Assembly (NCBI RefSeq): GCF_004006235.1
Contig: NZ_CP034753.1
Coordinates: 1,550,001 to 1,614,000 of the forward strand
DNA: 64,000 bases
From: Agromyces sp. LHK192
GTDB lineage: Bacteria > Actinomycetota > Actinomycetes > Actinomycetales > Microbacteriaceae
Reading direction: 5' to 3'
Under the pieces are notes generated by a model. The model had not been told where the DNA came from. It saw only the letters and a list, made by a program, of their open reading frames with translations, and did no database searches. Both the position numbers and the translations under genes were made by a program. This document shows, one piece after another, positions 1 to 64,000 of the stretch (the stretch's first letter is position 1; each line of letters opens with the position of its first letter).

Positions 1-2
1 AG

Positions 3-1256
3 GTGGTGAACGACGAGGTCCGCCAGATGTTCCAGGCCGAGGCCAACCTCATGGCGCAGCTGTCCAGCCACCCGGCGATCCTGACCGTGTTCCAGGCGAG
101 CGTCGCCGCCGACGGCCGTCCGTACCTCGTGATGGAGTACTGCGCGTCGACGCTCGGACGCCGGTATCGGGTCGAGCCGTTGCCGCTGAGCGAGGTGCTG
201 TCGATCGGTGTCCGCATCGCGGGCGCGGTGGAGTCCGCGCATCGCCAGGGCGTGCTGCACCGCGACATCAAGCCCTCCAACATCCTGACGACCGCGTACG
301 GGCATCCGGTCCTCTCGGATTTCGGGATCGCGGCGACGGTCGGCGAAGCCACCCGGACCGACTCGATCGGCCTGTCCGTGCCGTGGTCGGCCCCGGAGGT
401 GCTCCGCGACGAGGTGTCGGGCACCGTGGCGAGCGAGGTCTGGTCGCTGGGCGCGACGGTCTACTCGCTGCTGGTCGGGCGCAGCCCCTTCGAGATCCCC
501 GACGGCGACAACGGCTCGGCCGCGCTCGGGCAGCGCATCGAGCGCGCGAAGCTGCCGCCGACCGGTCGGACCGACGTACCGCCCGACCTCGAGCGCGCCC
601 TGGCGAAGGCCATGCGCCGCAGGCCCGCGGAACGCCAGGCGAGCGCCCTCGAGTTCGTGCGCGACCTGCAGGCCGTCGAGGACGACCTGGGTCTGCGTCA
701 GACGCCCGTCGACGTCGAGGTCGAGGAGTGGGCGGTCGCGACCGCGAGCGACGTCGACGAGCGGACCCGCGTGGGCGGCGGGCACGCGATTCCCGCGACT
801 CGGGGCGCGCGTCGTCGCCGTCGCGTCTCCCCTCCCGCGGCTGTGACGCCCGAGGCCCGGTCGACCGGGAGCGGGCTCGGCGCGGGCGAGGGGCGGGCGA
901 CCTCGAGGCTGGCCTGGGGGATCGCCGCGGGCGCCGTGCTGCTCGCCGGCCTGGTCACCGCGGCGGCGGCGTTCATCGTGCTGTCGGCGGGGGCGATCCC
1001 GACCGTCGCGGAGGTGCGGTCCGAGGTCGGCCCCGGCGGCGTGACCTTCAGCTGGGACGATCCGGGGATCGCGTCCGGCGACGCGTACCTCGTCAACATC
1101 GACGGCGTCGACGAACCTGCACGTCGCGAGTCCACGATCGTGGTGGATCCCGGCCCGAGCGACCGGGTCTGCGCGTCCGTCCGCGTCAGTCGTGACGGCA
1201 GGACCGGTTCGGCGAGCCCCGAGGAGTGCGTCGACCTGGGGAGCGCGGCGCCGTGA
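3..1256 (+). CDS. Transmembrane Ser/Thr protein kinase (PknB-like), 5'-partial
   Basis: Hanks-type kinase that would phosphorylate Ser/Thr on cytoplasmic targets. The catalytic loop LHRDIKPSN (HRD at residues 86-88 of the visible part), the DFG motif (106-108) and the APEV segment near 130 are intact. The Gly-rich loop and the VAIK lysine are missing because the gene starts before base 1; the in-frame GTG at 3 is probably an internal codon. A basic linker is followed by one membrane helix (about 303-329) and a small exported domain with two Cys and a fibronectin-like look. Its stop overlaps the start of the next gene by 4 bp (GTGA), so the two are translationally coupled. An FHA-domain protein further down the operon is a likely phosphothreonine-reading partner (inference). 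Confidence 0.9.
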   Translation: MVNDEVRQMFQAEANLMAQLSSHPAILTVFQASVAADGRPYLVMEYCASTLGRRYRVEPLPLSEVLSIGVRIAGAVESAHRQGVLHRDIKPSNILTTAYGHPVLSDFGIAATVGEATRTDSIGLSVPWSAPEVLRDEVSGTVASEVWSLGATVYSLLVGRSPFEIPDGDNGSAALGQRIERAKLPPTGRTDVPPDLERALAKAMRRRPAERQASALEFVRDLQAVEDDLGLRQTPVDVEVEEWAVATASDVDERTRVGGGHAIPATRGARRRRRVSPPAAVTPEARSTGSGLGAGEGRATSRLAWGIAAGAVLLAGLVTAAAAFIVLSAGAIPTVAEVRSEVGPGGVTFSWDDPGIASGDAYLVNIDGVDEPARRESTIVVDPGPSDRVCASVRVSRDGRTGSASPEECVDLGSAAP

Positions 1257-4200
1257 TCCGGCTCCCGCGCGTCGAGGTCGCGCCGTCGGCGGTGGTGACC
1301 GGGGTCGTCGCCGTCGCCCTCACCGCCCTCGTCGCGGCGTTCGCCGTCGCATCCGACGGCTATCGCTCGGAACAGGTCGAGTTCGACGACGGGGCGGTGT
1401 GGGTCGCGAACGAGGAGGTCCACGCGGTCGGACGGGCGAACACCGTGCTGCAGGAGCTCAACGCCGCCGTGGAGACCGGTGACGGCCGGATCGATCTCGT
1501 GCAGTCCGGGACGACCGTGCTCGCGGTCGACGCCGACAATGCGCGCGTCTCGGTGCTCGATCCGGCGACGGTCGCGGTCGTCGAGACGGTCGCGGTGCCT
1601 CCCGAGGATCCGACGATCGCGATCGGCGGCGGTCGTGTGGTCGTGGCTTCGGAGGGCAAGATCTGGACGACGCCGGCTGAGGAGTTCGCCGGCTTCGACG
1701 CGGACGGCGAACCGGAGTCCGATTTCGGCCCCGGCTCAGTGGTCGCGGTCGACTCGGAAGGTCGTATCTTCGTCTATCGGCCGGCCACGGGAGAGATCGT
1801 CGAACTGCGTGCATCGGCCGCGGCGACGGTCGAGCGGCGCTGGTCGGTCCCGCCCGTGACCGGCTCGACCCCCGCTGCGCAGTCGCGTCGGATGACCTCG
1901 GTCGACGGTCGATGGGTCGTGTTCGATCCTGACGTGCCGACGCTCAGGGTCGAGGGGCGCGACATCCCGCTCGACGGGTTCGTCGCCGCCGACGACTCCC
2001 CGGTGCTCCAGGCGCCGTCGACGACCGGTGGTGCGGTCGCGATCGCGACCCGGCGCGGACTGGTGACCGTGCCGCTCGACGGCGGCGCGCCGGAGATGGC
2101 GGTCTCGGGGCGCGCCGGTGTCCCCGCCCAGCCGGTCAGGCATGCCGGATGCCTCCACGCCGCGTGGGCGGACGGCACGGCGTGGCGCGAGTGCGGCTCG
2201 GCCGCGACCACCGAGGACCTGGAGCGCGGCGGCGCATCCGCCTCGCTCGTCTTCCGGACCAACGGCGAGGCGCTCGTGCTCGACTCGCCGGGCGACGGAC
2301 GGAGTTGGGCCGCTGCCGACGACTACGGCCTGATCGACGACTGGTCCCTGCTCGACGACGTCCGCGACGACCGCACGGTCGAGTTGAACGACCCGCACGA
2401 GCCGCCCGCGCTCGAGGCCGCGCAAGCCGAGCCGACGGCCGTCGACGACGATCTCGGCGCCAGGCCCGGGCGCTCGACGCTGCTGCCGGTCCTGTTGAAC
2501 GACTTCGACCCGAACGGCGACGTGCTGGCGATCCGCTCGGTCGACGGCGCGCTCCCGCCCGGCGCCGTCGTCGACGTCGTCTCCGACCGTCAGGAGTTGC
2601 AGCTCACCCTGGCGGACGACGCCTCGGGCTCGGTGTCGTTCTCGTACAGCGTCGACGACGGTCGCGGCGGTGTCGCGACCGCGAGCGTCCGGGTCGCGGT
2701 GCGCGCCCCGGAGGAGAACGCCGCGCCCGAACAGCGTCGGGTGACCACGGCCGACGTCGAGGCCGGCAAGCGGCTCACCCTCCCGAGCCTCGGCGAGTGG
2801 GTCGATCCCGACGGCGATCCGTTCTTCCTGGCGAAGGCGGAGGTCGCAGGCTCCGATCGGGTCACCTCGACGCCCGACGGCGTCGTCGTGTTCAACGCGG
2901 CGGCGGCGCCCGGCGGCGGGCGAACGGTCGGGCTGTCCGTCTCGGACGGCCGCGACGTCGGCGCCGGGGTCCTCTCGATCGACGTGCGGGAGGAGGGCGG
3001 GGTCCCGCTGACGACCGAGCCGTTCATCCTGACCGCATCCACCGGCGAGGAGATCTCGATCGATCCGATGCCGCACGTGCGCGGCGGTGCCGGCTCGGTC
3101 CGCCTCGCGTCGGTGCCTGCGAAACCGGATGCCTCGATCACCGCCGATCTCGACCGCGGCACCTTCCGGTTCTCCAGCGCCGTCCCGCGCACGCACCTGA
3201 TCGAGTACACGGTCACGGACGGCGGGGACCCGGTGACCGGGCAGGTGCGCATCGAGGTGGAGACGCCGCCGACCCGTGACACGACGCCGGTGACCGTCCC
3301 GCACACCGCCTTCGTGCGGACCGGACAGGCGGTCGACGTCGACGTGCTCGCCGGCGACATCGACCCGCTGGGCGGGGTGCTGCTCGTCACCGAGGTCGAG
3401 GACGGGTCCGGAGCGGGTGTCCGGACCGAGGTGATCGAGCACCGCATGCTGCGGGCGACGCTGCTCGGCCCGCTGCAGTACGGATCGATCGACGTGCACT
3501 ACCGGGTCAGCAACGGCCTCGCGGACGCGGAGGGCGTCGTGACGATCGTCGAGGTTCCGACGGCGGCCGCGCCGCAGCCCCCGGTCGCGTCGCCCGACCA
3601 CGCGTCCGTGCGGACGGGCGACGTCGTCGACATCCTCGTCCTCGACAACGACGAGCACCCCGACGGCGAGCCGCTGACGCTGGCGCCCGAACTCGCCACG
3701 GACCCTGAGGACGGGCTCGCGTTCGTCTCCGACCGCAAGGTGCGCTACCTCGCTCCGGACACGCCGGGCGAGTACCGGCTCGCGTACCGCGTGCTGGGTC
3801 CCGACGGGCAGGAGGCCACGGCGGTCGTCGACATCGCCGTTCGGGCGGCGGATGCCGAGACGAACCGGGGACCGGTCCCGGCCGCGGTGACGGCCCGCGC
3901 GATCGCGGGCGAGACGATCCGCATCCCGATCCCGCTCGGGCAGGTCGATCCCGACGGCGACTCCGTGCAACTGCTCGGGCAGGTGAGCGCTCCCGATCGC
4001 GGCACCGTGGTCACGCGCGGGGCCGACCAGCTGGAGTACACCGCCGGAGAGTACTCGTCGGGCACCGACTCCTTCCGGTACGAGGTCGCCGATTCCCTGG
4101 GTGCGCGGGCCACCGGCACCGTCAGGGTCGGGATCGCCCCGCGGATGGACGGCGCGCGCGCGCCGATCGCCGTCCGCGACGCCGTCACGGTGCGACCGGG

Positions 4201-7132
4201 GCGCACGATCGCGGTGCGCGTCCTCGAGAACGACTCCGACCCGAACGGCGGGTCGCTCGCCATCACGGACGTCGAGCCGAACGCCGGCGACGGCGACGCG
4301 CGCGTCGCCGACGAGGCCGTCCTCATCGACGTCCCCGCGGAGCCGGGGGACTCGTCGTACTTCTACACGATCGAGAACGAGCAGCTCGCGACCGCCTCGT
4401 CGATCATCCAGGTGCACGCCGATCCGGATGCCCCGTTGTCGCGGCCCGAGGCATCCGACGTGGTCCTGGGCCTCAGCGAGATCGTCGATCGGTCCGTGAT
4501 CGACGTCGACGTCCTCGAGGAGGCCTTCATCGCGGATGCCGCCGCGGAACGCGCCGAGGTCTCGCTCGTCTCCGGATACGAGGACGACGCGCTCGTCCGC
4601 GCCGACGGCTCGATCCGCCTGCAGGTGTACGACGAGCGGCGGATCGTGCCCTTCACCATCGGGCACCCGGACGACCCGACGCTGACCTCGACCGCCGTCG
4701 TCGTCGTGCCGGGTCGCGACGACGCGATCCCGCAGCTCCGCCGCGATGCGCCGGCGGTGCGAGTCGACAGCGGCGACGAGGTCCGGCTCGACCTCGACGA
4801 CTACGTGATCGCCGCCTCGGGCCGACCCGTCCGGATCACCGACCGCTCCTCGCTGACGGCCTCGCACTCCGACGGCACCGACCTGATGGTCGACGAGGAC
4901 ACCGTCAGGTTCCGCTCGGAGGCGGGGTACTTCGGCCCCGCATCGGTCTCCTTCGTGGCCAGCGACGGCGACCCGGAGACCGATCCGACGGCGAGGACCG
5001 GGACCATCGTGATCCCGATCACGGTCCGCCCGGCGGAGGGCCTGCCTCCGGTGTTCACGGGCGCCGTGCTCGACCTCCAACCCGACGAGTCCAGGCGGAT
5101 CGGACTGTCGCGGGTCACGAAGCAGGCCGGCGGCTCGACCTCGACCCTCGAGTACGAGATCGGCACCGTCCCCGACGGGTTCACCGCGGAACTCGACGAC
5201 GACGAGCTCGTCGTGCGTGCGGACGGCGACGCGCCGCGCGGGCTCACCGGCGAGATCCCCGTCTCGGTCTCCGATGCCGCGGGGGTCGGAACCCCGGGCG
5301 TCATCGAACTGCGGGTCGTCGCGTCCACGAGGCCCAGGGCCGAGCCGGTGCCGGACATCGCCGTCGTCGAGCGCGGGCGGACGACCTCGGTGGACGTCCT
5401 CGAGAACGATCGGTCGGGCAATCCCTTCCCGGACACGCCGCTGCGCGTGGTCGGCGTGCGCGGAACCGATGCCCAGAACCTCCCCGACGGGGTGCGCGTC
5501 GCGCCGAGCAGCGACCGCTCCACGCTGCTCGTCACGGTGGATCGTGACGCGGAGGCGGTCAACGCGACCGTGCAGTACCAGGTCGCCGATGCGACCGGCG
5601 ACTCCGACCGGTACGCGTGGGGCACCGTGTCGATCTCCGTGCAGGATCGGCCGGATCCGATCACTGACGCACGGGTCACCGGGTTCGGAGACCGCTCCCT
5701 CGACCTCGCGTTCGGTGCCGGCGCGGCCAACAACTCGCCCGTCACCGAGTATCAGATCGACCTGCTCGATGCGCGCACCCGGGCACGGGTGGGCGGTTCG
5801 ACCTGTGCGGCGACCACGTGCACCGTGTCGACCCCGGCCAACGGCGAGGGGGCCGCCGTGGCCGTCCGGATCCAGGCGAGGAATGCGATCGGCCTCTCGG
5901 ACGCGGTCGAGGTGGTGGGCTCGTACTGGTCGGACGTCATCCCGGCGGCGCCCGGCGGCGTGCAGGCCCTTCCCTTGGACGGCAGGCTCCGCATCCGATG
6001 GGATCCGGTGTCGACCGGATCGGGGAGTGCGGTGCGTTCCTACGTGGTGACGGTGGCGGGCGTGGCCACCGAGGTCGGCGCAGGCGGCGTCTGCACGGCG
6101 ACCGCGTGCACCGTCGACTCGCAGGGCCTCGCGAACGGCAGCCAGGTTCCCGTCGAGGTGAGTGCGCGCAACCAGGCGTTCCCCTCGTTGACCTCGTGGA
6201 ACACCGCCTCGACCGTGGGCACGCCGTTCGGTCCGCCGATCGCCGGCGGCATCCAGGTCGCGGCCGACGCGGCATCCGGCATCGCGACGGTCGCGTGGTC
6301 GCCCTTCGGCGGCAACGGCGATGCGATGGCCGGATACTTCGTCCAGCAGCTCGTCCCCGGATCGACCGACCTCCCGGCGGGACCGCAGGCCTGCCGCGTC
6401 ACCTCGCCGGCTCCCGGGGAGGTCGTCGCGCCCACGACGGGAGGCAACGTCGCGGCCGCGGTCCGGACGGGACCCGACGCGACCTCGATCCAGTTCAGCG
6501 GGCTCACCGCCGAGGGCGCCACCTACGCGTTCGTCGTGTGGGGCTTCAACCGGGCCGGCTGCGTGCCCTCTGCGATCACGACGGCCGTCGTCCGCGCCGG
6601 GCCGCCTTCGGTCTCGGCCGTCGGCAACGAGATGGGCTGGCTCGGGCAGACGACCTGGGACCGGTACGTGTCCGGCGTGCAGACCTCGACGGCGGCGCAG
6701 ACGCTGCAGATCGTGGCCACGGACGGGAGCGGCGCGCACCTCGGAGCACCGCGCGAGTTCTCCGGGGCCGGCTGGCTCCGCGACCTCTTCGGCCGGCCGT
6801 TCGGGCAGACCGCGTACTTCCAGGTCCGCGGGTGCACCGTGTGGGGGTCGTGCGGCCCCTGGTCGCAGACCTTCCCCGCCGGGCAGGCCCCGACGCTCAC
6901 CTTCGAGGTCCCCGGGCGAACCTGGAACGCCGGCGCGCGAGGCTGGAGCTGGTGGAACCAGCCGGACAACGGCGGCATCCCCGCGACGTTCCGGTGCGGC
7001 GTCGAGGGCGACGAGACCGGTGGGCCCGCCCGCGGGTGGGGCTGGTGCGACGTGCCGGAGGCGGAACCGGAGGACCGGGTCTGGTTGGATGTCGAGGTGG
7101 CCGGCGTGACGGCGAGATTCTGGAACCGATGA
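1253..7132 (+). CDS. Giant membrane-anchored Ig-like/fibronectin type III surface protein
   Basis: A 1959-residue exported protein. GTG at 1253 is chosen because it overlaps the kinase stop by 4 bp and puts a hydrophobic segment at about residues 8-30, a signal anchor. About residues 35-380 are beta-rich and look propeller-like (repeated V.AVD / R.FVY strands). About eleven bacterial Ig/cadherin-like repeats of 85-110 residues follow, several with the linker signature LxNDxDPNGD (for example LLNDFDPNGD, VLENDSDPNG). Two or three FN3-like domains come next, then a Trp-rich C-terminus. Cys pairs in the FN3 region suggest disulfides outside the cell. No sortase motif and no C-terminal helix are seen, so anchoring is N-terminal. 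The exact role is unknown; adhesion or a cell-surface scaffold is inferred from domain type and neighbours. Confidence 0.85.
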   Translation: MIRLPRVEVAPSAVVTGVVAVALTALVAAFAVASDGYRSEQVEFDDGAVWVANEEVHAVGRANTVLQELNAAVETGDGRIDLVQSGTTVLAVDADNARVSVLDPATVAVVETVAVPPEDPTIAIGGGRVVVASEGKIWTTPAEEFAGFDADGEPESDFGPGSVVAVDSEGRIFVYRPATGEIVELRASAAATVERRWSVPPVTGSTPAAQSRRMTSVDGRWVVFDPDVPTLRVEGRDIPLDGFVAADDSPVLQAPSTTGGAVAIATRRGLVTVPLDGGAPEMAVSGRAGVPAQPVRHAGCLHAAWADGTAWRECGSAATTEDLERGGASASLVFRTNGEALVLDSPGDGRSWAAADDYGLIDDWSLLDDVRDDRTVELNDPHEPPALEAAQAEPTAVDDDLGARPGRSTLLPVLLNDFDPNGDVLAIRSVDGALPPGAVVDVVSDRQELQLTLADDASGSVSFSYSVDDGRGGVATASVRVAVRAPEENAAPEQRRVTTADVEAGKRLTLPSLGEWVDPDGDPFFLAKAEVAGSDRVTSTPDGVVVFNAAAAPGGGRTVGLSVSDGRDVGAGVLSIDVREEGGVPLTTEPFILTASTGEEISIDPMPHVRGGAGSVRLASVPAKPDASITADLDRGTFRFSSAVPRTHLIEYTVTDGGDPVTGQVRIEVETPPTRDTTPVTVPHTAFVRTGQAVDVDVLAGDIDPLGGVLLVTEVEDGSGAGVRTEVIEHRMLRATLLGPLQYGSIDVHYRVSNGLADAEGVVTIVEVPTAAAPQPPVASPDHASVRTGDVVDILVLDNDEHPDGEPLTLAPELATDPEDGLAFVSDRKVRYLAPDTPGEYRLAYRVLGPDGQEATAVVDIAVRAADAETNRGPVPAAVTARAIAGETIRIPIPLGQVDPDGDSVQLLGQVSAPDRGTVVTRGADQLEYTAGEYSSGTDSFRYEVADSLGARATGTVRVGIAPRMDGARAPIAVRDAVTVRPGRTIAVRVLENDSDPNGGSLAITDVEPNAGDGDARVADEAVLIDVPAEPGDSSYFYTIENEQLATASSIIQVHADPDAPLSRPEASDVVLGLSEIVDRSVIDVDVLEEAFIADAAAERAEVSLVSGYEDDALVRADGSIRLQVYDERRIVPFTIGHPDDPTLTSTAVVVVPGRDDAIPQLRRDAPAVRVDSGDEVRLDLDDYVIAASGRPVRITDRSSLTASHSDGTDLMVDEDTVRFRSEAGYFGPASVSFVASDGDPETDPTARTGTIVIPITVRPAEGLPPVFTGAVLDLQPDESRRIGLSRVTKQAGGSTSTLEYEIGTVPDGFTAELDDDELVVRADGDAPRGLTGEIPVSVSDAAGVGTPGVIELRVVASTRPRAEPVPDIAVVERGRTTSVDVLENDRSGNPFPDTPLRVVGVRGTDAQNLPDGVRVAPSSDRSTLLVTVDRDAEAVNATVQYQVADATGDSDRYAWGTVSISVQDRPDPITDARVTGFGDRSLDLAFGAGAANNSPVTEYQIDLLDARTRARVGGSTCAATTCTVSTPANGEGAAVAVRIQARNAIGLSDAVEVVGSYWSDVIPAAPGGVQALPLDGRLRIRWDPVSTGSGSAVRSYVVTVAGVATEVGAGGVCTATACTVDSQGLANGSQVPVEVSARNQAFPSLTSWNTASTVGTPFGPPIAGGIQVAADAASGIATVAWSPFGGNGDAMAGYFVQQLVPGSTDLPAGPQACRVTSPAPGEVVAPTTGGNVAAAVRTGPDATSIQFSGLTAEGATYAFVVWGFNRAGCVPSAITTAVVRAGPPSVSAVGNEMGWLGQTTWDRYVSGVQTSTAAQTLQIVATDGSGAHLGAPREFSGAGWLRDLFGRPFGQTAYFQVRGCTVWGSCGPWSQTFPAGQAPTLTFEVPGRTWNAGARGWSWWNQPDNGGIPATFRCGVEGDETGGPARGWGWCDVPEAEPEDRVWLDVEVAGVTARFWNR

Positions 7133-7148
7133 GGCGAGGAGCGGCGGA

Positions 7149-8120
7149 ATGAGCATGACCCCCGAGCAGGCGACCGGCTTCGCCGCATCGCTGGATCGAC
7201 TCGTCGGTGCGGTCGAGGAAGTGCTGCTCGGGAAGAACCGGATCGTGCGACTGGCCTTCACGGCGCTGCTCAGCGAGGGCCACCTCCTGCTCGAGGACGT
7301 GCCCGGCACCGGCAAGACCTCGCTCGCGCGGGCGATGGCGCAGTCCGTGTCCGGGGCGAGCAATCGCGTGCAGTTCACCCCCGACCTCCTCCCGGGGGAC
7401 ATCACCGGCGTCACGGTGTACGACCAGGGGACCGGCCGGTTCTCCTTCCACCCCGGGCCGGTGTTCGCGAACATCGTGCTCGCCGACGAGATCAACCGGG
7501 CGAGCCCGAAGACCCAGTCGGCGCTGCTCGAGGTCATGGAGGAGGGGCAGGTCACGATCGACGGGCAGACGCACCCGGTGGGGCATCCGTTCATGGTGAT
7601 CGCGACCCAGAACCCGATCGAGCAGGCGGGGACCTACCGGCTTCCCGAAGCGCAACTGGACCGGTTCCTGATGCGCAGCTCGATCGGGTACCCGGACCAC
7701 GCCTCCACGATCCGGATCCTCGAGGGCGCGGAGCATCGCGCGCACGAGCACGTCGTCGAACCGCAGCTGGCACCCGAGGAGGTCGTGGAGATGGCCGCGC
7801 TCGCGCGGCGCGTGTTCGTCGACCCGACCATCCACGACTACGTCTCCAGGCTCGTGGAGGCCACCCGGACGGCGCGGGAGGTCCGGCTGGGCGTCAGCGT
7901 CCGCGGTGCGCTCAGCCTGATCCGGGCGGCGAAGACGCACGCCGCGGGCCGCGGCCGGCACTACGTGGTCCCCGACGACGTCAAGGCGCTCGCGGAGCCC
8001 GTGCTCGCCCACCGGCTCATCCTCGATGCCGAGGCCGAGTTCGACGGCGTGACGGCGTCGAACCTCATCTCGCAGGTGCTCATCGAGACGCCACCGCCCT
8101 CGGCGAGGCAGGCGGGGTGA
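7149..8120 (+). CDS. MoxR-family AAA+ ATPase
   Basis: A 323-residue AAA+ ATPase of the MoxR group, which act as chaperones assembling or activating partner proteins, often encoded beside DUF58 proteins. Walker A is GTGKT (residues 53-57). Walker B/MoxR signature ADEINRASPKTQSALLE lies at about 113-130, and the sensor region has IATQNPIEQAGTYRLPEAQLDRF, typical of MoxR. The ATG at 7149 follows a GAGGAGCGG-type ribosome site and lies 16 bases after the Ig-protein stop. The stop overlaps the DUF58 start by 4 bp. Length is normal for the family. A role in remodelling the envelope complex encoded here is inference. Confidence 0.93.
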   Translation: MSMTPEQATGFAASLDRLVGAVEEVLLGKNRIVRLAFTALLSEGHLLLEDVPGTGKTSLARAMAQSVSGASNRVQFTPDLLPGDITGVTVYDQGTGRFSFHPGPVFANIVLADEINRASPKTQSALLEVMEEGQVTIDGQTHPVGHPFMVIATQNPIEQAGTYRLPEAQLDRFLMRSSIGYPDHASTIRILEGAEHRAHEHVVEPQLAPEEVVEMAALARRVFVDPTIHDYVSRLVEATRTAREVRLGVSVRGALSLIRAAKTHAAGRGRHYVVPDDVKALAEPVLAHRLILDAEAEFDGVTASNLISQVLIETPPPSARQAG

Positions 8121-9424
8121 GCGCGCCGCGCCCACCCGCAGCCGCGGACGGCGGCGCTCGTCAGGGCGCCCTCGCCGCGGCGATCGCCCGGGTGGTGCGC
8201 CTCGCGCAGCGCGCCGCGGCCGCCGCGAGGAGCCTCGTCGCGGGTGCACGCCAGGTCGTCATGCCCACGGGCTGGGTCGTGATCGGCTCGGGGACGGCAT
8301 CGCTGGTCGCCGGGATCGTGCTCGACTGGACGGAACTCATCGCACTCGGCACCGGTCTGGTGAGCTGCGCCGGCATCGCTGCACTGTGGCTGATCGGCAC
8401 GGGTTCGTCGACCGTCACGCTCACGCTGCCGGCGAGCCGCGTCGCTGCGGGCGAACCCGCCGAGGTCCGCATCCTCGCATCGAATCCGGGGCACCGACGG
8501 CTCGGCGGCGTGCAACTCGAGGTGCCGGTCGGCGACCGCGTCGTCGACCGCATCCTCCCCGCGCTGCCGCGCGGCGGCGTCGTCGACGACCGGGTGCCGA
8601 TCCCGACCCACCGCAGGGGGGTCGTCGCCGTGGGTCCGGCACGGACGGTGCGCGCGGACCCCATCGGCATCGTCCGCCGGGAGATCGTGTGGTCGGGCGT
8701 CGAGATGCTGCACGTCCATCCGCGCACGATCGCCGTCTCGCCGCTCAGCAGCGGGTTCGTCCGAGACCTCGAGGGCACGCCGACCCGTGACCTGACCTCG
8801 AGCGACATCGCCTTCCACGCGCTTCGGGAGTACGCACCCGGAGACGATCGCCGCCATATCCACTGGCGCAGTTCCGCCAAGACGGGGACGTTCATGGTGC
8901 GGCAGTACGAGGAGACGCGCCGGAGCCGGATGCTCGTGCTCCTCGACCTCGACCATGATGCCTACGCCGACGACGACGAGTTCGAGCTCGCGGTGAGCGC
9001 CGCGGCGTCGATCGGCGCTCGCGCGCTCCGCGACGCCAGGTCGCTCGCCTTCGTCGTGCCGGGAGGGCCGGGCTCGCGCTCGCCGATGCTGGAACTGCCG
9101 ACCGTGTCCCGCGACCGGCTGCTCGACGCCCTGTGCCTGGTCGAACGGCGCGCACGCCCGACGCCGCTGCCCGACCTCGCCCGCGCGGCCGCCGAAGCGC
9201 TCACCGGCGTCTCGGTCGCGTTCCTCGTCACCGGTTCGGCACGGACCGTGACGCCGTTGCGCGGGGCTGCGGCGAGGCTCCCGGCGACGGTCGAGGCGAT
9301 CGGGATCCGATGCGCTCCGGAGGGTCAGGCGTCGGTTCGCCAGGCCGGTGGCCTGACCGTCTTCGGCATCGGGTACCTCGAGGACCTGCAGGCGATGCTG
9401 TCGAGGAAGGCGTCCGCGGCGTGA
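8117..9424 (+). CDS. DUF58 domain membrane protein
   Basis: A 435-residue protein that begins GTGA, overlapping the moxR stop. An Ala/Arg-rich N-terminus is followed by two membrane helices (about 50-95), then the DUF58 core. The family signature is clear at about 235-255: LREYAPGDDRRHIHW followed by RSSAKTG. The C-terminal half has a vWA-like fold feature (LLVLLDLD-type strand with DHD). DUF58 proteins nearly always pair with MoxR ATPases and a TgpA-like transglutaminase, as here. Biochemical function of the family is poorly known; a membrane scaffold or substrate of MoxR is the usual guess. Confidence 0.9.
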   Translation: MSAPRPPAAADGGARQGALAAAIARVVRLAQRAAAAARSLVAGARQVVMPTGWVVIGSGTASLVAGIVLDWTELIALGTGLVSCAGIAALWLIGTGSSTVTLTLPASRVAAGEPAEVRILASNPGHRRLGGVQLEVPVGDRVVDRILPALPRGGVVDDRVPIPTHRRGVVAVGPARTVRADPIGIVRREIVWSGVEMLHVHPRTIAVSPLSSGFVRDLEGTPTRDLTSSDIAFHALREYAPGDDRRHIHWRSSAKTGTFMVRQYEETRRSRMLVLLDLDHDAYADDDEFELAVSAAASIGARALRDARSLAFVVPGGPGSRSPMLELPTVSRDRLLDALCLVERRARPTPLPDLARAAAEALTGVSVAFLVTGSARTVTPLRGAAARLPATVEAIGIRCAPEGQASVRQAGGLTVFGIGYLEDLQAMLSRKASAA

Positions 9425-11757
9425 GCGCCCTCACCGAACATCGGCGACCTCCGGAGCACGGGGCGCGGACCCCCGCGCCCCGCTCCCGACCGTTCGGCGC
9501 GGGCGGCGTGATGGACGTCGCGCTGCTGGCCGCGCTCTTCGCAGCGGCGCTGATCCCGTGGTGGCCGATCCACGAGCACGGCTGGTTCCTGGCCTGCGTC
9601 GGCGTGGCGCTCGCGACCGGGCTCGCGATCGGTGCCGTCGGCGCCCTGCGTCGCTGGCCGTCGTGGGCGGTCGCCCTGACGATCGCTTCGGCGTACCTGC
9701 TCCTGGGGGTACCGCTCGCGGTGCCGTCCCGCGCGCTGTTCGGCGTGCTCCCGACAGCGGCCGGGATGGTGGACCTGTTGACCGGCACGGCGCTCTCCTG
9801 GAAGCAGTTGGTGACGGTCCAGGCGCCGGTCGGCGCGTATCAGTCGCTGCTCGTGCCGGCGTTCCTGCTCACCCTGGTCGGCAGCGCGATCTCGGCGACG
9901 ATCGCGCTGCGCACCAGGCATCCGATCGCCGCGGTCGTCCCGCCTTCAGTCGTGTTCGCCTCCGGCATCGCGCTCGGCGTGGTGCACGAGCAGTTCGCCG
10001 TGGCGGCCGGGCTCGCGTTCCTGGTCGCGGTCGTCGCCTGGCTCGTCAGGATCGCGATCACCAGGCGCCGCGCCCTGGGAGCCTCGCGTCGGCTGGAGGC
10101 CGCCCTGGCGGACCTCAGACGATGGGTCGGCGCGGCCGCGATCCTGCTGGTCGCCCTCGTGGCGGCGGCGGTCGTCGCCGTCGTGGTACCGACCCCGCAG
10201 CGCACGGTCGTCCGCTCCGAGATCCAGCCGGCGTTCGAGCTCCGAGACCTGCGGACGCCGCTCGCCGGATTCCGGAACGCCTTCGCGCCGGACGCCGCAG
10301 ATCGGCCCATGCTCGCGGTTCGCGGACTTCCGGAGGACGTGGGGCTTCGCCTGGCGACGCTCGACACCTACGACGGGGTCGTCTATTCCGTCGGCGGCGA
10401 CGACGGTCGCGAGATCTCGAGCCGATTCGCGAGGCTGCCGTATCGCATCGACCGGACCGGGGCCCCCGGCGAGCAGGTCGTGATCGACGTCCGCGTGCTC
10501 GGGTACGAGGATGTCTGGGTGCCGGGTGCGGGCCTGCTCGCCGAGATCGCGTTCGGCGGGCCCCGTGCCGCGAGCCTCGCCGACGAATTCGTCGTCAACG
10601 ACGTCACGGGCGTCGCCGCCGTGCAGGGCGGAATGGCCGCAGACGACTCGTTCACCGCCGAATCGGTCGTCGTCGACCCGGTCGACGACGGCGCGCTCGA
10701 CACGCTGCGGCCGGGCACCGCGGTGCTCCCGCCCGGCCCCGAGCTGCCCGAGGAACTGCGCGGCTGGCTGCTCGACCACACGCCTTCGACGGGGGAACCC
10801 GGGGAACGGCTCGCGGCCGCGATCACCGCCGTGAGGCAGGAGGGGTACGTGTCGCACGGGCAGGAGGGGGAGGCTTCGAGTCGGTCCGGGCACTCGCTCG
10901 ATCGCCTCGTCGAACTCGTGATGGATCGCCCCATGGTCGGCGACGGTGAACAGTACGCGGTGCTCTCGGCGCTGTTCGCTCGGGAGATCGGGTTCCCGGC
11001 TCGGGTGGCGGTCGGGTACCTCCCGACGGCGGACGACGAGCCCGATGCCGACGGGTGGATGGTGCTGACCGGGGAGCGGCTGCAGGCGTGGATCGAGGTC
11101 CGCGACGCAGAGGGTCGATGGATCCAGGTGGATCCGAATCCCGAGGTGCGGGAGATCCCGGATCGCCAACCCGAGGATCCGACCGAGGTGTCGCGTCCGC
11201 AGTCGGTGCCGCCGCCGCCCGAGGATCGGACCCCGGTCGAGGACCTGGGTGCGGACTCCGACCTGACGCCGGACGACGGCGAGGGCGCAGACGACCCATG
11301 GGTGGGCATCCTGCTCGCCGTGCTCGCCTGGACGGGCGTCGCGGCGCTCGCCGTGCTCGTCCTGGCGAGCCCCATCCTCGTCATCATGGCCGCGAAGGCG
11401 GCCCGCCGACGGCTCCGGCGCCGAGCAGCCAGCGGCCGCCAGCGCGTCCAGGGCGCGTGGCAGGAGTTCGCCGACCTCGCGACCGACTACGGCATCCCGG
11501 TGCCGTCGGGCACCCGCGCCGAACAGGCCGCGGCGATCGGCGGGTTCGACTCCGTCGTGCTGGCGGGGGTCGTCGACCGGCTGCTGTACGGTCCCGAGAC
11601 CCCCGGGAAGGCGGAGGCGAGGCGCGTGTGGGACGCCGTCGACGGGTTGAGTCGTCGATTCGCGACCGATGCCGGCGCCGGTCGGGCGTTCCGGGCGGCG
11701 ATCTCGCTGGGATCGCTCGGCGGCTACGCTGGCTCCCGGAGGGGAGGGCGCGCATGA
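9421..11757 (+). CDS. TgpA-like transglutaminase-domain membrane protein, catalytically degenerate
   Basis: A 778-residue protein starting at GTG 9421 with a 4-bp overlap to the DUF58 stop. Several membrane helices occupy about residues 25-260 (DUF3488-like), then a large exported region, then a transglutaminase-core domain at about 490-580, a helix near 625-650 and a cytoplasmic tail (DUF4129-like). In active family members the core reads G-[DY]-C-E-Q with catalytic Cys, then H-A-W and V-D-P. Here the three sites read GDGEQY (Gly509 in place of Cys), LQAWIEV (Gln555 in place of His) and VDPNP (Asp571 kept). Two of the three catalytic residues are therefore absent and the domain should not be a working transglutaminase or protease. 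It probably serves as a structural or binding part of the complex (inference). Confidence 0.88.
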   Translation: MSALTEHRRPPEHGARTPAPRSRPFGAGGVMDVALLAALFAAALIPWWPIHEHGWFLACVGVALATGLAIGAVGALRRWPSWAVALTIASAYLLLGVPLAVPSRALFGVLPTAAGMVDLLTGTALSWKQLVTVQAPVGAYQSLLVPAFLLTLVGSAISATIALRTRHPIAAVVPPSVVFASGIALGVVHEQFAVAAGLAFLVAVVAWLVRIAITRRRALGASRRLEAALADLRRWVGAAAILLVALVAAAVVAVVVPTPQRTVVRSEIQPAFELRDLRTPLAGFRNAFAPDAADRPMLAVRGLPEDVGLRLATLDTYDGVVYSVGGDDGREISSRFARLPYRIDRTGAPGEQVVIDVRVLGYEDVWVPGAGLLAEIAFGGPRAASLADEFVVNDVTGVAAVQGGMAADDSFTAESVVVDPVDDGALDTLRPGTAVLPPGPELPEELRGWLLDHTPSTGEPGERLAAAITAVRQEGYVSHGQEGEASSRSGHSLDRLVELVMDRPMVGDGEQYAVLSALFAREIGFPARVAVGYLPTADDEPDADGWMVLTGERLQAWIEVRDAEGRWIQVDPNPEVREIPDRQPEDPTEVSRPQSVPPPPEDRTPVEDLGADSDLTPDDGEGADDPWVGILLAVLAWTGVAALAVLVLASPILVIMAAKAARRRLRRRAASGRQRVQGAWQEFADLATDYGIPVPSGTRAEQAAAIGGFDSVVLAGVVDRLLYGPETPGKAEARRVWDAVDGLSRRFATDAGAGRAFRAAISLGSLGGYAGSRRGGRA

Positions 11758-12287
11758 GGTGTCGGATCTGCTCGGCGGAACTGCCGGACGGTGCGATGTT
11801 CTGCGGCGAGTGCGGGTCCTCGACCAGCGCGACCCCGGAGTCCCGCCGGCGGGACCCACGACCGGGCGACACGTTGATCCTGGATCGCGACTCGCTGTCG
11901 ACGGGTGTCGTGAGCGTGCCCGTCGACGGGTTCCGCCCGGTCCCGGCCGCGCCGGAGGTCGCGCCCGCCTTCACGCTCCGGTTCTCCACCGGTGAGACGT
12001 GGACGGTCAGCGGATCGGGACTCGTGGGACGGCGACCGATGCCCCAGCCGGGGGAGGTGTTCGACCATCTCGTGCAGATCGTCGATCGCACGCTCTCGGT
12101 GTCGAAGACGCACCTCGAGTTCGGTTCCCACGAAGGCCTGTTCTGGATCGCGGACCGGTTCTCGGGAAACGGCACGATCGTCCGCCGGCCCGACGACGGC
12201 GCGCTCCGGTGCGAGCCGGGTCGCCGCTACCTCGTCCCGCGCGGCAGCACCGTGCTGCTGGCGGACCAGTCGTTCGACGTCGCCTGA
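11754..12287 (+). CDS. Zinc-ribbon FHA-domain protein
   Basis: A 177-residue soluble protein. ATG 11754 overlaps the preceding stop (ATGA). The N-terminus is a zinc ribbon (CRIC at 3-6 and CGEC at 17-20), followed by a linker and an FHA domain at about 85-175. The FHA core residues are present: GLVGRRP, VSKTHLEF and SGNGTIV, matching GR...S..H...D..S.NGT. FHA domains bind phosphothreonine peptides, so a regulatory link with the operon's Ser/Thr kinase is likely; FHA proteins next to EccC-type ATPases are common in actinobacterial type VII-like loci. Last gene of the tightly coupled run before a 113-bp gap. Confidence 0.88.
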   Translation: MRCRICSAELPDGAMFCGECGSSTSATPESRRRDPRPGDTLILDRDSLSTGVVSVPVDGFRPVPAAPEVAPAFTLRFSTGETWTVSGSGLVGRRPMPQPGEVFDHLVQIVDRTLSVSKTHLEFGSHEGLFWIADRFSGNGTIVRRPDDGALRCEPGRRYLVPRGSTVLLADQSFDVA

Positions 12288-12400
12288 CCGGGCCCCCCGG
12301 AGCTCCGCGACCGTTCCTGCACCGCGACGACATCGGCCGACCCGCGGACTGATGCCCGGAGCGGGGCCCGCGCGCCGGTGCGCGACGCTGGAATGAGCGG

Positions 12401-15343
12401 ATGCCCGACGCCACCGAGCCGCCGCACGTCGACCACGCCGTCGACCTCGCATTCGCCCTGCCGCCCGCCGTCGCCGAAGACCAGCCGTCGGGATTCCCCC
12501 TCCTCGCGACCATCGCACCGATCGCCGGCGCGGTCGTGCTCTGGCTGATCACCGGTTCGCCGCTCTCGCTCGTGTTCGCCGCGCTCGGTCCGGTGGTCGC
12601 GGTCGCGTCGATCCTCGACTCGAGGCGCCAGGCCCGCGTCAGGAGCCGCAGGGCCGCGGCTTCCCGGGCGACGGCGATCACCGACCTCGAGGCCCGCGTC
12701 GCGAACGCCCACGCGCGGGAGCGCGCGGCCGGTCGCCGCCGGTCGCCGACGGCTCGCCAGGTGCTCCGCATGGTGCACGGCGAGCACTGGGGACCAGCGC
12801 CGCACGTGCACGTCGTCGTCGGGCGCGGGCCGGTGCCCAGCACCGTCCGGGTGACGGGGGCACCGGCCGACGATTCGGACCGGGCGTTCCTCGCGCGATC
12901 ATCCGTCGTCGCCGACGGCCAGGTCGTCGTGGACGGCGCGGCCGGAGTCGGGTTCGTCGGTCCGCTCCTGCTCGCGGAAGCCGCGGCACGCGCGGTGCTC
13001 GTGCAGGTCGGGCATCGATCCGCGCCCGGGGCTATCGGAGTGCGGGCGCCGGACACCCCGGGCTGGGCGTGGGCCGCCGACCTGCCGCATCACGGGACCT
13101 CGACCGTCGTCGAGATCGTCGATGCGGGCGACGGCGAGGGGCGGGGAGCGGTGCGGTCCGGGCCGCCCGCGAGCCCCGGCGCATCGCGACTCGTGATCGC
13201 GGTCGCGGCCGAGGCGGGCCTCGTACCGCCTGACGTACGCACCGTGATCCGGATCCGCACGCCGACCCGGGCGGTGGTCGAGCGCGAGGCCGGGATGCCC
13301 GGTGCGCGCGAGATCGTCCCGGACCTCGTCTCGGCCGCGGAGGCGGCCGGGTGGGCGGCCGGCCAGCGTCGGGCCGCCGAGCGCGCCGGACTCGGCGGTG
13401 CAGCCGCCCTGCTCCCGCGGACGGTGCCGTTCGACGCGCTCGAGCAGGGGCGACGGGACCCGGGCGACCGCGGCTCGCTCGCCGTCGTCGTCGGGCGGGC
13501 GGCCGCCGGGCCCCTGTCGATCGACCTGGTGCGCGACGGCCCGCACGCGCTCGTCGCCGGAACGAGCGGCAGCGGCAAGAGCGAGTTCCTGCTGACCTGG
13601 CTGACGGCGATGGCCGTCGCCCATCCGCCCGGGCTCGTCGCGTTCCTGCTGGTCGACTTCAAGGGCGGCGCGGCATTCGAGCCGCTGCGCGGGCTGCCGC
13701 ACGTCGCGGGGATCGTCACCGACCTCGACGAGTCCGAGGCGAGACGCGCCGTCGAGAGCCTCCGTGCCGAGCTCGGCCGCCGCGAGCGGCTCCTGCGCGA
13801 CGTCGGGGCCCGAGACGTGTCCGCCCTGACGCCCGACGTCGAACTGCCGCGTCTGGTGATCGTGATCGACGAGTACCAGGCGATGGTCGGCAGGTTCCCC
13901 GAGCTCGGCGACCTCATCGCCGACATCGCGGCCAGGGGGAGGTCGCTGGGTGTGCACCTCGTGCTCGCGGCGCAGCGCCCGAACGGCGTCGTCCGCGACC
14001 AGGTGTCGGCGAACTGCGGACTGCGGGTGTCGATGCGAGTGCTCGAGCGCGGCGACAGCACCGCGGTGATCGGCGACCCGCGTGCCGCCGAGCTCGATGC
14101 GTCGGCGCCCGGTCGGGCGATCGTGGCCACGGCCGAACGCGGACCGGTCGAGTTCCAGGCAGCATGCGCGTCGGAGGTGCTCCCGGTGATCCGCGCGCAG
14201 ATCACGGGGAGGGCGGTCCGCCGACCGTGGCTCGATCCGCTGCCCGCGCGGATCGCGGCGGACGACGTCGCACGACTCGTCGGCGCCGACGACCGGACGA
14301 CGACTGACGGCATCGTGTTCGGCGTGCTGGACGACCCCGAGCGGCAGCGCCGCCGCCTCGCGAAGTGGCATCCGCAGTCGGAGGGGAACCTGATCGTGGT
14401 GGGTCGCCCGGGCAGCGGGCGGACGACGGCCCTCGGCGCGATCGCACGTGGCTTCGCGGCACGGCACGGCACCGGTTCGGTCGTCGTGCTCGGCGGTCCG
14501 AGGAGCGCCGAATGGGATGCGCTGCACGAGGAGCTCGACCGGGTGCGAGCGCAGGCGCTCGGCGCGTCGCGCCTGCTGGTCGTGGACGACGTCGAGGCGA
14601 GATATCGTACCTGGCCGGAGGAGCACCGTTGCGAGGCCCAGGCGGTGATCGAGGCGCTCCTGCGCGAGGGGCGCAGCGCGGGCCTTCGCGTCGCGGCATC
14701 GGCGACGTCGTCGCAGGCGTTGCCCGTCGGGCTGCGCGAGGCGTTCACCTCCGCGGTGCTGCTCCAGCACGCCTCCCGCGCCGACCTCGTGCATTCGGGC
14801 GGCGACGGCGCCCTGTGGCGCGTCGGCGAACCGGCGGGCGGCGGCCAGTGGCAGGGCCTGCGGGCACGCGTCGTCGACACCGGGCCACCCGCGCTCCCGG
14901 CCGAACGGCCGGTGCCGCCGCTCCGGGTGCGCCCCGACCGCCCGCTGGCCGTGTGCACCGACGCGGTCGACGTCGACGCCCGAACCCTTCGCGCGACCCT
15001 CGGGCGCGAGGTCGTCGAACTCGGCGCCGGCGCGCCGTCGCCGCGCGACCTCCTCGAGGCGCTCGACCCCGGCGCCGAGCGCACCGGAGGTCGCGCGGCC
15101 GGCGCGCGCGGCGAGGCCCGGCCGCCCCTGGTCGTGGCGGACGCGGACGGGTGGGCGGCGAACTGGGCGATCCTGGCCGCCGTCCGCGAACGGGGCACGA
15201 TCGTGGTGCACGGCGGCGCGGCGGAGTACCGTGCGGTCGCCCGAGACCGTCGGGTCCCACCCCTGCTGGACGCCGGGCGAGGCCAGTGCCTGGTGCTCTC
15301 GGCCGGTGCTCCGACGCGACGATGCATCTGGCCATCCCGCTGA
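12401..15343 (+). CDS. EccC/FtsK-SpoIIIE-like membrane ATPase
   Basis: A 980-residue motor related to EccC, the ATPase that drives substrates through type VII (ESX) secretion systems. Two N-terminal helices (about 30-70) and a variable region lead to a first ATPase domain with Walker A GTSGSGKSE (about 387-395), the family motif LVDFKGGAAF, Walker B LVIVIDEYQAM and LVLAAQRPNGVV. A second domain starts at about 668 with GRPGSGRTT, where the Walker A Lys is Arg, so ATP hydrolysis there is doubtful. The C-terminus looks like a vestige of a third domain without a P-loop. Full EccC proteins are longer with three domains. The 113-bp gap before it shows no clear promoter; it is probably cotranscribed with the FHA gene. 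Confidence 0.85.
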   Translation: MPDATEPPHVDHAVDLAFALPPAVAEDQPSGFPLLATIAPIAGAVVLWLITGSPLSLVFAALGPVVAVASILDSRRQARVRSRRAAASRATAITDLEARVANAHARERAAGRRRSPTARQVLRMVHGEHWGPAPHVHVVVGRGPVPSTVRVTGAPADDSDRAFLARSSVVADGQVVVDGAAGVGFVGPLLLAEAAARAVLVQVGHRSAPGAIGVRAPDTPGWAWAADLPHHGTSTVVEIVDAGDGEGRGAVRSGPPASPGASRLVIAVAAEAGLVPPDVRTVIRIRTPTRAVVEREAGMPGAREIVPDLVSAAEAAGWAAGQRRAAERAGLGGAAALLPRTVPFDALEQGRRDPGDRGSLAVVVGRAAAGPLSIDLVRDGPHALVAGTSGSGKSEFLLTWLTAMAVAHPPGLVAFLLVDFKGGAAFEPLRGLPHVAGIVTDLDESEARRAVESLRAELGRRERLLRDVGARDVSALTPDVELPRLVIVIDEYQAMVGRFPELGDLIADIAARGRSLGVHLVLAAQRPNGVVRDQVSANCGLRVSMRVLERGDSTAVIGDPRAAELDASAPGRAIVATAERGPVEFQAACASEVLPVIRAQITGRAVRRPWLDPLPARIAADDVARLVGADDRTTTDGIVFGVLDDPERQRRRLAKWHPQSEGNLIVVGRPGSGRTTALGAIARGFAARHGTGSVVVLGGPRSAEWDALHEELDRVRAQALGASRLLVVDDVEARYRTWPEEHRCEAQAVIEALLREGRSAGLRVAASATSSQALPVGLREAFTSAVLLQHASRADLVHSGGDGALWRVGEPAGGGQWQGLRARVVDTGPPALPAERPVPPLRVRPDRPLAVCTDAVDVDARTLRATLGREVVELGAGAPSPRDLLEALDPGAERTGGRAAGARGEARPPLVVADADGWAANWAILAAVRERGTIVVHGGAAEYRAVARDRRVPPLLDAGRGQCLVLSAGAPTRRCIWPSR

Positions 15344-15380
15344 TTCCGAACGTTTCGCGCGGATTCGGGTTCGGAATCAG
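15340..15380 (+). terminator. Perfect 12-bp stem-loop at the end of the EccC-like gene
   Basis: CTGATTCCGAAC (15340-15351) is exactly mirrored by GTTCGGAATCAG (15369-15380) with a 17-base loop. The left arm contains the stop codon. No T run follows, which is common in high-GC actinobacteria. It could instead be an operator for the polyamine operon just downstream. Confidence 0.55.
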
Positions 15381-15400
15381 TGCGAGATGTGACCTGTCCG

Positions 15401-15429
15401 TAACGAAACGGATATGAAACGGTGAAACG
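15401..15429 (+). promoter_or_regulatory. Triple GAAACG repeat upstream of potD
   Basis: GAAACG occurs at 15405-15410, 15416-15421 and 15424-15429 in an AT-richer patch between the stem-loop and potD. A weak promoter could overlap it (GTGAAA at 15422-15427, 17 bp, CAGTAT at 15445-15450). Possible regulator site; no known consensus is claimed. Confidence 0.3.
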
Positions 15430-15491
15430 CGCACCGCAGTGTGGCAGTATCTTCCCACCCACGCAGAGCAGCGAACCCGATTGGAGTCTCC

Positions 15492-16706
15492 GTGAGCGCA
15501 CGGCCCCTTCCGCAGGACCCGATGATCCGTTCCCTGATCGCGCAGGCGCGCCGGTCCCAGGTGAGCCGTCGCACGCTGCTGGCCGGCGCGGGCGCCGGTG
15601 CGTCCGCGCTCGCGCTCGCCGCCTGCTCCACGGGCGGCGCGCAGGCCAAGCCCACGCCCGCCGCCGACACGTCGTCGAGCGACAAGACCCTGAACTGGGC
15701 GAACTGGGCCGCGTACATCGACGAGGACGACTCGGGCGCCTACCCGACGCTCGAGGCCTTCACGGCCGAGACCGGCATCGAGGTCAACTACGAGGTCGCG
15801 GTCGACGACAACAACACGTACTACGGCAAGGTGAAGGACCAGCTCGCCCTCGGCCAGGACATCGGCGCCGACGCGGTCTGCCTCACCGACTGGATGATCA
15901 GCCGCTGGATCCGCCTCGGCTATGCCCAGGAGCTCGACCACGCCAACATCCCGAACCTCGCGAACCTCGCGCCCGCGCTGCGCGACCCCGACTTCGACGC
16001 CGGCCGCAAGTTCTCCCTGCCGTGGCAGGGCGGCTTCGCCGGGATCTGCTGGAACACCGAGGCGATCCCCGGCGGGCTCGAGTCGGTCGAGGACCTGTGG
16101 AACTCCGAGCTGAAGGGCCGCGTCGGGGTGCTGTCCGAGATGCGGGACACGATGGGCCTGATCATGCTGCAGAACGGCGTCGACATCGCCGGCGACTGGG
16201 GCGACGCCGAGTTCGATGCGGCGATCGACCAGCTCACCGAGCAGGTCGAGTCCGGCCAGGTCCGCAACATCAAGGGCAACTCGTACCTGGAGGACCTCAA
16301 GAGCGAGGACACGCTGGCGGCGATCTGCTGGTCGGGCGACATCACGGTGATCAACGCCGAGGCCGGCGACAAGTGGCAGTTCGCCATCCCCACGGCCGGC
16401 GGCACGCTGTGGAACGACAACTTCCTCGTCCCGATCGGATCGACGCGCAAGACGAACGCCGAGACGCTCATGAACTACTACTACGAGCCGGAGGTCGCCG
16501 CCGAGGTCGCCGCCTGGGTGAACTACATCACCCCGGTCGTCGGCGCGAAGGAGGCGGCCGCCGCCATCGACCCCGAGCTGGCGGAGAACCCCCTCATCTT
16601 CCCCGATGAGGCGTTCCTCGAGCAGGCCCACATCTTCCGCACCCTCTCGGGCGCCGAGGAGCAGAAGTACCAGGCCGCCTTCCAGGCGATCCTGCTCGGT
16701 TCGTGA
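15492..16706 (+). CDS. potD: Polyamine ABC transporter substrate-binding lipoprotein (PotD-type)
   Basis: Captures spermidine/putrescine outside the membrane and hands it to the PotBC channel. The N-terminus has a twin-arginine pattern (SRRTLLAG) followed by a lipobox LAAC, so it is probably a Tat-exported lipoprotein, common for actinobacterial PotD. The mature part has the PotD order: LNWANWAAYIDED, ETGIEVNYEV, a conserved SLPWQGGFAGICWN segment, and WSGDI near residue 280. GTG 15492 lies 5 bases after GGAG; ATG 15522, preceded by AGGA, is an alternative and would leave a shorter signal. First gene of potDABC, with potA following at once. Confidence 0.92.
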   Translation: MSARPLPQDPMIRSLIAQARRSQVSRRTLLAGAGAGASALALAACSTGGAQAKPTPAADTSSSDKTLNWANWAAYIDEDDSGAYPTLEAFTAETGIEVNYEVAVDDNNTYYGKVKDQLALGQDIGADAVCLTDWMISRWIRLGYAQELDHANIPNLANLAPALRDPDFDAGRKFSLPWQGGFAGICWNTEAIPGGLESVEDLWNSELKGRVGVLSEMRDTMGLIMLQNGVDIAGDWGDAEFDAAIDQLTEQVESGQVRNIKGNSYLEDLKSEDTLAAICWSGDITVINAEAGDKWQFAIPTAGGTLWNDNFLVPIGSTRKTNAETLMNYYYEPEVAAEVAAWVNYITPVVGAKEAAAAIDPELAENPLIFPDEAFLEQAHIFRTLSGAEEQKYQAAFQAILLGS

Positions 16707-16720
16707 TCGGGAGCACCACC

Positions 16721-17920
16721 ATGGCCGTACGCGAATTCGCCGAGCGCGGCGCCGACCTCGAGCTCGTCGGGATCCAGAAGCGCTTCCCGGGCTTCACCGC
16801 GATCGAGGACCTCGACCTGACGATCCCCGCCGGGTCGTTCTTCGCCCTGCTCGGCCCGTCGGGTTGCGGCAAGACCACGACCCTCCGGCTGGTGGCGGGG
16901 CTGGAGGAGCCGACGAAGGGTCGCATCCTCATCGGCGGCACCGACGTCACGTCGACGAAGGCGCATGAGCGCCCCGTCAACACGGTGTTCCAGAGCTATG
17001 CCCTCTTCCCGCACATGACGATCCTCGAGAACGTCGCGTTCGGCCTGAAGCGCCGGCGCATCGGCGACGCGAACGCGCGGGCGCACGAAGCCCTGAGGCT
17101 CGTCGAGCTCGACCACGTCGCCCAGCGCCGACCGCAGCAGCTCTCCGGCGGCCAGCAGCAGCGCGTCGCGCTCGCCCGGGCGATCGTCAACCGTCCGGCG
17201 CTGCTCCTGCTCGACGAGCCGCTCGGCGCGCTCGACCTGAAGCTGCGCCGCCAGATGCAGCTCGAGCTCAAGGGCATCCAGGAGGAGGTCGGCCTCACCT
17301 TCCTGCACGTCACGCACGACCAGGAGGAGGCCATGACCATGGCCGACACCGTCGCCGTGATGAACAAGGGCGCGATCGAGCAGATGGGTGCCCCCGAGGT
17401 GCTGTACGACCTGCCCGAGACCGTGTTCGTGGCGAACTTCCTCGGCCAGTCGAATCTCTTCACCGGCCCGGTCGTCGAGTCGACCGACCGGTCCTTCACG
17501 GTCGACGCCGGCGGATGCCGCATCACGGTGCCGACCGCACGCGCACAGGTGCACCGCGGTACGGTCACCGTCGGCGTGCGGCCCGAGAAGGTCGCCATGC
17601 ACCTGGAGGCGCCGGCCGAGGCATCCGATCGGAACCTCATCGGCCCGGCCCGTGTGGTGGACGTGTCGTTCTCGGGAGTGAGCACGCAGTACCTGGTCGA
17701 TGTGCCCGGGGTGGGCACGCTGCTGGTGTTCTCACAGAACATCGGCCACGGGCCGGCGGCGAGCCTCGGCAGCGAGGTGTGGCTGAGCTGGCGGATCGAA
17801 CACGGGTTCGGGCTCGCCGACGGCCCCGACGACGCGGCCCGCTTCGCCGCGGACGCGACGACCAGCGCCATCGCTGCGCAGCGCCGCGACGACCTCGTCG
17901 CGGAGCTCGAGGAACGCTGA
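16721..17920 (+). CDS. potA: Polyamine ABC transporter ATP-binding protein (PotA-type)
   Basis: ATPase powering polyamine uptake. Walker A GPSGCGKTT, Q-loop FQSYALFPHMT, signature LSGGQQQRVALARA, Walker B LLLLDEPLGALD and switch His in VTHDQEEA are all present, followed by a TOBE-type C-terminal regulatory domain. Two starts are possible: GTG 16703, overlapping the potD stop by 4 bp, and ATG 16721, seven bases after CGGGAG. The ATG is preferred because of that ribosome site; the GTG would add six residues. Length (399) is normal for PotA. Confidence 0.93.
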   Translation: MAVREFAERGADLELVGIQKRFPGFTAIEDLDLTIPAGSFFALLGPSGCGKTTTLRLVAGLEEPTKGRILIGGTDVTSTKAHERPVNTVFQSYALFPHMTILENVAFGLKRRRIGDANARAHEALRLVELDHVAQRRPQQLSGGQQQRVALARAIVNRPALLLLDEPLGALDLKLRRQMQLELKGIQEEVGLTFLHVTHDQEEAMTMADTVAVMNKGAIEQMGAPEVLYDLPETVFVANFLGQSNLFTGPVVESTDRSFTVDAGGCRITVPTARAQVHRGTVTVGVRPEKVAMHLEAPAEASDRNLIGPARVVDVSFSGVSTQYLVDVPGVGTLLVFSQNIGHGPAASLGSEVWLSWRIEHGFGLADGPDDAARFAADATTSAIAAQRRDDLVAELEER

Positions 17921-17921
17921 G

Positions 17922-18829
<908 letters not shown>

Positions 18830-18833
<4 letters not shown>

Positions 18834-19732
18834 GCGGTGAGGTGCAGGCGGCCGCCGTGCTCGGCGGCCTCTCCGAGAGCGAGCAGCTCGACGCGCGGAA
18901 GCCGGTCGACCCGCGCCCGCGGCCTCGACGGATCGGGCTCGGCGACTGGCTGCTGCCGGCGTACACGATCACCGCGTTCGTGTTCCTGCTGATCCCGATC
19001 GCGTACACGTTCGTGTTCTCGTTCAACGACTCGGTGAAGTCGAACATCTCGTGGCGCGGGTTCACCTTCGACAAGTGGCTGAACGTGTGCAACGTCGAGG
19101 GCGGCGCGGTCTGCGAGGCGTTCGGCAACAGCATCGTGGTCGGGCTCGTGTCGACGGTGCTCGCGGCCGTGCTCGGCACGATGATCGCGATCGCGCTGGT
19201 GCGCTACCGGTTCCGCGCCCGGTCGGTGATCAGCCTGCTGCTGTTCCTGCCGATGGCGACCCCCGAGGTCGTGCTCGGCGCCGGGCTCGCCGCGCAGTTC
19301 CTCGCCGTCGGCGTGCCGAAGGACATGCTGACGATCATCCTGGCGCACACGATGTTCTGCATCAGCTTCGTCGTCGTCACGGTGAAGGCGCGCGTGTCGA
19401 GCCTCGACCCGGCGCTCGAGGAGGCCGGGCGCGACCTGTACGGGTCGCCCGCACAGGTGTTCTGGCGCATCACGTTCCCGCTGCTGCTGCCCGGCATCGT
19501 CGCGGCCGCGCTGCTGTCGTTCGCGCTCAGCTTCGACGACTTCATCATCACGAACTTCAACTCCGGGTCGGTGTCGACGTTCCCGAAGTACGTGTACATC
19601 TCCGCGTCGCGCGGCATCCCGGCCGAGGCGAACGTCATCGCGTCGGCCGTGTTCCTGTTCGCGATCGTCCTCGTCGTCGTCGCACAGGTCTCGCGTGCGG
19701 CGCGGGCACGGCGACTCGCGAAGCTCGACTGA
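18830..19732 (+). CDS. potC: Polyamine ABC transporter permease (PotC-type)
   Basis: A 300-residue permease, second half of the channel. GTG 18830 overlaps the potB stop (GTGA) and sits seven bases after ACGGAGGA, which decides the start over longer frames. The EAA-type loop reads LEEAGRDLYGSPAQVFWR, followed by PLLLPGIVAAALLSFALSFDDFI, typical of PotC. A strong bidirectional terminator follows. Confidence 0.92.
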
Positions 19733-19776
19733 CGGATCGGGTCGGCCCGAACCGGGTCGGGTCGGCCCGGACGACC

Positions 19777-19814
19777 GATCGGGGCCGGCGCGTTCGGACG
19801 CACCGGCCCCGATC
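19777..19814. terminator. Bidirectional terminator between potC and the asparaginase gene
   Basis: GATCGGGGCCGG (19777-19788) pairs perfectly with CCGGCCCCGATC (19803-19814) around a 14-base loop. It lies between convergent genes, so it can end transcripts from both sides. Confidence 0.75.
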
Positions 19815-19834
19815 CGTTCGGCTGTCGAGCGGGG

Positions 19835-20824
19835 TCAGACGGACGCGCGGATCTCGCCGACCGGGCGGTCGCCGCCCATGACCCACAGCGCGAGTTCGGC
19901 CTGCACCTGGTCGACCGCGTCGTGCTCGATCGCGCCGGCGTCGGCGAGGAGCCGGAGCGCGACGACGGTCGTGGCGCGCGCGCTGCCGTCGAGCACCTTC
20001 ACCGCGGTGGTGGTGCCGTTCGGCGCGGTCATCACCATGAGCCCCTCCGCGCCGATCTTCGCGAACACGCCCAGGCGCTCGATCGCGACGGTGTCGGGTC
20101 GCCCCGGACCGCCGACGGCCCACGGATGCTCCCGCACGGCGGCCGTCAGCTCCGCGGCCTCGCGGAAGAACGCGAACGGCGACGAGGTCTGCGACGTCGT
20201 CAGCTTCTGGACGCCGCGGGCGAGGCCCGTCAGGCTGATCGCGTGCACCGGCGCGCCGCAGCCGTCGACGCCGCTGGCCGCGGGACGTTCGCCCGTGAAC
20301 CGTTCGAGGACGTCGAGCACCTTGCGCTGCATCGGATGGTCGAGGCCGAGGTATCCCTCGAGGGGCCAGTCGTTGGCCGCGCAGGCGAGCAGCATCGCGG
20401 CGTGCTTGCCCGAGCACTCCATGTAGACGCGCTCCTTCGCGCCGCCGGAGCGGACGACCTGGTCGCGCGCGGCGGAGTCGATCGGCATCGCCGGCGGGCA
20501 GCCGAGTGCCGACAGCGGGATGCGCTCGCGGGCGAGCAGCCCGCGGACGAGCGCGACGTGCGCCGCGGTGCCGGAGTGGCTCGCCGTCGCGATCGCGGCG
20601 TCCTCGCCCCGGAGGGTGACTCCGGAGGTCATGGCCGCGACCGCCTGGAACGGCTTCAGCGTGCTCCGCGGGAAGATGGGCGAGCGGACGTCGCCGAGCA
20701 CACGCGCGACCTCGCCCTCGGGGTTCAGGACGATCGCCGAGCCCGCGTGGCGGGACTCGACGAAACCACTGCGTTCGACCACGGCGAGTTCGACGGCGTC
20801 GGTGACGGAGAAGGTGCCGGCCAC
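19835..20824 (-). CDS. Asparaginase (PF06089 / L-asparaginase II family)
   Basis: A 329-residue enzyme of the actinobacterial asparaginase II family, hydrolysing L-asparagine to aspartate and ammonia. Family segments seen: RSTLKPFQAVA, ASHSGTAAHV, ECSGKHAAMLLACA and DGCGAPVHA. This family is unrelated to the E. coli AnsA/AnsB fold. It starts three bases after the gabT stop, so the two form one leftward operon. With gabT and the facing polyamine transporter it suggests a nitrogen-scavenging module (inference). Confidence 0.88.
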   Translation of the reverse strand: MAGTFSVTDAVELAVVERSGFVESRHAGSAIVLNPEGEVARVLGDVRSPIFPRSTLKPFQAVAAMTSGVTLRGEDAAIATASHSGTAAHVALVRGLLARERIPLSALGCPPAMPIDSAARDQVVRSGGAKERVYMECSGKHAAMLLACAANDWPLEGYLGLDHPMQRKVLDVLERFTGERPAASGVDGCGAPVHAISLTGLARGVQKLTTSQTSSPFAFFREAAELTAAVREHPWAVGGPGRPDTVAIERLGVFAKIGAEGLMVMTAPNGTTTAVKVLDGSARATTVVALRLLADAGAIEHDAVDQVQAELALWVMGGDRPVGEIRASV

Positions 20825-20827
20825 GGC

Positions 20828-22216
20828 TCAGCCGAGGGCCGCGAGGCCGTCGTCGAGCACCTGGAGGGCGTCGTCGATCAGCGCGTCGGTCACGGCGAGG
20901 CTCGGCAGGAACCGCAGGACGTTGCCCCACGTGCCGGCGTTGAGGAGCAGCAGGCCGTGCTGGGCGGCGTACGCCACGAGCGCGCTCACGGCCTGGGCGT
21001 TCGGCCGCTTCGTCGTCGTCGCGGTGCCCGGTTCCACGACCTCGATCGCGATCATCGCGCCGATGCCGCGGATGTCGCCGATCACGTCGTAGCGCTCCTT
21101 CAGGCGCTCGAGGCCCGCCGTGAGGGTGCCACCGATGCGGTCGGCCTCGGCGAGGAGTCCGTCGCGCTCGATGGCCTCGAACACCGCGATCGCCGCGGCG
21201 CACGCGACGGGGTTGCCGCCGAACGTGCCGCCGAGCCCGCCGGGGTGCGAGGCGTCCATGATCTCGGCGCGGCCGGTGACGGCCGCGAGCGGCAGGCCGC
21301 CCGCGATGCCCTTCGCGGACAGCACCAGGTCGGGCTCCCAGCCGAAGTGCTCGCTCGCGTAGTAGCGGCCGGTGCGCGCCATGCCGCTCTGGATCTCGTC
21401 GGCGATCATCACGACGCCGTTCGCGGTGCACCAGCCCTGCAGCGTGGGCAGGAAGCCGTCGGCCGGCACCATGAACCCGCCCTCACCCTGGATGGGCTCG
21501 ACGACGAGGCACGCGAGGTCGTCCGCGCCGACGATCTTCTCGAGGTAGTCGATCGTGCGCTCGGCCGCTTCGACGCCGCCCAGGCCGTCGCGGTACGGGT
21601 ACGAGCCGGGTGCGTGGTAGACGTCGCCCGCGAACGGGCCGAAGCCCCAGCCGTACGGGTTCGCCTTGTAGTTCATCGCCATCGTGAGGTTGGTGCGGCC
21701 GTGGTAGGCGTGGTCGAGCACGGCGACGCCGCGGCGGCCCGTGTGCTTGCGCGCGATCTTGACGCCGTTCTCGACGGCCTCGGCGCCCGAGTTCACCAGC
21801 ACGGACTTCTTCGCCCAGTCGCCGGGGGTGTGCTCGGCGAGCAGTTCGGCGACGCGCACGTACTCCTCGTACGGCGTGACGGTGAAGAGGGTGTGGATCA
21901 CGTCCTGCAACTGGCTCGCGGCCGCGGCGACCACGTTCGACTCGGTGTGGCCGACGGTCGTGACGCCGATGCCTGCGCCGAAGTCGATGAACCGGTTTCC
22001 GTCGACGTCGACCAGCACGGCGCCGTTGGCGCGCTCGATGTAGACCGGGAGTGCGCTGCCGACGCCGGCCGAGACCACCGCGCGACGTCGCTCGTGCAGT
22101 TCCTGCGACTTCGGACCGGGAACGGCGGTGACGATGAGTCGCTCCTGCGGGACGGTGTACTGCGGTACGGCGGCCGCCGGTGCGCCGGCGCCCTGCTCGT
22201 CGATGGTGTCAGTCAT
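20828..22216 (-). CDS. gabT: 4-aminobutyrate--2-oxoglutarate transaminase
   Basis: PLP-dependent class III aminotransferase (462 aa) that converts GABA to succinate semialdehyde, the downstream step of putrescine breakdown. Seen: the N-terminal substrate segment (DVDGNRFIDFGAGIGV), VNSGAEAVENGVK, DEIQSGMARTG with the conserved Asp, and SAKGIAGG carrying the PLP lysine. The potDABC operon faces it, which supports polyamine/GABA catabolism. A TAGGCT -10 box on this strand lies nine bases before the ATG, so the transcript has almost no leader. Confidence 0.92.
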   Translation of the reverse strand: MTDTIDEQGAGAPAAAVPQYTVPQERLIVTAVPGPKSQELHERRRAVVSAGVGSALPVYIERANGAVLVDVDGNRFIDFGAGIGVTTVGHTESNVVAAAASQLQDVIHTLFTVTPYEEYVRVAELLAEHTPGDWAKKSVLVNSGAEAVENGVKIARKHTGRRGVAVLDHAYHGRTNLTMAMNYKANPYGWGFGPFAGDVYHAPGSYPYRDGLGGVEAAERTIDYLEKIVGADDLACLVVEPIQGEGGFMVPADGFLPTLQGWCTANGVVMIADEIQSGMARTGRYYASEHFGWEPDLVLSAKGIAGGLPLAAVTGRAEIMDASHPGGLGGTFGGNPVACAAAIAVFEAIERDGLLAEADRIGGTLTAGLERLKERYDVIGDIRGIGAMIAIEVVEPGTATTTKRPNAQAVSALVAYAAQHGLLLLNAGTWGNVLRFLPSLAVTDALIDDALQVLDDGLAALG

Positions 22217-22225
22217 GATCCAGCC

Positions 22226-22231
22226 AGCCTA
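22226..22231 (-). promoter_or_regulatory. -10 box of gabT
   Basis: Reads TAGGCT on the minus strand, nine bases before the gabT ATG; predicted start of transcription about two bases before the ATG. Confidence 0.5.
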
Positions 22232-22256
22232 TCGCCGCGCCCGCGGCCGGGGCGGG

Positions 22257-22262
22257 CAGAAT
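22257..22262 (+). promoter_or_regulatory. -10 box of the osmC-type gene
   Basis: CAGAAT; places the transcript start near 22269-22270, giving a leader of about 38 bases with the ribosome site GGAGG at 22298-22302. Confidence 0.45.
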
Positions 22263-22307
22263 CGAACGGATGGCTCGCGCCGCACGGGCGCGCGACGGGA
22301 GGCGGCG

Positions 22308-22826
22308 ATGCTTGGCGAACACGGGTTCCGCGTGGAACTGGAGTGGACGGGCGAGACGCCGGCGGCGGTGTCGGGACCGACCGTGGCCGGCGCCGCGCCC
22401 GCGCGCCGGAGCCGGGTCACGTCGGCGGCGCGCAGCCACGTCGTGCGCGCCGACGGCAAGCTCCACGCCATCGAGGGGTCTGCGGCGCGCCCGTTCCACG
22501 GCGACCCGGCCCGCTGGAACCCGGAGGAGCTCCTGCTCGCCGCGCTGGCGGACTGCCACCTGCTCAGCTACCTCTACGTCGCCGCACGAGCGGGAGTGGT
22601 CGTGACCGCGTACCGCGATGACGCGACCGCGACGCTGCGCCAGGACGCCCGCGGCGGGGGAGCGATCATCGAGGCCGTGCTCCGTCCGCGGGTCGGCGTG
22701 GCGGAGCCCGCGATGGTCGAGGTCGCACAGGCGCTGCACGCGGAGGCATCCGCGCTGTGCTTCATCGCCTCCTCGGTGGCGTTCCCGATCCGGCACGAAC
22801 CGGTCGCGGAGGTGGTCGCGCGCTGA
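22308..22826 (+). CDS. OsmC-family peroxiredoxin-like protein
   Basis: A 172-residue protein of the OsmC/Ohr superfamily, which reduces organic peroxides through a cysteine pair. Seen: an N-terminal beta segment, the family helix start NPEELLLAALADCHLLSYL with the first Cys, and SALCFIASSVAFP with the second Cys. ATG 22308 is chosen for its GGAGG five bases upstream. Divergent from gabT, each gene with its own -10 box. The second segment has a bulkier context than classical Ohr, so it is called at family level only. Confidence 0.85.
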   Translation: MLGEHGFRVELEWTGETPAAVSGPTVAGAAPARRSRVTSAARSHVVRADGKLHAIEGSAARPFHGDPARWNPEELLLAALADCHLLSYLYVAARAGVVVTAYRDDATATLRQDARGGGAIIEAVLRPRVGVAEPAMVEVAQALHAEASALCFIASSVAFPIRHEPVAEVVAR

Positions 22827-22850
22827 ACGGGCGGACCGGTCGGGCGCGAC

Positions 22851-23762
22851 TCAGGGGCGCGCGGGCACGACGACGCCTTCCGGGCACGGATCGCCGCCGA
22901 TGAGGCGGGTGCACGGCGGCAGGAAGCCCGGGTAGCGCTCGGCGGTGGGGTCGCCGAACCAGCGGTGCCAGATGCGCCAGAAGTTGAGGTTGCCCCAGGC
23001 GGAGCATCCGTCGCCCGAGTCGGGATCGGCGAGCGTCGCCTCGTTGGGCTGGTACGGCGTGTAGTTGTAGAGGTTCGCGGTGGCCTGATTGCGGATGTCG
23101 ACGGGCGAGGCGCCGCAGGCGGGATCGGGGTTGTACCCGACGTCGACGACGCCGATCCGGTAGGCCCGGTCGGGGTGCTCGGTGTACTGCCGGAACTGCC
23201 AGGCCGCGTGGTACACCTGATTGAAGAATCCGAAGTACTCCTGGTCGCAGTCGGCCGTGTCGGGGCAGCCGTATCCGGTCGCCCGGGTGTATCCGTGCTC
23301 GCTCGGGCGCGTGAGCAGCGACTGCTCCTTCTGCAGCAGCACGATGAGCGTCTTGGGACTGACCCGGCACGCCTCGGCGACCCTGACCACGATGCGGCTC
23401 GCCCGTTCGTTGCGGGCGCCGCGGTAGGCGTCGCAGTGGCCGGCCTCCTCATGGGCCTGATCGGTCGTGCTCTCCCGGAAGTCGGCGAGGCAGACCACCC
23501 CCACGTCGGCGCGGCAGGAGACGGACTCGAAGAACGACTGGACCTCGCGTTCGGTCATCGCCCCGGCGTCGTAGAAGCTGTCGTCGCTGACGATGTACCC
23601 GGCCTGGAACTCCGAGGTGGGCGGTTCGGCGGACGTCGACCCCGCAGAGCTGGACTCCGCCGGGCGCTCGACGGTGGGCGCGCCCGCGGTGCATCCGGCG
23701 ACGAGCAGGACGAGGGCTGCGGCGAAGCCGGCGACGGAGGCGGCGAGCGGGGCGGTTCTCAC
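22851..23762 (-). CDS. Secreted lipoprotein with lysozyme-like domain, function unknown
   Basis: A 303-residue lipoprotein: short basic start, hydrophobic core and lipobox LLVAGC, then a Ser/Pro-rich linker and a globular domain rich in Cys and aromatic residues. The domain has AEACRVSPKTLIVLLQKEQSLL, which looks like the Glu-bearing helix of lytic transglycosylases, plus ATGYGCPD, FGFFNQVYHAAWQF and NLYNYTPYQPN; I associate this set with uncharacterised actinobacterial surface proteins. GTG 23762 is preferred over GTG 23780 because a TAGGGT box sits exactly seven bases upstream (leaderless layout) and it gives a compact signal peptide; the longer form would add six residues. Cell-wall cleavage is possible but unproven. 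Confidence 0.7.
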   Translation of the reverse strand: MRTAPLAASVAGFAAALVLLVAGCTAGAPTVERPAESSSAGSTSAEPPTSEFQAGYIVSDDSFYDAGAMTEREVQSFFESVSCRADVGVVCLADFRESTTDQAHEEAGHCDAYRGARNERASRIVVRVAEACRVSPKTLIVLLQKEQSLLTRPSEHGYTRATGYGCPDTADCDQEYFGFFNQVYHAAWQFRQYTEHPDRAYRIGVVDVGYNPDPACGASPVDIRNQATANLYNYTPYQPNEATLADPDSGDGCSAWGNLNFWRIWHRWFGDPTAERYPGFLPPCTRLIGGDPCPEGVVVPARP

Positions 23763-23769
23763 CCGCACG

Positions 23770-23775
23770 ACCCTA
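23770..23775 (-). promoter_or_regulatory. -10 box, leaderless layout (lipoprotein gene)
   Basis: TAGGGT on the minus strand, seven bases before GTG 23762; it decides between two in-frame GTG starts. Confidence 0.5.
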
Positions 23776-23825
23776 GCCACCCACGCTGCCGTCGCGCTGG
23801 GAATCCGGGAGCGCCCGCGCGGTTC

Positions 23826-24587
23826 CTACAGGCGCTCGTGCGGCGCGATACGGTCGGCGATCTTCGCGAGCGTGGTCGCCGGCGGCGCCTCGTTGTAGAC
23901 GCCCGCCGGCTCCTGGCCGGTGAGCGCCTGGATCGCGGTCATGATCTCGTCGGTGGCCGCACGCCGAGCCCGACCCGACGTCGCGGGTCCGTGGCGGGCG
24001 AGGTCGAGCGGTTCGCCGAACCGGATCGTGACGGGGCGGATGCGCGGGCGCTTCGCGCCGACCGGCTGGATCTCCTCGGTGCCGACGAGCCCCACGGGCA
24101 CGACCTTCGCGCCCGTCGAGAGCGCGAGCCAGGCGACGCCGGTGCGTCCGCGGTACAGCCTGCCGTCGAGCGAACGCGTGCCTTCGGGGTAGATCGCGAA
24201 CGCACTGCCCGCCTCGAGGATGCGCCGTCCCTGGTCGAGGGCTTCCTGCGCCTGGGATCCGGCGCCGCGTTCGACCGAGACCGCGCCGATCGCGGTGAAG
24301 AACGTCCGCGAGACCCAGCCCGAGAAGCCGGTGCCGGTGAAGTAGTGCGACTTCGCCAGGAACTGCACCTGGCGCGGTGCCGCGAGCGGGATCGCGATGC
24401 TGTCGATGAACGAGAGGTGGTTCGACGCGAGGATGACGGCGCCCGTGCGCGGCACGAGGTCAGTGCCGATGATCTTCGGGCGCCAGACCAGCCGGACGAG
24501 CGGGCGCAGGATGCCTCGGAAGACGTGGTAGGTCGCTCCCGGTCGCGTCGCCGACACCGGGAGGGCCGTCGCCTCGATCTCGCTCAC
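23826..24587 (-). CDS. plsC: 1-acyl-sn-glycerol-3-phosphate acyltransferase (PlsC family)
   Basis: A 253-residue membrane-associated acyltransferase that makes phosphatidic acid from lysophosphatidic acid. The catalytic NHLSFID (NHxxxxD) motif, the FFTAIGAVSVERG block and the substrate-binding YPEGTRSLDGRLYRG are present, then VPVGLVGTEEI. The GTG start lies six bases after a minus-strand TAACGT box. Divergent from the phosphopantetheinyl-transferase-like gene. Confidence 0.9.
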   Translation of the reverse strand: MSEIEATALPVSATRPGATYHVFRGILRPLVRLVWRPKIIGTDLVPRTGAVILASNHLSFIDSIAIPLAAPRQVQFLAKSHYFTGTGFSGWVSRTFFTAIGAVSVERGAGSQAQEALDQGRRILEAGSAFAIYPEGTRSLDGRLYRGRTGVAWLALSTGAKVVPVGLVGTEEIQPVGAKRPRIRPVTIRFGEPLDLARHGPATSGRARRAATDEIMTAIQALTGQEPAGVYNEAPPATTLAKIADRIAPHERL

Positions 24588-24593
24588 CCTCCG

Positions 24594-24599
24594 ACGTTA
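24594..24599 (-). promoter_or_regulatory. -10 box, leaderless layout (plsC)
   Basis: TAACGT on the minus strand, six bases before the plsC GTG. The spacer CGGAGG also resembles a ribosome site but is too close to the start to act as one. Confidence 0.45.
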
Positions 24600-24644
24600 G
24601 GCGCGTCGATATGCGTCGCACGGCATATCCGGGAAGATGGACGG

Positions 24645-25397
24645 ATGGACGCTGGCGGCACCGAGCAGGCCTCCCCGGGCCGGGGGATCCCCGGAGCGAT
24701 CGAACGCGCCGGAGCGTCGGCGGCCGGCGGCGGGGTCGTCTGGGCGTTCGACGAGCACCGGCTCACCATCGCCCGCCAGACCGGGGAACGGCGGACGGCC
24801 GCGAACCAGCTGCTCTCGCGCGTGGTCGCCGAGGCGTCCGACACGCCGGCCGAGGACGTGGAACTCGTCGGAGCGTGCGCGGAGTGCGGGGCGCGCCACG
24901 GTGCGCCGCGGATCGAGTATCCGGCGGCTCCGTCCGGGGCGCATTGGGTGGGCGACGCCGTCGCGGTCGGCGGCGTCACCGTCGCCGCGATCCGGACCGG
25001 CGGTGCGATCGGCGTCGCGATCGGACGTGCCGGGCCCGACCTCGTCCGGGTCGATGCCACGGCGTTCCACCCCGCCGAACTCGAGCGCCTCCGCGCCGTG
25101 CCCGACGCCGAACGCGCGGCGTTGCGCGGCCGGATGTGGGTGCGGAAGGCGGCGGTCGCGCGAGCACTGGGCCATCGCACGTTCGTGGAGCCCGCGCGGG
25201 TCGAGTTGGTCGAGCCGGAGGCCGACGTGCTCGGCGACCGGTCGGGCCGCTCCGTGCTCGCCCGCGGCATCCCGGAGTTCGGGGCCGACTGGGCCCGGGT
25301 GCTCGTCCTCGACGTGCCGGTCGAGGTCGAACCGCAACCCGCGGGCGAGGGAGCCGCGTCCCCGCCCCTCGCGGCGGCGGTGGCACTACTGCCGTAG
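24645..25397 (+). CDS. 4'-phosphopantetheinyl transferase-like protein with lost metal ligands
   Basis: A 250-residue protein with the layout of Sfp-type phosphopantetheinyl transferases: [16 protein letters not shown] (about 78-93), S..H near 97-100, a [14 protein letters not shown] strand, and [13 protein letters not shown] (about 164-176). Active enzymes have GVDIE and WxxKEA, whose Asp and two Glu bind magnesium. Here those positions read GVAIG (Ala125, Gly127) and WVRKAA (Ala169), so all three ligands are missing. It is either a dead paralogue or has another role. ATG 24645 follows GGGAAG by eight bases. It ends about 90 bases before dxr. Confidence 0.6.
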
Positions 25398-25475
25398 CGC
25401 ACCGCGGACCGCGCACCGCGCCCGGCACCGCACCCGACGCCCAGCCCGCCGCCGACGGGCCGCCGACCGCCGCCC

Positions 25476-25481
25476 TACAGT
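25476..25481 (+). promoter_or_regulatory. -10 box, leaderless layout (dxr)
   Basis: TACAGT, seven bases before GTG 25489; transcription would begin at or next to the start codon. Confidence 0.6.
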
Positions 25482-25488
25482 GGAACCC

Positions 25489-26574
25489 GTGAAGCGCGTC
25501 ATCATCCTCGGTTCGACCGGCTCCATCGGCACGCAGGCCCTCGACGTCATCCGGCGCAATCCCCGCCGCTTCGAGGTCGTCGGGCTCGGAGTCGGGTCCG
25601 ACCGGGCCGCGCTCGAGCAGCAGGCCGCCGAGTTCGACGTCGAGGCGACGGCGGTCGGCATCGACGAGGCCGTGCAGCTCGTGCGCGAGGTCGACGCCGA
25701 CGTGGTGCTGAACGGCATCACCGGCTCCGTCGGGCTGGCGCCCACGCTCGCGGTGCTCGAACGCGGCACCACGCTCGCGCTCGCCAACAAGGAGTCGCTC
25801 ATCGTCGGCGGGGACCTGGTGACGCGGCTCGCCGCCCCGGGCCAGATCGTCCCCGTCGACTCGGAGCATTCCGCCATCGCGCAGGCGCTCCGCTCGGGCA
25901 CGCGCGAAGAGGTGCGCCGTCTGGTGCTGACCGCCTCGGGCGGCCCGTTCCGCGGACGCAGCCGCGCCGACCTCGAGCACGTCACGCCCGCCGAGGCGCT
26001 CGCCCACCCGACCTGGGACATGGGGCTCGTCGTCACGACGAACTCCGCGACCCTCGTCAACAAGGGGCTCGAGGTGATCGAGGCGCACCTCCTGTTCGAC
26101 GTCGACTACGACCGGATCGACGTCGTCGTGCACCCGCAGTCGATCGTCCACTCGATGGTCGAGTTCACCGACGGCTCGACGATCGCGCAGGCGTCGCCGC
26201 CCGACATGCGGCTGCCCATCTCGCTCGGGCTCGACTGGCCGCACCGCGTCGGCGGCGTCGGTCGTCCGCTCGACTGGACGACGGCGCAGTCGTGGACCTT
26301 CGAGCCCCTCGACGAGGAGGCCTTCCCGGCCGTGGCCCTCGCGAAGCAGGTCGGACGCGCGCGCGGCGAGTACCCGGCGGTGTTCAACGCCGCGAACGAG
26401 GAGGCCGTCGCCGCGTTCCACGCGGGCCGCATCCCCTTCAACGGCATCGTCGACACCGTTCGCACGGTCGTCGAGTCCCACGAGCAGGCCGACGCGACCC
26501 TCACGGTGGAGTCGCTCGCGGCGGCCGAGGCATCCGCTCGTCGCGCCGCGCAGGCGCGCATCGCCGCAGCCTGA
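25489..26574 (+). CDS. dxr: 1-deoxy-D-xylulose-5-phosphate reductoisomerase
   Basis: Second enzyme of the MEP isoprenoid pathway: DXP plus NADPH to 2-C-methylerythritol 4-phosphate. A 361-residue protein with the NADPH motif GSTGSIGTQ at the N-terminus, [14 protein letters not shown], the metal/substrate loop [10 protein letters not shown], the flexible-loop segment TASGGPFRG and the C-terminal [12 protein letters not shown]. The GTG start is fixed by homology of the first residues ([13 protein letters not shown]) and by the -10 box seven bases upstream. ispG of the same pathway lies 17 kb downstream. Confidence 0.97.
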
Positions 26575-26650
26575 TCCGCCGATCGGTGCCGCCGCAGCGG
26601 ACTGGGCGGACGTTCAGACGGCCGTCAGCGGATTCCGAGCCCCGCCGCAG

Positions 26651-26656
26651 TACAGT
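26651..26656 (+). promoter_or_regulatory. -10 box, leaderless layout (rseP)
   Basis: TACAGT, six bases before GTG 26663; the same hexamer as at dxr. Confidence 0.6.
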
Positions 26657-26662
26657 CATCGG

Positions 26663-27988
26663 GTGGAATCCGTGCTCGCGTTCGTGATCGGCGTCGTCAT
26701 CGTCGCGATCGGCCTCGCCATCTCGATCGGCCTGCACGAGATCGGCCACCTCGTGCCCGCGAAGCTGTTCGGCGTCAAGGTGACCCAGTACATGATCGGC
26801 TTCGGCCCGACGATCTGGTCGCGCCGCCGCGGCGAGACCGAGTACGGCGTCAAGGCGATCCCGTTCGGCGGGTACATCTCGATGATCGGCATGTTCCCGC
26901 CGGCGAAGGGCGAGCGCGCCAAGGAGGACAGCACGGGCTTCTTCCGGGGCCTCGTGCAGGACGCCCGCGAGTCCAGCGCCGAGTCGATCACGCCCGGCGA
27001 CGAGCACCGGGCCTTCTACCTGCTGCCGGTGTGGAAGCGCATCATCGTCATGTTCGGCGGCCCGTTCATGAACCTGGTGCTCGGCGTGCTCCTGTTCGGC
27101 GTGCTGGTGATGGGCTTCGGGCTGCCCCAGACGACCGCGACCGTCGGGACGGTGTCGGAGTGCGCGCTGCCCGCGAACAGCGAGCGCCAGACGTGCGAGC
27201 CGGGCGACCCGGCCGCTCCCGGCGCGGCCGCGGGCATCGAGCCGGGCGACACCATCGTCTCCATCGACGGCGTGCCCATCGAGTCCTGGGAGCAGTCGAC
27301 CGCGATCATCCGCGAGCACCCGGGTGAGCAGCTCGACGTCGTCGTCGAGCGCGACGGCGACGAGGCGGCCCTCGAGGTCACGCCGATGCTGAGCGAGCGG
27401 TACGCGCTCGACGAGCAGGGCGAGATCGTGACGGATGCCTCGGGCGAGCCGCTGACCGTCGACGCCGGGTTCGTCGGCATCTCGCCGACGGTCGCGCGGG
27501 TCCAGCAGCCCGTGACCGAGGTGTTCCCCGCCGTCGGACAACAGATCTCGGGCGTCGCGGGCATCATCTTCAACCTGCCGCAGCGCATGGTCGACGTCGC
27601 GAATGCCGCGTTCGGCCCGGGCGAGCGCGACCCGAACGGTCCGATGAGCGTCGTCGGCGTCGGACGGGTCGCTGGCGAGGTCGCCGCGACCGACCAGCTG
27701 CCGTTCGTCGAGAAGGCCGCGGGACTCGTCGGCATCCTCGCGTCGCTGAACATCGCACTGTTCGTGTTCAACCTGATCCCGCTGCTGCCGCTCGACGGCG
27801 GCCACATCGCGGGAGCGCTCTGGGAGGCGATCCGGCGGGGCTTCGCGAAGCTGTTCCGCCGTCCCGACCCCGGCCCCGTCGACCTCGCCAAGCTCATGCC
27901 GATCACGCTCGGCGTGGTCGTCATCCTCGGGGCGATGAGCGCCCTGCTGATCTACGCCGACATCGTCAAGCCCGTGGCGATCTTCTGA
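26663..27988 (+). CDS. rseP: Site-2 protease (RseP/Rip1 family zinc metalloprotease)
   Basis: A 441-residue intramembrane protease that cuts membrane-bound regulators such as anti-sigma factors. The zinc site HEIGH is at residues 25-29 in the first helix, a PDZ domain covers about 185-330 (AAGIEPGDTIVSIDGVPIES), and the second metal motif is NLIPLLPLDGGHI in a C-terminal helix. GTG start with its own leaderless-type promoter. The order dxr-rseP-(ispG) is common in actinobacteria; here ispG is displaced downstream. Confidence 0.95.
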   Translation: MESVLAFVIGVVIVAIGLAISIGLHEIGHLVPAKLFGVKVTQYMIGFGPTIWSRRRGETEYGVKAIPFGGYISMIGMFPPAKGERAKEDSTGFFRGLVQDARESSAESITPGDEHRAFYLLPVWKRIIVMFGGPFMNLVLGVLLFGVLVMGFGLPQTTATVGTVSECALPANSERQTCEPGDPAAPGAAAGIEPGDTIVSIDGVPIESWEQSTAIIREHPGEQLDVVVERDGDEAALEVTPMLSERYALDEQGEIVTDASGEPLTVDAGFVGISPTVARVQQPVTEVFPAVGQQISGVAGIIFNLPQRMVDVANAAFGPGERDPNGPMSVVGVGRVAGEVAATDQLPFVEKAAGLVGILASLNIALFVFNLIPLLPLDGGHIAGALWEAIRRGFAKLFRRPDPGPVDLAKLMPITLGVVVILGAMSALLIYADIVKPVAIF

Positions 27989-28008
27989 TCGGAGCCGTCG
28001 AACCAGTC

Positions 28009-29178
28009 ATGCCCAGCGCAACCGTACGCCCGTCCGAGACACCGACCCGCAGCGACGTCGATCGCGAACTCCCACTCGTCGTGCGCCGGTTCGGGCCGGC
28101 GGCGGTCGCGCTCGTCGCGCAGCTCGCGTTCGCCCTCGCGGTGCTTGCGCAGCCCGGCGGCGCATCCGGCGCCGGCGGTGCGGTGCTCGCGATCGTGCTC
28201 GTCGTCGCCGGTCCCGTCGCGCTGGTGTTCGCGCGGACGCATCCGGGCCCCGTCGTCGCGGTCGTCGCCGGGCTCGCGGTCGTGCACGGCCTCACCACGC
28301 CGCTCGCGTGGACGCCGTACGTCGCCCTCTGGTTCGCGATCGGCATCGCGGTCGCGCACGGCGCCCTGATCTGGAGCGCCGTCGCCGCCGGGGTCGCGTG
28401 GGTCGGCGAGATCCTGCTCGGCACGATCGAGGGAGTGGCGTGGCGTCCGATCGCCGCGGCGGTCGAGGCGGTGATGATCGCGGCGAGCTTCGCGATCGGC
28501 TGGTACGTCTGGGTGCACCGGGGGCGCATCGCGCTGCTGCGGGTCGAGGCCCACCAGCGCCGGCGCCAGTCGGAGGTGCGGGCCCGCGCGCGGATCGCCG
28601 CGGGGCTCCACGACGAGATCGGCCAGGCGCTGTCGCAGGCGCACGTGCAGGCCAGCATCGCGCTGCACCTGATGGACCGTGATCCCGGGCGGGCGCGCGT
28701 CGCGCTCGAGCGCATCCGCGAGACCTCGCAGACGGCGCTCGCCGACCTGCGCAGCGTCGTCGGGGCGATCCGCGACGACGACGAGGCGACGCTCGCCGAA
28801 CTCGAACTCGTGCCCCGCGTCCTGGCCGAGGCGGAGTCTGCCGGCACGGCGACCTCGTACGAGTGCGCGCTCGACCGCACGCCCGCCCGGCCGCTCCAGT
28901 ACGCGACCTACCGCATCGCCGAGGAGGCCGTCGAGAACGCCGTCCGGCACGCCGGGGCGTCGAGGGTCGCCGTCGCGATCGTCCACGCCGACGACGAACT
29001 CGTGCTGACGGTCGACGACGACGGAGACGGCCTCGGCGACCGAGCGGAGGAGCGCGGCGGCGGACTGGTCGGCATGCGCGAGCGCGCCGGGCTCGTGGGC
29101 GGCTCGGTCGATTTCGTCGCGTCGCCGATCGGCGGCACGCGCGTGGTCGTCAGGATGCCCTGGTCCGACGTCGCCTGA
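28009..29178 (+). CDS. Sensor histidine kinase (NarL/LiaS type, HisKA_3), orphan
   Basis: A 389-residue membrane kinase with about five to six N-terminal helices (40-185), a short coiled segment, and a HisKA_3 dimerisation domain with phosphoacceptor His201 in GLHDEIGQALSQAH. The ATPase domain has ENAVRHAGAS (N box), VDDDGDGLG (G1) and GLVGMRERAGLVGG (G2). Such kinases normally sit next to a LuxR-type response regulator; none is present, since the next gene is the opposite-strand ltrA. It starts 20 bases after rseP and may be cotranscribed with it. Confidence 0.88.
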   Translation: MPSATVRPSETPTRSDVDRELPLVVRRFGPAAVALVAQLAFALAVLAQPGGASGAGGAVLAIVLVVAGPVALVFARTHPGPVVAVVAGLAVVHGLTTPLAWTPYVALWFAIGIAVAHGALIWSAVAAGVAWVGEILLGTIEGVAWRPIAAAVEAVMIAASFAIGWYVWVHRGRIALLRVEAHQRRRQSEVRARARIAAGLHDEIGQALSQAHVQASIALHLMDRDPGRARVALERIRETSQTALADLRSVVGAIRDDDEATLAELELVPRVLAEAESAGTATSYECALDRTPARPLQYATYRIAEEAVENAVRHAGASRVAVAIVHADDELVLTVDDDGDGLGDRAEERGGGLVGMRERAGLVGGSVDFVASPIGGTRVVVRMPWSDVA

Positions 29179-29208
29179 GCCGCGGGCCCGACGCCGCGGC
29201 GCGGCGCG

Positions 29209-29234
29209 ACCGGTGGGCGCTTCCGGCCGCCGGT
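29209..29234. terminator. Possible stem-loop between the histidine kinase and ltrA
   Basis: ACCGGTGG (29209-29216) pairs with CCGCCGGT (29227-29234) with one G-T pair and a 10-base loop, between convergent genes. Confidence 0.4.
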
Positions 29235-30494
29235 TCAGTCGCCGAGCGCCCGCTGCAGCGCGGCGGCCTCGTGGCGGTGTCCGACGGTCTCGTACCCCAC
29301 CACGACGACGAACGGCGCGGCCGCGGTGATGAGGATGCCGACGCCGAAGCTCGCGCCCGCCGCGACGGCGACGACCGCCGCGACGAGCAGCAGCACGCTG
29401 CCGATGAACAGCCAGACCTGCAACGGATCGAACGTGCGCAGCAGCAGTGCGTAGATCGCGAAGAGCGCGACGAGGAACAGCGCCGCCGGCACGGTGACGG
29501 TGAGCAGGGCCTCGACGATGCCGATGTGCGCCGCGCCTTCGATGACGTATGCGGCGACGTGCAGGCCGGCGCCCGTGCCGGCCAGCGCGACGAAGATGAA
29601 GTAGTGCAGGTAGCCCCACACGAAGCCGCGCCGACGGAACCGTTGCAGCACCTTGCCCGACGGCACGGTGAAGTACACCCACCAGAGTCCGAACGCGAGC
29701 GTCGTGCCGCCGAAGGCGACCGCGATCGTCTCGGCGGTCCACCCCTGCTCTTCGATCACCGCTGAGATCGCGAAGATGGTGCCGAGCACGATCTCGCCGA
29801 GCGTGATGATGACGAGCAGGCCGTACCGTTCCGCGATGTGGTGCGCGTGCCAGGGCGTCCCGCCCTCGCGCCCGTGCTCGGCGACGTACGGCCCGACGAG
29901 TTCGAGCACGCCGAGCGCCACGGTGCACACGAGCGTCGGCACGAGCGGCAGGCTGACGACGATCAGCACGATCCAGCCGAGCTGCGCGACCCCCACGAAC
30001 CGGACGTAGGTCATGGCCGTGCGCCGACGGGCCGGGTCGTGCCGAGCCGCCCGCAGCCACAGCGCGACCGTGGCGATGCGGATGACGACGTACCCGGCGA
30101 CCACGATGCCGTTGTCGACGTGTTCGCCCTCGTCGATCGAATGGAACAGCGCCGGGATCCCCAGCGCGACCACGAGCACGCCGACCATCGCGACGAGCGT
30201 CGCGACCCGGAAGAAGATGTCGTCGTTGTCGTACGCCGATGCGAGCCAGGAGTAGTTGATCCACGCCCACCAGATCGCGAACACCGAGATCAGGAAGGCG
30301 ATGATCGCGGGGGTCCAGTGCCCGAGTTCGAGCAGGTGGGCCGTCTGCGTGCCCGCCTGGCCGAACGCGACGACGAACATCAGGTCGAAGAGCAGCTCGA
30401 GCGGCGTCGCGGCACGGTGCGGCTCGTCGGGGTCGCGTCCCGTCATGCGGCGCAGGCGATGATCGAGCGGCGGATGCCCCGTGCCGGTACTCAT
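29235..30494 (-). CDS. ltrA: Low temperature requirement protein A (LtrA family)
   Basis: A 419-residue integral membrane protein of the LtrA family (PF06772). The N-terminal signature ATPLELLFDLMFVVAFGQ is present, followed by about 10-12 helices, with EHGREGGTPWHAHHIAERYGLLVIITLGE in the middle, a conserved family segment. The family name comes from a Listeria low-temperature growth mutant; the molecular function is not established. It reads leftward, with the thiolase gene 58 bases upstream of it on the same strand. Confidence 0.88.
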   Translation of the reverse strand: MSTGTGHPPLDHRLRRMTGRDPDEPHRAATPLELLFDLMFVVAFGQAGTQTAHLLELGHWTPAIIAFLISVFAIWWAWINYSWLASAYDNDDIFFRVATLVAMVGVLVVALGIPALFHSIDEGEHVDNGIVVAGYVVIRIATVALWLRAARHDPARRRTAMTYVRFVGVAQLGWIVLIVVSLPLVPTLVCTVALGVLELVGPYVAEHGREGGTPWHAHHIAERYGLLVIITLGEIVLGTIFAISAVIEEQGWTAETIAVAFGGTTLAFGLWWVYFTVPSGKVLQRFRRRGFVWGYLHYFIFVALAGTGAGLHVAAYVIEGAAHIGIVEALLTVTVPAALFLVALFAIYALLLRTFDPLQVWLFIGSVLLLVAAVVAVAAGASFGVGILITAAAPFVVVVGYETVGHRHEAAALQRALGD

Positions 30495-30552
30495 GCCGAC
30501 ATCGTGGCATCCGTCGCCGGGTCCGAGGAAGTCGGCGGGTGGATCCGCCTGC

Positions 30553-31737
30553 TCAGCGCGAGAGCAGCAGCGCCTCGCCCTGTCCGCCGCCGCCGCACAG
30601 CGCGACGGCCGCGCGCCCGCCGCCGCGGCGCGCGAGCTCGAGCGCGGCGTGCAGCGCGAGCCGTGCGCCGGACGCGCCGATAGGATGCCCGAGCGCGATC
30701 GCCCCGCCGTGCACGTTGACGCGATCGAGGTCGAGGTCGAGGTCGCGCGCCGACTGCAATGACACCGCCGCGAACGCCTCGTTGATCTCGACGACGTCGA
30801 GGTCGGCGGCCTGCCATCCCTCGCGCCCGAGTGCGGCCGCGATCGCGTTGGACGGCTGCGAGTGCAGCGAGTTGTCGGGGCCGGCGACCTGACCGGACGA
30901 CCCGATGAGCGCGAGCCACGGCAGTCCGCGGGACTCGGCCCAGGTGCGGCTCGCGACGACCACGGCCGCGGCGCCGTCCGAGATCGGGGAGGAGTTCCCG
31001 GCGGTGATCGTGCCGTCCGCCGCGAACGCGGCGCGCAGTCCGCCGAGCGTCTCGGCGGTCGAGTCGGCGCGGACGCCCTGGTCGGCGTCGACGACGAGCG
31101 GGTCGCCCTTGCGCTGCGGGATCTCGACGGGCACGATCTCGTCGGCGAAGAGTCCCTCCGCCTGGGCGGCGCCGGCCCGCACGTGCGACGCGGCGGCGAT
31201 CTCGTCCTGCTCGGTGCGCCCGATGCCGTATCGGCCGTTGAAGCGCTCGGTCGAGGCGCCCATCGACTCGCGATCGAACGCGTCGGTGAGGCCGTCGTGC
31301 GCGGCGTGGTCGAGCAGCTCCCACGAGCCGTACGCCTTGCCCGCGCGCGAACCCGGCAGCAGGTGCGGCGCGTTGGTCATCGATTCCTGACCGCCGGCGA
31401 CCACCACGTCGGCCTCGCCCAGGCGGATGAGGCGGGCCGCGTCGGTGATCGCGACGAGCCCGGAGAGGCAGACCTTGTTGACTGTCGTGGCCGGCACGCG
31501 CCACGGGATGCCGGCGGCGACCGCGGACTGCTTCGCGGGGTTCTGGCCCGCGCCGGCCTGGAGCACCTGGCCCATGACGACCTGGTCGACGTCGTCGGGG
31601 GAGACCCCGGCGCGCTCGAGCGCGCCGCGGATCGCGATGGTGCCGAGTTCGACGGCCGTGCGGGCGGCGAGGTTGCCGCTGATCCGGCCGAACGGGGTGC
31701 GCGCGCCGGCGAGGATGACGACATCGGTGGTGGGCAT
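30553..31737 (-). CDS. Acetyl-CoA C-acetyltransferase (thiolase)
   Basis: A 394-residue thiolase that splits acetoacetyl-CoA into two acetyl-CoA. Catalytic residues are seen in order: Cys in NKVCLSGL, His in [14 protein letters not shown], Cys in ALCGGGGQG, plus the NEAFA motif ([10 protein letters not shown]). ATG 31735-31737 (minus strand) is chosen over longer frames because homology starts at [14 protein letters not shown] and an AAGGAG ribosome site lies 10 bases upstream. It is divergent from the symporter and ketone-body operon and shares their operator region, so it probably supplies the final step of that pathway. Confidence 0.93.
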
Positions 31738-31777
31738 CTGCTGGTGACTCCTTCGTCGGTTCGGATGGTCCGGAGGC

Positions 31778-31783
31778 AGTCTA
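31778..31783 (-). promoter_or_regulatory. -10 box of the thiolase gene
   Basis: TAGACT on the minus strand; predicts a leader of about 34 bases that includes the ribosome site. Confidence 0.45.
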
Positions 31784-31826
31784 CGTCGCGTGAACGGGCG
31801 CCGGCCCGGGCTCGAGGCATCCGGTT

Positions 31827-31877
31827 CGGTGTGCGATTCCGCACACCGGTGGTGCGGATCTCCGCATTGGCGGTGCG
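31827..31877. promoter_or_regulatory. Operator cluster: two palindromes and a third half-site at 21-bp spacing
   Basis: Palindrome 1 has 9-bp arms (31827-31848, core GTGTGCG-ATTC-CGCACAC). Palindrome 2 is TGCGGATCTCCGCA (31853-31866). TGCG recurs at 31832, 31853 and 31874, exactly 21 bp or two helical turns apart. IclR-family activators of catabolic operons (for example PcaU) use an inverted repeat plus a direct repeat, so an IclR-type regulator is inferred. No regulator gene is encoded next to it. Confidence 0.6.
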
Positions 31878-31895
31878 GTCGCGCGCAACGAGAAT
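31867..31895 (+). promoter_or_regulatory. Promoter of the symporter gene
   Basis: TTGGCG (31867-31872), 17-bp spacer, GAGAAT (31890-31895). The -35 box sits between palindrome 2 and the third half-site, a position suited to activation or repression. Confidence 0.5.
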
Positions 31896-31949
31896 CGACG
31901 AGCGGCACCCCACGAGCCGCCACGTCGATTCAATGCAAAGGAGCATCGG

Positions 31950-33311
31950 ATGACCCAGGCCCAGGCCCGGACCCAGGCCACCCCAACGACCGGCCTCCGG
32001 CGGGTCGTGACCGCGTCGATGGCGGGCACCGTCGTCGAGTGGTACGAGTTCTTCCTCTACGCGTCCGCGGCGACGCTCGTCTTCGGCACCGCGTTCTTCC
32101 CGCCGTCCGACGACCCGTTCGCCGGCATCATCGCCGCCTTCCTCACCTACGCGGTCGGATTCATCGCCCGCCCGCTCGGCGGCATCGTCTTCGGGCACTT
32201 CGGCGACAAGTACGGACGCAAGCGGCTCCTCCAGGTCAGCATCATCCTGATCGGCGTCGCGACGTTCCTGATCGGATGCCTCCCGACCTACGCGCAGGTC
32301 GGACTCCTCGCGCCGGCGCTGCTCGTGCTGCTGCGCTTCCTGCAGGGCTTCGCGCTCGGCGGCGAATGGGGCGGGGCGGTGCTGCTGGTCGCCGAGCACA
32401 GCCCGGCGCGCTCCCGCGGGTTCTGGGCCAGCTGGCCGCAGGCCGCGGTCCCCGTCGGCAACCTGCTCGCGACCCTCGTCCTCTACGTGCTCTCGGCGAC
32501 GCTCCCCGAGTCGGAGTTCCTCGGCTGGGGCTGGCGCGTCGCGTTCTGGCTGTCGGCGGTGATCGTGCTCGTCGGCTGGTACATCCGCACCAAGGTGACC
32601 GACGCGCCGATCTTCCTCGAGATGCAGGCCGAGCGCGAGGAGGCGAAGGCCACGGGCTACGGTGTCCTCGAGGTCATCCGGCGCTACCCGCGCGGCGTCC
32701 TCACGGCCATGGGCCTGCGGGTCGCCGAGAACATCCTGTACTACGTCGTCGTCACGTTCTCGATCGTCTACCTCACGCAGGTCGTGCAGGCCGGCACCGC
32801 GAACACGCTGCTGCTGCTCGTCGGCGCCCACGTCGTGCACTTCGTCGCGATCCCGCTCGCCGGCCGCGCATCCGACCGGTTCGGCCGCAAGCCCGTCTAC
32901 GCGGCCGGTGCGATCGCCGGGGCCACCTGGGCGTTCTTCGCCTTCCCGATGATGGACACGGGCCAGCCCGTCGTGATCTGGGCCGCGATCGCGATCGGCC
33001 TGGTCTTCCACGCGGCGATGTACGCGGCGCAGCCGGCGATCATGGCCGAGATGTTCCCGACGCGCATGCGCTACTCGGGCGTCTCGCTCGGCTACCAGGT
33101 GACGTCGATCTTCGCCGGTTCGCTGGCACCGATCATCGCCACCGCACTCCTCGGCCAGTACGGCTCGAGCGTGCCCATCGCGATCTACGTCGCCATCGCG
33201 TGCGCGATCACGCTCGTCGCCGTCGCGGTCGCCCGCGAGACGCGGGGCATCGACCTGCGGGCCGTCGACGAGGCCGACCGCGAGCGCGTGGAGGCCACCG
33301 CCGCCGGCTGA
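31950..33311 (+). CDS. MFS metabolite:proton symporter (MHS family)
   Basis: A 453-residue, 12-helix transporter of the metabolite:H+ symporter group (ShiA/ProP/KgtP type). Signature pieces: SMAGTVVEWYEFFLYA at the first helix, RPLGGIVFGHFGDKYGRK in loop 2-3, FALGGEWGGAVLLVAEH, and the repeated SDRFGRK motif in the second half. ATG 31950 follows AAAGGAG. The family carries small carboxylates, which fits uptake of 3-hydroxybutyrate or acetoacetate as suggested by the genes around it. First gene rightward of the operator cluster. Confidence 0.9.
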   Translation: MTQAQARTQATPTTGLRRVVTASMAGTVVEWYEFFLYASAATLVFGTAFFPPSDDPFAGIIAAFLTYAVGFIARPLGGIVFGHFGDKYGRKRLLQVSIILIGVATFLIGCLPTYAQVGLLAPALLVLLRFLQGFALGGEWGGAVLLVAEHSPARSRGFWASWPQAAVPVGNLLATLVLYVLSATLPESEFLGWGWRVAFWLSAVIVLVGWYIRTKVTDAPIFLEMQAEREEAKATGYGVLEVIRRYPRGVLTAMGLRVAENILYYVVVTFSIVYLTQVVQAGTANTLLLLVGAHVVHFVAIPLAGRASDRFGRKPVYAAGAIAGATWAFFAFPMMDTGQPVVIWAAIAIGLVFHAAMYAAQPAIMAEMFPTRMRYSGVSLGYQVTSIFAGSLAPIIATALLGQYGSSVPIAIYVAIACAITLVAVAVARETRGIDLRAVDEADRERVEATAAG

Positions 33312-33318
33312 TCCGCGC

Positions 33319-33345
33319 GGCCGCCGCCCGAACCCGGCGGCGGCC
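33319..33345 (+). terminator. Stem-loop 1 between symporter and Liv operon
   Basis: GGCCGCCGCC (33319-33328) pairs perfectly with GGCGGCGGCC (33336-33345) around a 7-base loop, just after the symporter stop. Confidence 0.55.
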
Positions 33346-33360
33346 GACTGCACGGGACGC

Positions 33361-33396
33361 ACCGATCGGCCGGCTCCGACCAGCCGGCCGATCGGT
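33361..33396 (+). terminator. Stem-loop 2: perfect 15-bp inverted repeat
   Basis: ACCGATCGGCCGGCT (33361-33375) is mirrored exactly at 33382-33396 with a 6-base loop. In tandem with stem-loop 1 it could stop most read-through, or protect the mRNA end of the binding-protein gene downstream. Confidence 0.6.
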
Positions 33397-33460
33397 CGCG
33401 CCCGCCCGGACGCACCCGAACCACCCCGAACCCATCGCACACCTGAGAAGAGGCATCCAC

Positions 33461-34666
33461 ATGCGCACCACCTCGAAGCACGTCCTCGCGGCCGTCGCCG
33501 CGCTCTCCGTCACCGCGCTCGCACTCACCGGCTGCGCGCCGGACCTCGCCCCGGGCGGGGCGTCGGAGGCGACCGGCGCCTCCGCGGTCCGCGTCGGCAT
33601 GATCACCTCGCAGACGGGGCCCCTCGCCGCGTACGGCGAGGCCTACACGGCAGGGTTCGAGGCCGGACTCGACTACGCGACCGACGGCACCGGCACCGTC
33701 GACGGGCGCGAGCTCGACATCACCTGGGCGGACGACCAGGGCAACCCCGACACCGCGGTCGCGAAGGCCAAGGAGCTCATCGGCGAGGGCACGCAGATCC
33801 TCGCGGGCACCGTCGTCTCGGGCATCGCGACCTCGCTCGCCGAGCAGGCCGAGCAGAACCGCGTGCTCTACATTTCCGGTCCGGCCGCGACCGACGCCAT
33901 CACGGGCGTCAACGACTACACCTTCCGATCGGGCCGGCAGACCTACCAGGACGTGGCGACCGCCGGCACCTTCATCGGCGACCCCGAGGGCAAAAAGGTC
34001 GTCGTGTTCGCACAGGACACCGCGTTCGGACAGGGCAACCTCGCCGGCGTCCAGGCCGTGCTCGGCGGCAAGGGGGCGACCGTCGAGGGCGTGCTCGTGG
34101 CCGAGGACGCGACCGAGTTCACGCCGTTCGCGCAGCAGATCCTCGGCGCAGCTCCCGACCTCGTGTTCGTCGCCTGGGCCGGCGCTTCCTCCGGGGCGAT
34201 GTGGACCGCGCTCGCCCAGCAGGGCGTGTTCGACGCCGCGCCGGTCGTCACCGGCCTCGGCGACGTCGCGACGTACAACGCCTACGGCGATGCCGGCGCG
34301 AGCATCTCGTTCCTCAACCACTACTTCGGCGGGGCCTCCGGCACCGACGCGGAGGCGGCGATGATCGCCGCGCTGGAGGACGCCGGCGCGACGCCCGATC
34401 TCTTCTCGCCCGACGGGTTCGTCGCGGCGCAGATGATCGTCCAGGCCGTCCGCGAAGGCGGCGACGACGTCGACGGCATGGTCGACGCCCTCGAAGGGTG
34501 GAGCTTCGAATCCGTGAAGGGCGAGCTCACGGTCCGCGCCGAGGACCACGCCCTGATCCAGCCGATGTACCAGGTCCGGCTCGTGCAGGGCGGCGCGGAC
34601 TGGGTGCCCGAGCTGGTCGAGGCGGTGGACGCCGACGAGGTCGCGCCGCCCGTGGCCGGCGAGTGA
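33461..34666 (+). CDS. Liv-type ABC transporter substrate-binding lipoprotein
   Basis: A 401-residue receptor of the branched-chain amino acid (LivK) class. Signal peptide with lipobox ALTGC, then the type I periplasmic-binding fold starting VRVGMITSQTGPLAAYGEAYTAGFEAG. The segment HALIQPMYQVRLVQG near the C-terminus is typical of the family. ATG 33461 follows AGAAGAGG. LivK-type receptors bind many ligands besides amino acids; the downstream enzymes suggest a hydroxybutyrate-related acid, ester or oligomer (inference). Confidence 0.9.
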   Translation: MRTTSKHVLAAVAALSVTALALTGCAPDLAPGGASEATGASAVRVGMITSQTGPLAAYGEAYTAGFEAGLDYATDGTGTVDGRELDITWADDQGNPDTAVAKAKELIGEGTQILAGTVVSGIATSLAEQAEQNRVLYISGPAATDAITGVNDYTFRSGRQTYQDVATAGTFIGDPEGKKVVVFAQDTAFGQGNLAGVQAVLGGKGATVEGVLVAEDATEFTPFAQQILGAAPDLVFVAWAGASSGAMWTALAQQGVFDAAPVVTGLGDVATYNAYGDAGASISFLNHYFGGASGTDAEAAMIAALEDAGATPDLFSPDGFVAAQMIVQAVREGGDDVDGMVDALEGWSFESVKGELTVRAEDHALIQPMYQVRLVQGGADWVPELVEAVDADEVAPPVAGE

Positions 34667-35469
34667 GCATGGCGAGCGCGACGCCCGTCGGCCTCTCGAC
34701 GAATCCGGGGCATCCCGTCGTCGACGCCGTCCTCTCCCTCGACCGGGTGCATCTCGCGATCGGCGGCGCGAGGATCCTCCAGGACGTGTCGTTGGACGTC
34801 TCGCCCGGGGAACTGCTCGGGGTCATCGGACCGAACGGCGCGGGCAAGACCACCCTCTTCAACGTCATCTCCGGAGTGGTCCGCCCCACCGGCGGCCGCG
34901 TCCTGCTGGACGGTGTCGACGTCACCGGCATGCCGGTCCATCGTCGTGCCGCCGCCGGGCTGGGACGCACCTTCCAGACGTCGAGCCTGTTCCCAGCCCT
35001 CACCGTCCTGGAGAACGTGCGCCTCGCGGCCCAGGCGCACCAGGGCGGTGCCGCGTCGGTCTTCGCGACGCCGCACCAGACGGATGCCGCGTCCGCCCGC
35101 GCGGCCGACGCCCTCGCCGAGGTGGGTCTCGCCGGAGCCTCATCACGGCTCGCGGGCGGTCTCGCGCACGGCGAGAAGCGCAAGGTCGAGCTCGCGATGG
35201 TCGTGGCGATGGAACCGAGAGTGATCCTGCTCGACGAGCCCATGGCCGGAGTCGGTTCCGCCGACGTGCCGGCGCTCACCGAGCTGATCGGCGACCTGCA
35301 CCGGGGCGGCCGCACCGTGCTCATGGTCGAGCACCACCTCGACGTCGTGCTCGGCCTCGCCGACCGGATCGCCGTGATGCACCACGGCGAGCTGCTCGCC
35401 GTCGGGACCTCGGACGCGGTCATGTCGGACGCGACCGTGCAGTCCGCCTACCTCGGGGAGGGGATGTGA
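34663..35469 (+). CDS. Liv-type ABC transporter ATPase (LivG)
   Basis: A 268-residue ATPase: Walker A GPNGAGKTT, the LivG-type segment GLGRTFQTSSLFPALTVLENV, signature-like LAHGEKRKVELAM, Walker B VILLDEPMAGVG and His switch VEHHLDVV. GTG 34663 overlaps the receptor stop by 4 bp; ATG 34669 is an alternative two codons in. The signature reads AHGEKRK instead of SGGQQQR, which is usual for LivG. Confidence 0.92.
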   Translation: MSMASATPVGLSTNPGHPVVDAVLSLDRVHLAIGGARILQDVSLDVSPGELLGVIGPNGAGKTTLFNVISGVVRPTGGRVLLDGVDVTGMPVHRRAAAGLGRTFQTSSLFPALTVLENVRLAAQAHQGGAASVFATPHQTDAASARAADALAEVGLAGASSRLAGGLAHGEKRKVELAMVVAMEPRVILLDEPMAGVGSADVPALTELIGDLHRGGRTVLMVEHHLDVVLGLADRIAVMHHGELLAVGTSDAVMSDATVQSAYLGEGM

Positions 35470-36194
35470 CCGAGCCCGTCCCGACCGAGCCCATCCTGAG
35501 CCTGCGTCACGTGACCGGCCGCATCGCCGGCCAGCTCGTCGTCGAGGACGTGAGCTTCGACGTGCCCGCCGTGGGCGTCACCGCCCTCCTGGGCCGCAAC
35601 GGCGTCGGCAAGACCTCGACGATCCGGGCGATCCTCGGACTCATCGAGCGCGAGGGGGAGATCGTGCTCAGCGGCACGCGCATCGACGGACTGCCGACCC
35701 ACCGGATCGTGCAGCTCGGCGTGGGCTACGTGCCAGAGGACCGCGAGGTGTTCGGCGGACTGACGGTCGCCGAGAACCTGCGCCTCGCCGAGCGGGATCG
35801 GTCGCCCCGACGGGACGAGGTCCGCCGGCTCTTCCCCGACCTGCACGAGCGGCGCGAACAGCGCGCCGGGACGCTCTCGGGCGGGCAGCAGCAGATGGTG
35901 TCGCTCGCGCGCGCGCTCGTCAACGACAACCGCCTGCTGCTCGTCGACGAACCCACCAAGGGCCTCGCTCCCAAGATCGTGGACGAGGTCGCCACCGCCC
36001 TCGCCGCGGCGGCGCATCGCGTGCCGATCCTGCTCGTCGAGCAGAACCTCGCGGTGATCCGAGCGCTCGCCGACCGGGTCGTCGTGCTCTCCGGCGGGCG
36101 GGTGGTCTTCGCCGGTGACGCGGCCGAACTCCTCGACGACGAGGAGCAGGTGCGACGACACCTCGGAGTGCACGACGCCGGGGAGGCGGCCTGA
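35466..36194 (+). CDS. Liv-type ABC transporter ATPase (LivF)
   Basis: A 242-residue ATPase: Walker A GRNGVGKTS, VGYVPEDREVFGGLTVAENL (LivF hallmark), signature LSGGQQQMVSLARAL, Walker B LLLVDEPTKGLAP and VEQNLAV. GTG 35466 overlaps the LivG stop by 4 bp; its own stop shares one base with the ATG of the permease gene. Works as a pair with LivG. Confidence 0.93.
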   Translation: MTEPVPTEPILSLRHVTGRIAGQLVVEDVSFDVPAVGVTALLGRNGVGKTSTIRAILGLIEREGEIVLSGTRIDGLPTHRIVQLGVGYVPEDREVFGGLTVAENLRLAERDRSPRRDEVRRLFPDLHERREQRAGTLSGGQQQMVSLARALVNDNRLLLVDEPTKGLAPKIVDEVATALAAAAHRVPILLVEQNLAVIRALADRVVVLSGGRVVFAGDAAELLDDEEQVRRHLGVHDAGEAA

Positions 36195-37069
36195 TGGACA
36201 CCGTCATCCTCCTCCTCGTCACCGGTCTCGGCCTCGGAGCGCTGTACTTCCTCGTCGCCAGCGGGCTCTCGCTGATCTACGGGCTCATGGGCGTGCTGAA
36301 CTTCGCGCACGGCTCGTTCCTCACGATCTCGGCGTTCCTTGGCTGGGAGGTCGGGCGCCGCGTGTCCGACGGCACCTGGGCCGGCCTGGCGCTCTCCGCG
36401 CTGGTCGGCATCGCCGTGGGGGCGCTCGTCGCCGCCGCGACGGAGTTCCTGATCGTCCGGCGCCTCTACGAACGGCACATCGAGCAGGCGCTCGTGACCG
36501 TCGGGCTCTCGCTCGCGAGCGTTGCGCTGTTCGAGGGCATCTGGGGCACCGACCCGATCTACACGGCACGGCCCGAGTGGCTCACCGAGACGACGGAGAT
36601 CCTCGGCGCCCGCATCCCCAACGACCGGTTCGTGCTCATCGCCTGCGCCGTGCTGGTGCTCGGCGGCATCGTGTTCTTCCTGCGGAGGACGCGGTACGGG
36701 CTCATCATCCGCGCGGGCGTCGAGAACCGGTCGATGGTCACCGCGCTCGGCATCGACGTGCGGCGGGCGTTCACGCTCGTGTTCGCGATCGGCGGCGCCG
36801 CGGCCGGCCTCGGCGGGGTGCTCGCGTCCGTCTACTACGGCTACGTGTCGGCGCACCTCGGCAGCGTGCTGCTGATCTTCGCGTTCATCGTGACCGTGAT
36901 CGGCGGGCTCGGCTCGCTCACGGGTGCGGCCATCGCCTCGGTGCTCGTCGCGGTGCTGCAGCAGTTCGCGAACTTCTTCCTCGGCGGCACCGGCGACCTC
37001 GTCGTCGTGGTCGCGCTCGCCGCGGTGCTGCTGGTGCGCCCGCGTGGACTCCTCGGGAGGACGGCATGA
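36194..37069 (+). CDS. Liv-type ABC transporter permease (LivH)
   Basis: A 291-residue permease with about eight helices. LivH hallmarks are ASGLSLIYGLMGVLNFAHGSF near the start and VIGGLGSLTGAAIASVLVAVLQQF near the end, with GIDVRRAFTLVFAIGGAAAGLGGVL between. Starts in the LivF stop (TGATG) and overlaps the LivM start by 4 bp. Confidence 0.93.
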   Translation: MDTVILLLVTGLGLGALYFLVASGLSLIYGLMGVLNFAHGSFLTISAFLGWEVGRRVSDGTWAGLALSALVGIAVGALVAAATEFLIVRRLYERHIEQALVTVGLSLASVALFEGIWGTDPIYTARPEWLTETTEILGARIPNDRFVLIACAVLVLGGIVFFLRRTRYGLIIRAGVENRSMVTALGIDVRRAFTLVFAIGGAAAGLGGVLASVYYGYVSAHLGSVLLIFAFIVTVIGGLGSLTGAAIASVLVAVLQQFANFFLGGTGDLVVVVALAAVLLVRPRGLLGRTA

Positions 37070-38244
37070 CCGAACCCCTCACGGACGGGCGGCGCACGAC
37101 GCCGGGCCCGGACTCGCCCAGCTCGCCCGCGCCGGCGCCTGCACCGGCCGGCAGCGCGCGTCGACGCAGCCTCGCGCTCGTCGGCGGCGGTGTCGCGGCG
37201 GTCGTCGTGCTCGCCGTGCTCCCGCTGCTCGCCATCGACGTGCCGGGCGTGCTGCCCGGCCCGACGTACACGCCCGGCACGCTGCAGCTGCTCGCGTTCG
37301 CGCTGCTCATCGCGGCGCTCGCGTTGAGCTATCGCATGCTGTTCGGGCTCGCCGGGATGCTCTCGTTCGGCCACGCCCTCTTCTTCGCGGCGGGCGCGTA
37401 CGGACTCGGCATGACGCTGGACGCGTTCGGGCCGAGCGACTGGCCGTCGGGCCTGGTCTTCGTCGTCGCGATCGGCCTGACGCTGGCCTTCGGGTTCGCG
37501 CTCGCCGTGAGCGTCGGCGCGCTCGCACTCCGCGTCACGGGCATCTCGTTCGCCATGGTGACGCTCGCCTTCGCCCAGGCCGGATCGGTGATCATCCGCC
37601 GGAACCCGGCCGGCGCGACGGGCGGTGACGAAGGCCTGCCGCTGGACATCGCGCACGTGCCCGAGGCGTTGGTGGGGGTCGTGCACACGCGCAACCTCTA
37701 CTGGATGTCGCTCGGCGTCCTGGTGGTCGTGTACCTCGTCGTGCTGTGGGTCGAGCGCAGTCGCGCGGGCCACGTCGCCGAGGCGATCCGCGAGAACGAG
37801 CTGCGCGTCCGGGTGATCGGCGTCCGCCCGTACTCGGTGCGCCTGCTCGTGTTCGTCGTCGCCTCGGTGCTCGCGGCGGTGGCGGGGATGGGATACCTGC
37901 TGCTGCAGTCGGGGGCCGCACCGCGCATCGCGACGGCCGACTTCACGCTCACGATCCTGGTGATCGTGGTGCTGGGCGGCGTCGGATACCGCTGGGGCGC
38001 GATCGTAGGCGGCATCGTCTACACGCTGCTCGACCAGCGCCTGACCGCCCTCGCCGGTTCCGACGCCGTCGCCGCACTTCCCGACGTCCTCCGGGTGCCA
38101 CTGTCGGAGCCGCTGTTCCTCCTCGGCACGCTCTTCGTGCTCGTCGTACTGTTCCTCCCCGGCGGCATCGCCGGACTCCCCGCCCGCATCCGCACCGGGC
38201 GGCGCACGCACCCGGTCGAGCCGCCGGGAGCACCGGATGCCTGA
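37066..38244 (+). CDS. Liv-type ABC transporter permease (LivM)
   Basis: A 392-residue permease: a Pro/Ala-rich cytoplasmic N-terminus of about 35 residues, then about nine to ten helices. Typical segments are LAGMLSFGHALFFAAGAYG, RNPAGATGGDEGLP, AIRENELRVRVIGVRPYSVRL and GGVGYRWGAIVGG. ATG 37066 overlaps the LivH stop (ATGA). Completes the five-part transporter. Confidence 0.93.
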   Translation: MTEPLTDGRRTTPGPDSPSSPAPAPAPAGSARRRSLALVGGGVAAVVVLAVLPLLAIDVPGVLPGPTYTPGTLQLLAFALLIAALALSYRMLFGLAGMLSFGHALFFAAGAYGLGMTLDAFGPSDWPSGLVFVVAIGLTLAFGFALAVSVGALALRVTGISFAMVTLAFAQAGSVIIRRNPAGATGGDEGLPLDIAHVPEALVGVVHTRNLYWMSLGVLVVVYLVVLWVERSRAGHVAEAIRENELRVRVIGVRPYSVRLLVFVVASVLAAVAGMGYLLLQSGAAPRIATADFTLTILVIVVLGGVGYRWGAIVGGIVYTLLDQRLTALAGSDAVAALPDVLRVPLSEPLFLLGTLFVLVVLFLPGGIAGLPARIRTGRRTHPVEPPGAPDA

Positions 38245-38293
38245 CCTCGACCTGCGACCGACACCATCGACCGACCCGAGCGGAAGGACCCTC

Positions 38294-39040
38294 ATGACCG
38301 ACCTCACCGGACGCCGCGCCCTGGTGACCGGCGGCGCCGGCGGCATCGGACTCGCGATCGCCGAGGCGTACGCCGCGGCAGGGGCCCACGTCACGATCGC
38401 CGACGTCGATGCGGATGCCGCGTCGAGCGCCGCCGATCGCCTCGGCGGCGCCGCCTGGGCCGTCGACCTCTCCGACATCGCCGCGCTCGCCGACCTGGCG
38501 CTCGACGCGGACGTGCTCGTCAACAACGCCGGCCTGCAGCACGTCCGGCCGATCGAGGAGTTCGAGCCCGAGCGGTTCTCGCTGCTGCTCCGGGTCATGC
38601 TCGAGGCGCCGTTCCTGCTGATCCGGGCGGCCCTGCCTGGAATGTACGAGCGGGGCTTCGGCCGGGTCGTCAACGTGTCGAGCGTGCACGGCCTGCGGGC
38701 GTCGCCGTACAAGTCCGCCTACGTCGCCGCCAAGCACGGCCTCGAGGGGCTGTCGAAGGTCACGGCCCTCGAGGGCGGCGCGCACGGGGTGACGTCGAAC
38801 TGCATCAACCCCGGGTACGTGCGCACCCCGCTCGTGGAACGGCAGATCGCCGACCAGGCCCGCCTGCACGGCATCTCCGAGGACGAGGTCGTTCCCCGGG
38901 TGATGCTGACGGAGGCGGCGATCAAGCGGCTCGTCGAGCCTTCCGAGGTCGCGAGCCTCGCGCTCTGGCTCGCGGGCGACGACGCGCGTATGGTGACCGG
39001 CGCGAGTTACACGATGGACGGCGGATGGAGCGCACGATGA
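38294..39040 (+). CDS. bdhA: 3-hydroxybutyrate dehydrogenase (SDR family)
   Basis: A 248-residue NAD-dependent dehydrogenase oxidising (R)-3-hydroxybutyrate to acetoacetate. Cofactor motif TGGAGGIG (12-19), VNNAG at 76-80, and the catalytic Ser130, Tyr143 and Lys147 (YVAAK). Segments specific to 3-hydroxybutyrate dehydrogenases are NNAGLQHVRPIEEF, SSVHGLRASPYKSAY, GYVRTPLVERQIADQA and TGASYTMDGGW. ATG 38294 follows AAGGA; an upstream in-frame ATG at 38237 overlaps the LivM end but has no ribosome site. The next gene overlaps by 4 bp. Confidence 0.88.
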   Translation: MTDLTGRRALVTGGAGGIGLAIAEAYAAAGAHVTIADVDADAASSAADRLGGAAWAVDLSDIAALADLALDADVLVNNAGLQHVRPIEEFEPERFSLLLRVMLEAPFLLIRAALPGMYERGFGRVVNVSSVHGLRASPYKSAYVAAKHGLEGLSKVTALEGGAHGVTSNCINPGYVRTPLVERQIADQARLHGISEDEVVPRVMLTEAAIKRLVEPSEVASLALWLAGDDARMVTGASYTMDGGWSAR

Positions 39041-39972
39041 CCGGGTACGAGACCTTCGTGGCCTCGGCCGACGCACCCTCGGGCGGCGTGCTCGCCGGCG
39101 GCGAGTGGCGGGCGGATGCCTCCGGCCCCGTACTGCTCGGCGTGCACGGCATCACCGCGAACCACCGGGCGTGGAGCCTCGCCGCGGAGGCGCTCGACGG
39201 CGTCCGCGTGGTCGCCCCCGACCTCCGCGGACGCGGGCGGAGCAACGCGCTTCCCGGCCCGTTCGGCCTCGTCGACCATGCCGACGACCTCGCGCGGCTG
39301 CTCGACGTCCGCGGCGTGGAGCGCGCGGTCGTCGCCGGGCATTCGATGGGCGGGTTCGTGGCGGTGCGGTTCGCCGAGCGGCACCCCGACCGGGTGGATT
39401 CGCTCGTGCTGATCGACGGCGGCCTGCCGCTCGAGCCGCCTGAGGGCATTCCGGCCGAGCAGGTCGCCGCGGCCGTGCTCGGGCCCGCGCTTGCGCGGCT
39501 GCGGATGCGATTCGCGTCCGCCGACGACTACCTCGCCTTCTGGCGGGAGCATCCGGGCATCGGACCGTACTGGAACGACGCTGTCGAGGCGTACGTGCGG
39601 TACGACCTCGACGGCGCGGCGCCGGAGCTGCGGTCGTCGGCGAACCCCGACGCGATCGCCGTGAACGCGCTCGAACTGGACGGCTCCGCCGGCTATTCCG
39701 ATGCGCTCGCAGAGATCGCGGTGCCGATCGATTTCCTCCGCGCCGAACGCGGGCTGCTCGACCAACCCCAGGGCCTCTACGCACCCGGGATCGCCGAGGA
39801 GTGGGCGACCCTGCTTCCGGCGCTCCGCATCCGGGAGGTGCGAGACGTCAACCACTACAGCATCATCATGAGTGCGGACGGACTCGCGCACGTCATCCCG
39901 GTGCTCGAGTCCCGTCTGACCGCGGCCACCGCCGCGGCATCCGCCCATGACGACGAGGAGGTCGCCTCATGA
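39037..39972 (+). CDS. Alpha/beta hydrolase
   Basis: A 311-residue hydrolase. Oxyanion segment GVHGITANHRAW, nucleophile elbow GHSMGG (Ser103), and a C-terminal catalytic His in DVNHYSIIM; the acid residue lies in between. ATG 39037 overlaps the dehydrogenase stop by 4 bp; ATG 39025 is possible. Set between 3-hydroxybutyrate dehydrogenase and the CoA-transferase, it may hydrolyse 3-hydroxybutyrate esters, dimers or oligomers to feed the pathway (inference). An enol-lactonase role, as in the beta-ketoadipate pathway, is less likely because the CoA-transferase is of the ketone-body type. Confidence 0.82.
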   Translation: MTGYETFVASADAPSGGVLAGGEWRADASGPVLLGVHGITANHRAWSLAAEALDGVRVVAPDLRGRGRSNALPGPFGLVDHADDLARLLDVRGVERAVVAGHSMGGFVAVRFAERHPDRVDSLVLIDGGLPLEPPEGIPAEQVAAAVLGPALARLRMRFASADDYLAFWREHPGIGPYWNDAVEAYVRYDLDGAAPELRSSANPDAIAVNALELDGSAGYSDALAEIAVPIDFLRAERGLLDQPQGLYAPGIAEEWATLLPALRIREVRDVNHYSIIMSADGLAHVIPVLESRLTAATAAASAHDDEEVAS

Positions 39973-40760
39973 CACTCGACAAGACCGTGCCGACTGCCGC
40001 AGAGGCGGTCGCCGACATCCCGGAGGGCGCCTCGCTCGCGGTCGGGGGGTTCGGCCTCTGCGGCATCCCATCGATCCTGATCCAGGCGCTGCTGGAACGC
40101 CGGGTCGGCGACCTGTCGGTGGTCTCGAACAACTGCGGCGTCGACGATTGGGGCCTCGGGCTGCTGCTCGGTGCCGGACTGATCCGCAAGATGACCTCGT
40201 CGTACGTCGGCGAGAACAAGGAGTTCGAGCGGCAGTACCTCTCGGGCGAGCTCGAGCTCGAGCTCACGCCGCAGGGCACGCTCGCCGAGAAGCTGCGCGC
40301 CGGCGGCTCGGGCATCGCGGCGTTCTTCACGCAGACGGGCGTCGGCACGCAGGTCGCCGAGGGCGGGTTGCCGCGCCGGTACGCCGCCGACGGCTCGATC
40401 GCCGTCGCGAGCCCCGCGAAGCCGGTGCAGACGTTCTCGGTGCGCGGCGAGGAGCACGAGTTCGTGCTCGAGGAGGCGATCACGACCGACTTCGCGCTCG
40501 TGCACGCGCTCGCGGGCGACCGGCACGGCAACCTCGTGTTCGACAAGTCGGCGCGCAACTTCTCGCCGCTCGCCGCGATGGCAGGCCGGGTGTGCATCGC
40601 CGAGGTCGAGGAGCTCGTCGAGCCCGGAGTGATCGACCCCGACCGGGTGCACCTGCCCGGCATCTTCGTCGACCGCATCGTCGAGGTCGGCCCCGACATC
40701 GAGAAGCGCATCGAGCGGCGCACCGTGCGCCAGGCAGCCGACACCACGGAGGCGAACTGA
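39969..40760 (+). CDS. scoA: Succinyl-CoA:3-ketoacid CoA-transferase subunit A
   Basis: A 263-residue alpha subunit that, with ScoB, activates acetoacetate with succinyl-CoA. Family segments: [54 protein letters not shown] and [16 protein letters not shown]. These match 3-oxoacid (acetoacetate) transferases rather than shorter 3-oxoadipate PcaI. ATG 39969 overlaps the hydrolase stop (ATGA); scoB starts one base after its stop. Confidence 0.92.
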
Positions 40761-40761
40761 C

Positions 40762-41415
40762 ATGGCACTCACCCGCTACGAGATGGCCGCGCGCGCCGCG
40801 CGCGAACTCGCCGACGGCTCGTACGTCAACCTCGGCATCGGGCTGCCGACGCTCGTGCCGAACTACGTGCCCGACGGCGTCACGGTCGTGCTGCAGTCCG
40901 AGAACGGCATCCTCGGCGTCGGCCCGTACCCGACCGAGGACCAGGTCGACCCCGACCTCATCAACGCCGGCAAGGAGACCGTGACCGTGCTGCCGGGCGC
41001 CGCGTTCTTCGACTCGGCCACGAGCTTCGGCATGATCCGCGGCGGCAAGGTCGACGCGGCGATCCTCGGCGCGATGCAGGTGTCGGCGACCGGCGACCTC
41101 GCGAACTGGATGATCCCCGGGAAGATGGTGAAGGGCCCCGGCGGCGCCATGGACCTGGTGCACGGCGCCCGGCGGCGCATCGTGCTCATGGAACACGTCG
41201 CGAAGGACGGCTCGCCGAAGATCGTGCACGAGTGCTCGCTGCCGCTGACCGGCAGGGGAGTGGTCGACCGCATCATCACCGACCTCGCCGTCATCGACGT
41301 GACGCCAGACGGGCTCGTGCTCGTCGAGGTCGCGCCCGGTGTCACCGTCGATGAGGTGGTCGCGGCGACCGAGCCGCCGCTCGACACGCGTGGGGTCGCC
41401 TCGGCGGGCGATTGA
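40762..41415 (+). CDS. scoB: Succinyl-CoA:3-ketoacid CoA-transferase subunit B
   Basis: A 217-residue beta subunit carrying the catalytic Glu in [11 protein letters not shown], which forms the glutamyl-CoA intermediate. Other family pieces are [30 protein letters not shown] and [14 protein letters not shown]. Last gene of the island; a spaced 8-bp inverted repeat follows. The resulting acetoacetyl-CoA would be split by the divergently encoded thiolase. Confidence 0.93.
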
Positions 41416-41435
41416 CCGAGCTGGCCGCCGGGTCG

Positions 41436-41470
41436 CTCGATGCGGAACTGTGATGCAACGCGGCATCGAG
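41436..41470 (+). terminator. Possible terminator after scoB
   Basis: CTCGATGC (41436-41443) pairs with GCATCGAG (41463-41470) across a 19-base loop. The rest of the 123-base gap before the next gene shows nothing clear. Confidence 0.35.
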
Positions 41471-41538
41471 GGGTGCGGCGCTGCCCCGATGATGGTGGTA
41501 GCGGCGCGAACAGCCGCCCTCGCCATGTCTGGAGTCCG

Positions 41539-42276
41539 ATGACCCGATTCCGTCGAGTCGGCGCCTTCGCCGCCGTCGCGCTCGCCAGTGCCCTCCTGCT
41601 GACCGGATGCGTCGCACCTGCGCCGACTCCGACGCGGACGCCAGAGGCCGCACCGGTGACGCCTGCCCCGAGCCCGACGCCGACGCCGACGCCCGAGCCG
41701 GTCGACCCGCTGCTGAGCACCGCGCGTCTGATGATCAGCGCGGATCGATTGAGCCTGGTCGACGAAGCAGGGACCACGGTCGCAGAGTTCGGGTATCTCG
41801 AGGAACCCGCCCTGGCGATCGAGGCGTTGACCAAGGTGTTCGGGTCGCCGCCGCGATCGGAACCGTACGCCGGTACCAACCACGCCCCGTCCGGCGTCCG
41901 GCACACCTGGGGCGACGCCGTCGAAATCGACGAGCGCCACTACGACGAGTCGAGACGCGCTGAGTACGACTACCGGCTCGTGTGGCCACGATTCGCCGTC
42001 TACTTCGATGAAGCGCAGTTCGAAGGCCTCGGTCTCACGACGCCGACTGGCGTCACCGCAGGAATCCCGTGGCCGGAGTACGAGGTGACGGGCAACCCGA
42101 ACCCGGGCTGGTCCTGCGATGGGCCGATCGTCGACATCGAGTCGCTCGAGTCCGAGGACGGGTCGCCGCGGGACTTCGGTGTCGTCCTGGGCGGTTGGTG
42201 GTCGATCGACGCGCCCGGATCCGAGGTCGTTCCGTGGATCGGCGCACCGTACGCCCAAGCCGAGGGCTGTGCCTGA
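41539..42276 (+). CDS. Hypothetical lipoprotein
   Basis: A 245-residue lipoprotein: Arg-rich start, hydrophobic core and lipobox LLTGC, then a Thr/Pro linker (TPTPTPTP) and a globular domain with [17 protein letters not shown] and a Cys pair near the C-terminus. I do not recognise the family. ATG 41539 follows GGAG by five bases. It sits between the catabolic island and ispG; no functional link is evident. Confidence 0.75.
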
Positions 42277-42313
42277 CGCATCCGTTCGCGGTCGGCGCCC
42301 AGCGACACGGAAG

Positions 42314-42319
42314 TAGACT
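42314..42319 (+). promoter_or_regulatory. -10 box, leaderless layout (ispG)
   Basis: TAGACT, seven bases before GTG 42327. Confidence 0.6.
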
Positions 42320-42326
42320 CGATCAC

Positions 42327-43478
42327 GTGCCTGCTGTGAATCTCGGAATGCCGAAGGTCCCCGAAGTCCTGGCCCCCCGACGCAAGTCGCGCCAGATCAA
42401 GGTGGGCAAGGTGCTCGTCGGCGGCGACGCCCCGGTGAGCGTGCAGTCGATGACCACGACGCCGACGACGAACATCAATGCGACCCTCCAGCAGATCGCC
42501 GAGCTGACGGCGTCGGGCTGCGACATCGTGCGCGTCGCCGTGCCCAGCCGCGACGACGCAGAGGCGCTGCCGATCATCGCGAAGAAGAGCCAGATCCCGG
42601 TCATCGCCGACATCCACTTCCAACCGAACTACGTCTACGCCGCGATCGACGCCGGATGCGCCGCGGTGCGCGTGAATCCGGGCAACATCCGCAAGTTCGA
42701 CGACCAGGTCGGCGAGATCGCCAAGCGCGCGAAGGCCGCGGGTGTCTCGCTGCGCATCGGCGTGAACGCCGGATCGCTCGACCCGCGCCTGCTGCAGAAG
42801 TACGGCAAGGCCACGCCCGAGGCGCTCGTCGAGTCGGCGGTGTGGGAGGCGAGCCTGTTCGAGGAGCACGACTTCCACGACTTCAAGATCTCGGTCAAGC
42901 ACAACGACCCGATCGTGATGGTGAAGGCGTACCGCCTGCTCGCCGAGCGCGGCGACTGGCCGCTGCACCTCGGCGTCACCGAGGCCGGCCCCGAGTTCCA
43001 GGGCACGATCAAGAGCGCGACGGCGTTCGGCATCCTGCTCGGCGAGGGCATCGGCGACACCATCCGCGTCTCGCTGTCGGCCCCGCCCGCGCAGGAGGTC
43101 AAGGTCGGCCTCCAGATCCTCCAGTCGCTGAACCTGCGCGAACGCAAGCTCGAGATCGTGTCGTGCCCGTCCTGCGGGCGCGCGCAGGTCGACGTCTACA
43201 AGCTCGCCAACGACGTGACCGACGGCCTCGAGGGCATGACCGTGCCCCTACGCGTCGCCGTCATGGGCTGCGTCGTCAACGGGCCCGGCGAGGCCCGTGA
43301 GGCCGACCTCGGCGTCGCATCCGGCAACGGCAAGGGCCAGATCTTCGTCAAGGGCGAGGTCATCAAGACGGTGCCGGAGTCCGAGATCGTGCAGACCCTC
43401 ATCGAAGAGGCGAACCGCATCGCCGACGAGATGGGTCCGGATGCCTCGGTCGGTGCGCCGACGGTCGTCACGGCGTAG
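42327..43478 (+). CDS. ispG: 4-hydroxy-3-methylbut-2-en-1-yl diphosphate synthase (flavodoxin)
   Basis: A 383-residue [4Fe-4S] enzyme of the MEP pathway, reducing MEcPP to HMBPP. Seen: [41 protein letters not shown], and the cluster ligands in [10 protein letters not shown] and [11 protein letters not shown] with the conserved Glu further on. GTG 42327 is chosen because the -10 box lies seven bases upstream and the protein then begins [11 protein letters not shown]. Of bacterial (not plant) length. It ends 90 bases before proS. Confidence 0.96.
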
Positions 43479-43556
43479 CGCGGTCGAATCCGCAGCGTCG
43501 GGCGGGCCGGTCGCAGCGCGCAGGCGACTGCGTCGGAGGCATCCGCTCGGCGTCAG

Positions 43557-43562
43557 TAGAAT
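43557..43562 (+). promoter_or_regulatory. -10 box, leaderless layout (proS)
   Basis: TAGAAT, six bases before GTG 43569. Confidence 0.6.
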
Positions 43563-43568
43563 CGTCCG

Positions 43569-45335
43569 GTGCCCACTCGCCTGACGAACTTCTTCCTCCG
43601 CACGCTCCGTGAAGACCCGGCCGACGCCGAGGTCCAGAGCCACAAGCTGCTTGTGCGCGCCGGTTACATCCGGCGCCAGGCGCCGGGCGTGTTCGCCTGG
43701 CTGCCGCTGGGCCTGCGGGTCAAGGCGAAGATCGAGCGGGTCGTCCGCGAGGAGATGACGGCCGCGGGTGCGCACGAGGTGCACTTCCCGGCGCTGCTGC
43801 CGCGAGAGCCGTACGAGCTCACGAACCGGTGGACCGAGTACGGCGACGCGCTCTTCCGCCTGCAGGATCGCAAGGGCGGCGACTACCTGCTCGCACCCAC
43901 CCACGAGGAGGTCTTCACGCTGCTCGTGAAGGACCTCTACTCGTCGTACAAGGACCTGCCGCTCACGATCTACCAGATCCAGGACAAGTACCGCGACGAG
44001 GCGCGCCCCCGCGCGGGCCTCCTGCGCGGACGCGAGTTCACGATGAAGGACGCGTACTCGTTCGACGTCTCCGACGCGGGCCTGGATGCCTCGTACCAGG
44101 CGCAGCGCGACGCGTACGAGCGGATCTTCACGCGGCTCGGCCTCGAGTACGTGATCGTGAAGGCCGACGCGGGAGCGATGGGCGGATCGAAATCGGAGGA
44201 GTTCCTGCACCCGACCCCGGTCGGCGAGGACACGTTCGTCCGCTCCGACGGCGGCTACGCCGCGAACGTCGAGGCGTTCACGACGGTGGTGCCCGAGTCG
44301 ATCCCGTTCGACGGCCTGCCGGAGCCCGCGGTGCTGCCCTCGCCGAACACCCCGACGATCGCGACGCTCGTCGACCTGGCGAACGCCGAGTACCCCCGGC
44401 CCGACGGTCGCGCGTGGACCGCCGCCGACACGCTGAAGAACGTCGTGCTCGCGCTCACCCACCTCGACGGCACGCGCGAGCTCGTGGTCGTCGGCATCCC
44501 GGGCGACCGCGAGATCGAGGCCAAGCGCGTCGAGGTCGCCTTCGCGCCCGCAGAGGTCGAGGCCGCGACCGAGGCCGACTTCGCGAAGCACCCCGGCCTC
44601 GTCAAGGGCTACATCGGACCCTGGTCGCCCGACGGCGCCGTGCTCGGCGCCGAGTCGTCGACCGGCATCCGCTTCTTCCTCGACCCGCGCGTCGTCGACG
44701 GCACCGAGTGGATCACCGGCGCCAACCTCGACGAGCAGCACGTGTTCGGCCTCGTCGCCGGTCGCGACTTCGTCGCCGACGGCTTCGTCGAGGCGGCCGA
44801 CGTGCGCGAGGGCGACCCGGCACCCGACGGCTCCGGCCCCGTGCACCTCGCGCGCGGCATGGAGATCGGCCACGTCTTCCAGCTCGGCCGCAAGTACGCC
44901 GAGGCCCTCGGCCTGAAGGTGCTCGACGAGAACGGCAAGCTCGCGACGGTCACGATGGGCTCGTACGGCATCGGCGTGACCCGGATCCTCGCGATCATCG
45001 CCGAGCTCAACAACGACGACAAGGGCCTCATCTGGCCCGAGTCCGTGGCGCCGTTCGACGTGCACGTGCTCGCCACCGGCAAGGACCAGGCGGCGTTCGA
45101 CGCGGCCGAGCGCATCGTCGCCGATCTCGAGGCCGAGCGCTACGACGTGCTCTTCGACGACCGGCCCAAGCTCTCGCCGGGCGTGAAGTTCGCCGACGCC
45201 GAGCTCCTGGGCATGCCGAAGATCGTCATCGCCGGTCGCGGCGTCGCCGAGGGCGTGGTCGAGGTCTGGGACCGGAAGTCGGGCGAGCGGGTCACCGTGC
45301 CGATCGACGGCGTGGTCGCGGCGCTGCGCGGCTGA
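43569..45335 (+). CDS. proS: Prolyl-tRNA synthetase (bacterial type)
   Basis: A 588-residue class II synthetase charging tRNA-Pro. Class II motif 1 ([23 protein letters not shown]), motif 2 ([22 protein letters not shown] and [17 protein letters not shown]) and motif 3 ([14 protein letters not shown]) are seen, along with the bacterial insertion (editing) domain at about 230-390 and an anticodon domain. GTG start with a leaderless-type promoter. Convergent with the symporter gene, 15 bases apart. Confidence 0.97.
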
Positions 45336-45350
45336 GGACGCGTCGCCGGC

Positions 45351-46853
45351 TCAGCCCTCGTGCAGGTGGTCGCGGTGCTTGCGAGACTGCCTGCGTGCCG
45401 TGGCGACGTCGATCGGGCCGGTGACGGATGCCTCGTCGACCCAGCATTCGATGCCGTCGACGCCGGGGAGCAGCGCACGGGTGAACACGGGATCGCGACC
45501 CTCGCGCCGCTGTCTGGTGTAGTCCCGCAGGAGTTTGAACGCGACGCCCGACAGCAGGCCGATCGCGACGAGGTTCACGAGCGCCATGAGCCCCATGATG
45601 CCGTCGGCGGTGTTCCAGATGAGATCGGCCGATGCGATCGAGCCGATGAAGATCGCGAGCACCACGAGCAGGCGGTATGCGGTGCGGACCGACCGGCGTT
45701 CGGTGATGAACTCGATGTTGGATTCGCCGTAGTAGTAGTTGCCGAGGATCGAGCTGAAGGCGAGCAGGAACACGATGACACTGAGCAGGATGCTCGCCCA
45801 TGGGCCGAGGTTCGCGACGATCGCCGACTGGGTCAGGCCGATGCCGCGTTCGGCGGTCGCGAGGTCGGGGTCCGAGACGAGGATGATGAACGCCGTGATC
45901 GAGCACACGAGGAACGTGTCGAAGTAGACGCCCAGCGTCTGGACGAGTCCCTGCTTGACGGGGTGGGTCACCGCGGCGCTCGCCCCGGCGTTGGGCGCTG
46001 AGCCGAGACCGGCCTCGTTCGAGAACATGCCGCGTTTGACGCCCGTCAGCACGATGGTGCCGAGGGTCGCGCCGACGACCTCGTTGAACCCGAAAGCCTG
46101 CGTGAAGATCGACGCGAACACCTCGGGGAACCGGGTGATGTTCATGGCGACGATGATGAGCCCGACGAGCAGGTACAGCAGCGCCATGAGGGGCACGACC
46201 GCCTGGGTGACGGAGGCGATGCGGCGGACGCCGCCGAACACGACGAGTGCGGTGAGCGCCGCGAGGATGGCGCCGACCATCCATCCGATCCAGACGGGCG
46301 CTCCGTCGGGCGCGACCGTCGACGACACGGTCGCCGAGATGGTGTTCGCCTGCAGCGACGAGAACGCGAACGGGAAGCAGACGATGAGGATGATGGCGAA
46401 GAGGATGCCCATCCACCTCGCCTTCAGCCCCCGTTCCATGTAGTACGCGGGTCCGCCGCGGAAGCCGTCGGCGTCCTTGACCTTGAACAGCTGCCCGAGC
46501 GTCGATTCGACGAAGCTCGACGAGCCGCCGATGAACGCCATCAGCCACATCCAGAACACCGCGCCGGGTCCGCCGATCGCGATGGCCGTACCGACACCCG
46601 CGATGTTGCCGACGCCGACCCGCGACGCCGCGGAGATCGTGAACGCCTGGAACGCCGAGACCGACTGCGGCTCGCCGTCGGCGTCGCGGGGCGTCTTGTC
46701 GGTGAGGGTGCGGAACATCTCGGGGATGAGTCGGAACTGCACGACGCCGGAGCGGATCGTGAAGTAGATGCCGAGGCCTGCGACGACGGGAAGCACGATC
46801 CAGGTCCACAGCCCGTCGCCGGCGGAGAGCACGAACTCGTTCACAGCGTCCAT
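45351..46853 (-). CDS. Alanine/glycine:cation symporter (AGCS family)
   Basis: A 500-residue transporter that couples uptake of alanine or glycine to sodium or protons. Family signatures: AASRVGVGNIAGVGTAIAIGGPGAVFWMW, RGGPAYYMERGL, RGMFSNEAGLGSAPNAGA and NYYYGESNIEF; about 11 helices. Start taken at the ATG whose first base (minus strand) is 46853, because GATACT lies six bases upstream; a longer frame begins 39 bases earlier. It occupies the place just upstream of nusA where rimP is often found. Confidence 0.92.
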   Translation of the reverse strand: MDAVNEFVLSAGDGLWTWIVLPVVAGLGIYFTIRSGVVQFRLIPEMFRTLTDKTPRDADGEPQSVSAFQAFTISAASRVGVGNIAGVGTAIAIGGPGAVFWMWLMAFIGGSSSFVESTLGQLFKVKDADGFRGGPAYYMERGLKARWMGILFAIILIVCFPFAFSSLQANTISATVSSTVAPDGAPVWIGWMVGAILAALTALVVFGGVRRIASVTQAVVPLMALLYLLVGLIIVAMNITRFPEVFASIFTQAFGFNEVVGATLGTIVLTGVKRGMFSNEAGLGSAPNAGASAAVTHPVKQGLVQTLGVYFDTFLVCSITAFIILVSDPDLATAERGIGLTQSAIVANLGPWASILLSVIVFLLAFSSILGNYYYGESNIEFITERRSVRTAYRLLVVLAIFIGSIASADLIWNTADGIMGLMALVNLVAIGLLSGVAFKLLRDYTRQRREGRDPVFTRALLPGVDGIECWVDEASVTGPIDVATARRQSRKHRDHLHEG

Positions 46854-46859
46854 CGCCCC

Positions 46860-46865
46860 AGTATC
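46860..46865 (-). promoter_or_regulatory. -10 box, leaderless layout (AGCS symporter)
   Basis: GATACT on the minus strand, six bases before the ATG. Confidence 0.5.
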
Positions 46866-46979
46866 GGGCCGATCGCGTCCCGATCCGAGCATTGCTCGGC
46901 TGAAGCCGTCGATCGTCCGCCGGTGCCCCTGCCCGCCCCGGCTCCCGCGCCGGGCCGGTCCCGACTCGGCGCGGCATCG

Positions 46980-46985
46980 GATACT
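46980..46985 (+). promoter_or_regulatory. -10 box of the nusA operon
   Basis: GATACT, 56 bases before the nusA GTG. It gives a leader of about 50 bases with a strong GAGGAGG ribosome site. No consensus -35 is visible. Confidence 0.45.
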
Positions 46986-47041
46986 CTTGAGTGTTCCGCC
47001 CGGCGGGGACGCGGACTGAGAGCTGAATAGAGGAGGCCGTC

Positions 47042-48040
47042 GTGGAAATCGACCTCACCGTGCTTCGCATGATGGAGCGCGAGAAGGACATCCCGTTCGA
47101 CGAACTGGTGCAGATCATCGAGCAGGCCATCCTGATGGCGTACCTCAAGCACACCAACCCGGCGCAGCACGGTCACGCGAACCCGAACGGGGCGCGTGCC
47201 CACCTCGACCGCAAGACCGGCCACGTCTCGGTGTTCGTCCCCGAACTCGACGAAGAGGGCGAAGTCATCGGCGAGGTCGAGGACAGCCCGAGCGACTTCG
47301 GCCGCATCGCGGCGTTCGCCGCCAAGCAGGTCATCAACCAGCGCCTGCGCGATCTCGCCGACGACGCGGTGCTCGGCGAGTTCCGGGGCCGTGAGGGCGA
47401 CATCGTCGCCGGCGTCATCCAGCAGGGCCCGAACCCGCGGATGATCCACATCGACCTCGGCACGGTCGAGGCGATCCTGCCGCCCGAGGAACAGGTGCCC
47501 GGCGAGGAGTACCCCCACGGCCAGCGCATCCGCGTCTACGTGACGAGCGTCGCGAAGGGGGCCAAGGGGCCGTCGATCACGGTCTCGCGCACCCACCCGG
47601 CCCTGGTCCGCAAGCTGTTCGCGCTCGAGGTGCCCGAGATCGCGTCGGGGGTCGTCGAGATCGTGTCGCTCGCCCGTGAGGCCGGCCACCGGTCGAAGAT
47701 CGCCGTCCGCGCGAACCAGCCGGGCGTCAACGCCAAGGGCGCGTGCATCGGCGAGCTCGGGCAGCGCGTGCGCGCGGTGACCGCAGAGCTCGGCAACGAG
47801 AAGATCGACATCGTCGACTGGTCGGACGACCTCGCGACGTTCGTCGCCTCGGCCCTGTCGCCGGCGAAGGTCACGAGCGCGTTCGTCATCGACGAGTCGA
47901 TGCGCGCCGTGCGTGCCCTCGTTCCCGACTACCAGCTGTCGCTCGCGATCGGCAAGGAGGGCCAGAACGCCCGACTGGCTGCCAAGCTCACAGGAGCCAA
48001 GATCGACATCCAGCCCGACTCGGTGCTCGACCAGGCCTGA
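47042..48040 (+). CDS. nusA: Transcription termination/antitermination factor NusA
   Basis: A 332-residue RNA polymerase-binding factor controlling pausing, termination and antitermination. N-terminal domain (DLTVLRMMEREKDIPFDELV), an S1 domain around 110-180 (GDIVAGVIQQG...) and two KH domains (ISVSRTHPALVRKLF-like segment, then GEKIDIVDW-like and SLAIGKEGQNARLAAKLTG). GTG 47042 follows AGGAGG. Of normal actinobacterial length, without the C-terminal acidic repeats of E. coli NusA. First gene of nusA-ylxR-infB-rbfA. Confidence 0.97.
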   Translation: MEIDLTVLRMMEREKDIPFDELVQIIEQAILMAYLKHTNPAQHGHANPNGARAHLDRKTGHVSVFVPELDEEGEVIGEVEDSPSDFGRIAAFAAKQVINQRLRDLADDAVLGEFRGREGDIVAGVIQQGPNPRMIHIDLGTVEAILPPEEQVPGEEYPHGQRIRVYVTSVAKGAKGPSITVSRTHPALVRKLFALEVPEIASGVVEIVSLAREAGHRSKIAVRANQPGVNAKGACIGELGQRVRAVTAELGNEKIDIVDWSDDLATFVASALSPAKVTSAFVIDESMRAVRALVPDYQLSLAIGKEGQNARLAAKLTGAKIDIQPDSVLDQA

Positions 48041-48083
48041 GTGCGCGGACGCGGTCCCGACCGGGTCGCGTCGGAGGTGTAGG

Positions 48084-48329
48084 ATGGAACCCGTCAGAAC
48101 GTGCATAGGATGCCGTTCGCGCGCCCCGCGATCCTCGCTCTTGAGGGTCGTCGTCCGAGAATCCCAGCTCATCACCGACGTGTCGGCTGTGCTTCCGGGT
48201 CGAGGTGCGTGGCTGCATCCGACGCTGGAATGCTTCCGGCTCGCCGAGCGGCGACGCGCTTTCGGGCGTGCGCTCCGCACCCGCGGAGAGCTGGACACCA
48301 GTGAAGTAGAGAACAGGCTGATCGGCTGA
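48084..48329 (+). CDS. ylxR: YlxR family RNA-binding protein (DUF448)
   Basis: An 81-residue basic protein; the family signature RTCIGCRSRAPRSSLLRVV is at the start, then GRGAWLHPTLECFRLAERRRAFGRALR. ATG 48084 is preceded by GGAGG and fits the family start. It sits in its usual place between nusA and infB. Family members bind RNA or have been linked to RNase P and nucleoid functions; the role here is unknown. Confidence 0.92.
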   Translation: MEPVRTCIGCRSRAPRSSLLRVVVRESQLITDVSAVLPGRGAWLHPTLECFRLAERRRAFGRALRTRGELDTSEVENRLIG

Positions 48330-48375
48330 TGGATCACTCATGAGCGGCTCGAAATGAGTCCCGTCCACCAATGAC

Positions 48376-48403
48376 GTCTGCCCCTGTCCGGGTGCAGACC
48401 CGG
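48376..48403 (+). promoter_or_regulatory. Two mutually exclusive hairpins in the infB leader
   Basis: Hairpin A pairs GTCTGCCCC (48376-48384) with GGGTGCAGAC (48390-48399, one bulged T). Hairpin B pairs CCGGGT (48388-48393) with ACCCGG (48398-48403). They share bases, so only one can form at a time, and hairpin B ends only three bases before the AGGAG ribosome site. Confidence 0.35.
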
Positions 48404-48415
48404 AACAGGAGAGTT

Positions 48416-48721
48416 GTGGCTGCGAAACCACGCGTACACGAGATCGCGAGCGAGATCGGGGTCGACACCAAGGTCGCCCTCGAGAAGCTCAAGCAGATGG
48501 GCGAATACGTCAAGGGCCCGTCGTCCTCGATCGAACCCCCCGTCGCCCGCCGGCTGAAGGCCGCGCTCGAGGCCGACGGCGCTGCGAAGGCGGCGGCCCC
48601 GGCCGCTGCGCCCGCGGCGAAGCCGGCGCGCCCCGGCGCGCCCAAGCCGGGCCCCAAGCCCGCGCCCACGGCGCCCCTGCCGAGGAGGCGCCCGCGGCAC
48701 CCGTCGCCGACGCCCCGATGA
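48416..48721 (+). pseudogene. infB: infB 5' segment (IF2 N-terminal domain), frame broken
   Basis: The first part of translation initiation factor IF2. GTG 48416 follows AGGAG; the IF2_N domain is clear ([20 protein letters not shown], then KQMGEYVKG, residues about 6-40). The frame then runs through the Ala/Pro linker and, near CCCC at 48674-48677, moves out of register with the rest of IF2. It ends at TGA 48719-48721. Adding one C to that run gives an unbroken IF2 reading ([17 protein letters not shown]). Either a sequencing error in a homopolymer or a true mutation; see the next entry. Confidence 0.75.
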
Positions 48722-51225
48722 CCGTCGCCGAGCGCCAGGCGCAGGCCGAGAAGGCGCAGGCCGAGAAGGCTGCCGAGAAGGCCGAGGCCGAGAAGTCTGC
48801 CGCGGCCCCCGCGCAGCCGGCCTCCGACGCGGCCAAGCCCGCGGCGGGCGGCCCGAAGCCCGGCGCCCCGCGCCCCGCCGGCGGTCCCGCCGGCGGCCCG
48901 AAGCCCGGCGCCCCGCGCCCGGGAAACAACCCGTTCTCGAGCTCGCAGGGCATGGGCCAGCGTCCGGCGCAGCCCCGCCCGGGCAACAACCCGTTCTCGA
49001 GCTCGCAGGGCATGGGCCAGCGACCCAGCCCCGGCAACATCCCGCGCCCGCAGGCGCCGCGTCCGGGTGCCCCGCGTCCGGGTGCGCCGCGCCCCGGCGC
49101 CCCGCGCCCCGGTGGCTTCCGTCCCGGCGCGCCCGGCGGTGCAGGCCGTCCCGGCGGTCCCGGTCGTCCCGGCGGCGCCGGTGCCGGCGCGGGTGCCGGT
49201 GGCTTCCGTCCCGGCGGCGCAGGCGGTCCCGGCGGCTTCAGCGGCCCGCGTCCCGCGGGCGGCGGCGGCCGTGGTCGCGGCCCCGGCGGCGGCACGGCCG
49301 GCGCGTTCGGCCGCGGTGGCGGCAAGTCGAAGGCCCGCAAGTCGAAGCGGACGAAGCGGCAGGAATTCGAGATGCGGGAGGCTCCGTCGCTCGGCGGCGT
49401 GAGCGTGCCCCGCGGCGACGGCAACACGGTCATCCGACTGCGTCGCGGCGCCTCGATCTCGGACTTCGCCGACAAGATCGATGCGAACCCCGGTTCGCTC
49501 GTCACGGTGCTCTTCCACCTCGGTGAGATGGCCACTGCGACCGAGTCGCTCGACGAGGCCACCTTCGAGGTGCTCGGCGCCGAGCTCGGCTACAAGATCC
49601 AGGTCGTCTCGCCCGAGGACGAGGACAAGGAGCTCCTCGAGGGCTTCGACATCGACCTCGATGCCGAGCTGGAGGACGAGGGCGACGACGTGCTCGAGCA
49701 GCGTCCGCCGGTCGTGACCGTCATGGGTCACGTCGACCACGGTAAGACGCGACTGCTCGACGCGATCCGCAACGCGAACGTCATCGCTGGCGAGGCCGGC
49801 GGCATCACGCAGCACATCGGTGCCTACCAGGTGCACACGGAGCACGAGGGCATCGACCGCGCGATCACCTTCATCGACACCCCCGGTCACGAGGCGTTCA
49901 CCGCCATGCGTGCCCGTGGTGCCGAGGTGACCGACATCGCGATCCTCGTGGTCGCGGCCGACGACGGCATCATGCCGCAGACGATCGAGGCGCTGAACCA
50001 CGCCCAGTCGGCGAACGTGCCGATCGTGGTCGCGGTGAACAAGATCGACAAGCCCGACGCGAACCCGGCGAAGGTGCGCCAGCAGCTCACCGAGTTCGGG
50101 CTCGTCGCGGAGGAGTACGGCGGCGACGTCATGTTCGTCGACGTCTCGGCCCGCGAGAACATCGGCATCCAGGACCTGCTCGACGCGGTCCTGCTGACCG
50201 CCGACGCCGGGCTCGACCTGCGTGCGAACCCGAACAAGGCCGCGCGCGGTGTCGCGATCGAGGCGAAGCTCGACAAGGGCCGCGGCGCCGTCGCGACCGT
50301 GCTCATCCAGTCGGGCACGCTCAAGGTCGGCGACGCGATCGTCGCGGGAACGGCCTACGGCCGTGTTCGTGCCATGGCCGACGAGAACGGCGACCCGGTG
50401 CTGGCCGCGACCCCGTCGCGCCCCGTGCAGGTCCAGGGCCTCTCGAGCGTTCCGCGCGCCGGTGACACGTTCCTCGTCACCGACGAGGACCGCACCGCCC
50501 GCCAGATCGCCGAGAAGCGCGAAGCCGCCGAGCGCAACGCCCAGCTGGCCAAGGCCCGCAAGCGGATCTCGCTCGAGGACTTCACGCGTGCGCTCGAAGA
50601 GGGCAAGGTCGAGGCGCTCAACCTCATCATCAAGGGCGACGTGTCGGGTGCCGTGGAGGCGCTCGAGGAGTCCCTGATGAAGATCGAGGTCGACGACTCG
50701 GTGCAGCTGCGCATCCTCCACCGCGGTGTCGGCGCCGTGACCGAGAGCGACATCGACCTGGCGACGATCGACAACGCGATCGTCATCGGGTTCAACGTCC
50801 GCCCCGACGTCAAGGCGCGCGAGCGTGCCGCCCGCGAGGGCGTGGACGTGCGCTTCTACAACGTCATCTACAACGCGATCGACGACATCGAGGCTTCGCT
50901 CAAGGGCATGCTCAAGCCCGAGTTCGAAGAGGTGCAGTCGGGTGTCGCCGAGATCCGCGAGGTGTTCCGCTCCTCGAAGTTCGGCAACATCGCCGGTGTC
51001 ATCGTCCGGTCGGGCACGATCACGCGCAACGCGAAGGCCCGGGTCATCCGCGACGGCGTCGTCATCGCCGACAACCTGGCCATCGAGTCGCTGCGTCGGT
51101 TCAAGGACGACGTCACCGAGGTCCGTACGGACTTCGAGTGCGGTATCGGCCTCGGCAAGTACAACGACATCCAGGTCGGCGACGAGATCGAGACGATCGA
51201 GATGCGCGAGAAGCCTCGCGTCTGA
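48718..51225 (+). CDS. infB: Translation initiation factor IF2, main body
   Basis: The GTPase that brings initiator tRNA to the 30S ribosome. ATG 48718 overlaps the stop of the 5' segment (ATGA) but is probably an internal codon of the intact gene. A charged Ala/Glu/Lys stretch, a Pro/Gly/Arg-rich linker with repeats, and a basic block ([14 protein letters not shown]) precede the second N-domain and the G domain: [16 protein letters not shown] and [10 protein letters not shown]. Domains II-IV follow with normal IF2 sequence to the end. The 835 residues contain everything needed for the shorter IF2 forms. If the break is real, reinitiation at this ATG could give a working short IF2. Confidence 0.92.
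48916..49022 (+). repeat. Tandem 60-bp duplication in the IF2 linker
   Basis: Bases 48916-48962 recur at 48976-49022 with one difference (A/C at 48924/48984), a 60-bp period encoding [16 protein letters not shown] twice. Such duplications in the flexible IF2 linker are length-variable. Confidence 0.85.
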
Positions 51226-51231
51226 GTACCC

Positions 51232-51263
51232 GACGGGGGCGGCGCAACGTCGCCGCCCCCGTC
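51232..51263 (+). terminator. Terminator after infB
   Basis: GACGGGGGCGGCG (51232-51244) pairs perfectly with CGCCGCCCCCGTC (51251-51263) around the loop CAACGT. It stands between infB and rbfA, so rbfA may depend on read-through or a promoter not seen. Confidence 0.75.
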
Positions 51264-51290
51264 CTCGACCTTCCGAAGGGGTGATCCGCC

Positions 51291-51797
51291 ATGGCTGATC
51301 CGCAGCGGGCCAGGAAACTGGCCGACCGCATCAAGGAGATCGTCGCGCGACGCCTCGACAAGGGCCTGCGCGACCCTCGACTCGGCTTCGTGACGATCAC
51401 CGACGTCCGGGTGACCGGCGACCTGCAGCATGCGACGGTGTTCTACACCGTGTACGGCACCGAGGAGGAGCGCCGCGACTCGGCGGCGGCCCTTCGCGCG
51501 GCGACCGGGATGCTCCGCAGCGAGGTCGGGCGCAACATCACGGCTCGGCTCACCCCGACGCTCGAGTTCATCCTCGACGCGATCCCCGAGAACGCGGAGC
51601 ACATCTCGGCGCTGCTGCGCGAGGCTCGCGCGCGCGACGAGGAGACCGAGGCGCTCGCGTCGACGGCCGAGTACGCCGGCGACGCCGACCCGTACGTCAA
51701 GCCGCGTGAGCTCGACGACGAGGACGACGACTGGGACGAGTTCGACGACGAGGCATCCGACCTCGCCGACGACGCGGAGGCCGGCGGCTCGCGCTGA
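51291..51797 (+). CDS. rbfA: 30S ribosome-binding factor A
   Basis: A 168-residue KH-like factor for 16S rRNA 5'-end maturation. Family segments RARKLADRIKEIVARRL, RDPRLGFVTITDVRVTGDLQ and HATVFYTVYG are present, then the LTPTLEFILD helix. The last 50 residues form an acidic tail (DDEDDDWDEFDDEASD), longer than in many homologues. ATG 51291 follows GAAGGGG. Confidence 0.95.
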   Translation: MADPQRARKLADRIKEIVARRLDKGLRDPRLGFVTITDVRVTGDLQHATVFYTVYGTEEERRDSAAALRAATGMLRSEVGRNITARLTPTLEFILDAIPENAEHISALLREARARDEETEALASTAEYAGDADPYVKPRELDDEDDDWDEFDDEASDLADDAEAGGSR

Positions 51798-51804
51798 GCC
51801 GCAC

Positions 51805-51829
51805 TGGATCGCATCGGCGGTCCGATCCA
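51805..51829. terminator. Short stem-loop between rbfA and the LysR gene
   Basis: TGGATCG (51805-51811) pairs with CGATCCA (51823-51829), 11-base loop, between convergent genes. Confidence 0.4.
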
Positions 51830-51853
51830 CCCCTGCCCTGAGCTCGCTCGGAA

Positions 51854-52771
51854 TCAGCCGGGCAGCCCGAGCAGGGCCGGCCGCACCTCCTCGATCCGTC
51901 GTCGCATGGCGGCGATGAACGCGAGGACGACCGGCTGGCGCAGGGCCTCCGGGCGACTCACGAGCCAGTAGGGCAGTCGTGCCTCGACCTCGTCGGGGAA
52001 GAGCCGCACGAGGTCGTCGTGGCGGTCGGCGAGGAACGCCGGGAGCAGTCCGATGCCGGCGCCCGCGCGCGTCGCGTCGACGTGCACGTACACGTTGGTG
52101 CTCGCGACGGAGTCGGCCATCTGCGGGATCGCGTTCCTCGCGTCGTCCAGTGCGTCGACCTGCAGCATCGACTCGATGAAGTAGATCAGCGGATGCTCCG
52201 CCAGGTGCGCCGGGGTGTCGGGCCGCCCGTGCCGCTCGAGGTACGACGGACTGGCGTAGGTGCCCAGCACGTAGTCGGCGAGGTGGGTCGCCTCCGCGCG
52301 GTGCACGTGCGGCCGCCCGACGACGACCTCGAGGTCGACGCCGACGCGCTGCTGCGCCGCCCGCCGTGTCGCCGCGACGATCTCGAGCGACACCTGCGGG
52401 TGCTCGTCGCGCACGGCGACGAGGGCGGGCGCCGCGATGAACCCGCTGAAGCCGTCGGTCGCCGACAGCCGCACCGTCCCCGCGAGTGCCGCGGAGGCGG
52501 GGTCGAGCGCACGCATCGCCTGTTCGATGCCCTCGGCGGCGCGGAGCGCGTGCTCGCCGAGCGCCGTCAGCACCCACCCGGACGCCCCGCGCGAGAGGAC
52601 GCGGCCGCCGAGCGCCGCCTCCAGGGCCTCGATCCGCCTGGCCACAGTGGTGTGGTTCAGCCCGAGTTCTGCGGCAGCCGAGGTGTACCGGCCGGCGCGC
52701 GCGACCGCGAGCAGCACGAGCAGGTCGTCGGGACTGGGGGTCGGCCTCGGCGCTGAGATCACGTTCTGCAT
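51854..52771 (-). CDS. LysR-family transcriptional regulator
   Basis: A 305-residue regulator. The winged helix-turn-helix is at about 15-75 (LLVLLAVARAGRYTSAAAELGLNHTTVARRIEALEAALGGRV), followed by the linker helix and a substrate-binding-like effector domain. The TTVARRIEALE form of the recognition helix is typical of a LysR subgroup. Its target is not obvious: the next gene upstream, mutY, is on the same strand and the downstream neighbour is rbfA. No T-N11-A-type site was identified with confidence in the 73-base gap before it. Confidence 0.9.
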   Translation of the reverse strand: MQNVISAPRPTPSPDDLLVLLAVARAGRYTSAAAELGLNHTTVARRIEALEAALGGRVLSRGASGWVLTALGEHALRAAEGIEQAMRALDPASAALAGTVRLSATDGFSGFIAAPALVAVRDEHPQVSLEIVAATRRAAQQRVGVDLEVVVGRPHVHRAEATHLADYVLGTYASPSYLERHGRPDTPAHLAEHPLIYFIESMLQVDALDDARNAIPQMADSVASTNVYVHVDATRAGAGIGLLPAFLADRHDDLVRLFPDEVEARLPYWLVSRPEALRQPVVLAFIAAMRRRIEEVRPALLGLPG

Positions 52772-52844
52772 GATGGCACAGCACGCGCGGGTCGGTGACG
52801 TCGGCGGCGCCGCGGCCGGCGCATTGCCCCGCGCCGCCCGCGCG

Positions 52845-53729
52845 TCAGTCCGGGAGTCGGTATCCGTCAGGCTCGGCGGTGGCCAGGCCGTCGGCGACGA
52901 GGGTCGCCAGCACTCGGTCGATCCGGTCGCCGTCGCCGTCGAGCGTCGAGAGTTCGGTGCGTGCGACCGGTCGGTGCGCGGCGCGCAGTTCGCGCATGAT
53001 CCGGCCGCGCAGCTGGCGGTCCGAGCCCTCGAACCGGGCCTGAGCGCGCCGCCGCGGACCCGTGTGCGCCGGGTACCCGGCGGCGCGCCACGCGCAGAGC
53101 GATGCGACGGGGCATTCCCCGCAGCGGGGAGCGCGTGCGGTGCAGACCGTCGCCCCGAGCTCCATCGCGCCCGCGTTGAACGCGTGGGCCGCCTTCCGGT
53201 CGCGGGGGAGGAGCGCCTCCATCGCGGGAAGGTCGCGCGCCGTCGAGGGCGGCGGTGCGACCGCGTCGCCGTCGATCGCGCGGGCGATGACGCGCCGCGT
53301 GTTCGTGTCGACGACGGGATGCCGGTCGCCGAACGCGAACGCCGCCACCGCGCGCGCCGTGTACGGCCCGACGCCCTTCAGCGCGAGCAGGTCTTCGAGG
53401 TCGCGGGGCACCTCGCCGCCGTGACGTTCCACGAGTTCGGATGCCGCGGCGTGGAGCCAGAGGGCTCGGCGGGGGTAGCCCAACCGCTCCCAGGCGCGGA
53501 GCGCCTCGGACGCCGGCTCCGAGGCGAGGTCGGCCGGGGTGGGCCACCGGGCGATCCAGGCCTCCCAGTACGGGACGACCCGTGCCGCCTGGGTCTGCTG
53601 CAGCATGAACTCGCTCACCAGCACCGCCCAGGGTGAGATCTCCGCCGCCCGCCAGGGCAGGGGACGCGCGGCATCCGCGAACCACGAGGCGACGGCCGAT
53701 GCGAACGGGGAGGCGGTCGCGTCGGGCAT
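52845..53729 (-). CDS. mutY: A/G-specific adenine glycosylase MutY
   Basis: A 294-residue base-excision repair glycosylase that removes adenine opposite 8-oxoguanine. Catalytic Glu in SEFMLQQTQ, the helix-hairpin-helix LLALKGVGPYTARAVAAFAFG followed by VDTN with the catalytic Asp, and the iron-sulfur cluster C-x6-C-x2-C-x5-C (CTARAPRCGECPVASLC). The C-terminal NUDIX-like domain that reads 8-oxoG in E. coli MutY is missing; a short winged-helix-like end takes its place, as in many actinobacterial forms. Leaderless-type promoter. Confidence 0.93.
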   Translation of the reverse strand: MPDATASPFASAVASWFADAARPLPWRAAEISPWAVLVSEFMLQQTQAARVVPYWEAWIARWPTPADLASEPASEALRAWERLGYPRRALWLHAAASELVERHGGEVPRDLEDLLALKGVGPYTARAVAAFAFGDRHPVVDTNTRRVIARAIDGDAVAPPPSTARDLPAMEALLPRDRKAAHAFNAGAMELGATVCTARAPRCGECPVASLCAWRAAGYPAHTGPRRRAQARFEGSDRQLRGRIMRELRAAHRPVARTELSTLDGDGDRIDRVLATLVADGLATAEPDGYRLPD

Positions 53730-53735
53730 CCCTCA

Positions 53736-53741
53736 AGGGTA
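53736..53741 (-). promoter_or_regulatory. -10 box, leaderless layout (mutY)
   Basis: TACCCT on the minus strand, six bases before the mutY ATG. Confidence 0.55.
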
Positions 53742-53799
53742 CGGGCGCTCCGGAGCAGGCGGGCGCCGCGGGGTGCGGGCGCTCCGCGGGTGCGGCCGG

Positions 53800-53805
53800 T
53801 AGCCT
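53800..53805 (+). promoter_or_regulatory. -10 box, leaderless layout (P-loop kinase)
   Basis: TAGCCT, six bases before ATG 53812. With the mutY box it forms a divergent promoter pair. Confidence 0.55.
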
Positions 53806-53811
53806 CGGAGG

Positions 53812-54408
53812 ATGCGACTCGTCACGACGCCGAGGGTCACCGCTCTACGGGGCCTCGCCGACGCGCTGGCGCCGCGCGTCGGCCGCGGACGGATGATCGT
53901 GGCCGTCGACGGCCCGTTGCGAAGCGGCAAGTCGGCGTTCGCCGACGACCTGCGAGACGTGTTCGAGGAGGCCGGTCGTACGGTGTTCCGGGCGCGGATG
54001 GAGGACTTCCACCGGTCGCGCGAGGCCCAGGCCGCGTTCGGTGCGGACACCCCGGAGCGGTACTACCGGTACGGCTTCGATGAGTCGGCGTTGCGGCGGG
54101 TGCTCGTCGAGCCGTTCCGTATGGGCGGATCGACGGCGTTCGTCACCCGCGTGTTCGATCCGGTGCGCGACGCCTGGGTCGAGCCGAAGTGGCGCAGCGG
54201 CCCCGAGGACGCGATCCTGCTGATCGACGGTCGATTCGTGCTGCGCGAGCGGCTCGCCGAACTCTGGGACGTCGGCCTCGCGATCGAGGGGGAACCGACG
54301 GATGCCGCCGATCGGATCGCGTATGCCGCACGCGATCCGCGTTCCATCGCCACCGCGACGGTCGACCTCCGTGACCCCCTGCGACCTGTCGTGGCCTACA
54401 GCGACTGA
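53812..54408 (+). CDS. Uridine kinase-like P-loop NTPase
   Basis: A 198-residue P-loop kinase-like protein. Walker A is VDGPLRSGKSAFADDL (about 32-47), followed by RARMEDFHRSRE, which resembles the uridine kinase/phosphoribulokinase substrate loop (DDFY in true Udk), and YYRYGFDESALRRVLVEPF. LLIDGRFVLRERLAELWDV matches the family FEGVF.H...L segment. The substrate is not predictable; uridine kinase-like is the family call only. It precedes the large surface-protein gene but a hairpin separates them. Confidence 0.78.
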   Translation: MRLVTTPRVTALRGLADALAPRVGRGRMIVAVDGPLRSGKSAFADDLRDVFEEAGRTVFRARMEDFHRSREAQAAFGADTPERYYRYGFDESALRRVLVEPFRMGGSTAFVTRVFDPVRDAWVEPKWRSGPEDAILLIDGRFVLRERLAELWDVGLAIEGEPTDAADRIAYAARDPRSIATATVDLRDPLRPVVAYSD

Positions 54409-54425
54409 TCGGGTTCGTGGTCGGA

Positions 54426-54443
54426 GTCCCCAAAAGTGGGGAC
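54426..54443 (+). terminator. Hairpin after the P-loop kinase gene
   Basis: GTCCCCA (54426-54432) pairs with TGGGGAC (54437-54443), 4-base loop AAAG, followed by AATT. Terminator or operator ahead of the surface-protein gene. Confidence 0.45.
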
Positions 54444-54493
54444 AATTCGGCATCGATGTGGACGAATGGCTGCGGATCGGTCGCGTTCTTCGC

Positions 54494-54499
54494 CATACT
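54494..54499 (+). promoter_or_regulatory. Possible -10 box of the surface-protein gene
   Basis: CATACT in a locally AT-richer patch; it would give a leader of about 170 bases. No good -35. The leader itself shows no clear structure. Confidence 0.3.
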
Positions 54500-54672
54500 G
54501 AGACTCAACTGCCATCCCCATGGCGACCGAACCCCCAAGCCCCACCCCCGAAACGACCCGAAGCGCCGTGCGTTCGCGCGCGTCGCGACCGTGCATGCGG
54601 CGCTCGCCGCCTGCGTGCGTGTCCGCTCGACTCCCGGTTCGGCGCGCCGCCAGGCCCCAGGAGATCAACAGC

Positions 54673-57528
54673 ATGAGCATCCTCAGCGCGCGGCTCGCGC
54701 GCCGTGCAAGTGGTGCGCGCCGCGAGCGCACCCCGTTCCGCGAACGGCGCCTCGTCCGCGGCGTCGCGTCGACCATCGCCGCCGTCCTGCTCGGCGCTGG
54801 GCTCACCGTCGTGGGTGCCGTCGCCCCGGCCGCGGCGCACACCGGCGACCTGAAGGCGACCGCGGTCTGCAATGCGCAGACCGGCAAGTACGACGTCACC
54901 TACACGCTCGAGCTGACCAACGTCGGCAACAACCTGACCGGCACCACGAAGTGGCGCGTCGGGTCGTCGAGCTTCCAGGGCACGCCGTCGAACGCCAATG
55001 GCATGGACCGCGGGCCGATCGCCTCGCAGGGCAACGTCAAGCTGACCCTCGGCACCGAGTCGATCCCCGGCGACACCAAGGGCAACGGCCCGTGGGTGTA
55101 CGCGTACACGAAGTGGTCGGACGGATTCGGAAAGGGATCCGACGGGCGGATCGAGGGGCTCAAGGGCGACTGCGGCAAGCCGTTCGACTGGAACTGGGAG
55201 TACGCCGCGCCGACGTGCGAGGCGCTGACCGTCGTCTATCCGAAGGACATCCCCGCCGGACAGGCGAACGACGTGAACATCCGGTTCAAGGCCGACGGCA
55301 AGGAGTTCACGCTGAACTTCCACAAGAACAGTGGAACCTGGTCGGGTACGAAGACCTTCACGTACTCCGAACATCCGAACTGGCCGGACCCCGACCTGTA
55401 CTCGGTCGTCTGGGCGCAGGTCGGCGGCACCAACTACCACTGGTCGGGAAGCATCGACTGCGGTGACTCGGTCACGATCTGCCACTGGAACGGCACGGAC
55501 TACGACAAGCTCGCCATCTCGATCGACCGGTACTTCGCCGACGACCACGATTCGCACGGTCGCGACATCCACGCAGCCTTCGAGTACGTGACCTACGAGT
55601 GGTGGGATGTCTTCAAGAAGTTCCCGAAGACGAAGACCGTTCCCGCCAAGGGCGACCAGTCGCTGCTCCAGTACCCCGACTGCGTGAAGCCGCCGACCGA
55701 GCTCCCGCCTCCTCCCGCACCAACGTTCTCCGACCTGTGCGGTCCGGCGAACCACCAGTTCGTCGAGCCGACGGACACCGCGGAGCTCGACTGGACCACG
55801 ACGTACAGCCCGACGCAGATCGTCGTGACCGTCGCCCCGAAGGCCGGATACGCCCTCCCGCCCGGCACGACGACGACGTGGACCTTCCCGATCAACGACG
55901 CGCCCTGCCCGGTCATCCTCGAGGACGAACCCGACTTCCTCGACACCTGTGGTCCTGACAACGAGCAGCTGTTCGTTCCGGCCGACACCGATGGCGTCGC
56001 CTGGACGAAGCACGAGTCGGACGGCTTCGTCACGGTGACCGCGACGGCCAAGCCCGGCTACGCATTCGCCGACGGCACCAAGACCGAGTGGCGCTTCGAG
56101 CTGAACGACGAGCCCTGCATCGTCCCGGTGGGCGGCACGCCGTCGGTGAAGGACACCTGCGGGCCCGCCAACGAGGTCGTGACCGTTCCGGCCGACTCCG
56201 AGACGGTCGACTGGGAGTGGTCGAAGACCGGCAGCACGATCGTCGTCACCGCTACGCCGACGGCCGGCAACGCGTTCCCCGAGGGCGCGCAGCGCGAGTG
56301 GACCTTCACGGTCGACGACGGGCCGTGCATCGTGCCGGTCGGCGGCGAGCCGTCGTTCGCGGACAAGTGCGGTCCCGACAACGAGCAGCTGACGGTTCCG
56401 CAGGACACCGACACGGTCGACTGGGAGCAGTCGGAGTCGGAGGGCATCATCACCGTGACGGCTACCGCGAAGAACGGCTTCGCCTTCGCACCCGACACGA
56501 AGCGCGAGTGGACGTTCACCGTCAACGACGAACCGTGCATCATCGAGGTCGGTGGCGAGCCCACCTTCTCCGACACCTGCGGTCCCGACAACGAGCAGCT
56601 GACGGTTCCGAAGGACACCGACACGGTGGACTGGGAGCAGTCGGAGTCGGCGGGCGTCATCACCGTGACGGCCACGGCCAAGCCCGGATCGGCCTTCCCC
56701 GAGGGGGCGAAGGACACCTGGACCTTCACCGTGAACGACAGCCCCTGCATCATCGAACTCGAGGGCGAGCCGAGCTTCACCGACGTCTGCGGTCCCGAGA
56801 ACGAGGAGCTGACGGTTCCGACGGACACCGACACGGTCGACTGGGAGCAGTCGGAGTCGGAGGGCGTCATCACCGTGACGGCAACCGCGAAGCCCGGCTT
56901 CGCGTTCCCCGAGGGCACGACGGCGAAGTGGGAGTACGCCGTCGATGACGCCGACTGCATCGTGCCCACCCTCACGGGCTCGCTCGCGACCGGTGTCTGC
57001 GAGGCCGACGTTCCGTGGATCACCTACGACGTCGTGCTGAACGACCCCGACGGCCAGTCCGAGAGCCGCCTCGTGACGCTCACCCTGAGCGACGGCACGA
57101 ACTCCGAGGTCATCGAGCTCGGCGAGCTCACCGAGGAGGGCACCCTCACGGGTCGGACGCTGTGGCCCGGGGCCTCCGTCGACGACGAGGGCAACGCGAC
57201 CGGCTGGCCGGGCTGGGAGCAGACGGCCGACGGCTTCTGGGTCGAGACCGATGACAACTTCGCATGGACGCGCGACGTGACGAGCGCCGTGCTCGCCGTC
57301 AACCCGTCGGTCGCGGTGGACCTGGCCTACCCGCCGGCGACGCCGAACTGCGCCACCGGTCCGGGCGGAATCGGTGACGGCAGCGAGCCCGCCGCGGCTC
57401 CGCAGGGCGGCACCGGCCTCGCGAGCACCGGCTTCGCCGGCACGACGATCGCGATCGTCGCCGGGGTCATCGTGATCGCGGGCATCGCGTTCCTCGTGAT
57501 CGCACGCATCCGTCGCAAGAAGGCCTGA
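54673..57528 (+). CDS. LASTG-anchored repeat surface protein
   Basis: A 951-residue cell-wall protein. A long signal peptide (basic region of about 27 residues, hydrophobic core VASTIAAVLLGAGLTVVGA, cleavage near AAAHTG) is followed by an N-terminal domain of about 300 residues rich in Trp/Tyr with paired Cys. Six repeats of exactly 70 residues come next, each with CGP...NE and an end PC, so one disulfide per repeat is likely. A Cys-containing domain leads to LASTG, a hydrophobic helix and RIRRKKA. LAxTG is the motif read by class E sortases of high-GC actinobacteria. ATG 54673 has AGGAG nine bases upstream; an earlier ATG at 54520 would bury the signal peptide about 50 residues in. No sortase gene lies in the window. 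Adhesion is inferred. Confidence 0.88.
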   Translation: MSILSARLARRASGARRERTPFRERRLVRGVASTIAAVLLGAGLTVVGAVAPAAAHTGDLKATAVCNAQTGKYDVTYTLELTNVGNNLTGTTKWRVGSSSFQGTPSNANGMDRGPIASQGNVKLTLGTESIPGDTKGNGPWVYAYTKWSDGFGKGSDGRIEGLKGDCGKPFDWNWEYAAPTCEALTVVYPKDIPAGQANDVNIRFKADGKEFTLNFHKNSGTWSGTKTFTYSEHPNWPDPDLYSVVWAQVGGTNYHWSGSIDCGDSVTICHWNGTDYDKLAISIDRYFADDHDSHGRDIHAAFEYVTYEWWDVFKKFPKTKTVPAKGDQSLLQYPDCVKPPTELPPPPAPTFSDLCGPANHQFVEPTDTAELDWTTTYSPTQIVVTVAPKAGYALPPGTTTTWTFPINDAPCPVILEDEPDFLDTCGPDNEQLFVPADTDGVAWTKHESDGFVTVTATAKPGYAFADGTKTEWRFELNDEPCIVPVGGTPSVKDTCGPANEVVTVPADSETVDWEWSKTGSTIVVTATPTAGNAFPEGAQREWTFTVDDGPCIVPVGGEPSFADKCGPDNEQLTVPQDTDTVDWEQSESEGIITVTATAKNGFAFAPDTKREWTFTVNDEPCIIEVGGEPTFSDTCGPDNEQLTVPKDTDTVDWEQSESAGVITVTATAKPGSAFPEGAKDTWTFTVNDSPCIIELEGEPSFTDVCGPENEELTVPTDTDTVDWEQSESEGVITVTATAKPGFAFPEGTTAKWEYAVDDADCIVPTLTGSLATGVCEADVPWITYDVVLNDPDGQSESRLVTLTLSDGTNSEVIELGELTEEGTLTGRTLWPGASVDDEGNATGWPGWEQTADGFWVETDDNFAWTRDVTSAVLAVNPSVAVDLAYPPATPNCATGPGGIGDGSEPAAAPQGGTGLASTGFAGTTIAIVAGVIVIAGIAFLVIARIRRKKA
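55732..56991 (+). repeat. Six tandem 210-bp coding repeats
   Basis: The conserved Cys codon before GP falls at 55738, 55948, 56158, 56368, 56578 and 56788, an exact 210-bp step. The last three units share the block TVDWEQSES and are the most alike at DNA level, suggesting recent expansion at that end. Confidence 0.93.
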
Positions 57529-57552
57529 GCCCAGGGCTGACTCGCAGCGACC

Positions 57553-57584
57553 CGAAGGGGGTCCGGTTCGCCGGGCCCCCTTCG
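57553..57584. terminator. Strong terminator with a TTCG loop
   Basis: CGAAGGGGGTCCGG (57553-57566) pairs with CCGGGCCCCCTTCG (57571-57584) with one G-T pair and the loop TTCG. Between the surface-protein gene and convergent panE. Confidence 0.8.
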
Positions 57585-57669
57585 GCGTCCCACCGACTCG
57601 GTTCGTCCCGCGGCACGCATGCCGCCGGCTCGCGCTCGCACGGCGCAGCGCTCCGACGCCGCGGCACGA

Positions 57670-58659
57670 TCAATCCAGGATCGCGCGAACCCGCTCCGCA
57701 GGCAGGAACCCGCCGCGCTCGACCTCGTGGACCAGCCCGACGAGCGCGCGATTGACCGGTGCGTCCAGACCCACCGCGACCGCCTCTCGGACCACAGCCC
57801 CGTTGAGGAAGTCGATCTCGGTCGGCTGTCCGCGGAGGATGCTCTGCTGCGTCGATCCGCGATTGTCCTCCCATGACATCCGCCGCACCAGTCCGGCCGG
57901 CACGGCGGTCGCCTCGTCGAGCTGCGCCGAGGCGAACCGGCGGAGCAGGGTGTCGTCGAGCCCGTTCATCGACCCGAAGCGGACACGCCGTGCGAGACCC
58001 GTCCGCACGCACTCGAGCATCGAGGCGGTGAGCACGCGCAGCAGTCCGTCGTCGGCGATGACGGCCCCGAGGGGCACGCCGACGATCGCGGTGATCGAGT
58101 TGAGCATGTTCACGACGAGCTTGGTCCACTGCGAGCCGCGGAAGTCCTCGATCGCGACCACCGGCACGGCCGCGGAGAGCACCGCCGCAGTGTCGACGGC
58201 GACGGGCTCGGGCGGTCCGTCACCGCGTCCGAGGTAGCTCTCGGCGGTCGCCGTGACGCGAACGATGCCGGGCTCCGAATGGTTCGCCGCGATCATCGAG
58301 AGCAGGCCGAGGCTCGTGGCATCCGGCAGCAGGTTCGCGGCGATGTCGACCCCGTCGAGGCCGTTCTGGACGACCACCACGACGGTGCCGTCGAGGTGCG
58401 CCCCGTTCGCCTCGATCGCTGCGGCGCCGTCCTGCGCCTTGGTGCACACGAGCGCCAGGTCCGGCCGTCGCGTGAGGCGCTCGGCGCAGTCGACGCGCGC
58501 GATCACGTCGCCGTAGCCGCCGCTCAGCCGGATGCCGTGCTCACGGATCGCGGCGAGCGTGGCGCCGCGGGCCGCGATCTCCACGTCGTGGCCGGCGGCC
58601 GCGAGCAGGGCCGCGAACGTCGATCCGAGCGCGCCCGCGCCGATGATCCCGATGCGCAT
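57670..58659 (-). CDS. panE: 2-dehydropantoate 2-reductase family (ketopantoate reductase)
   Basis: A 329-residue NADPH-dependent reductase of the PanE/ApbA family, making pantoate for CoA biosynthesis. N-terminal Rossmann motif GIIGAGALGSTFA (3-15), VCTKAQ, VVVVQNGLDG, the catalytic Lys in SQWTKLVVNMLNSITAI, and the C-terminal GSTQQSILRGQPTEIDFLNG. Other family members act on different 2-oxo acids, so the substrate is not certain. Leaderless-type promoter, divergent from truB. Confidence 0.87.
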   Translation of the reverse strand: MRIGIIGAGALGSTFAALLAAAGHDVEIAARGATLAAIREHGIRLSGGYGDVIARVDCAERLTRRPDLALVCTKAQDGAAAIEANGAHLDGTVVVVVQNGLDGVDIAANLLPDATSLGLLSMIAANHSEPGIVRVTATAESYLGRGDGPPEPVAVDTAAVLSAAVPVVAIEDFRGSQWTKLVVNMLNSITAIVGVPLGAVIADDGLLRVLTASMLECVRTGLARRVRFGSMNGLDDTLLRRFASAQLDEATAVPAGLVRRMSWEDNRGSTQQSILRGQPTEIDFLNGAVVREAVAVGLDAPVNRALVGLVHEVERGGFLPAERVRAILD

Positions 58660-58665
58660 CCCACC

Positions 58666-58671
58666 AACCTA
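58666..58671 (-). promoter_or_regulatory. -10 box, leaderless layout (panE)
   Basis: TAGGTT on the minus strand, six bases before the panE ATG. Confidence 0.55.
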
Positions 58672-58719
58672 CGGCCCTCCGACCGACCGCGGGGCGCCGG
58701 CGGCCGGGCGCCCGGCTGT

Positions 58720-58725
58720 TAGCCT
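58720..58725 (+). promoter_or_regulatory. -10 box, leaderless layout (truB)
   Basis: TAGCCT, seven bases before GTG 58733. Confidence 0.6.
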
Positions 58726-58732
58726 GTACGGC

Positions 58733-59641
58733 GTGAACAGCGGCATCCTCCTCGTCGACAAGCCGCAGGGGATGACCAGCCACGACGTCGTCGCGAGGGT
58801 GCGGCGGCTCGCCGGGACCCGCAAGGTGGGCCACGCCGGCACCCTCGACCCGATGGCGACCGGACTCCTCGTGATCGGCGTGGACCACGCGACCAGGCTC
58901 CTGCACCACCTCGTCGGCCTCGACAAGACGTACGAGGCCACCGTCCGGTTGGGCTGGAGCACGACGACCGACGATGCCGAGGGCGAGGCGGGGCCCGAGG
59001 CATCCGCCGAACTCGTCGGGGCGATCGACGATGCCGCCATCACGGTCGGCATGGCGAAGCTCACGGGCCCGATCGAGCAGGTCCCCAGCGCGGTCAGCGC
59101 GATCAAGGTCGACGGCAAGCGGGCGTACCAGCGGGTGCGCGATGGCGAGGCGGTCGAGCTCGCGGCGCGCGCGGTGACCGTCGCGGCATTCGACCTGCTC
59201 GACGTTCGTCGCGACGGCGGTGCGATCGACCTCGACGTGCGCGTCGACTGCTCGTCGGGCACGTACATCAGGGCGCTCGCTCGCGATCTCGGCACCGACC
59301 TCGGCGTCGGCGGCCACCTCACGGCGCTTCGGCGCACGCGCATCGGCGCGTTCGACGTCGCGGATGCCGCGGAACTCGGCGACCTCGACGTCGCGGCCGC
59401 ACTGCTCCCGGCTGCGGAGGCTGCGCGCCGGTCGATGACCACGATCGAATTGAGCGAGCAGGACGCGGTCGACCTCGGCCATGGCAAGCGGATCCCGGCG
59501 CCCGAGGGCTCACCTCGCGACGTGCCGATCGCCGCGATCGGCCGTGGCGGCGTCGGGGGCGAACGGCTCGTCGCCGTCGTCGAACGTCGGGCGGGGCAGC
59601 TCAAGGTCGTCACCGGGTTCCCGCGGGAGGACGCGTCGTGA
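58733..59641 (+). CDS. truB: tRNA pseudouridine(55) synthase
   Basis: A 302-residue enzyme that forms pseudouridine 55 in the T loop of tRNAs. Seen: LLVDKPQGMTSHDVV, the catalytic Asp in GHAGTLDPMATGLL, KTYEATVRLGWSTTTDD, SAIKVDGKRAYQRVR and CSSGTYIRALARDLG. GTG 58733 follows the -10 box by seven bases and gives the family N-terminus. The stop overlaps the next small gene by 4 bp. Normally next to rbfA; here about 7 kb away. Confidence 0.96.
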   Translation: MNSGILLVDKPQGMTSHDVVARVRRLAGTRKVGHAGTLDPMATGLLVIGVDHATRLLHHLVGLDKTYEATVRLGWSTTTDDAEGEAGPEASAELVGAIDDAAITVGMAKLTGPIEQVPSAVSAIKVDGKRAYQRVRDGEAVELAARAVTVAAFDLLDVRRDGGAIDLDVRVDCSSGTYIRALARDLGTDLGVGGHLTALRRTRIGAFDVADAAELGDLDVAAALLPAAEAARRSMTTIELSEQDAVDLGHGKRIPAPEGSPRDVPIAAIGRGGVGGERLVAVVERRAGQLKVVTGFPREDAS

Positions 59642-60006
59642 TCGAGTGGTTCACGTGGGTGCAGGTCGGCGTCGCGGTCGCTGCGGGGCTGCTCTGCCTC
59701 GTCCTCGGCTTCGCGGGCCGGTTGCCGAGCGACCTCACGATCGGCGCGCTCGCGCTGGTGGAGGTGCTCCTGATCGGCCAGGTGGTGATGGCGGTCGTCG
59801 CGCCCGCCGTCGGCAACGCGCCGACCGGCAGCGTGCTCGAGTTCTGGGTGTACCTCGTCTCGGCGGCGCTGCTACCGCCGGCGGCGGCGTTCTGGGCGCT
59901 GCTCGAACGCAACCGCTGGTCCACCGTCGTGTTGGGCGTCGCCGCACTCGCGGTCGCCGTCATGGTCTACCGCATGTTCCAGATCTGGACCGTGCAGCAG
60001 GCGTAG
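59638..60006 (+). CDS. Small integral membrane protein
   Basis: A 122-residue protein with four predicted helices, starting GTGA over the truB stop. It has no motif I recognise; the end QIWTVQQA is short and cytoplasmic or external. Translational coupling to truB and its position before ribF indicate a conserved operon member of unknown role. Confidence 0.8.
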   Translation: MIEWFTWVQVGVAVAAGLLCLVLGFAGRLPSDLTIGALALVEVLLIGQVVMAVVAPAVGNAPTGSVLEFWVYLVSAALLPPAAAFWALLERNRWSTVVLGVAALAVAVMVYRMFQIWTVQQA

Positions 60007-60034
60007 GTCCCCGCTGGTGAGAGAATCGAACGTC

Positions 60035-60529
60035 ATGTCTGCAGCACCCTCCCAGAACTCCGACGCGCCCGTCACCCGTGACGCGTCGACGAACACCGTG
60101 CCCGGGCGACCCGCCGAGCGGCGCACGAAGGGCGTCGGCCGCGTCCTCATCGTCGTGTACGGCGTGCTGGCGCTCGCCGCGGTCGGCCGGTCGGCCGTGC
60201 AGCTGATCGAGAAGTTCGACGAGGCGCCGATCGCGTACTCGCTGTCGGCGCTCGCCGCCGTCGTGTACGTGGTCGCGACGATCGCGCTGATCGCGCCCGG
60301 CCGCACCTGGTACCGGGTCGCCTGGGTGACGATCGTGTTCGAGTTCGTCGGGGTGCTCGTGATCGGCACGATGAGCATCGTGATACCCGAGTGGTTCCCG
60401 CACGACACGGTCTGGTCGTGGTACGGCCGCGGATACCTGTTCATCCCGCTCGTGCTGCCCGTGCTGGGCATGTGGTGGCTCTCGAGGCACCGGCCGCAGC
60501 CGGCGAAGGCCGGGGTCGAAGCCGCGTGA
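60035..60529 (+). CDS. Small integral membrane protein
   Basis: A 164-residue protein: a polar Ser/Thr/Pro N-terminus of about 40 residues, then four helices and a short basic tail. ATG 60035 is preferred to GTG 60017 because GAGAAT, a possible -10 box, lies eight bases before it and would overlap the longer start. It overlaps ribF by 4 bp. No motif was recognised. Confidence 0.8.
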   Translation: MSAAPSQNSDAPVTRDASTNTVPGRPAERRTKGVGRVLIVVYGVLALAAVGRSAVQLIEKFDEAPIAYSLSALAAVVYVVATIALIAPGRTWYRVAWVTIVFEFVGVLVIGTMSIVIPEWFPHDTVWSWYGRGYLFIPLVLPVLGMWWLSRHRPQPAKAGVEAA

Positions 60530-61455
60530 GGACGTTCAAGGGCATCGACGGGGTTCCCGCGGGCTTCGGCCCGTCGGCGGTGACGATCGGCAAGTTCGAC
60601 GGCGTGCACCAGGGGCATCGCGAGATCATCGGGCGGCTGCGGCGCATCGCCGACGCCGAGGGCCTGGTCGCGGCGGTCGCGACGTTCGACCGCAATCCGC
60701 TGGCGCTGCTGGCCCCCGACAAGTGCCCCGACCCCCTCGTCAGCGTGCGCCAGAAGCTCGAGCTCCTCGCCACGACCGGTGTCGACGCCGCGCTCCTGCT
60801 CCCGTTCGACCGCGCGCTCGCGTCGCTGCCCGCGGAGGAGTTCGTCGAGCGCGTGCTCGTCGACGCGCTGCACGCGAAGGCGGTGCTCGTCGGTTCCGAC
60901 TTCCGCTACGGTGCCCGAGCGGCGGGTGACGTGGCGCTCCTCGTCGAGCTCGGCGAGCGCCACGGCTTCACCGTCGAGGTCGTCGACGACGTCATGCCCG
61001 ACGGGCAGCGGCGCGTCTCCTCGACGTGGGTCCGTGACCTGCTCGCCGCCGGCGACGTGCGTCGGGCGGGCGACCTGCTCGGGCACACGCCGACGGTCTC
61101 CGGGGTCGTCGTGCACGGTGCAGCCCGCGGTCGCGAGCTCGGGTTCCCGACGGCGAACCTCTCGCCCGAGTCCGAGGGGCTGATCCCGGCCGACGGCGTC
61201 TATGCCGGGTGGCTGACCGACGCTGGCGCGACCTATCCCGCCGCGATCTCGGTGGGCAACAACCCGACGTTCGAGGGCGTGCCCCGCAAGCAGGTCGAGG
61301 CGTACGTGCTCGATCGCGACCTCGACCTGTACGACCACCTCGTCGACGTCGAGTTCGTCGACCGGATCCGCGGGATGGTCGCGTTCGACAGCATCGACGC
61401 GCTCATCGAGCAGATGCACGCCGACGTCGAGATCGCCAGGACGATCCTCGCGTGA
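60526..61455 (+). CDS. ribF: Bifunctional riboflavin kinase/FAD synthetase
   Basis: A 309-residue enzyme that makes FMN and then FAD. The N-terminal nucleotidyltransferase has TIGKFDGVHQGHREII (GxFDGVHxGH) and SSTWVRDLLAAGDV; the C-terminal kinase has GRELGFPTANL (PTAN) and YPAAISVGNNPTFEG. GTG 60526 overlaps the preceding stop by 4 bp and gives the correct family start. Its stop overlaps the MFS gene by 4 bp. Confidence 0.96.
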   Translation: MRTFKGIDGVPAGFGPSAVTIGKFDGVHQGHREIIGRLRRIADAEGLVAAVATFDRNPLALLAPDKCPDPLVSVRQKLELLATTGVDAALLLPFDRALASLPAEEFVERVLVDALHAKAVLVGSDFRYGARAAGDVALLVELGERHGFTVEVVDDVMPDGQRRVSSTWVRDLLAAGDVRRAGDLLGHTPTVSGVVVHGAARGRELGFPTANLSPESEGLIPADGVYAGWLTDAGATYPAAISVGNNPTFEGVPRKQVEAYVLDRDLDLYDHLVDVEFVDRIRGMVAFDSIDALIEQMHADVEIARTILA

Positions 61456-62711
61456 CCGGCGCGCTCCCCGTCGTCTCGCCCGAGGGGATGCCCCGGCGCC
61501 CGCTCTGGGCGGGACGGACGACCGCGCTCCTGGGCATCCTGCTGGTCGCCGCGAACCTGCGCACCGGCGTCGCCTCGCTCTCGCCGATCATCTCGAGGGT
61601 CGACGTCGACATCGCCCTGCCGCCCGCGCTCGTGGGCCTGCTCGGGATGCTGCCGCCGCTGTGCTTCGCGGTGTTCGGCATCGTCACGCCGCTGATCGCG
61701 AAGCGGTTCGGCCTCGAGCGCACGATCGTGGTGGCCCTCGTCCTGCTCGTGGCCGGGCTCACGGGTCGTTCGCTCGCGCCGGAGGCCGTGACGCTGGTCG
61801 CGGCGAGCGTGCTCGTGTTCGCGGCGGTCGGGGTGGGCAACGTGCTGCTCCCGCCGCTCGTGAAGAAGTACTTCGCCGACCGAGTGGGGCTGGTCACGAC
61901 GCTGTACGTGTCGATCATGTCGGTGAGCACGTTCCTGCCGCCGCTGGTCGCCGTACCGGTCGCGGATGCCGCGGGCTGGCGCACGTCCCTCGGCGAGTGG
62001 GCCGTGGTCGCGGTCATCGCCGCGGTGCCGTGGGTCGCGCTGGTGGTCCGTTCGCGTGCGGCGCAGGCGGGCGGGGAACTCGACGACGAGGAGCCCAGGG
62101 CCGGTCAGGTGCGCCTGGCGCTTCGGTCGCCGATCGCGTGGTCGCTCGCCGTCGTATTCTCGGTCACCTCGTTCAACGTGTACGTGATGTTCGCGTGGCT
62201 GCCGTCGATCCTGTCGTCGGTCGCTGGCGTCGGCGACGCCGAGGCCGGGGTGCTGCTCTCGTTGTACGCCGCGATGGGGCTGCCCGCGGCGCTGCTCGTG
62301 CCGCTGCTCGCGGCGCGACACGGCAAGGTGCGGCTGCTCGTCGCGGTCTCGGTCGCGTCGTTCCTGGTCGGGTACGGCGGGCTGCTCGTCGCGCCGGCGT
62401 TCGCGACTTGGCTGTGGGTCGCCTTCGCCGGGACCGGCCCGCTGCTGTTCCCGCTCGCGCTCGTGCTGATCAACCTGCGGACGCGGACGCACGACGGCAC
62501 GATCGCGCTCAGCGGGGTCGTGCAGTCGGTCGGGTACCTCATCGCCGCCGTCGGGCCGATCCTGATCGGCGTGCTCCACGAGGCGACCGGCGGTTGGACG
62601 TGGCCCATCGCGGTGCTCGCGGCGACCGCGGTGCCCGCAGCGGTCTTCGGGTTCCGGGCCGCCCGTCCCGGCTACCTGGAGGACGGCTACCCGGCGGACT
62701 CGCGCGTCTGA
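61452..62711 (+). CDS. MFS transporter, CynX/NimT type
   Basis: A 419-residue, 12-helix transporter. The first helix region GILLVAANLRTGVASLSPI and loop ITPLIAKRFGLERT match the CynX/NimT cyanate/nitroimidazole group, as does NVYVMFAWLPSILSSVAGV in the second half. GTG 61452 overlaps the ribF stop. The substrate cannot be read from sequence. Its last 25 bases overlap the 3' end of the opposite-strand ROK gene. Confidence 0.88.
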   Translation: MTGALPVVSPEGMPRRPLWAGRTTALLGILLVAANLRTGVASLSPIISRVDVDIALPPALVGLLGMLPPLCFAVFGIVTPLIAKRFGLERTIVVALVLLVAGLTGRSLAPEAVTLVAASVLVFAAVGVGNVLLPPLVKKYFADRVGLVTTLYVSIMSVSTFLPPLVAVPVADAAGWRTSLGEWAVVAVIAAVPWVALVVRSRAAQAGGELDDEEPRAGQVRLALRSPIAWSLAVVFSVTSFNVYVMFAWLPSILSSVAGVGDAEAGVLLSLYAAMGLPAALLVPLLAARHGKVRLLVAVSVASFLVGYGGLLVAPAFATWLWVAFAGTGPLLFPLALVLINLRTRTHDGTIALSGVVQSVGYLIAAVGPILIGVLHEATGGWTWPIAVLAATAVPAAVFGFRAARPGYLEDGYPADSRV

Positions 62712-63646
62712 ATCCCGTGCATCCGGCCGGGCCGGTGCACGAGGGCTGCGGCGCCGATGAGGGGGCCCTCGTCGGACAGGCCGGAGGGCACGATCCGCAC
62801 GCGGCGGGCGAAGTCGAACGCGGTGCGCTCCTCGACGGCCCGCCTCGCGTGGTCGAGCAGCGCGGGGGAGACGCGCGAGAAGCCGCCGCCGATCGCCACG
62901 AGGTCGAGGTCGACGAGGTTGGTCGCCGAGGCGATCGCCCGCCCGATCGCGGTGCCCGCGCGCGCGACCGCGGCGAGCGCGATGGGGTCGCCGGCAGCGT
63001 GCGCGAGCGCGAGCTCCTCGCCGGTCTCGCCGGTGAATCCCTGCGTCCGAGCCCAGGCGACCGTGCGGGGACCGGAGGCGATGGCCTCGAGGCATCCGGT
63101 GCCGCCGCAGGCGCAGGCGTCGTCGAACCCGCCGACCTCGACGTGGCCGATGTGCCCGCCGTTGCCGGACGGCGACGGCGCCGGTTCGCCGCCGAGGAGG
63201 AGTCCGCCGCCGACGCCGGTCGAGACGACCATGCCGAGCAGGTTGCCGACGCCGCGCCCGGCGCCGATCCACGCCTCGGCGAGCGCGATGCAGAGGCCGT
63301 CGATGCGCAGGGTCACCGGTACGCCCGGCACCATCGCGGCGACGTCGGCGGCGAGCGGATGCCCGCGCCAGACGGGCAGGTTCAGGGGGGAGACCGTGCC
63401 GGCCTCGAGGTCGATGGGCCCGGCGGATCCGATGCCGACGCCGAGGAGTTCGGCGTCGGGGGGAAGGGCGGCCTGCGCGGCGCCCACGGCCTCCGCGACG
63501 GCGCGGACGAGGTCTTCCGACGAGGCTGCGGGGCCGGTGGGCCGTCGATGCCTGCTGCCGGGTTCGAGGGTTCCGTCGGGGCCGACGAGCGCGGCCTCGA
63601 CCTTGGTGCCGCCGAGGTCGACGGCGAGGGCGAGGGAACGGGGCAT
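62687..63646 (-). CDS. ROK-family sugar kinase (glucokinase-like)
   Basis: A 319-residue kinase. Phosphate loop AVDLGGTKVEAAL, catalytic region GVGIGSAGPIDLEAG, the zinc-binding ROK signature GHIGHVEVGGFDDACACGGTGCLEA with CxCGxxGCxE, and a C-terminal IGGGFS segment. It could be a glucokinase or another hexose/N-acetyl sugar kinase. ATG at 63646 (minus strand) is chosen because a TATGCT box lies six bases upstream; a longer frame from 63688 would run across that promoter. Divergent from a SorC regulator that probably controls it. Confidence 0.9.
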   Translation of the reverse strand: MPRSLALAVDLGGTKVEAALVGPDGTLEPGSRHRRPTGPAASSEDLVRAVAEAVGAAQAALPPDAELLGVGIGSAGPIDLEAGTVSPLNLPVWRGHPLAADVAAMVPGVPVTLRIDGLCIALAEAWIGAGRGVGNLLGMVVSTGVGGGLLLGGEPAPSPSGNGGHIGHVEVGGFDDACACGGTGCLEAIASGPRTVAWARTQGFTGETGEELALAHAAGDPIALAAVARAGTAIGRAIASATNLVDLDLVAIGGGFSRVSPALLDHARRAVEERTAFDFARRVRIVPSGLSDEGPLIGAAALVHRPGRMHGIQTRESAG

Positions 63647-63652
63647 CCGATC

Positions 63653-63658
63653 AGCATA
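63653..63658 (-). promoter_or_regulatory. -10 box, leaderless layout (ROK kinase)
   Basis: TATGCT on the minus strand, six bases before the ROK ATG. Confidence 0.6.
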
Positions 63659-63681
63659 GGCTGCGCCGGAGTTCGATCCGA

Positions 63682-63695
63682 TGCTCATATGAGCA
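63682..63695. promoter_or_regulatory. Perfect 14-bp palindrome, predicted SorC operator
   Basis: TGCTCATATGAGCA lies in the gap between the divergent ROK and SorC genes, just upstream of the ROK -10 box (on its -35 side) and ahead of the SorC promoter, so one bound regulator could control both. Confidence 0.6.
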
Positions 63696-63711
63696 CGAAC
63701 TCCCGCGAGTG

Positions 63712-63740
63712 TTGCTGTCCGCCGGTGGGCTGCCTAGGCT
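63712..63740 (+). promoter_or_regulatory. Promoter of the SorC-family regulator
   Basis: TTGCTG (63712-63717), 17-bp spacer, TAGGCT (63735-63740). The best-formed -35/-10 pair in the window; the ribosome site AGGAGG follows at 63754-63759. Confidence 0.6.
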
Positions 63741-63765
63741 GGAAGGCAGTGGAAGGAGGCGTGAC

Positions 63766-64000
63766 TTGGACGAGATCGACGAACTCCTCTCGATCAGGGC
63801 CGCTGAGCTCTACTACGAGGAGAACAAGACCCAGGACGAGATCGGGCAGGCGCTCCGGCTGACCCGCTGGAAGGTGGGTCGCCTGCTCGCGCAGGCCAAG
63901 CAGCAGGGCTTCATCCGCATCGAGATCCTCCACCCCCGTGCCCGGCGCCTGCCGATCGAACGTCGTCTCCGCGAGGAGCGCGGCCTCGTCGATGCGATCG
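63766..64000 (+). CDS. SorC/DeoR-type sugar-binding transcriptional regulator, 3'-partial
   Basis: The first 78 codons of a SorC-family regulator, cut by the window end. TTG 63766 lies six bases after AGGAGG; the GTG at 63761 is in another frame and gives no family sequence. The N-terminal helix-turn-helix is typical: RAAELYYEENKTQDEIGQAL, then LTRWKVGRLLAQAKQQGFI, followed by the start of the effector domain. Family members sense phosphorylated sugars, consistent with the divergent ROK sugar kinase. Confidence 0.88.
   Translation, partial: MDEIDELLSIRAAELYYEENKTQDEIGQALRLTRWKVGRLLAQAKQQGFIRIEILHPRARRLPIERRLREERGLVDAI

Follow-up and report, generated by a model that had tools for sequence, protein, structure and literature searches.

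A run of genes on the + strand at the start of the window, by which we mean the whole 64,000-nucleotide stretch analysed (positions 1,550,001–1,614,000 of the 4.09-Mb single-contig genome of Agromyces sp. LHK192), is interpreted with moderate confidence as a derived relative, without WXG100, of kinase-controlled loci of the type VII secretion system (T7SS). By gene content and order, its six-gene block is identified as the PFNA operon described from Bifidobacterium, an identity that a preliminary description of the same DNA had missed, and the block is followed by an EccC/EssC-like ATPase (EccCs). PFNA and the kinase variants of T7SS were already known. The finding joins the kinase/FHA-type T7SS variants with an operon so far treated as an immune sensor specific to Bifidobacterium. 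This link was not found in the searched literature: the open-access literature returned (i) no text linking PFNA or MoxR/DUF58 with T7SS and (ii) no paper joining Microbacteriaceae, type VII secretion and EccC.

Gene layout and the PFNA operon

The run comprises, in this order and all on the + strand, genes for an FHA protein, a PP2C phosphatase, a kinase, an Ig protein, MoxR, DUF58, TgpA, a zinc-ribbon-FHA protein and the EccC-like ATPase. Re-reading of frames and Pfam domains bore out the number, strand and positions of the seven genes assigned earlier within the window; GC at third codon positions tracks all seven frames across 1–15343, and we therefore take the seven ORFs to be coding frames. 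The 4-bp overlaps of kinase/Ig (1253–1256), MoxR/DUF58 (8117–8120), DUF58/TgpA (9421–9424) and TgpA/FHA (11754–11757) and the 16-base gap between Ig and MoxR were likewise correct, and the EccC-like gene begins 113 bases past the zinc-ribbon-FHA gene. The kinase gene is truncated by the window edge; its true start lies 145 bases earlier at genome position 1,549,856 (L007:3856), and the protein has 466 aa. The PP2C gene and second FHA gene for which an upstream check had been suggested are both present and are reckoned part of the run, whose features are as follows.

L007:1901–2911, + strand: upstream FHA gene, 336 aa, 4-bp overlap with the PP2C gene
L007:2908–3711, + strand: PP2C phosphatase gene, 267 aa, ending 144 bases before the kinase gene
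1..1256, + strand: Ser/Thr protein kinase (Pkb2-like), in-window part; kinase domain, one TM helix, ectodomain (Pfam Pkinase, E 1.6e-39)
1253..7132, + strand: propeller/Ig surface protein, 1959 aa (Pfam Big_9, E 3.5e-60)
1283..1351, + strand: predicted N-terminal TM helix of the Ig protein (residues 20–42 counted from 1226)
1394..2335, + strand: predicted beta-propeller of the Ig protein (residues 57–370 counted from 1226)
7149..8120, + strand: MoxR-family AAA+ ATPase (Pfam AAA_3, E 7.1e-63; bpMoxR, E 2.5e-10)
8117..9424, + strand: DUF58 protein (Pfam DUF58, E 1.7e-11); two TM-like stretches near the N-terminus by hydropathy
9421..11757, + strand: membrane protein of TgpA type, carrying a transglutaminase-like domain (Pfam Transglut_core, E 1.5e-10; TgpA_N, E 4.9e-9)
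11754..12287, + strand: zinc-ribbon and FHA protein, 177 aa; zinc ribbon below the Pfam cut-off, FHA motif by eye in the translation
12401..15343, + strand: EccC/EssC-like ATPase (EccCs), 980 aa (Pfam FtsK_SpoIIIE, E 1.8e-29)
13559..13582, + strand: Walker A of ATPase D1 (GTSGSGKS), from the alignment of relatives
14402..14425, + strand: P-loop GRPGSGRT of the second ATPase domain, a domain identified as D2 and not D3 by motif and domain matching

The Pfam scores of TgpA were taken on a longer frame (9133–11754), and its TM-like stretches come from hydropathy. The kinase motifs HRDIKPSN, DFG and APE are all intact, with a TM-like stretch at 358–376, as are the PP2C motifs DGMGG, GDSR and DNVT. 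Both FHA domains keep, by eye from the translations, the GR, S..H and NG residues typical of FHA domains that bind pThr. A paralogue of the zinc-ribbon-FHA protein (L008:10021–10578; BLASTP E 9e-14) adjoins the EccC of the same genome's WXG100 locus. Upstream of the FHA and PP2C genes lies an aldehyde dehydrogenase gene, and past the EccC-like gene lie genes for a solute-binding protein and ABC components; both flanks look unrelated to the cluster. A promoter/terminator consensus scan returned no sites. Ig genes of this kind stand at three points of the genome: in the window (copy A), at 2.44 Mb (copy B) and at 0.65 Mb (copy C).

In the available portions of the Bifidobacterium literature, the PFNA order is given as pkb2, fn3, aaa-atp (MoxR), duf58, tgm, optional prpC, a hypothetical gene and fha (PMC8430577, PMC6803598, PMC10688814). 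The window shares the five core genes pkb2, fn3, MoxR, duf58 and tgm in the same order on one strand, together with PP2C/FHA genes. It differs in the upstream place of PP2C and one FHA gene, in the zinc ribbon of the other FHA protein and in the EccC-like ATPase gene at the end; the term FtsK does not occur in three PFNA papers. Phosphorylation of MoxR by the kinase is published for B. longum (PMC8430577). MoxR–DUF58–transglutaminase triplets are reportedly frequent downstream of MoxR Proper genes (PMC6803598, citing others; partial text); the window has the same triplet and adds the kinase, propeller/Ig, FHA and EccC-like genes. A review, as far as its available text goes, compares the mycobacterial moxR operon with PFNA (PMC12067865).

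The FN3 protein has been stated, in the part of the source available, to be 'found only in Bifidobacterium' (PMC10688814). For the gene family as such, the claim fails, since homologous Ig genes and blocks occur across Microbacteriaceae and share a tree with those of Bifidobacterium. Residues 1–500 of the Ig protein were matched in 124 of 150 sampled Microbacteriaceae genomes (E ≤ 1e-12). Four loci of family code f4 (L200–L203) have kinase, Ig, MoxR and DUF58 called in 4/4, TgpA in three and PP2C in two; L202 is from Bifidobacterium (its TgpA is 88–90% identical to several named Bifidobacterium proteins), and L200, L201 and L203 share its family code. Propeller and repeats match between the window Ig protein and those of all four loci, which also share the MoxR+DUF58+TgpA tree with the window block.

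The EccC-like ATPase and the propeller/Ig protein

The assignment of the last gene as EccC-like stands on PDB profile search, Foldseek and shared domain order. The EccCs profile matched T. curvata EccC best (E 6.6e-107), as well as YukB and EccC5, with ESX-3 EccC3 matching the N-terminal part; Foldseek ranked EccC and EssC at the top (E 4.1e-36; best TM-score 0.48 by query), and the NCBIfam EssC/EccC models match with scores below their cut-offs. The predicted model (pLDDT 88) consists of a TM hairpin, D0, D1, D2 and a short C-terminal domain without P-loop. Pfam finds no FHA domain in EccCs, in which only about 30 residues precede the TM hairpin. Walker A and the Walker B DE of D1 are kept in all 40 aligned relatives; the second P-loop is variable among relatives and damaged in some. 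By motif scan, 11 of 14 EccCs have two P-loops and three have one, and three P-loops were found in 15 of 24 PFNA-linked EccC proteins, some of which are cut short. The second ATPase domain scores 88–116 bits against D2 and 13–26 bits against D3, and the last 130 residues resemble D3 faintly (best 10 bits). From these comparisons, EccCs is read as having one intact ATPase domain and a second P-loop domain, without an intact third, and as a fast-evolving form of EccC whose FHA domains occur only in separate genes.

In T. curvata EccC, the signal peptide is reportedly bound by ATPase 3. ATPases 2–3 of that protein were solved with a signal peptide, according to the title of structure 4n1a. The missing intact D3 of EccCs fits the absence of WXG100 matches at related loci and near the locus itself: no WXG100 gene is among the genes called in the 80 loci related to EccCs (gene calling covers L097 and L101 poorly), and the WXG100 matches in the genome lie only at 2.89 and 3.11 Mb, more than 1.3 Mb from the locus.

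The 1959-aa Ig protein is predicted to be a membrane-anchored surface protein with an N-terminal TM helix, a beta-propeller, Big_9/cadherin-like repeats and an FN3-like C-terminus. The predicted structure of its first 520 residues (mean pLDDT 82.8) has the TM helix at 20–42, a many-stranded propeller at 57–370 and an Ig domain at about 405–495; hydropathy shows no C-terminal TM helix. Foldseek matched this N-terminus best to an archaeal S-layer propeller-PKD protein and BamB (TM-score 0.35–0.40 by query), and a PDB sequence search with the propeller gave no match at E ≤ 1. The best named relative is an Agromyces protein. Of the earlier label 'Ig/FN3', the first half holds through the Big_9/cadherin repeats in Pfam; the second found no Pfam fn3 match in the window protein, and PF00041 (fn3) is present in many close homologues. 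Among the matches listed, the FN3-like C-terminus was matched in 7 of 25 relatives and the propeller in all 25. A propeller without repeats occurs in two of 29 called propeller-matching proteins, those of L173 (419 aa) and L158 (373 aa); an in-frame stop inside the G090 match suggests that the L158 gene may have decayed. The propeller, matched also where the repeats or the FN3-like C-terminus are not, is therefore the likelier common working part.

Association of the block with EccC within and beyond the family

Comparison of loci across family genomes, a check suggested earlier, shows the gene order conserved in many Microbacteriaceae. The EccC-like gene was matched in 90 of 150 family genomes (E ≤ 1e-72). 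Among the matches listed, at least 52 of the 90 copies have the Ig gene 11–15 kb upstream on the same strand and 38 have no adjacent Ig gene, partly through contig breaks; at least 26 family genomes have an Ig place without EccC-like match at that threshold. Three genomes (G164, G243, G246) carry the EccC-like gene and gave no Ig match at E ≤ 1e-12. We compared 80 named EccCs loci, the best 80 of 532 relatives listed; the first ten named relatives are all from Agromyces, and the EccC-like protein of G139, a genome of the same genus, is identical to one of Agromyces seonyuensis (L072). Within these 80 loci, the block precedes EccCs in 36; in another 36, PP2C with or without zinc-ribbon-FHA stands directly before EccCs and the locus is block-less, meaning that none of kinase, Ig, MoxR, DUF58 and TgpA was matched on the same strand in the up to 10 kb covered; the rule leaves eight unsettled. 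Flanks are partly common to both states (partly by eye), with aldehyde dehydrogenase, ATP-synthase genes or an ABC exporter upstream and alanine dehydrogenase, transporter and asparaginase genes downstream.

On the EccCs tree, block presence and absence need six changes, and starred branches force six (44 and 42 rows); seven of the eight unsettled loci were set by hand (four block, three no block), and L128 was left without state. Since the state changes six times while PP2C–EccCs stays, the five core genes are gained and lost together. Non-conservation of the EccC-like gene with the six-gene block had been named earlier as a refuting condition; with 52 linked copies, 38 others and six state changes, it weakens the earlier interpretation. 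Judged by these locus comparisons, the non-adjacent copies and the gain and loss of the block are real evidence against an obligate partnership of EccCs and block.

We further searched 149 genomes of the order with the EccC-like protein, TgpA and the Ig N-terminus. The EccC-like protein was matched in 147 (E ≤ 1e-10), mostly via the first ATPase domain of larger proteins, TgpA in 93 and the Ig N-terminus in 84 (E ≤ 1e-3). Among the matches listed, at least 20 of 63 genomes outside the family carry EccC on the strand of the Ig gene and no more than 30 kb downstream of it, where a crude chance expectation for Ig–EccC linkage is 0.65 genomes; such a downstream EccC was not seen in 43, EccC upstream on the same strand occurred in none, and EccC on the other strand occurred in two (f4), about 25 kb away. 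The count of 63 omits Ig-repeat-only and short-piece matches, with G024 kept despite a repeat-only match. One such cluster (G145) reads Ig, MoxR, DUF58, an RDD-like membrane protein (by eye), TgpA, PP2C, a 449-aa FHA-like protein, kinase, FHA, EccC (1470 aa), WXG100 and a WXG-like protein of 365 aa. In a chosen, non-random sample of 68 EccC loci (eight picked for PFNA linkage, as were part of the other 60), at least two of MoxR, DUF58 and TgpA lie within 16 kb in 20 and not in 48; 13 of the 68 have MoxR, DUF58, TgpA, kinase and PP2C together, and a WXG100 match is present in 12 of the 20 triplet-linked loci. The suggestion of a type VII-related system thus gains from blocks elsewhere that are contiguous with EccC, often with WXG100, and loses from the loose tie of the EccC-like gene in its own family.

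The window is nearly collinear with locus L173, whose FHA protein is 99% identical to a Janibacter melonis protein. Its order is PP2C, FHA-like, kinase, a 182-aa piece, FHA, propeller protein, MoxR, DUF58, TgpA, EccC (1463 aa), WXG100 and WXG100. Identities between window and L173 are 36% over 84 aa for the upstream FHA protein, 48% for PP2C, 49% for the kinase, 27% for the propeller, 64% for MoxR, 39% for DUF58, 29% for TgpA and 31% over 824 aa for the EccC-like protein; EccCs and the EccC of G023 share 41% over 394 aa. TgpA and EccC overlap by 4 bp in both L173 and G023. Relative to the window, L173 has PP2C and the first FHA gene in reverse order, the second L173 FHA gene has no counterpart, and the window's zinc-ribbon-FHA protein matches only the first FHA protein of L173. 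These exceptions to collinearity temper our confidence in descent from a kinase-type T7SS.

In a tree of MoxR+DUF58+TgpA, built from loci with at least two of the three genes, the window type forms one clade (14 of 14 rows; starred, 100) with Agromyces, Cryobacterium, Humibacter, Planctomonas and others. Its sister is a group of the genome's own copy C with the EccC-linked L153 and L187, and the next clade holds the EccC-linked L173 and G023 with two loci without EccC. Blocks without EccC in the stretch read occur in Bifidobacterium and several other families. In a tree of EccC D1–D2, restricted to pieces of at least 850 aa, 23 of 24 PFNA-linked EccC fall in one starred clade of 30 rows, the other seven being unlinked, and the 24th (L188) groups with the WXG100-linked EccC of the Agromyces genome analysed here; the window-type ATPases form their own clade (14/14) outside it. 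A joint clade of EccCs and PFNA-linked EccC was not rejected (p-AU 0.154; 41 of 92 rows). All trees were run in quick mode, and the EccCs state tree and AU-test tree with a simpler model. We rejected phylogeny as a ground for calling EccCs a shortened PFNA-linked EccC, as the free tree keeps them apart and the AU test fails to reject a joint clade. EccC/FtsK proteins of about 1120–1260 aa from other families were rejected as EccCs orthologues; they adjoin a conserved gene of 82 aa that looks like WhiB by eye, and no PFNA core gene was called within 16 kb in 12 of 12 rows. On these alignments, the ATPase tree neither shows nor excludes descent of EccCs from a kinase-type T7SS, and our interpretation is at its weakest where EccCs is to be placed.

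Readings of the locus and comparison with known systems

The strongest rival holds that EccCs is an independent Microbacteriaceae gene that belongs with PP2C and zinc-ribbon-FHA, that PFNA stands beside it incidentally, having been inserted between PP2C and EccCs, and that PFNA has no secretion role here. The block-less PP2C–EccCs loci and the six state changes are what it would lead us to expect, as are a block-less Cryobacterium locus with similar flanks, the 113-bp gap before EccCs and the separate EccCs clade. We nevertheless consider this rival unlikely: it sits poorly with the same-strand Ig gene upstream of most EccCs copies, with a window order that is nearly that of T7SS-linked PFNA loci, and with PP2C and FHA genes that partner EccC in T7SS loci of other families.

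A second rival, a host-immune sensing operon in which cytokine binding by the FN3/Ig protein is relayed through the kinase, is highly improbable for this locus. It draws on published TNF-alpha binding by a Bifidobacterium FN3 fragment and on co-transcription of the operon in B. longum (PMC8430577, PMC10688814). The FN3-like C-terminus matched in few of the listed relatives, all of which match in the propeller, speaks against it. The operon also occurs in Agromyces, Cryobacterium, Humibacter, Planctomonas and others, which are mostly environmental genera, and immune sensing is weak as a general PFNA function. An ordinary ESX (T7SSa) locus with its missing parts just outside the window, for which the EccC-like gene speaks, is very improbable, in keeping with the preliminary description, given the distant WXG100 matches and upstream ORFs that scanned as FHA, PP2C, aldehyde dehydrogenase, DUF4192 and unmatched frames, with EccB, EccD, EccE and MycP not among the neighbours scanned (a genome-wide EccB search gave no match, and its control was also silent).

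Starting from what is observed (gene content, order, homology, motifs, T7SS linkage elsewhere and modular gain and loss), we return to the derived relative of a kinase-controlled T7SS locus. The ancestral cluster would have held PP2C, FHA, kinase, propeller/Ig, MoxR, DUF58, TgpA, an EccC-type ATPase and WXG100, as the Janibacter-type locus still does; in Agromyces and relatives, WXG100 would have gone from the locus and EccC been reduced. The function that we infer is held, at each step, with less confidence than the descent. The kinase may sense the envelope through its ectodomain, with PP2C resetting the signal and two FHA proteins reading the phosphothreonines. MoxR with DUF58 would assemble or remodel a membrane complex, the long propeller/Ig protein would span the wall as its exposed part, and TgpA might process or cross-link that protein. 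The EccC-like ATPase would then power assembly or export of something other than a locally encoded WXG100 protein.

A broader joint reading, which taken as a whole we regard as possible rather than probable, makes PFNA the part in the envelope, one half, of a type VII secretion subtype not yet described, fed by EccC. The kinase/phosphatase/FHA switch, the MoxR–DUF58 assembly pair, TgpA and the propeller on its stalk would then form a phosphorylation-gated passage through the thick wall. Lineages such as Agromyces and Bifidobacterium would have uncoupled PFNA from the export of WXG100 and retained it as a surface machine in its own right, in multiplied form (three copies here); one Agromyces copy would have kept or regained a stripped-down EccC motor, and the immune-sensing operon of bifidobacteria would have arisen by domestication of a secretion part. 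If PFNA was ancestrally a T7SS partner, its role is to be sought in the cell envelope and secretion, and, if this is true, the T7SS census gains a MoxR–DUF58–TgpA–propeller/Ig class. With neither ATPase 3 nor WXG100 neighbours, such an EccC offers a natural test of what the remaining domains do by themselves.

Set against T7SS in general, the window encodes the membrane-bound EccC/EssC ATPase, without WXG100 and without an intact third ATPase domain. In comparison with ESX/T7SSa EccC and T7SSb EssC/YukB, EccCs shares the TM hairpin and the D0, D1 and D2 fold and motifs; it differs in its length of 980 aa without intact third ATPase domain, and no T7SSa/T7SSb partner genes were found among the scanned window neighbours, for the partner families searched. 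T7SSc–T7SSj include, in the available text of Garrett, Higginson and Palmer (2024, PMC11217815), a kinase, a PPM phosphatase and an FHA protein, to which T7SSd/e add a very long Ig protein; T7SSd is reported there in Bifidobacterium, and the terms MoxR and transglutaminase do not occur in its main text. As far as that text describes T7SSd, its TsdI has an N-terminal signal and a C-terminal TM helix and its ATPase an N-terminal FHA domain, whereas the window Ig protein has an N-terminal TM helix (none C-terminal by hydropathy) and EccCs has no FHA domain; the TM Ser/Thr kinase TsdD has a counterpart in the window cluster. Compared with T7SSc, T7SSd and T7SSe as covered by the same text, the window locus differs in having no WXG100 gene and no intact ATPase 3 in EccCs, and agrees in the TM kinase, PPM/PP2C phosphatase, FHA protein (TseJ), long Ig protein (TsdI/TseI) and EccC-type ATPase (PMC11217815).

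Additional PFNA-like operons and T7SS loci

Besides the copy in the window (copy A), the host genome carries two further PFNA-like operons and a separate WXG100 locus, listed here with a variant of the giant Ig protein from another locus:

G000:C1 2,433,592-2,443,292, minus strand: PFNA-like operon B (loci L013/L014), host genome
G000:C1 from 648,886, plus strand: PFNA-like operon C (loci L015/L016), host genome
G000:C1:3,105,001-3,125,000: the host's WXG100 locus (L008)
L173:6427-7686: 419-aa form of the giant Ig protein that has only the propeller, in a Janibacter-type T7SS locus

Judged by eye, operons B and C contain genes that look like kinase, PP2C and FHA genes, and no EccC was called beside either operon within the stretches read. 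Among the matches listed, genomes G021 and G054 likewise show three places each for Ig and for TgpA.

Besides two WXG100 proteins, the host's WXG100 locus encodes a 1446-aa EccC, a zinc-ribbon-FHA protein and a protein of 1654 aa that carries a TNT (tuberculosis necrotizing toxin) domain; kinase, PP2C, MoxR, DUF58 and TgpA were absent from the genes called there, within 16 kb. In two Bifidobacterium-type genomes (G082 and G138, family f4), PFNA lies ~25 kb from a T7SSd-like locus on the opposite strand, which comprises a kinase, a 140-aa TM-looking protein, a 1735- or 1789-aa protein and a 1523-aa EccC.

Other EccC/FtsK-type ATPases

EccC/FtsK-type ATPases of ~1200-1730 aa were encountered at L132, L137, L144-L149, L165, L166, L169, L174, L176 and other loci. 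By gene sizes alone, the adjoining runs of ~410/288/312/75/130/140/160 aa look like Tad pilus loci, and WXG100 gave no matches at the loci with such runs. A distinct EccC/FtsK-like protein, ~1120-1260 aa in the fully called copies, occurs in several families (L042-L051, from G119, G031, G063, G060, G050, G033, G147, G091, G047 and G013), adjoined by a conserved 82-aa WhiB-looking gene.

The EccC N-terminus

Residues 1-85 of EccC from PFNA-linked and some other T7SS loci look, from their sequence, like a ubiquitin-fold domain. Searched against PDB, a 17-row profile (alignment A3) matched a redesigned ubiquitin (E 6e-4), MoaD (0.009) and SAMP1 (0.03-0.04). For T7SSd, PMC11217815 reports that a separate ubiquitin-like gene was not found, which could be because the ubiquitin-like domain is fused to the ATPase. 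Against this, the Bifidobacterium-type EccC of L135 (f4), searched by itself, gave no ubiquitin-fold match, and Pfam YukD had no matches in the host genome.
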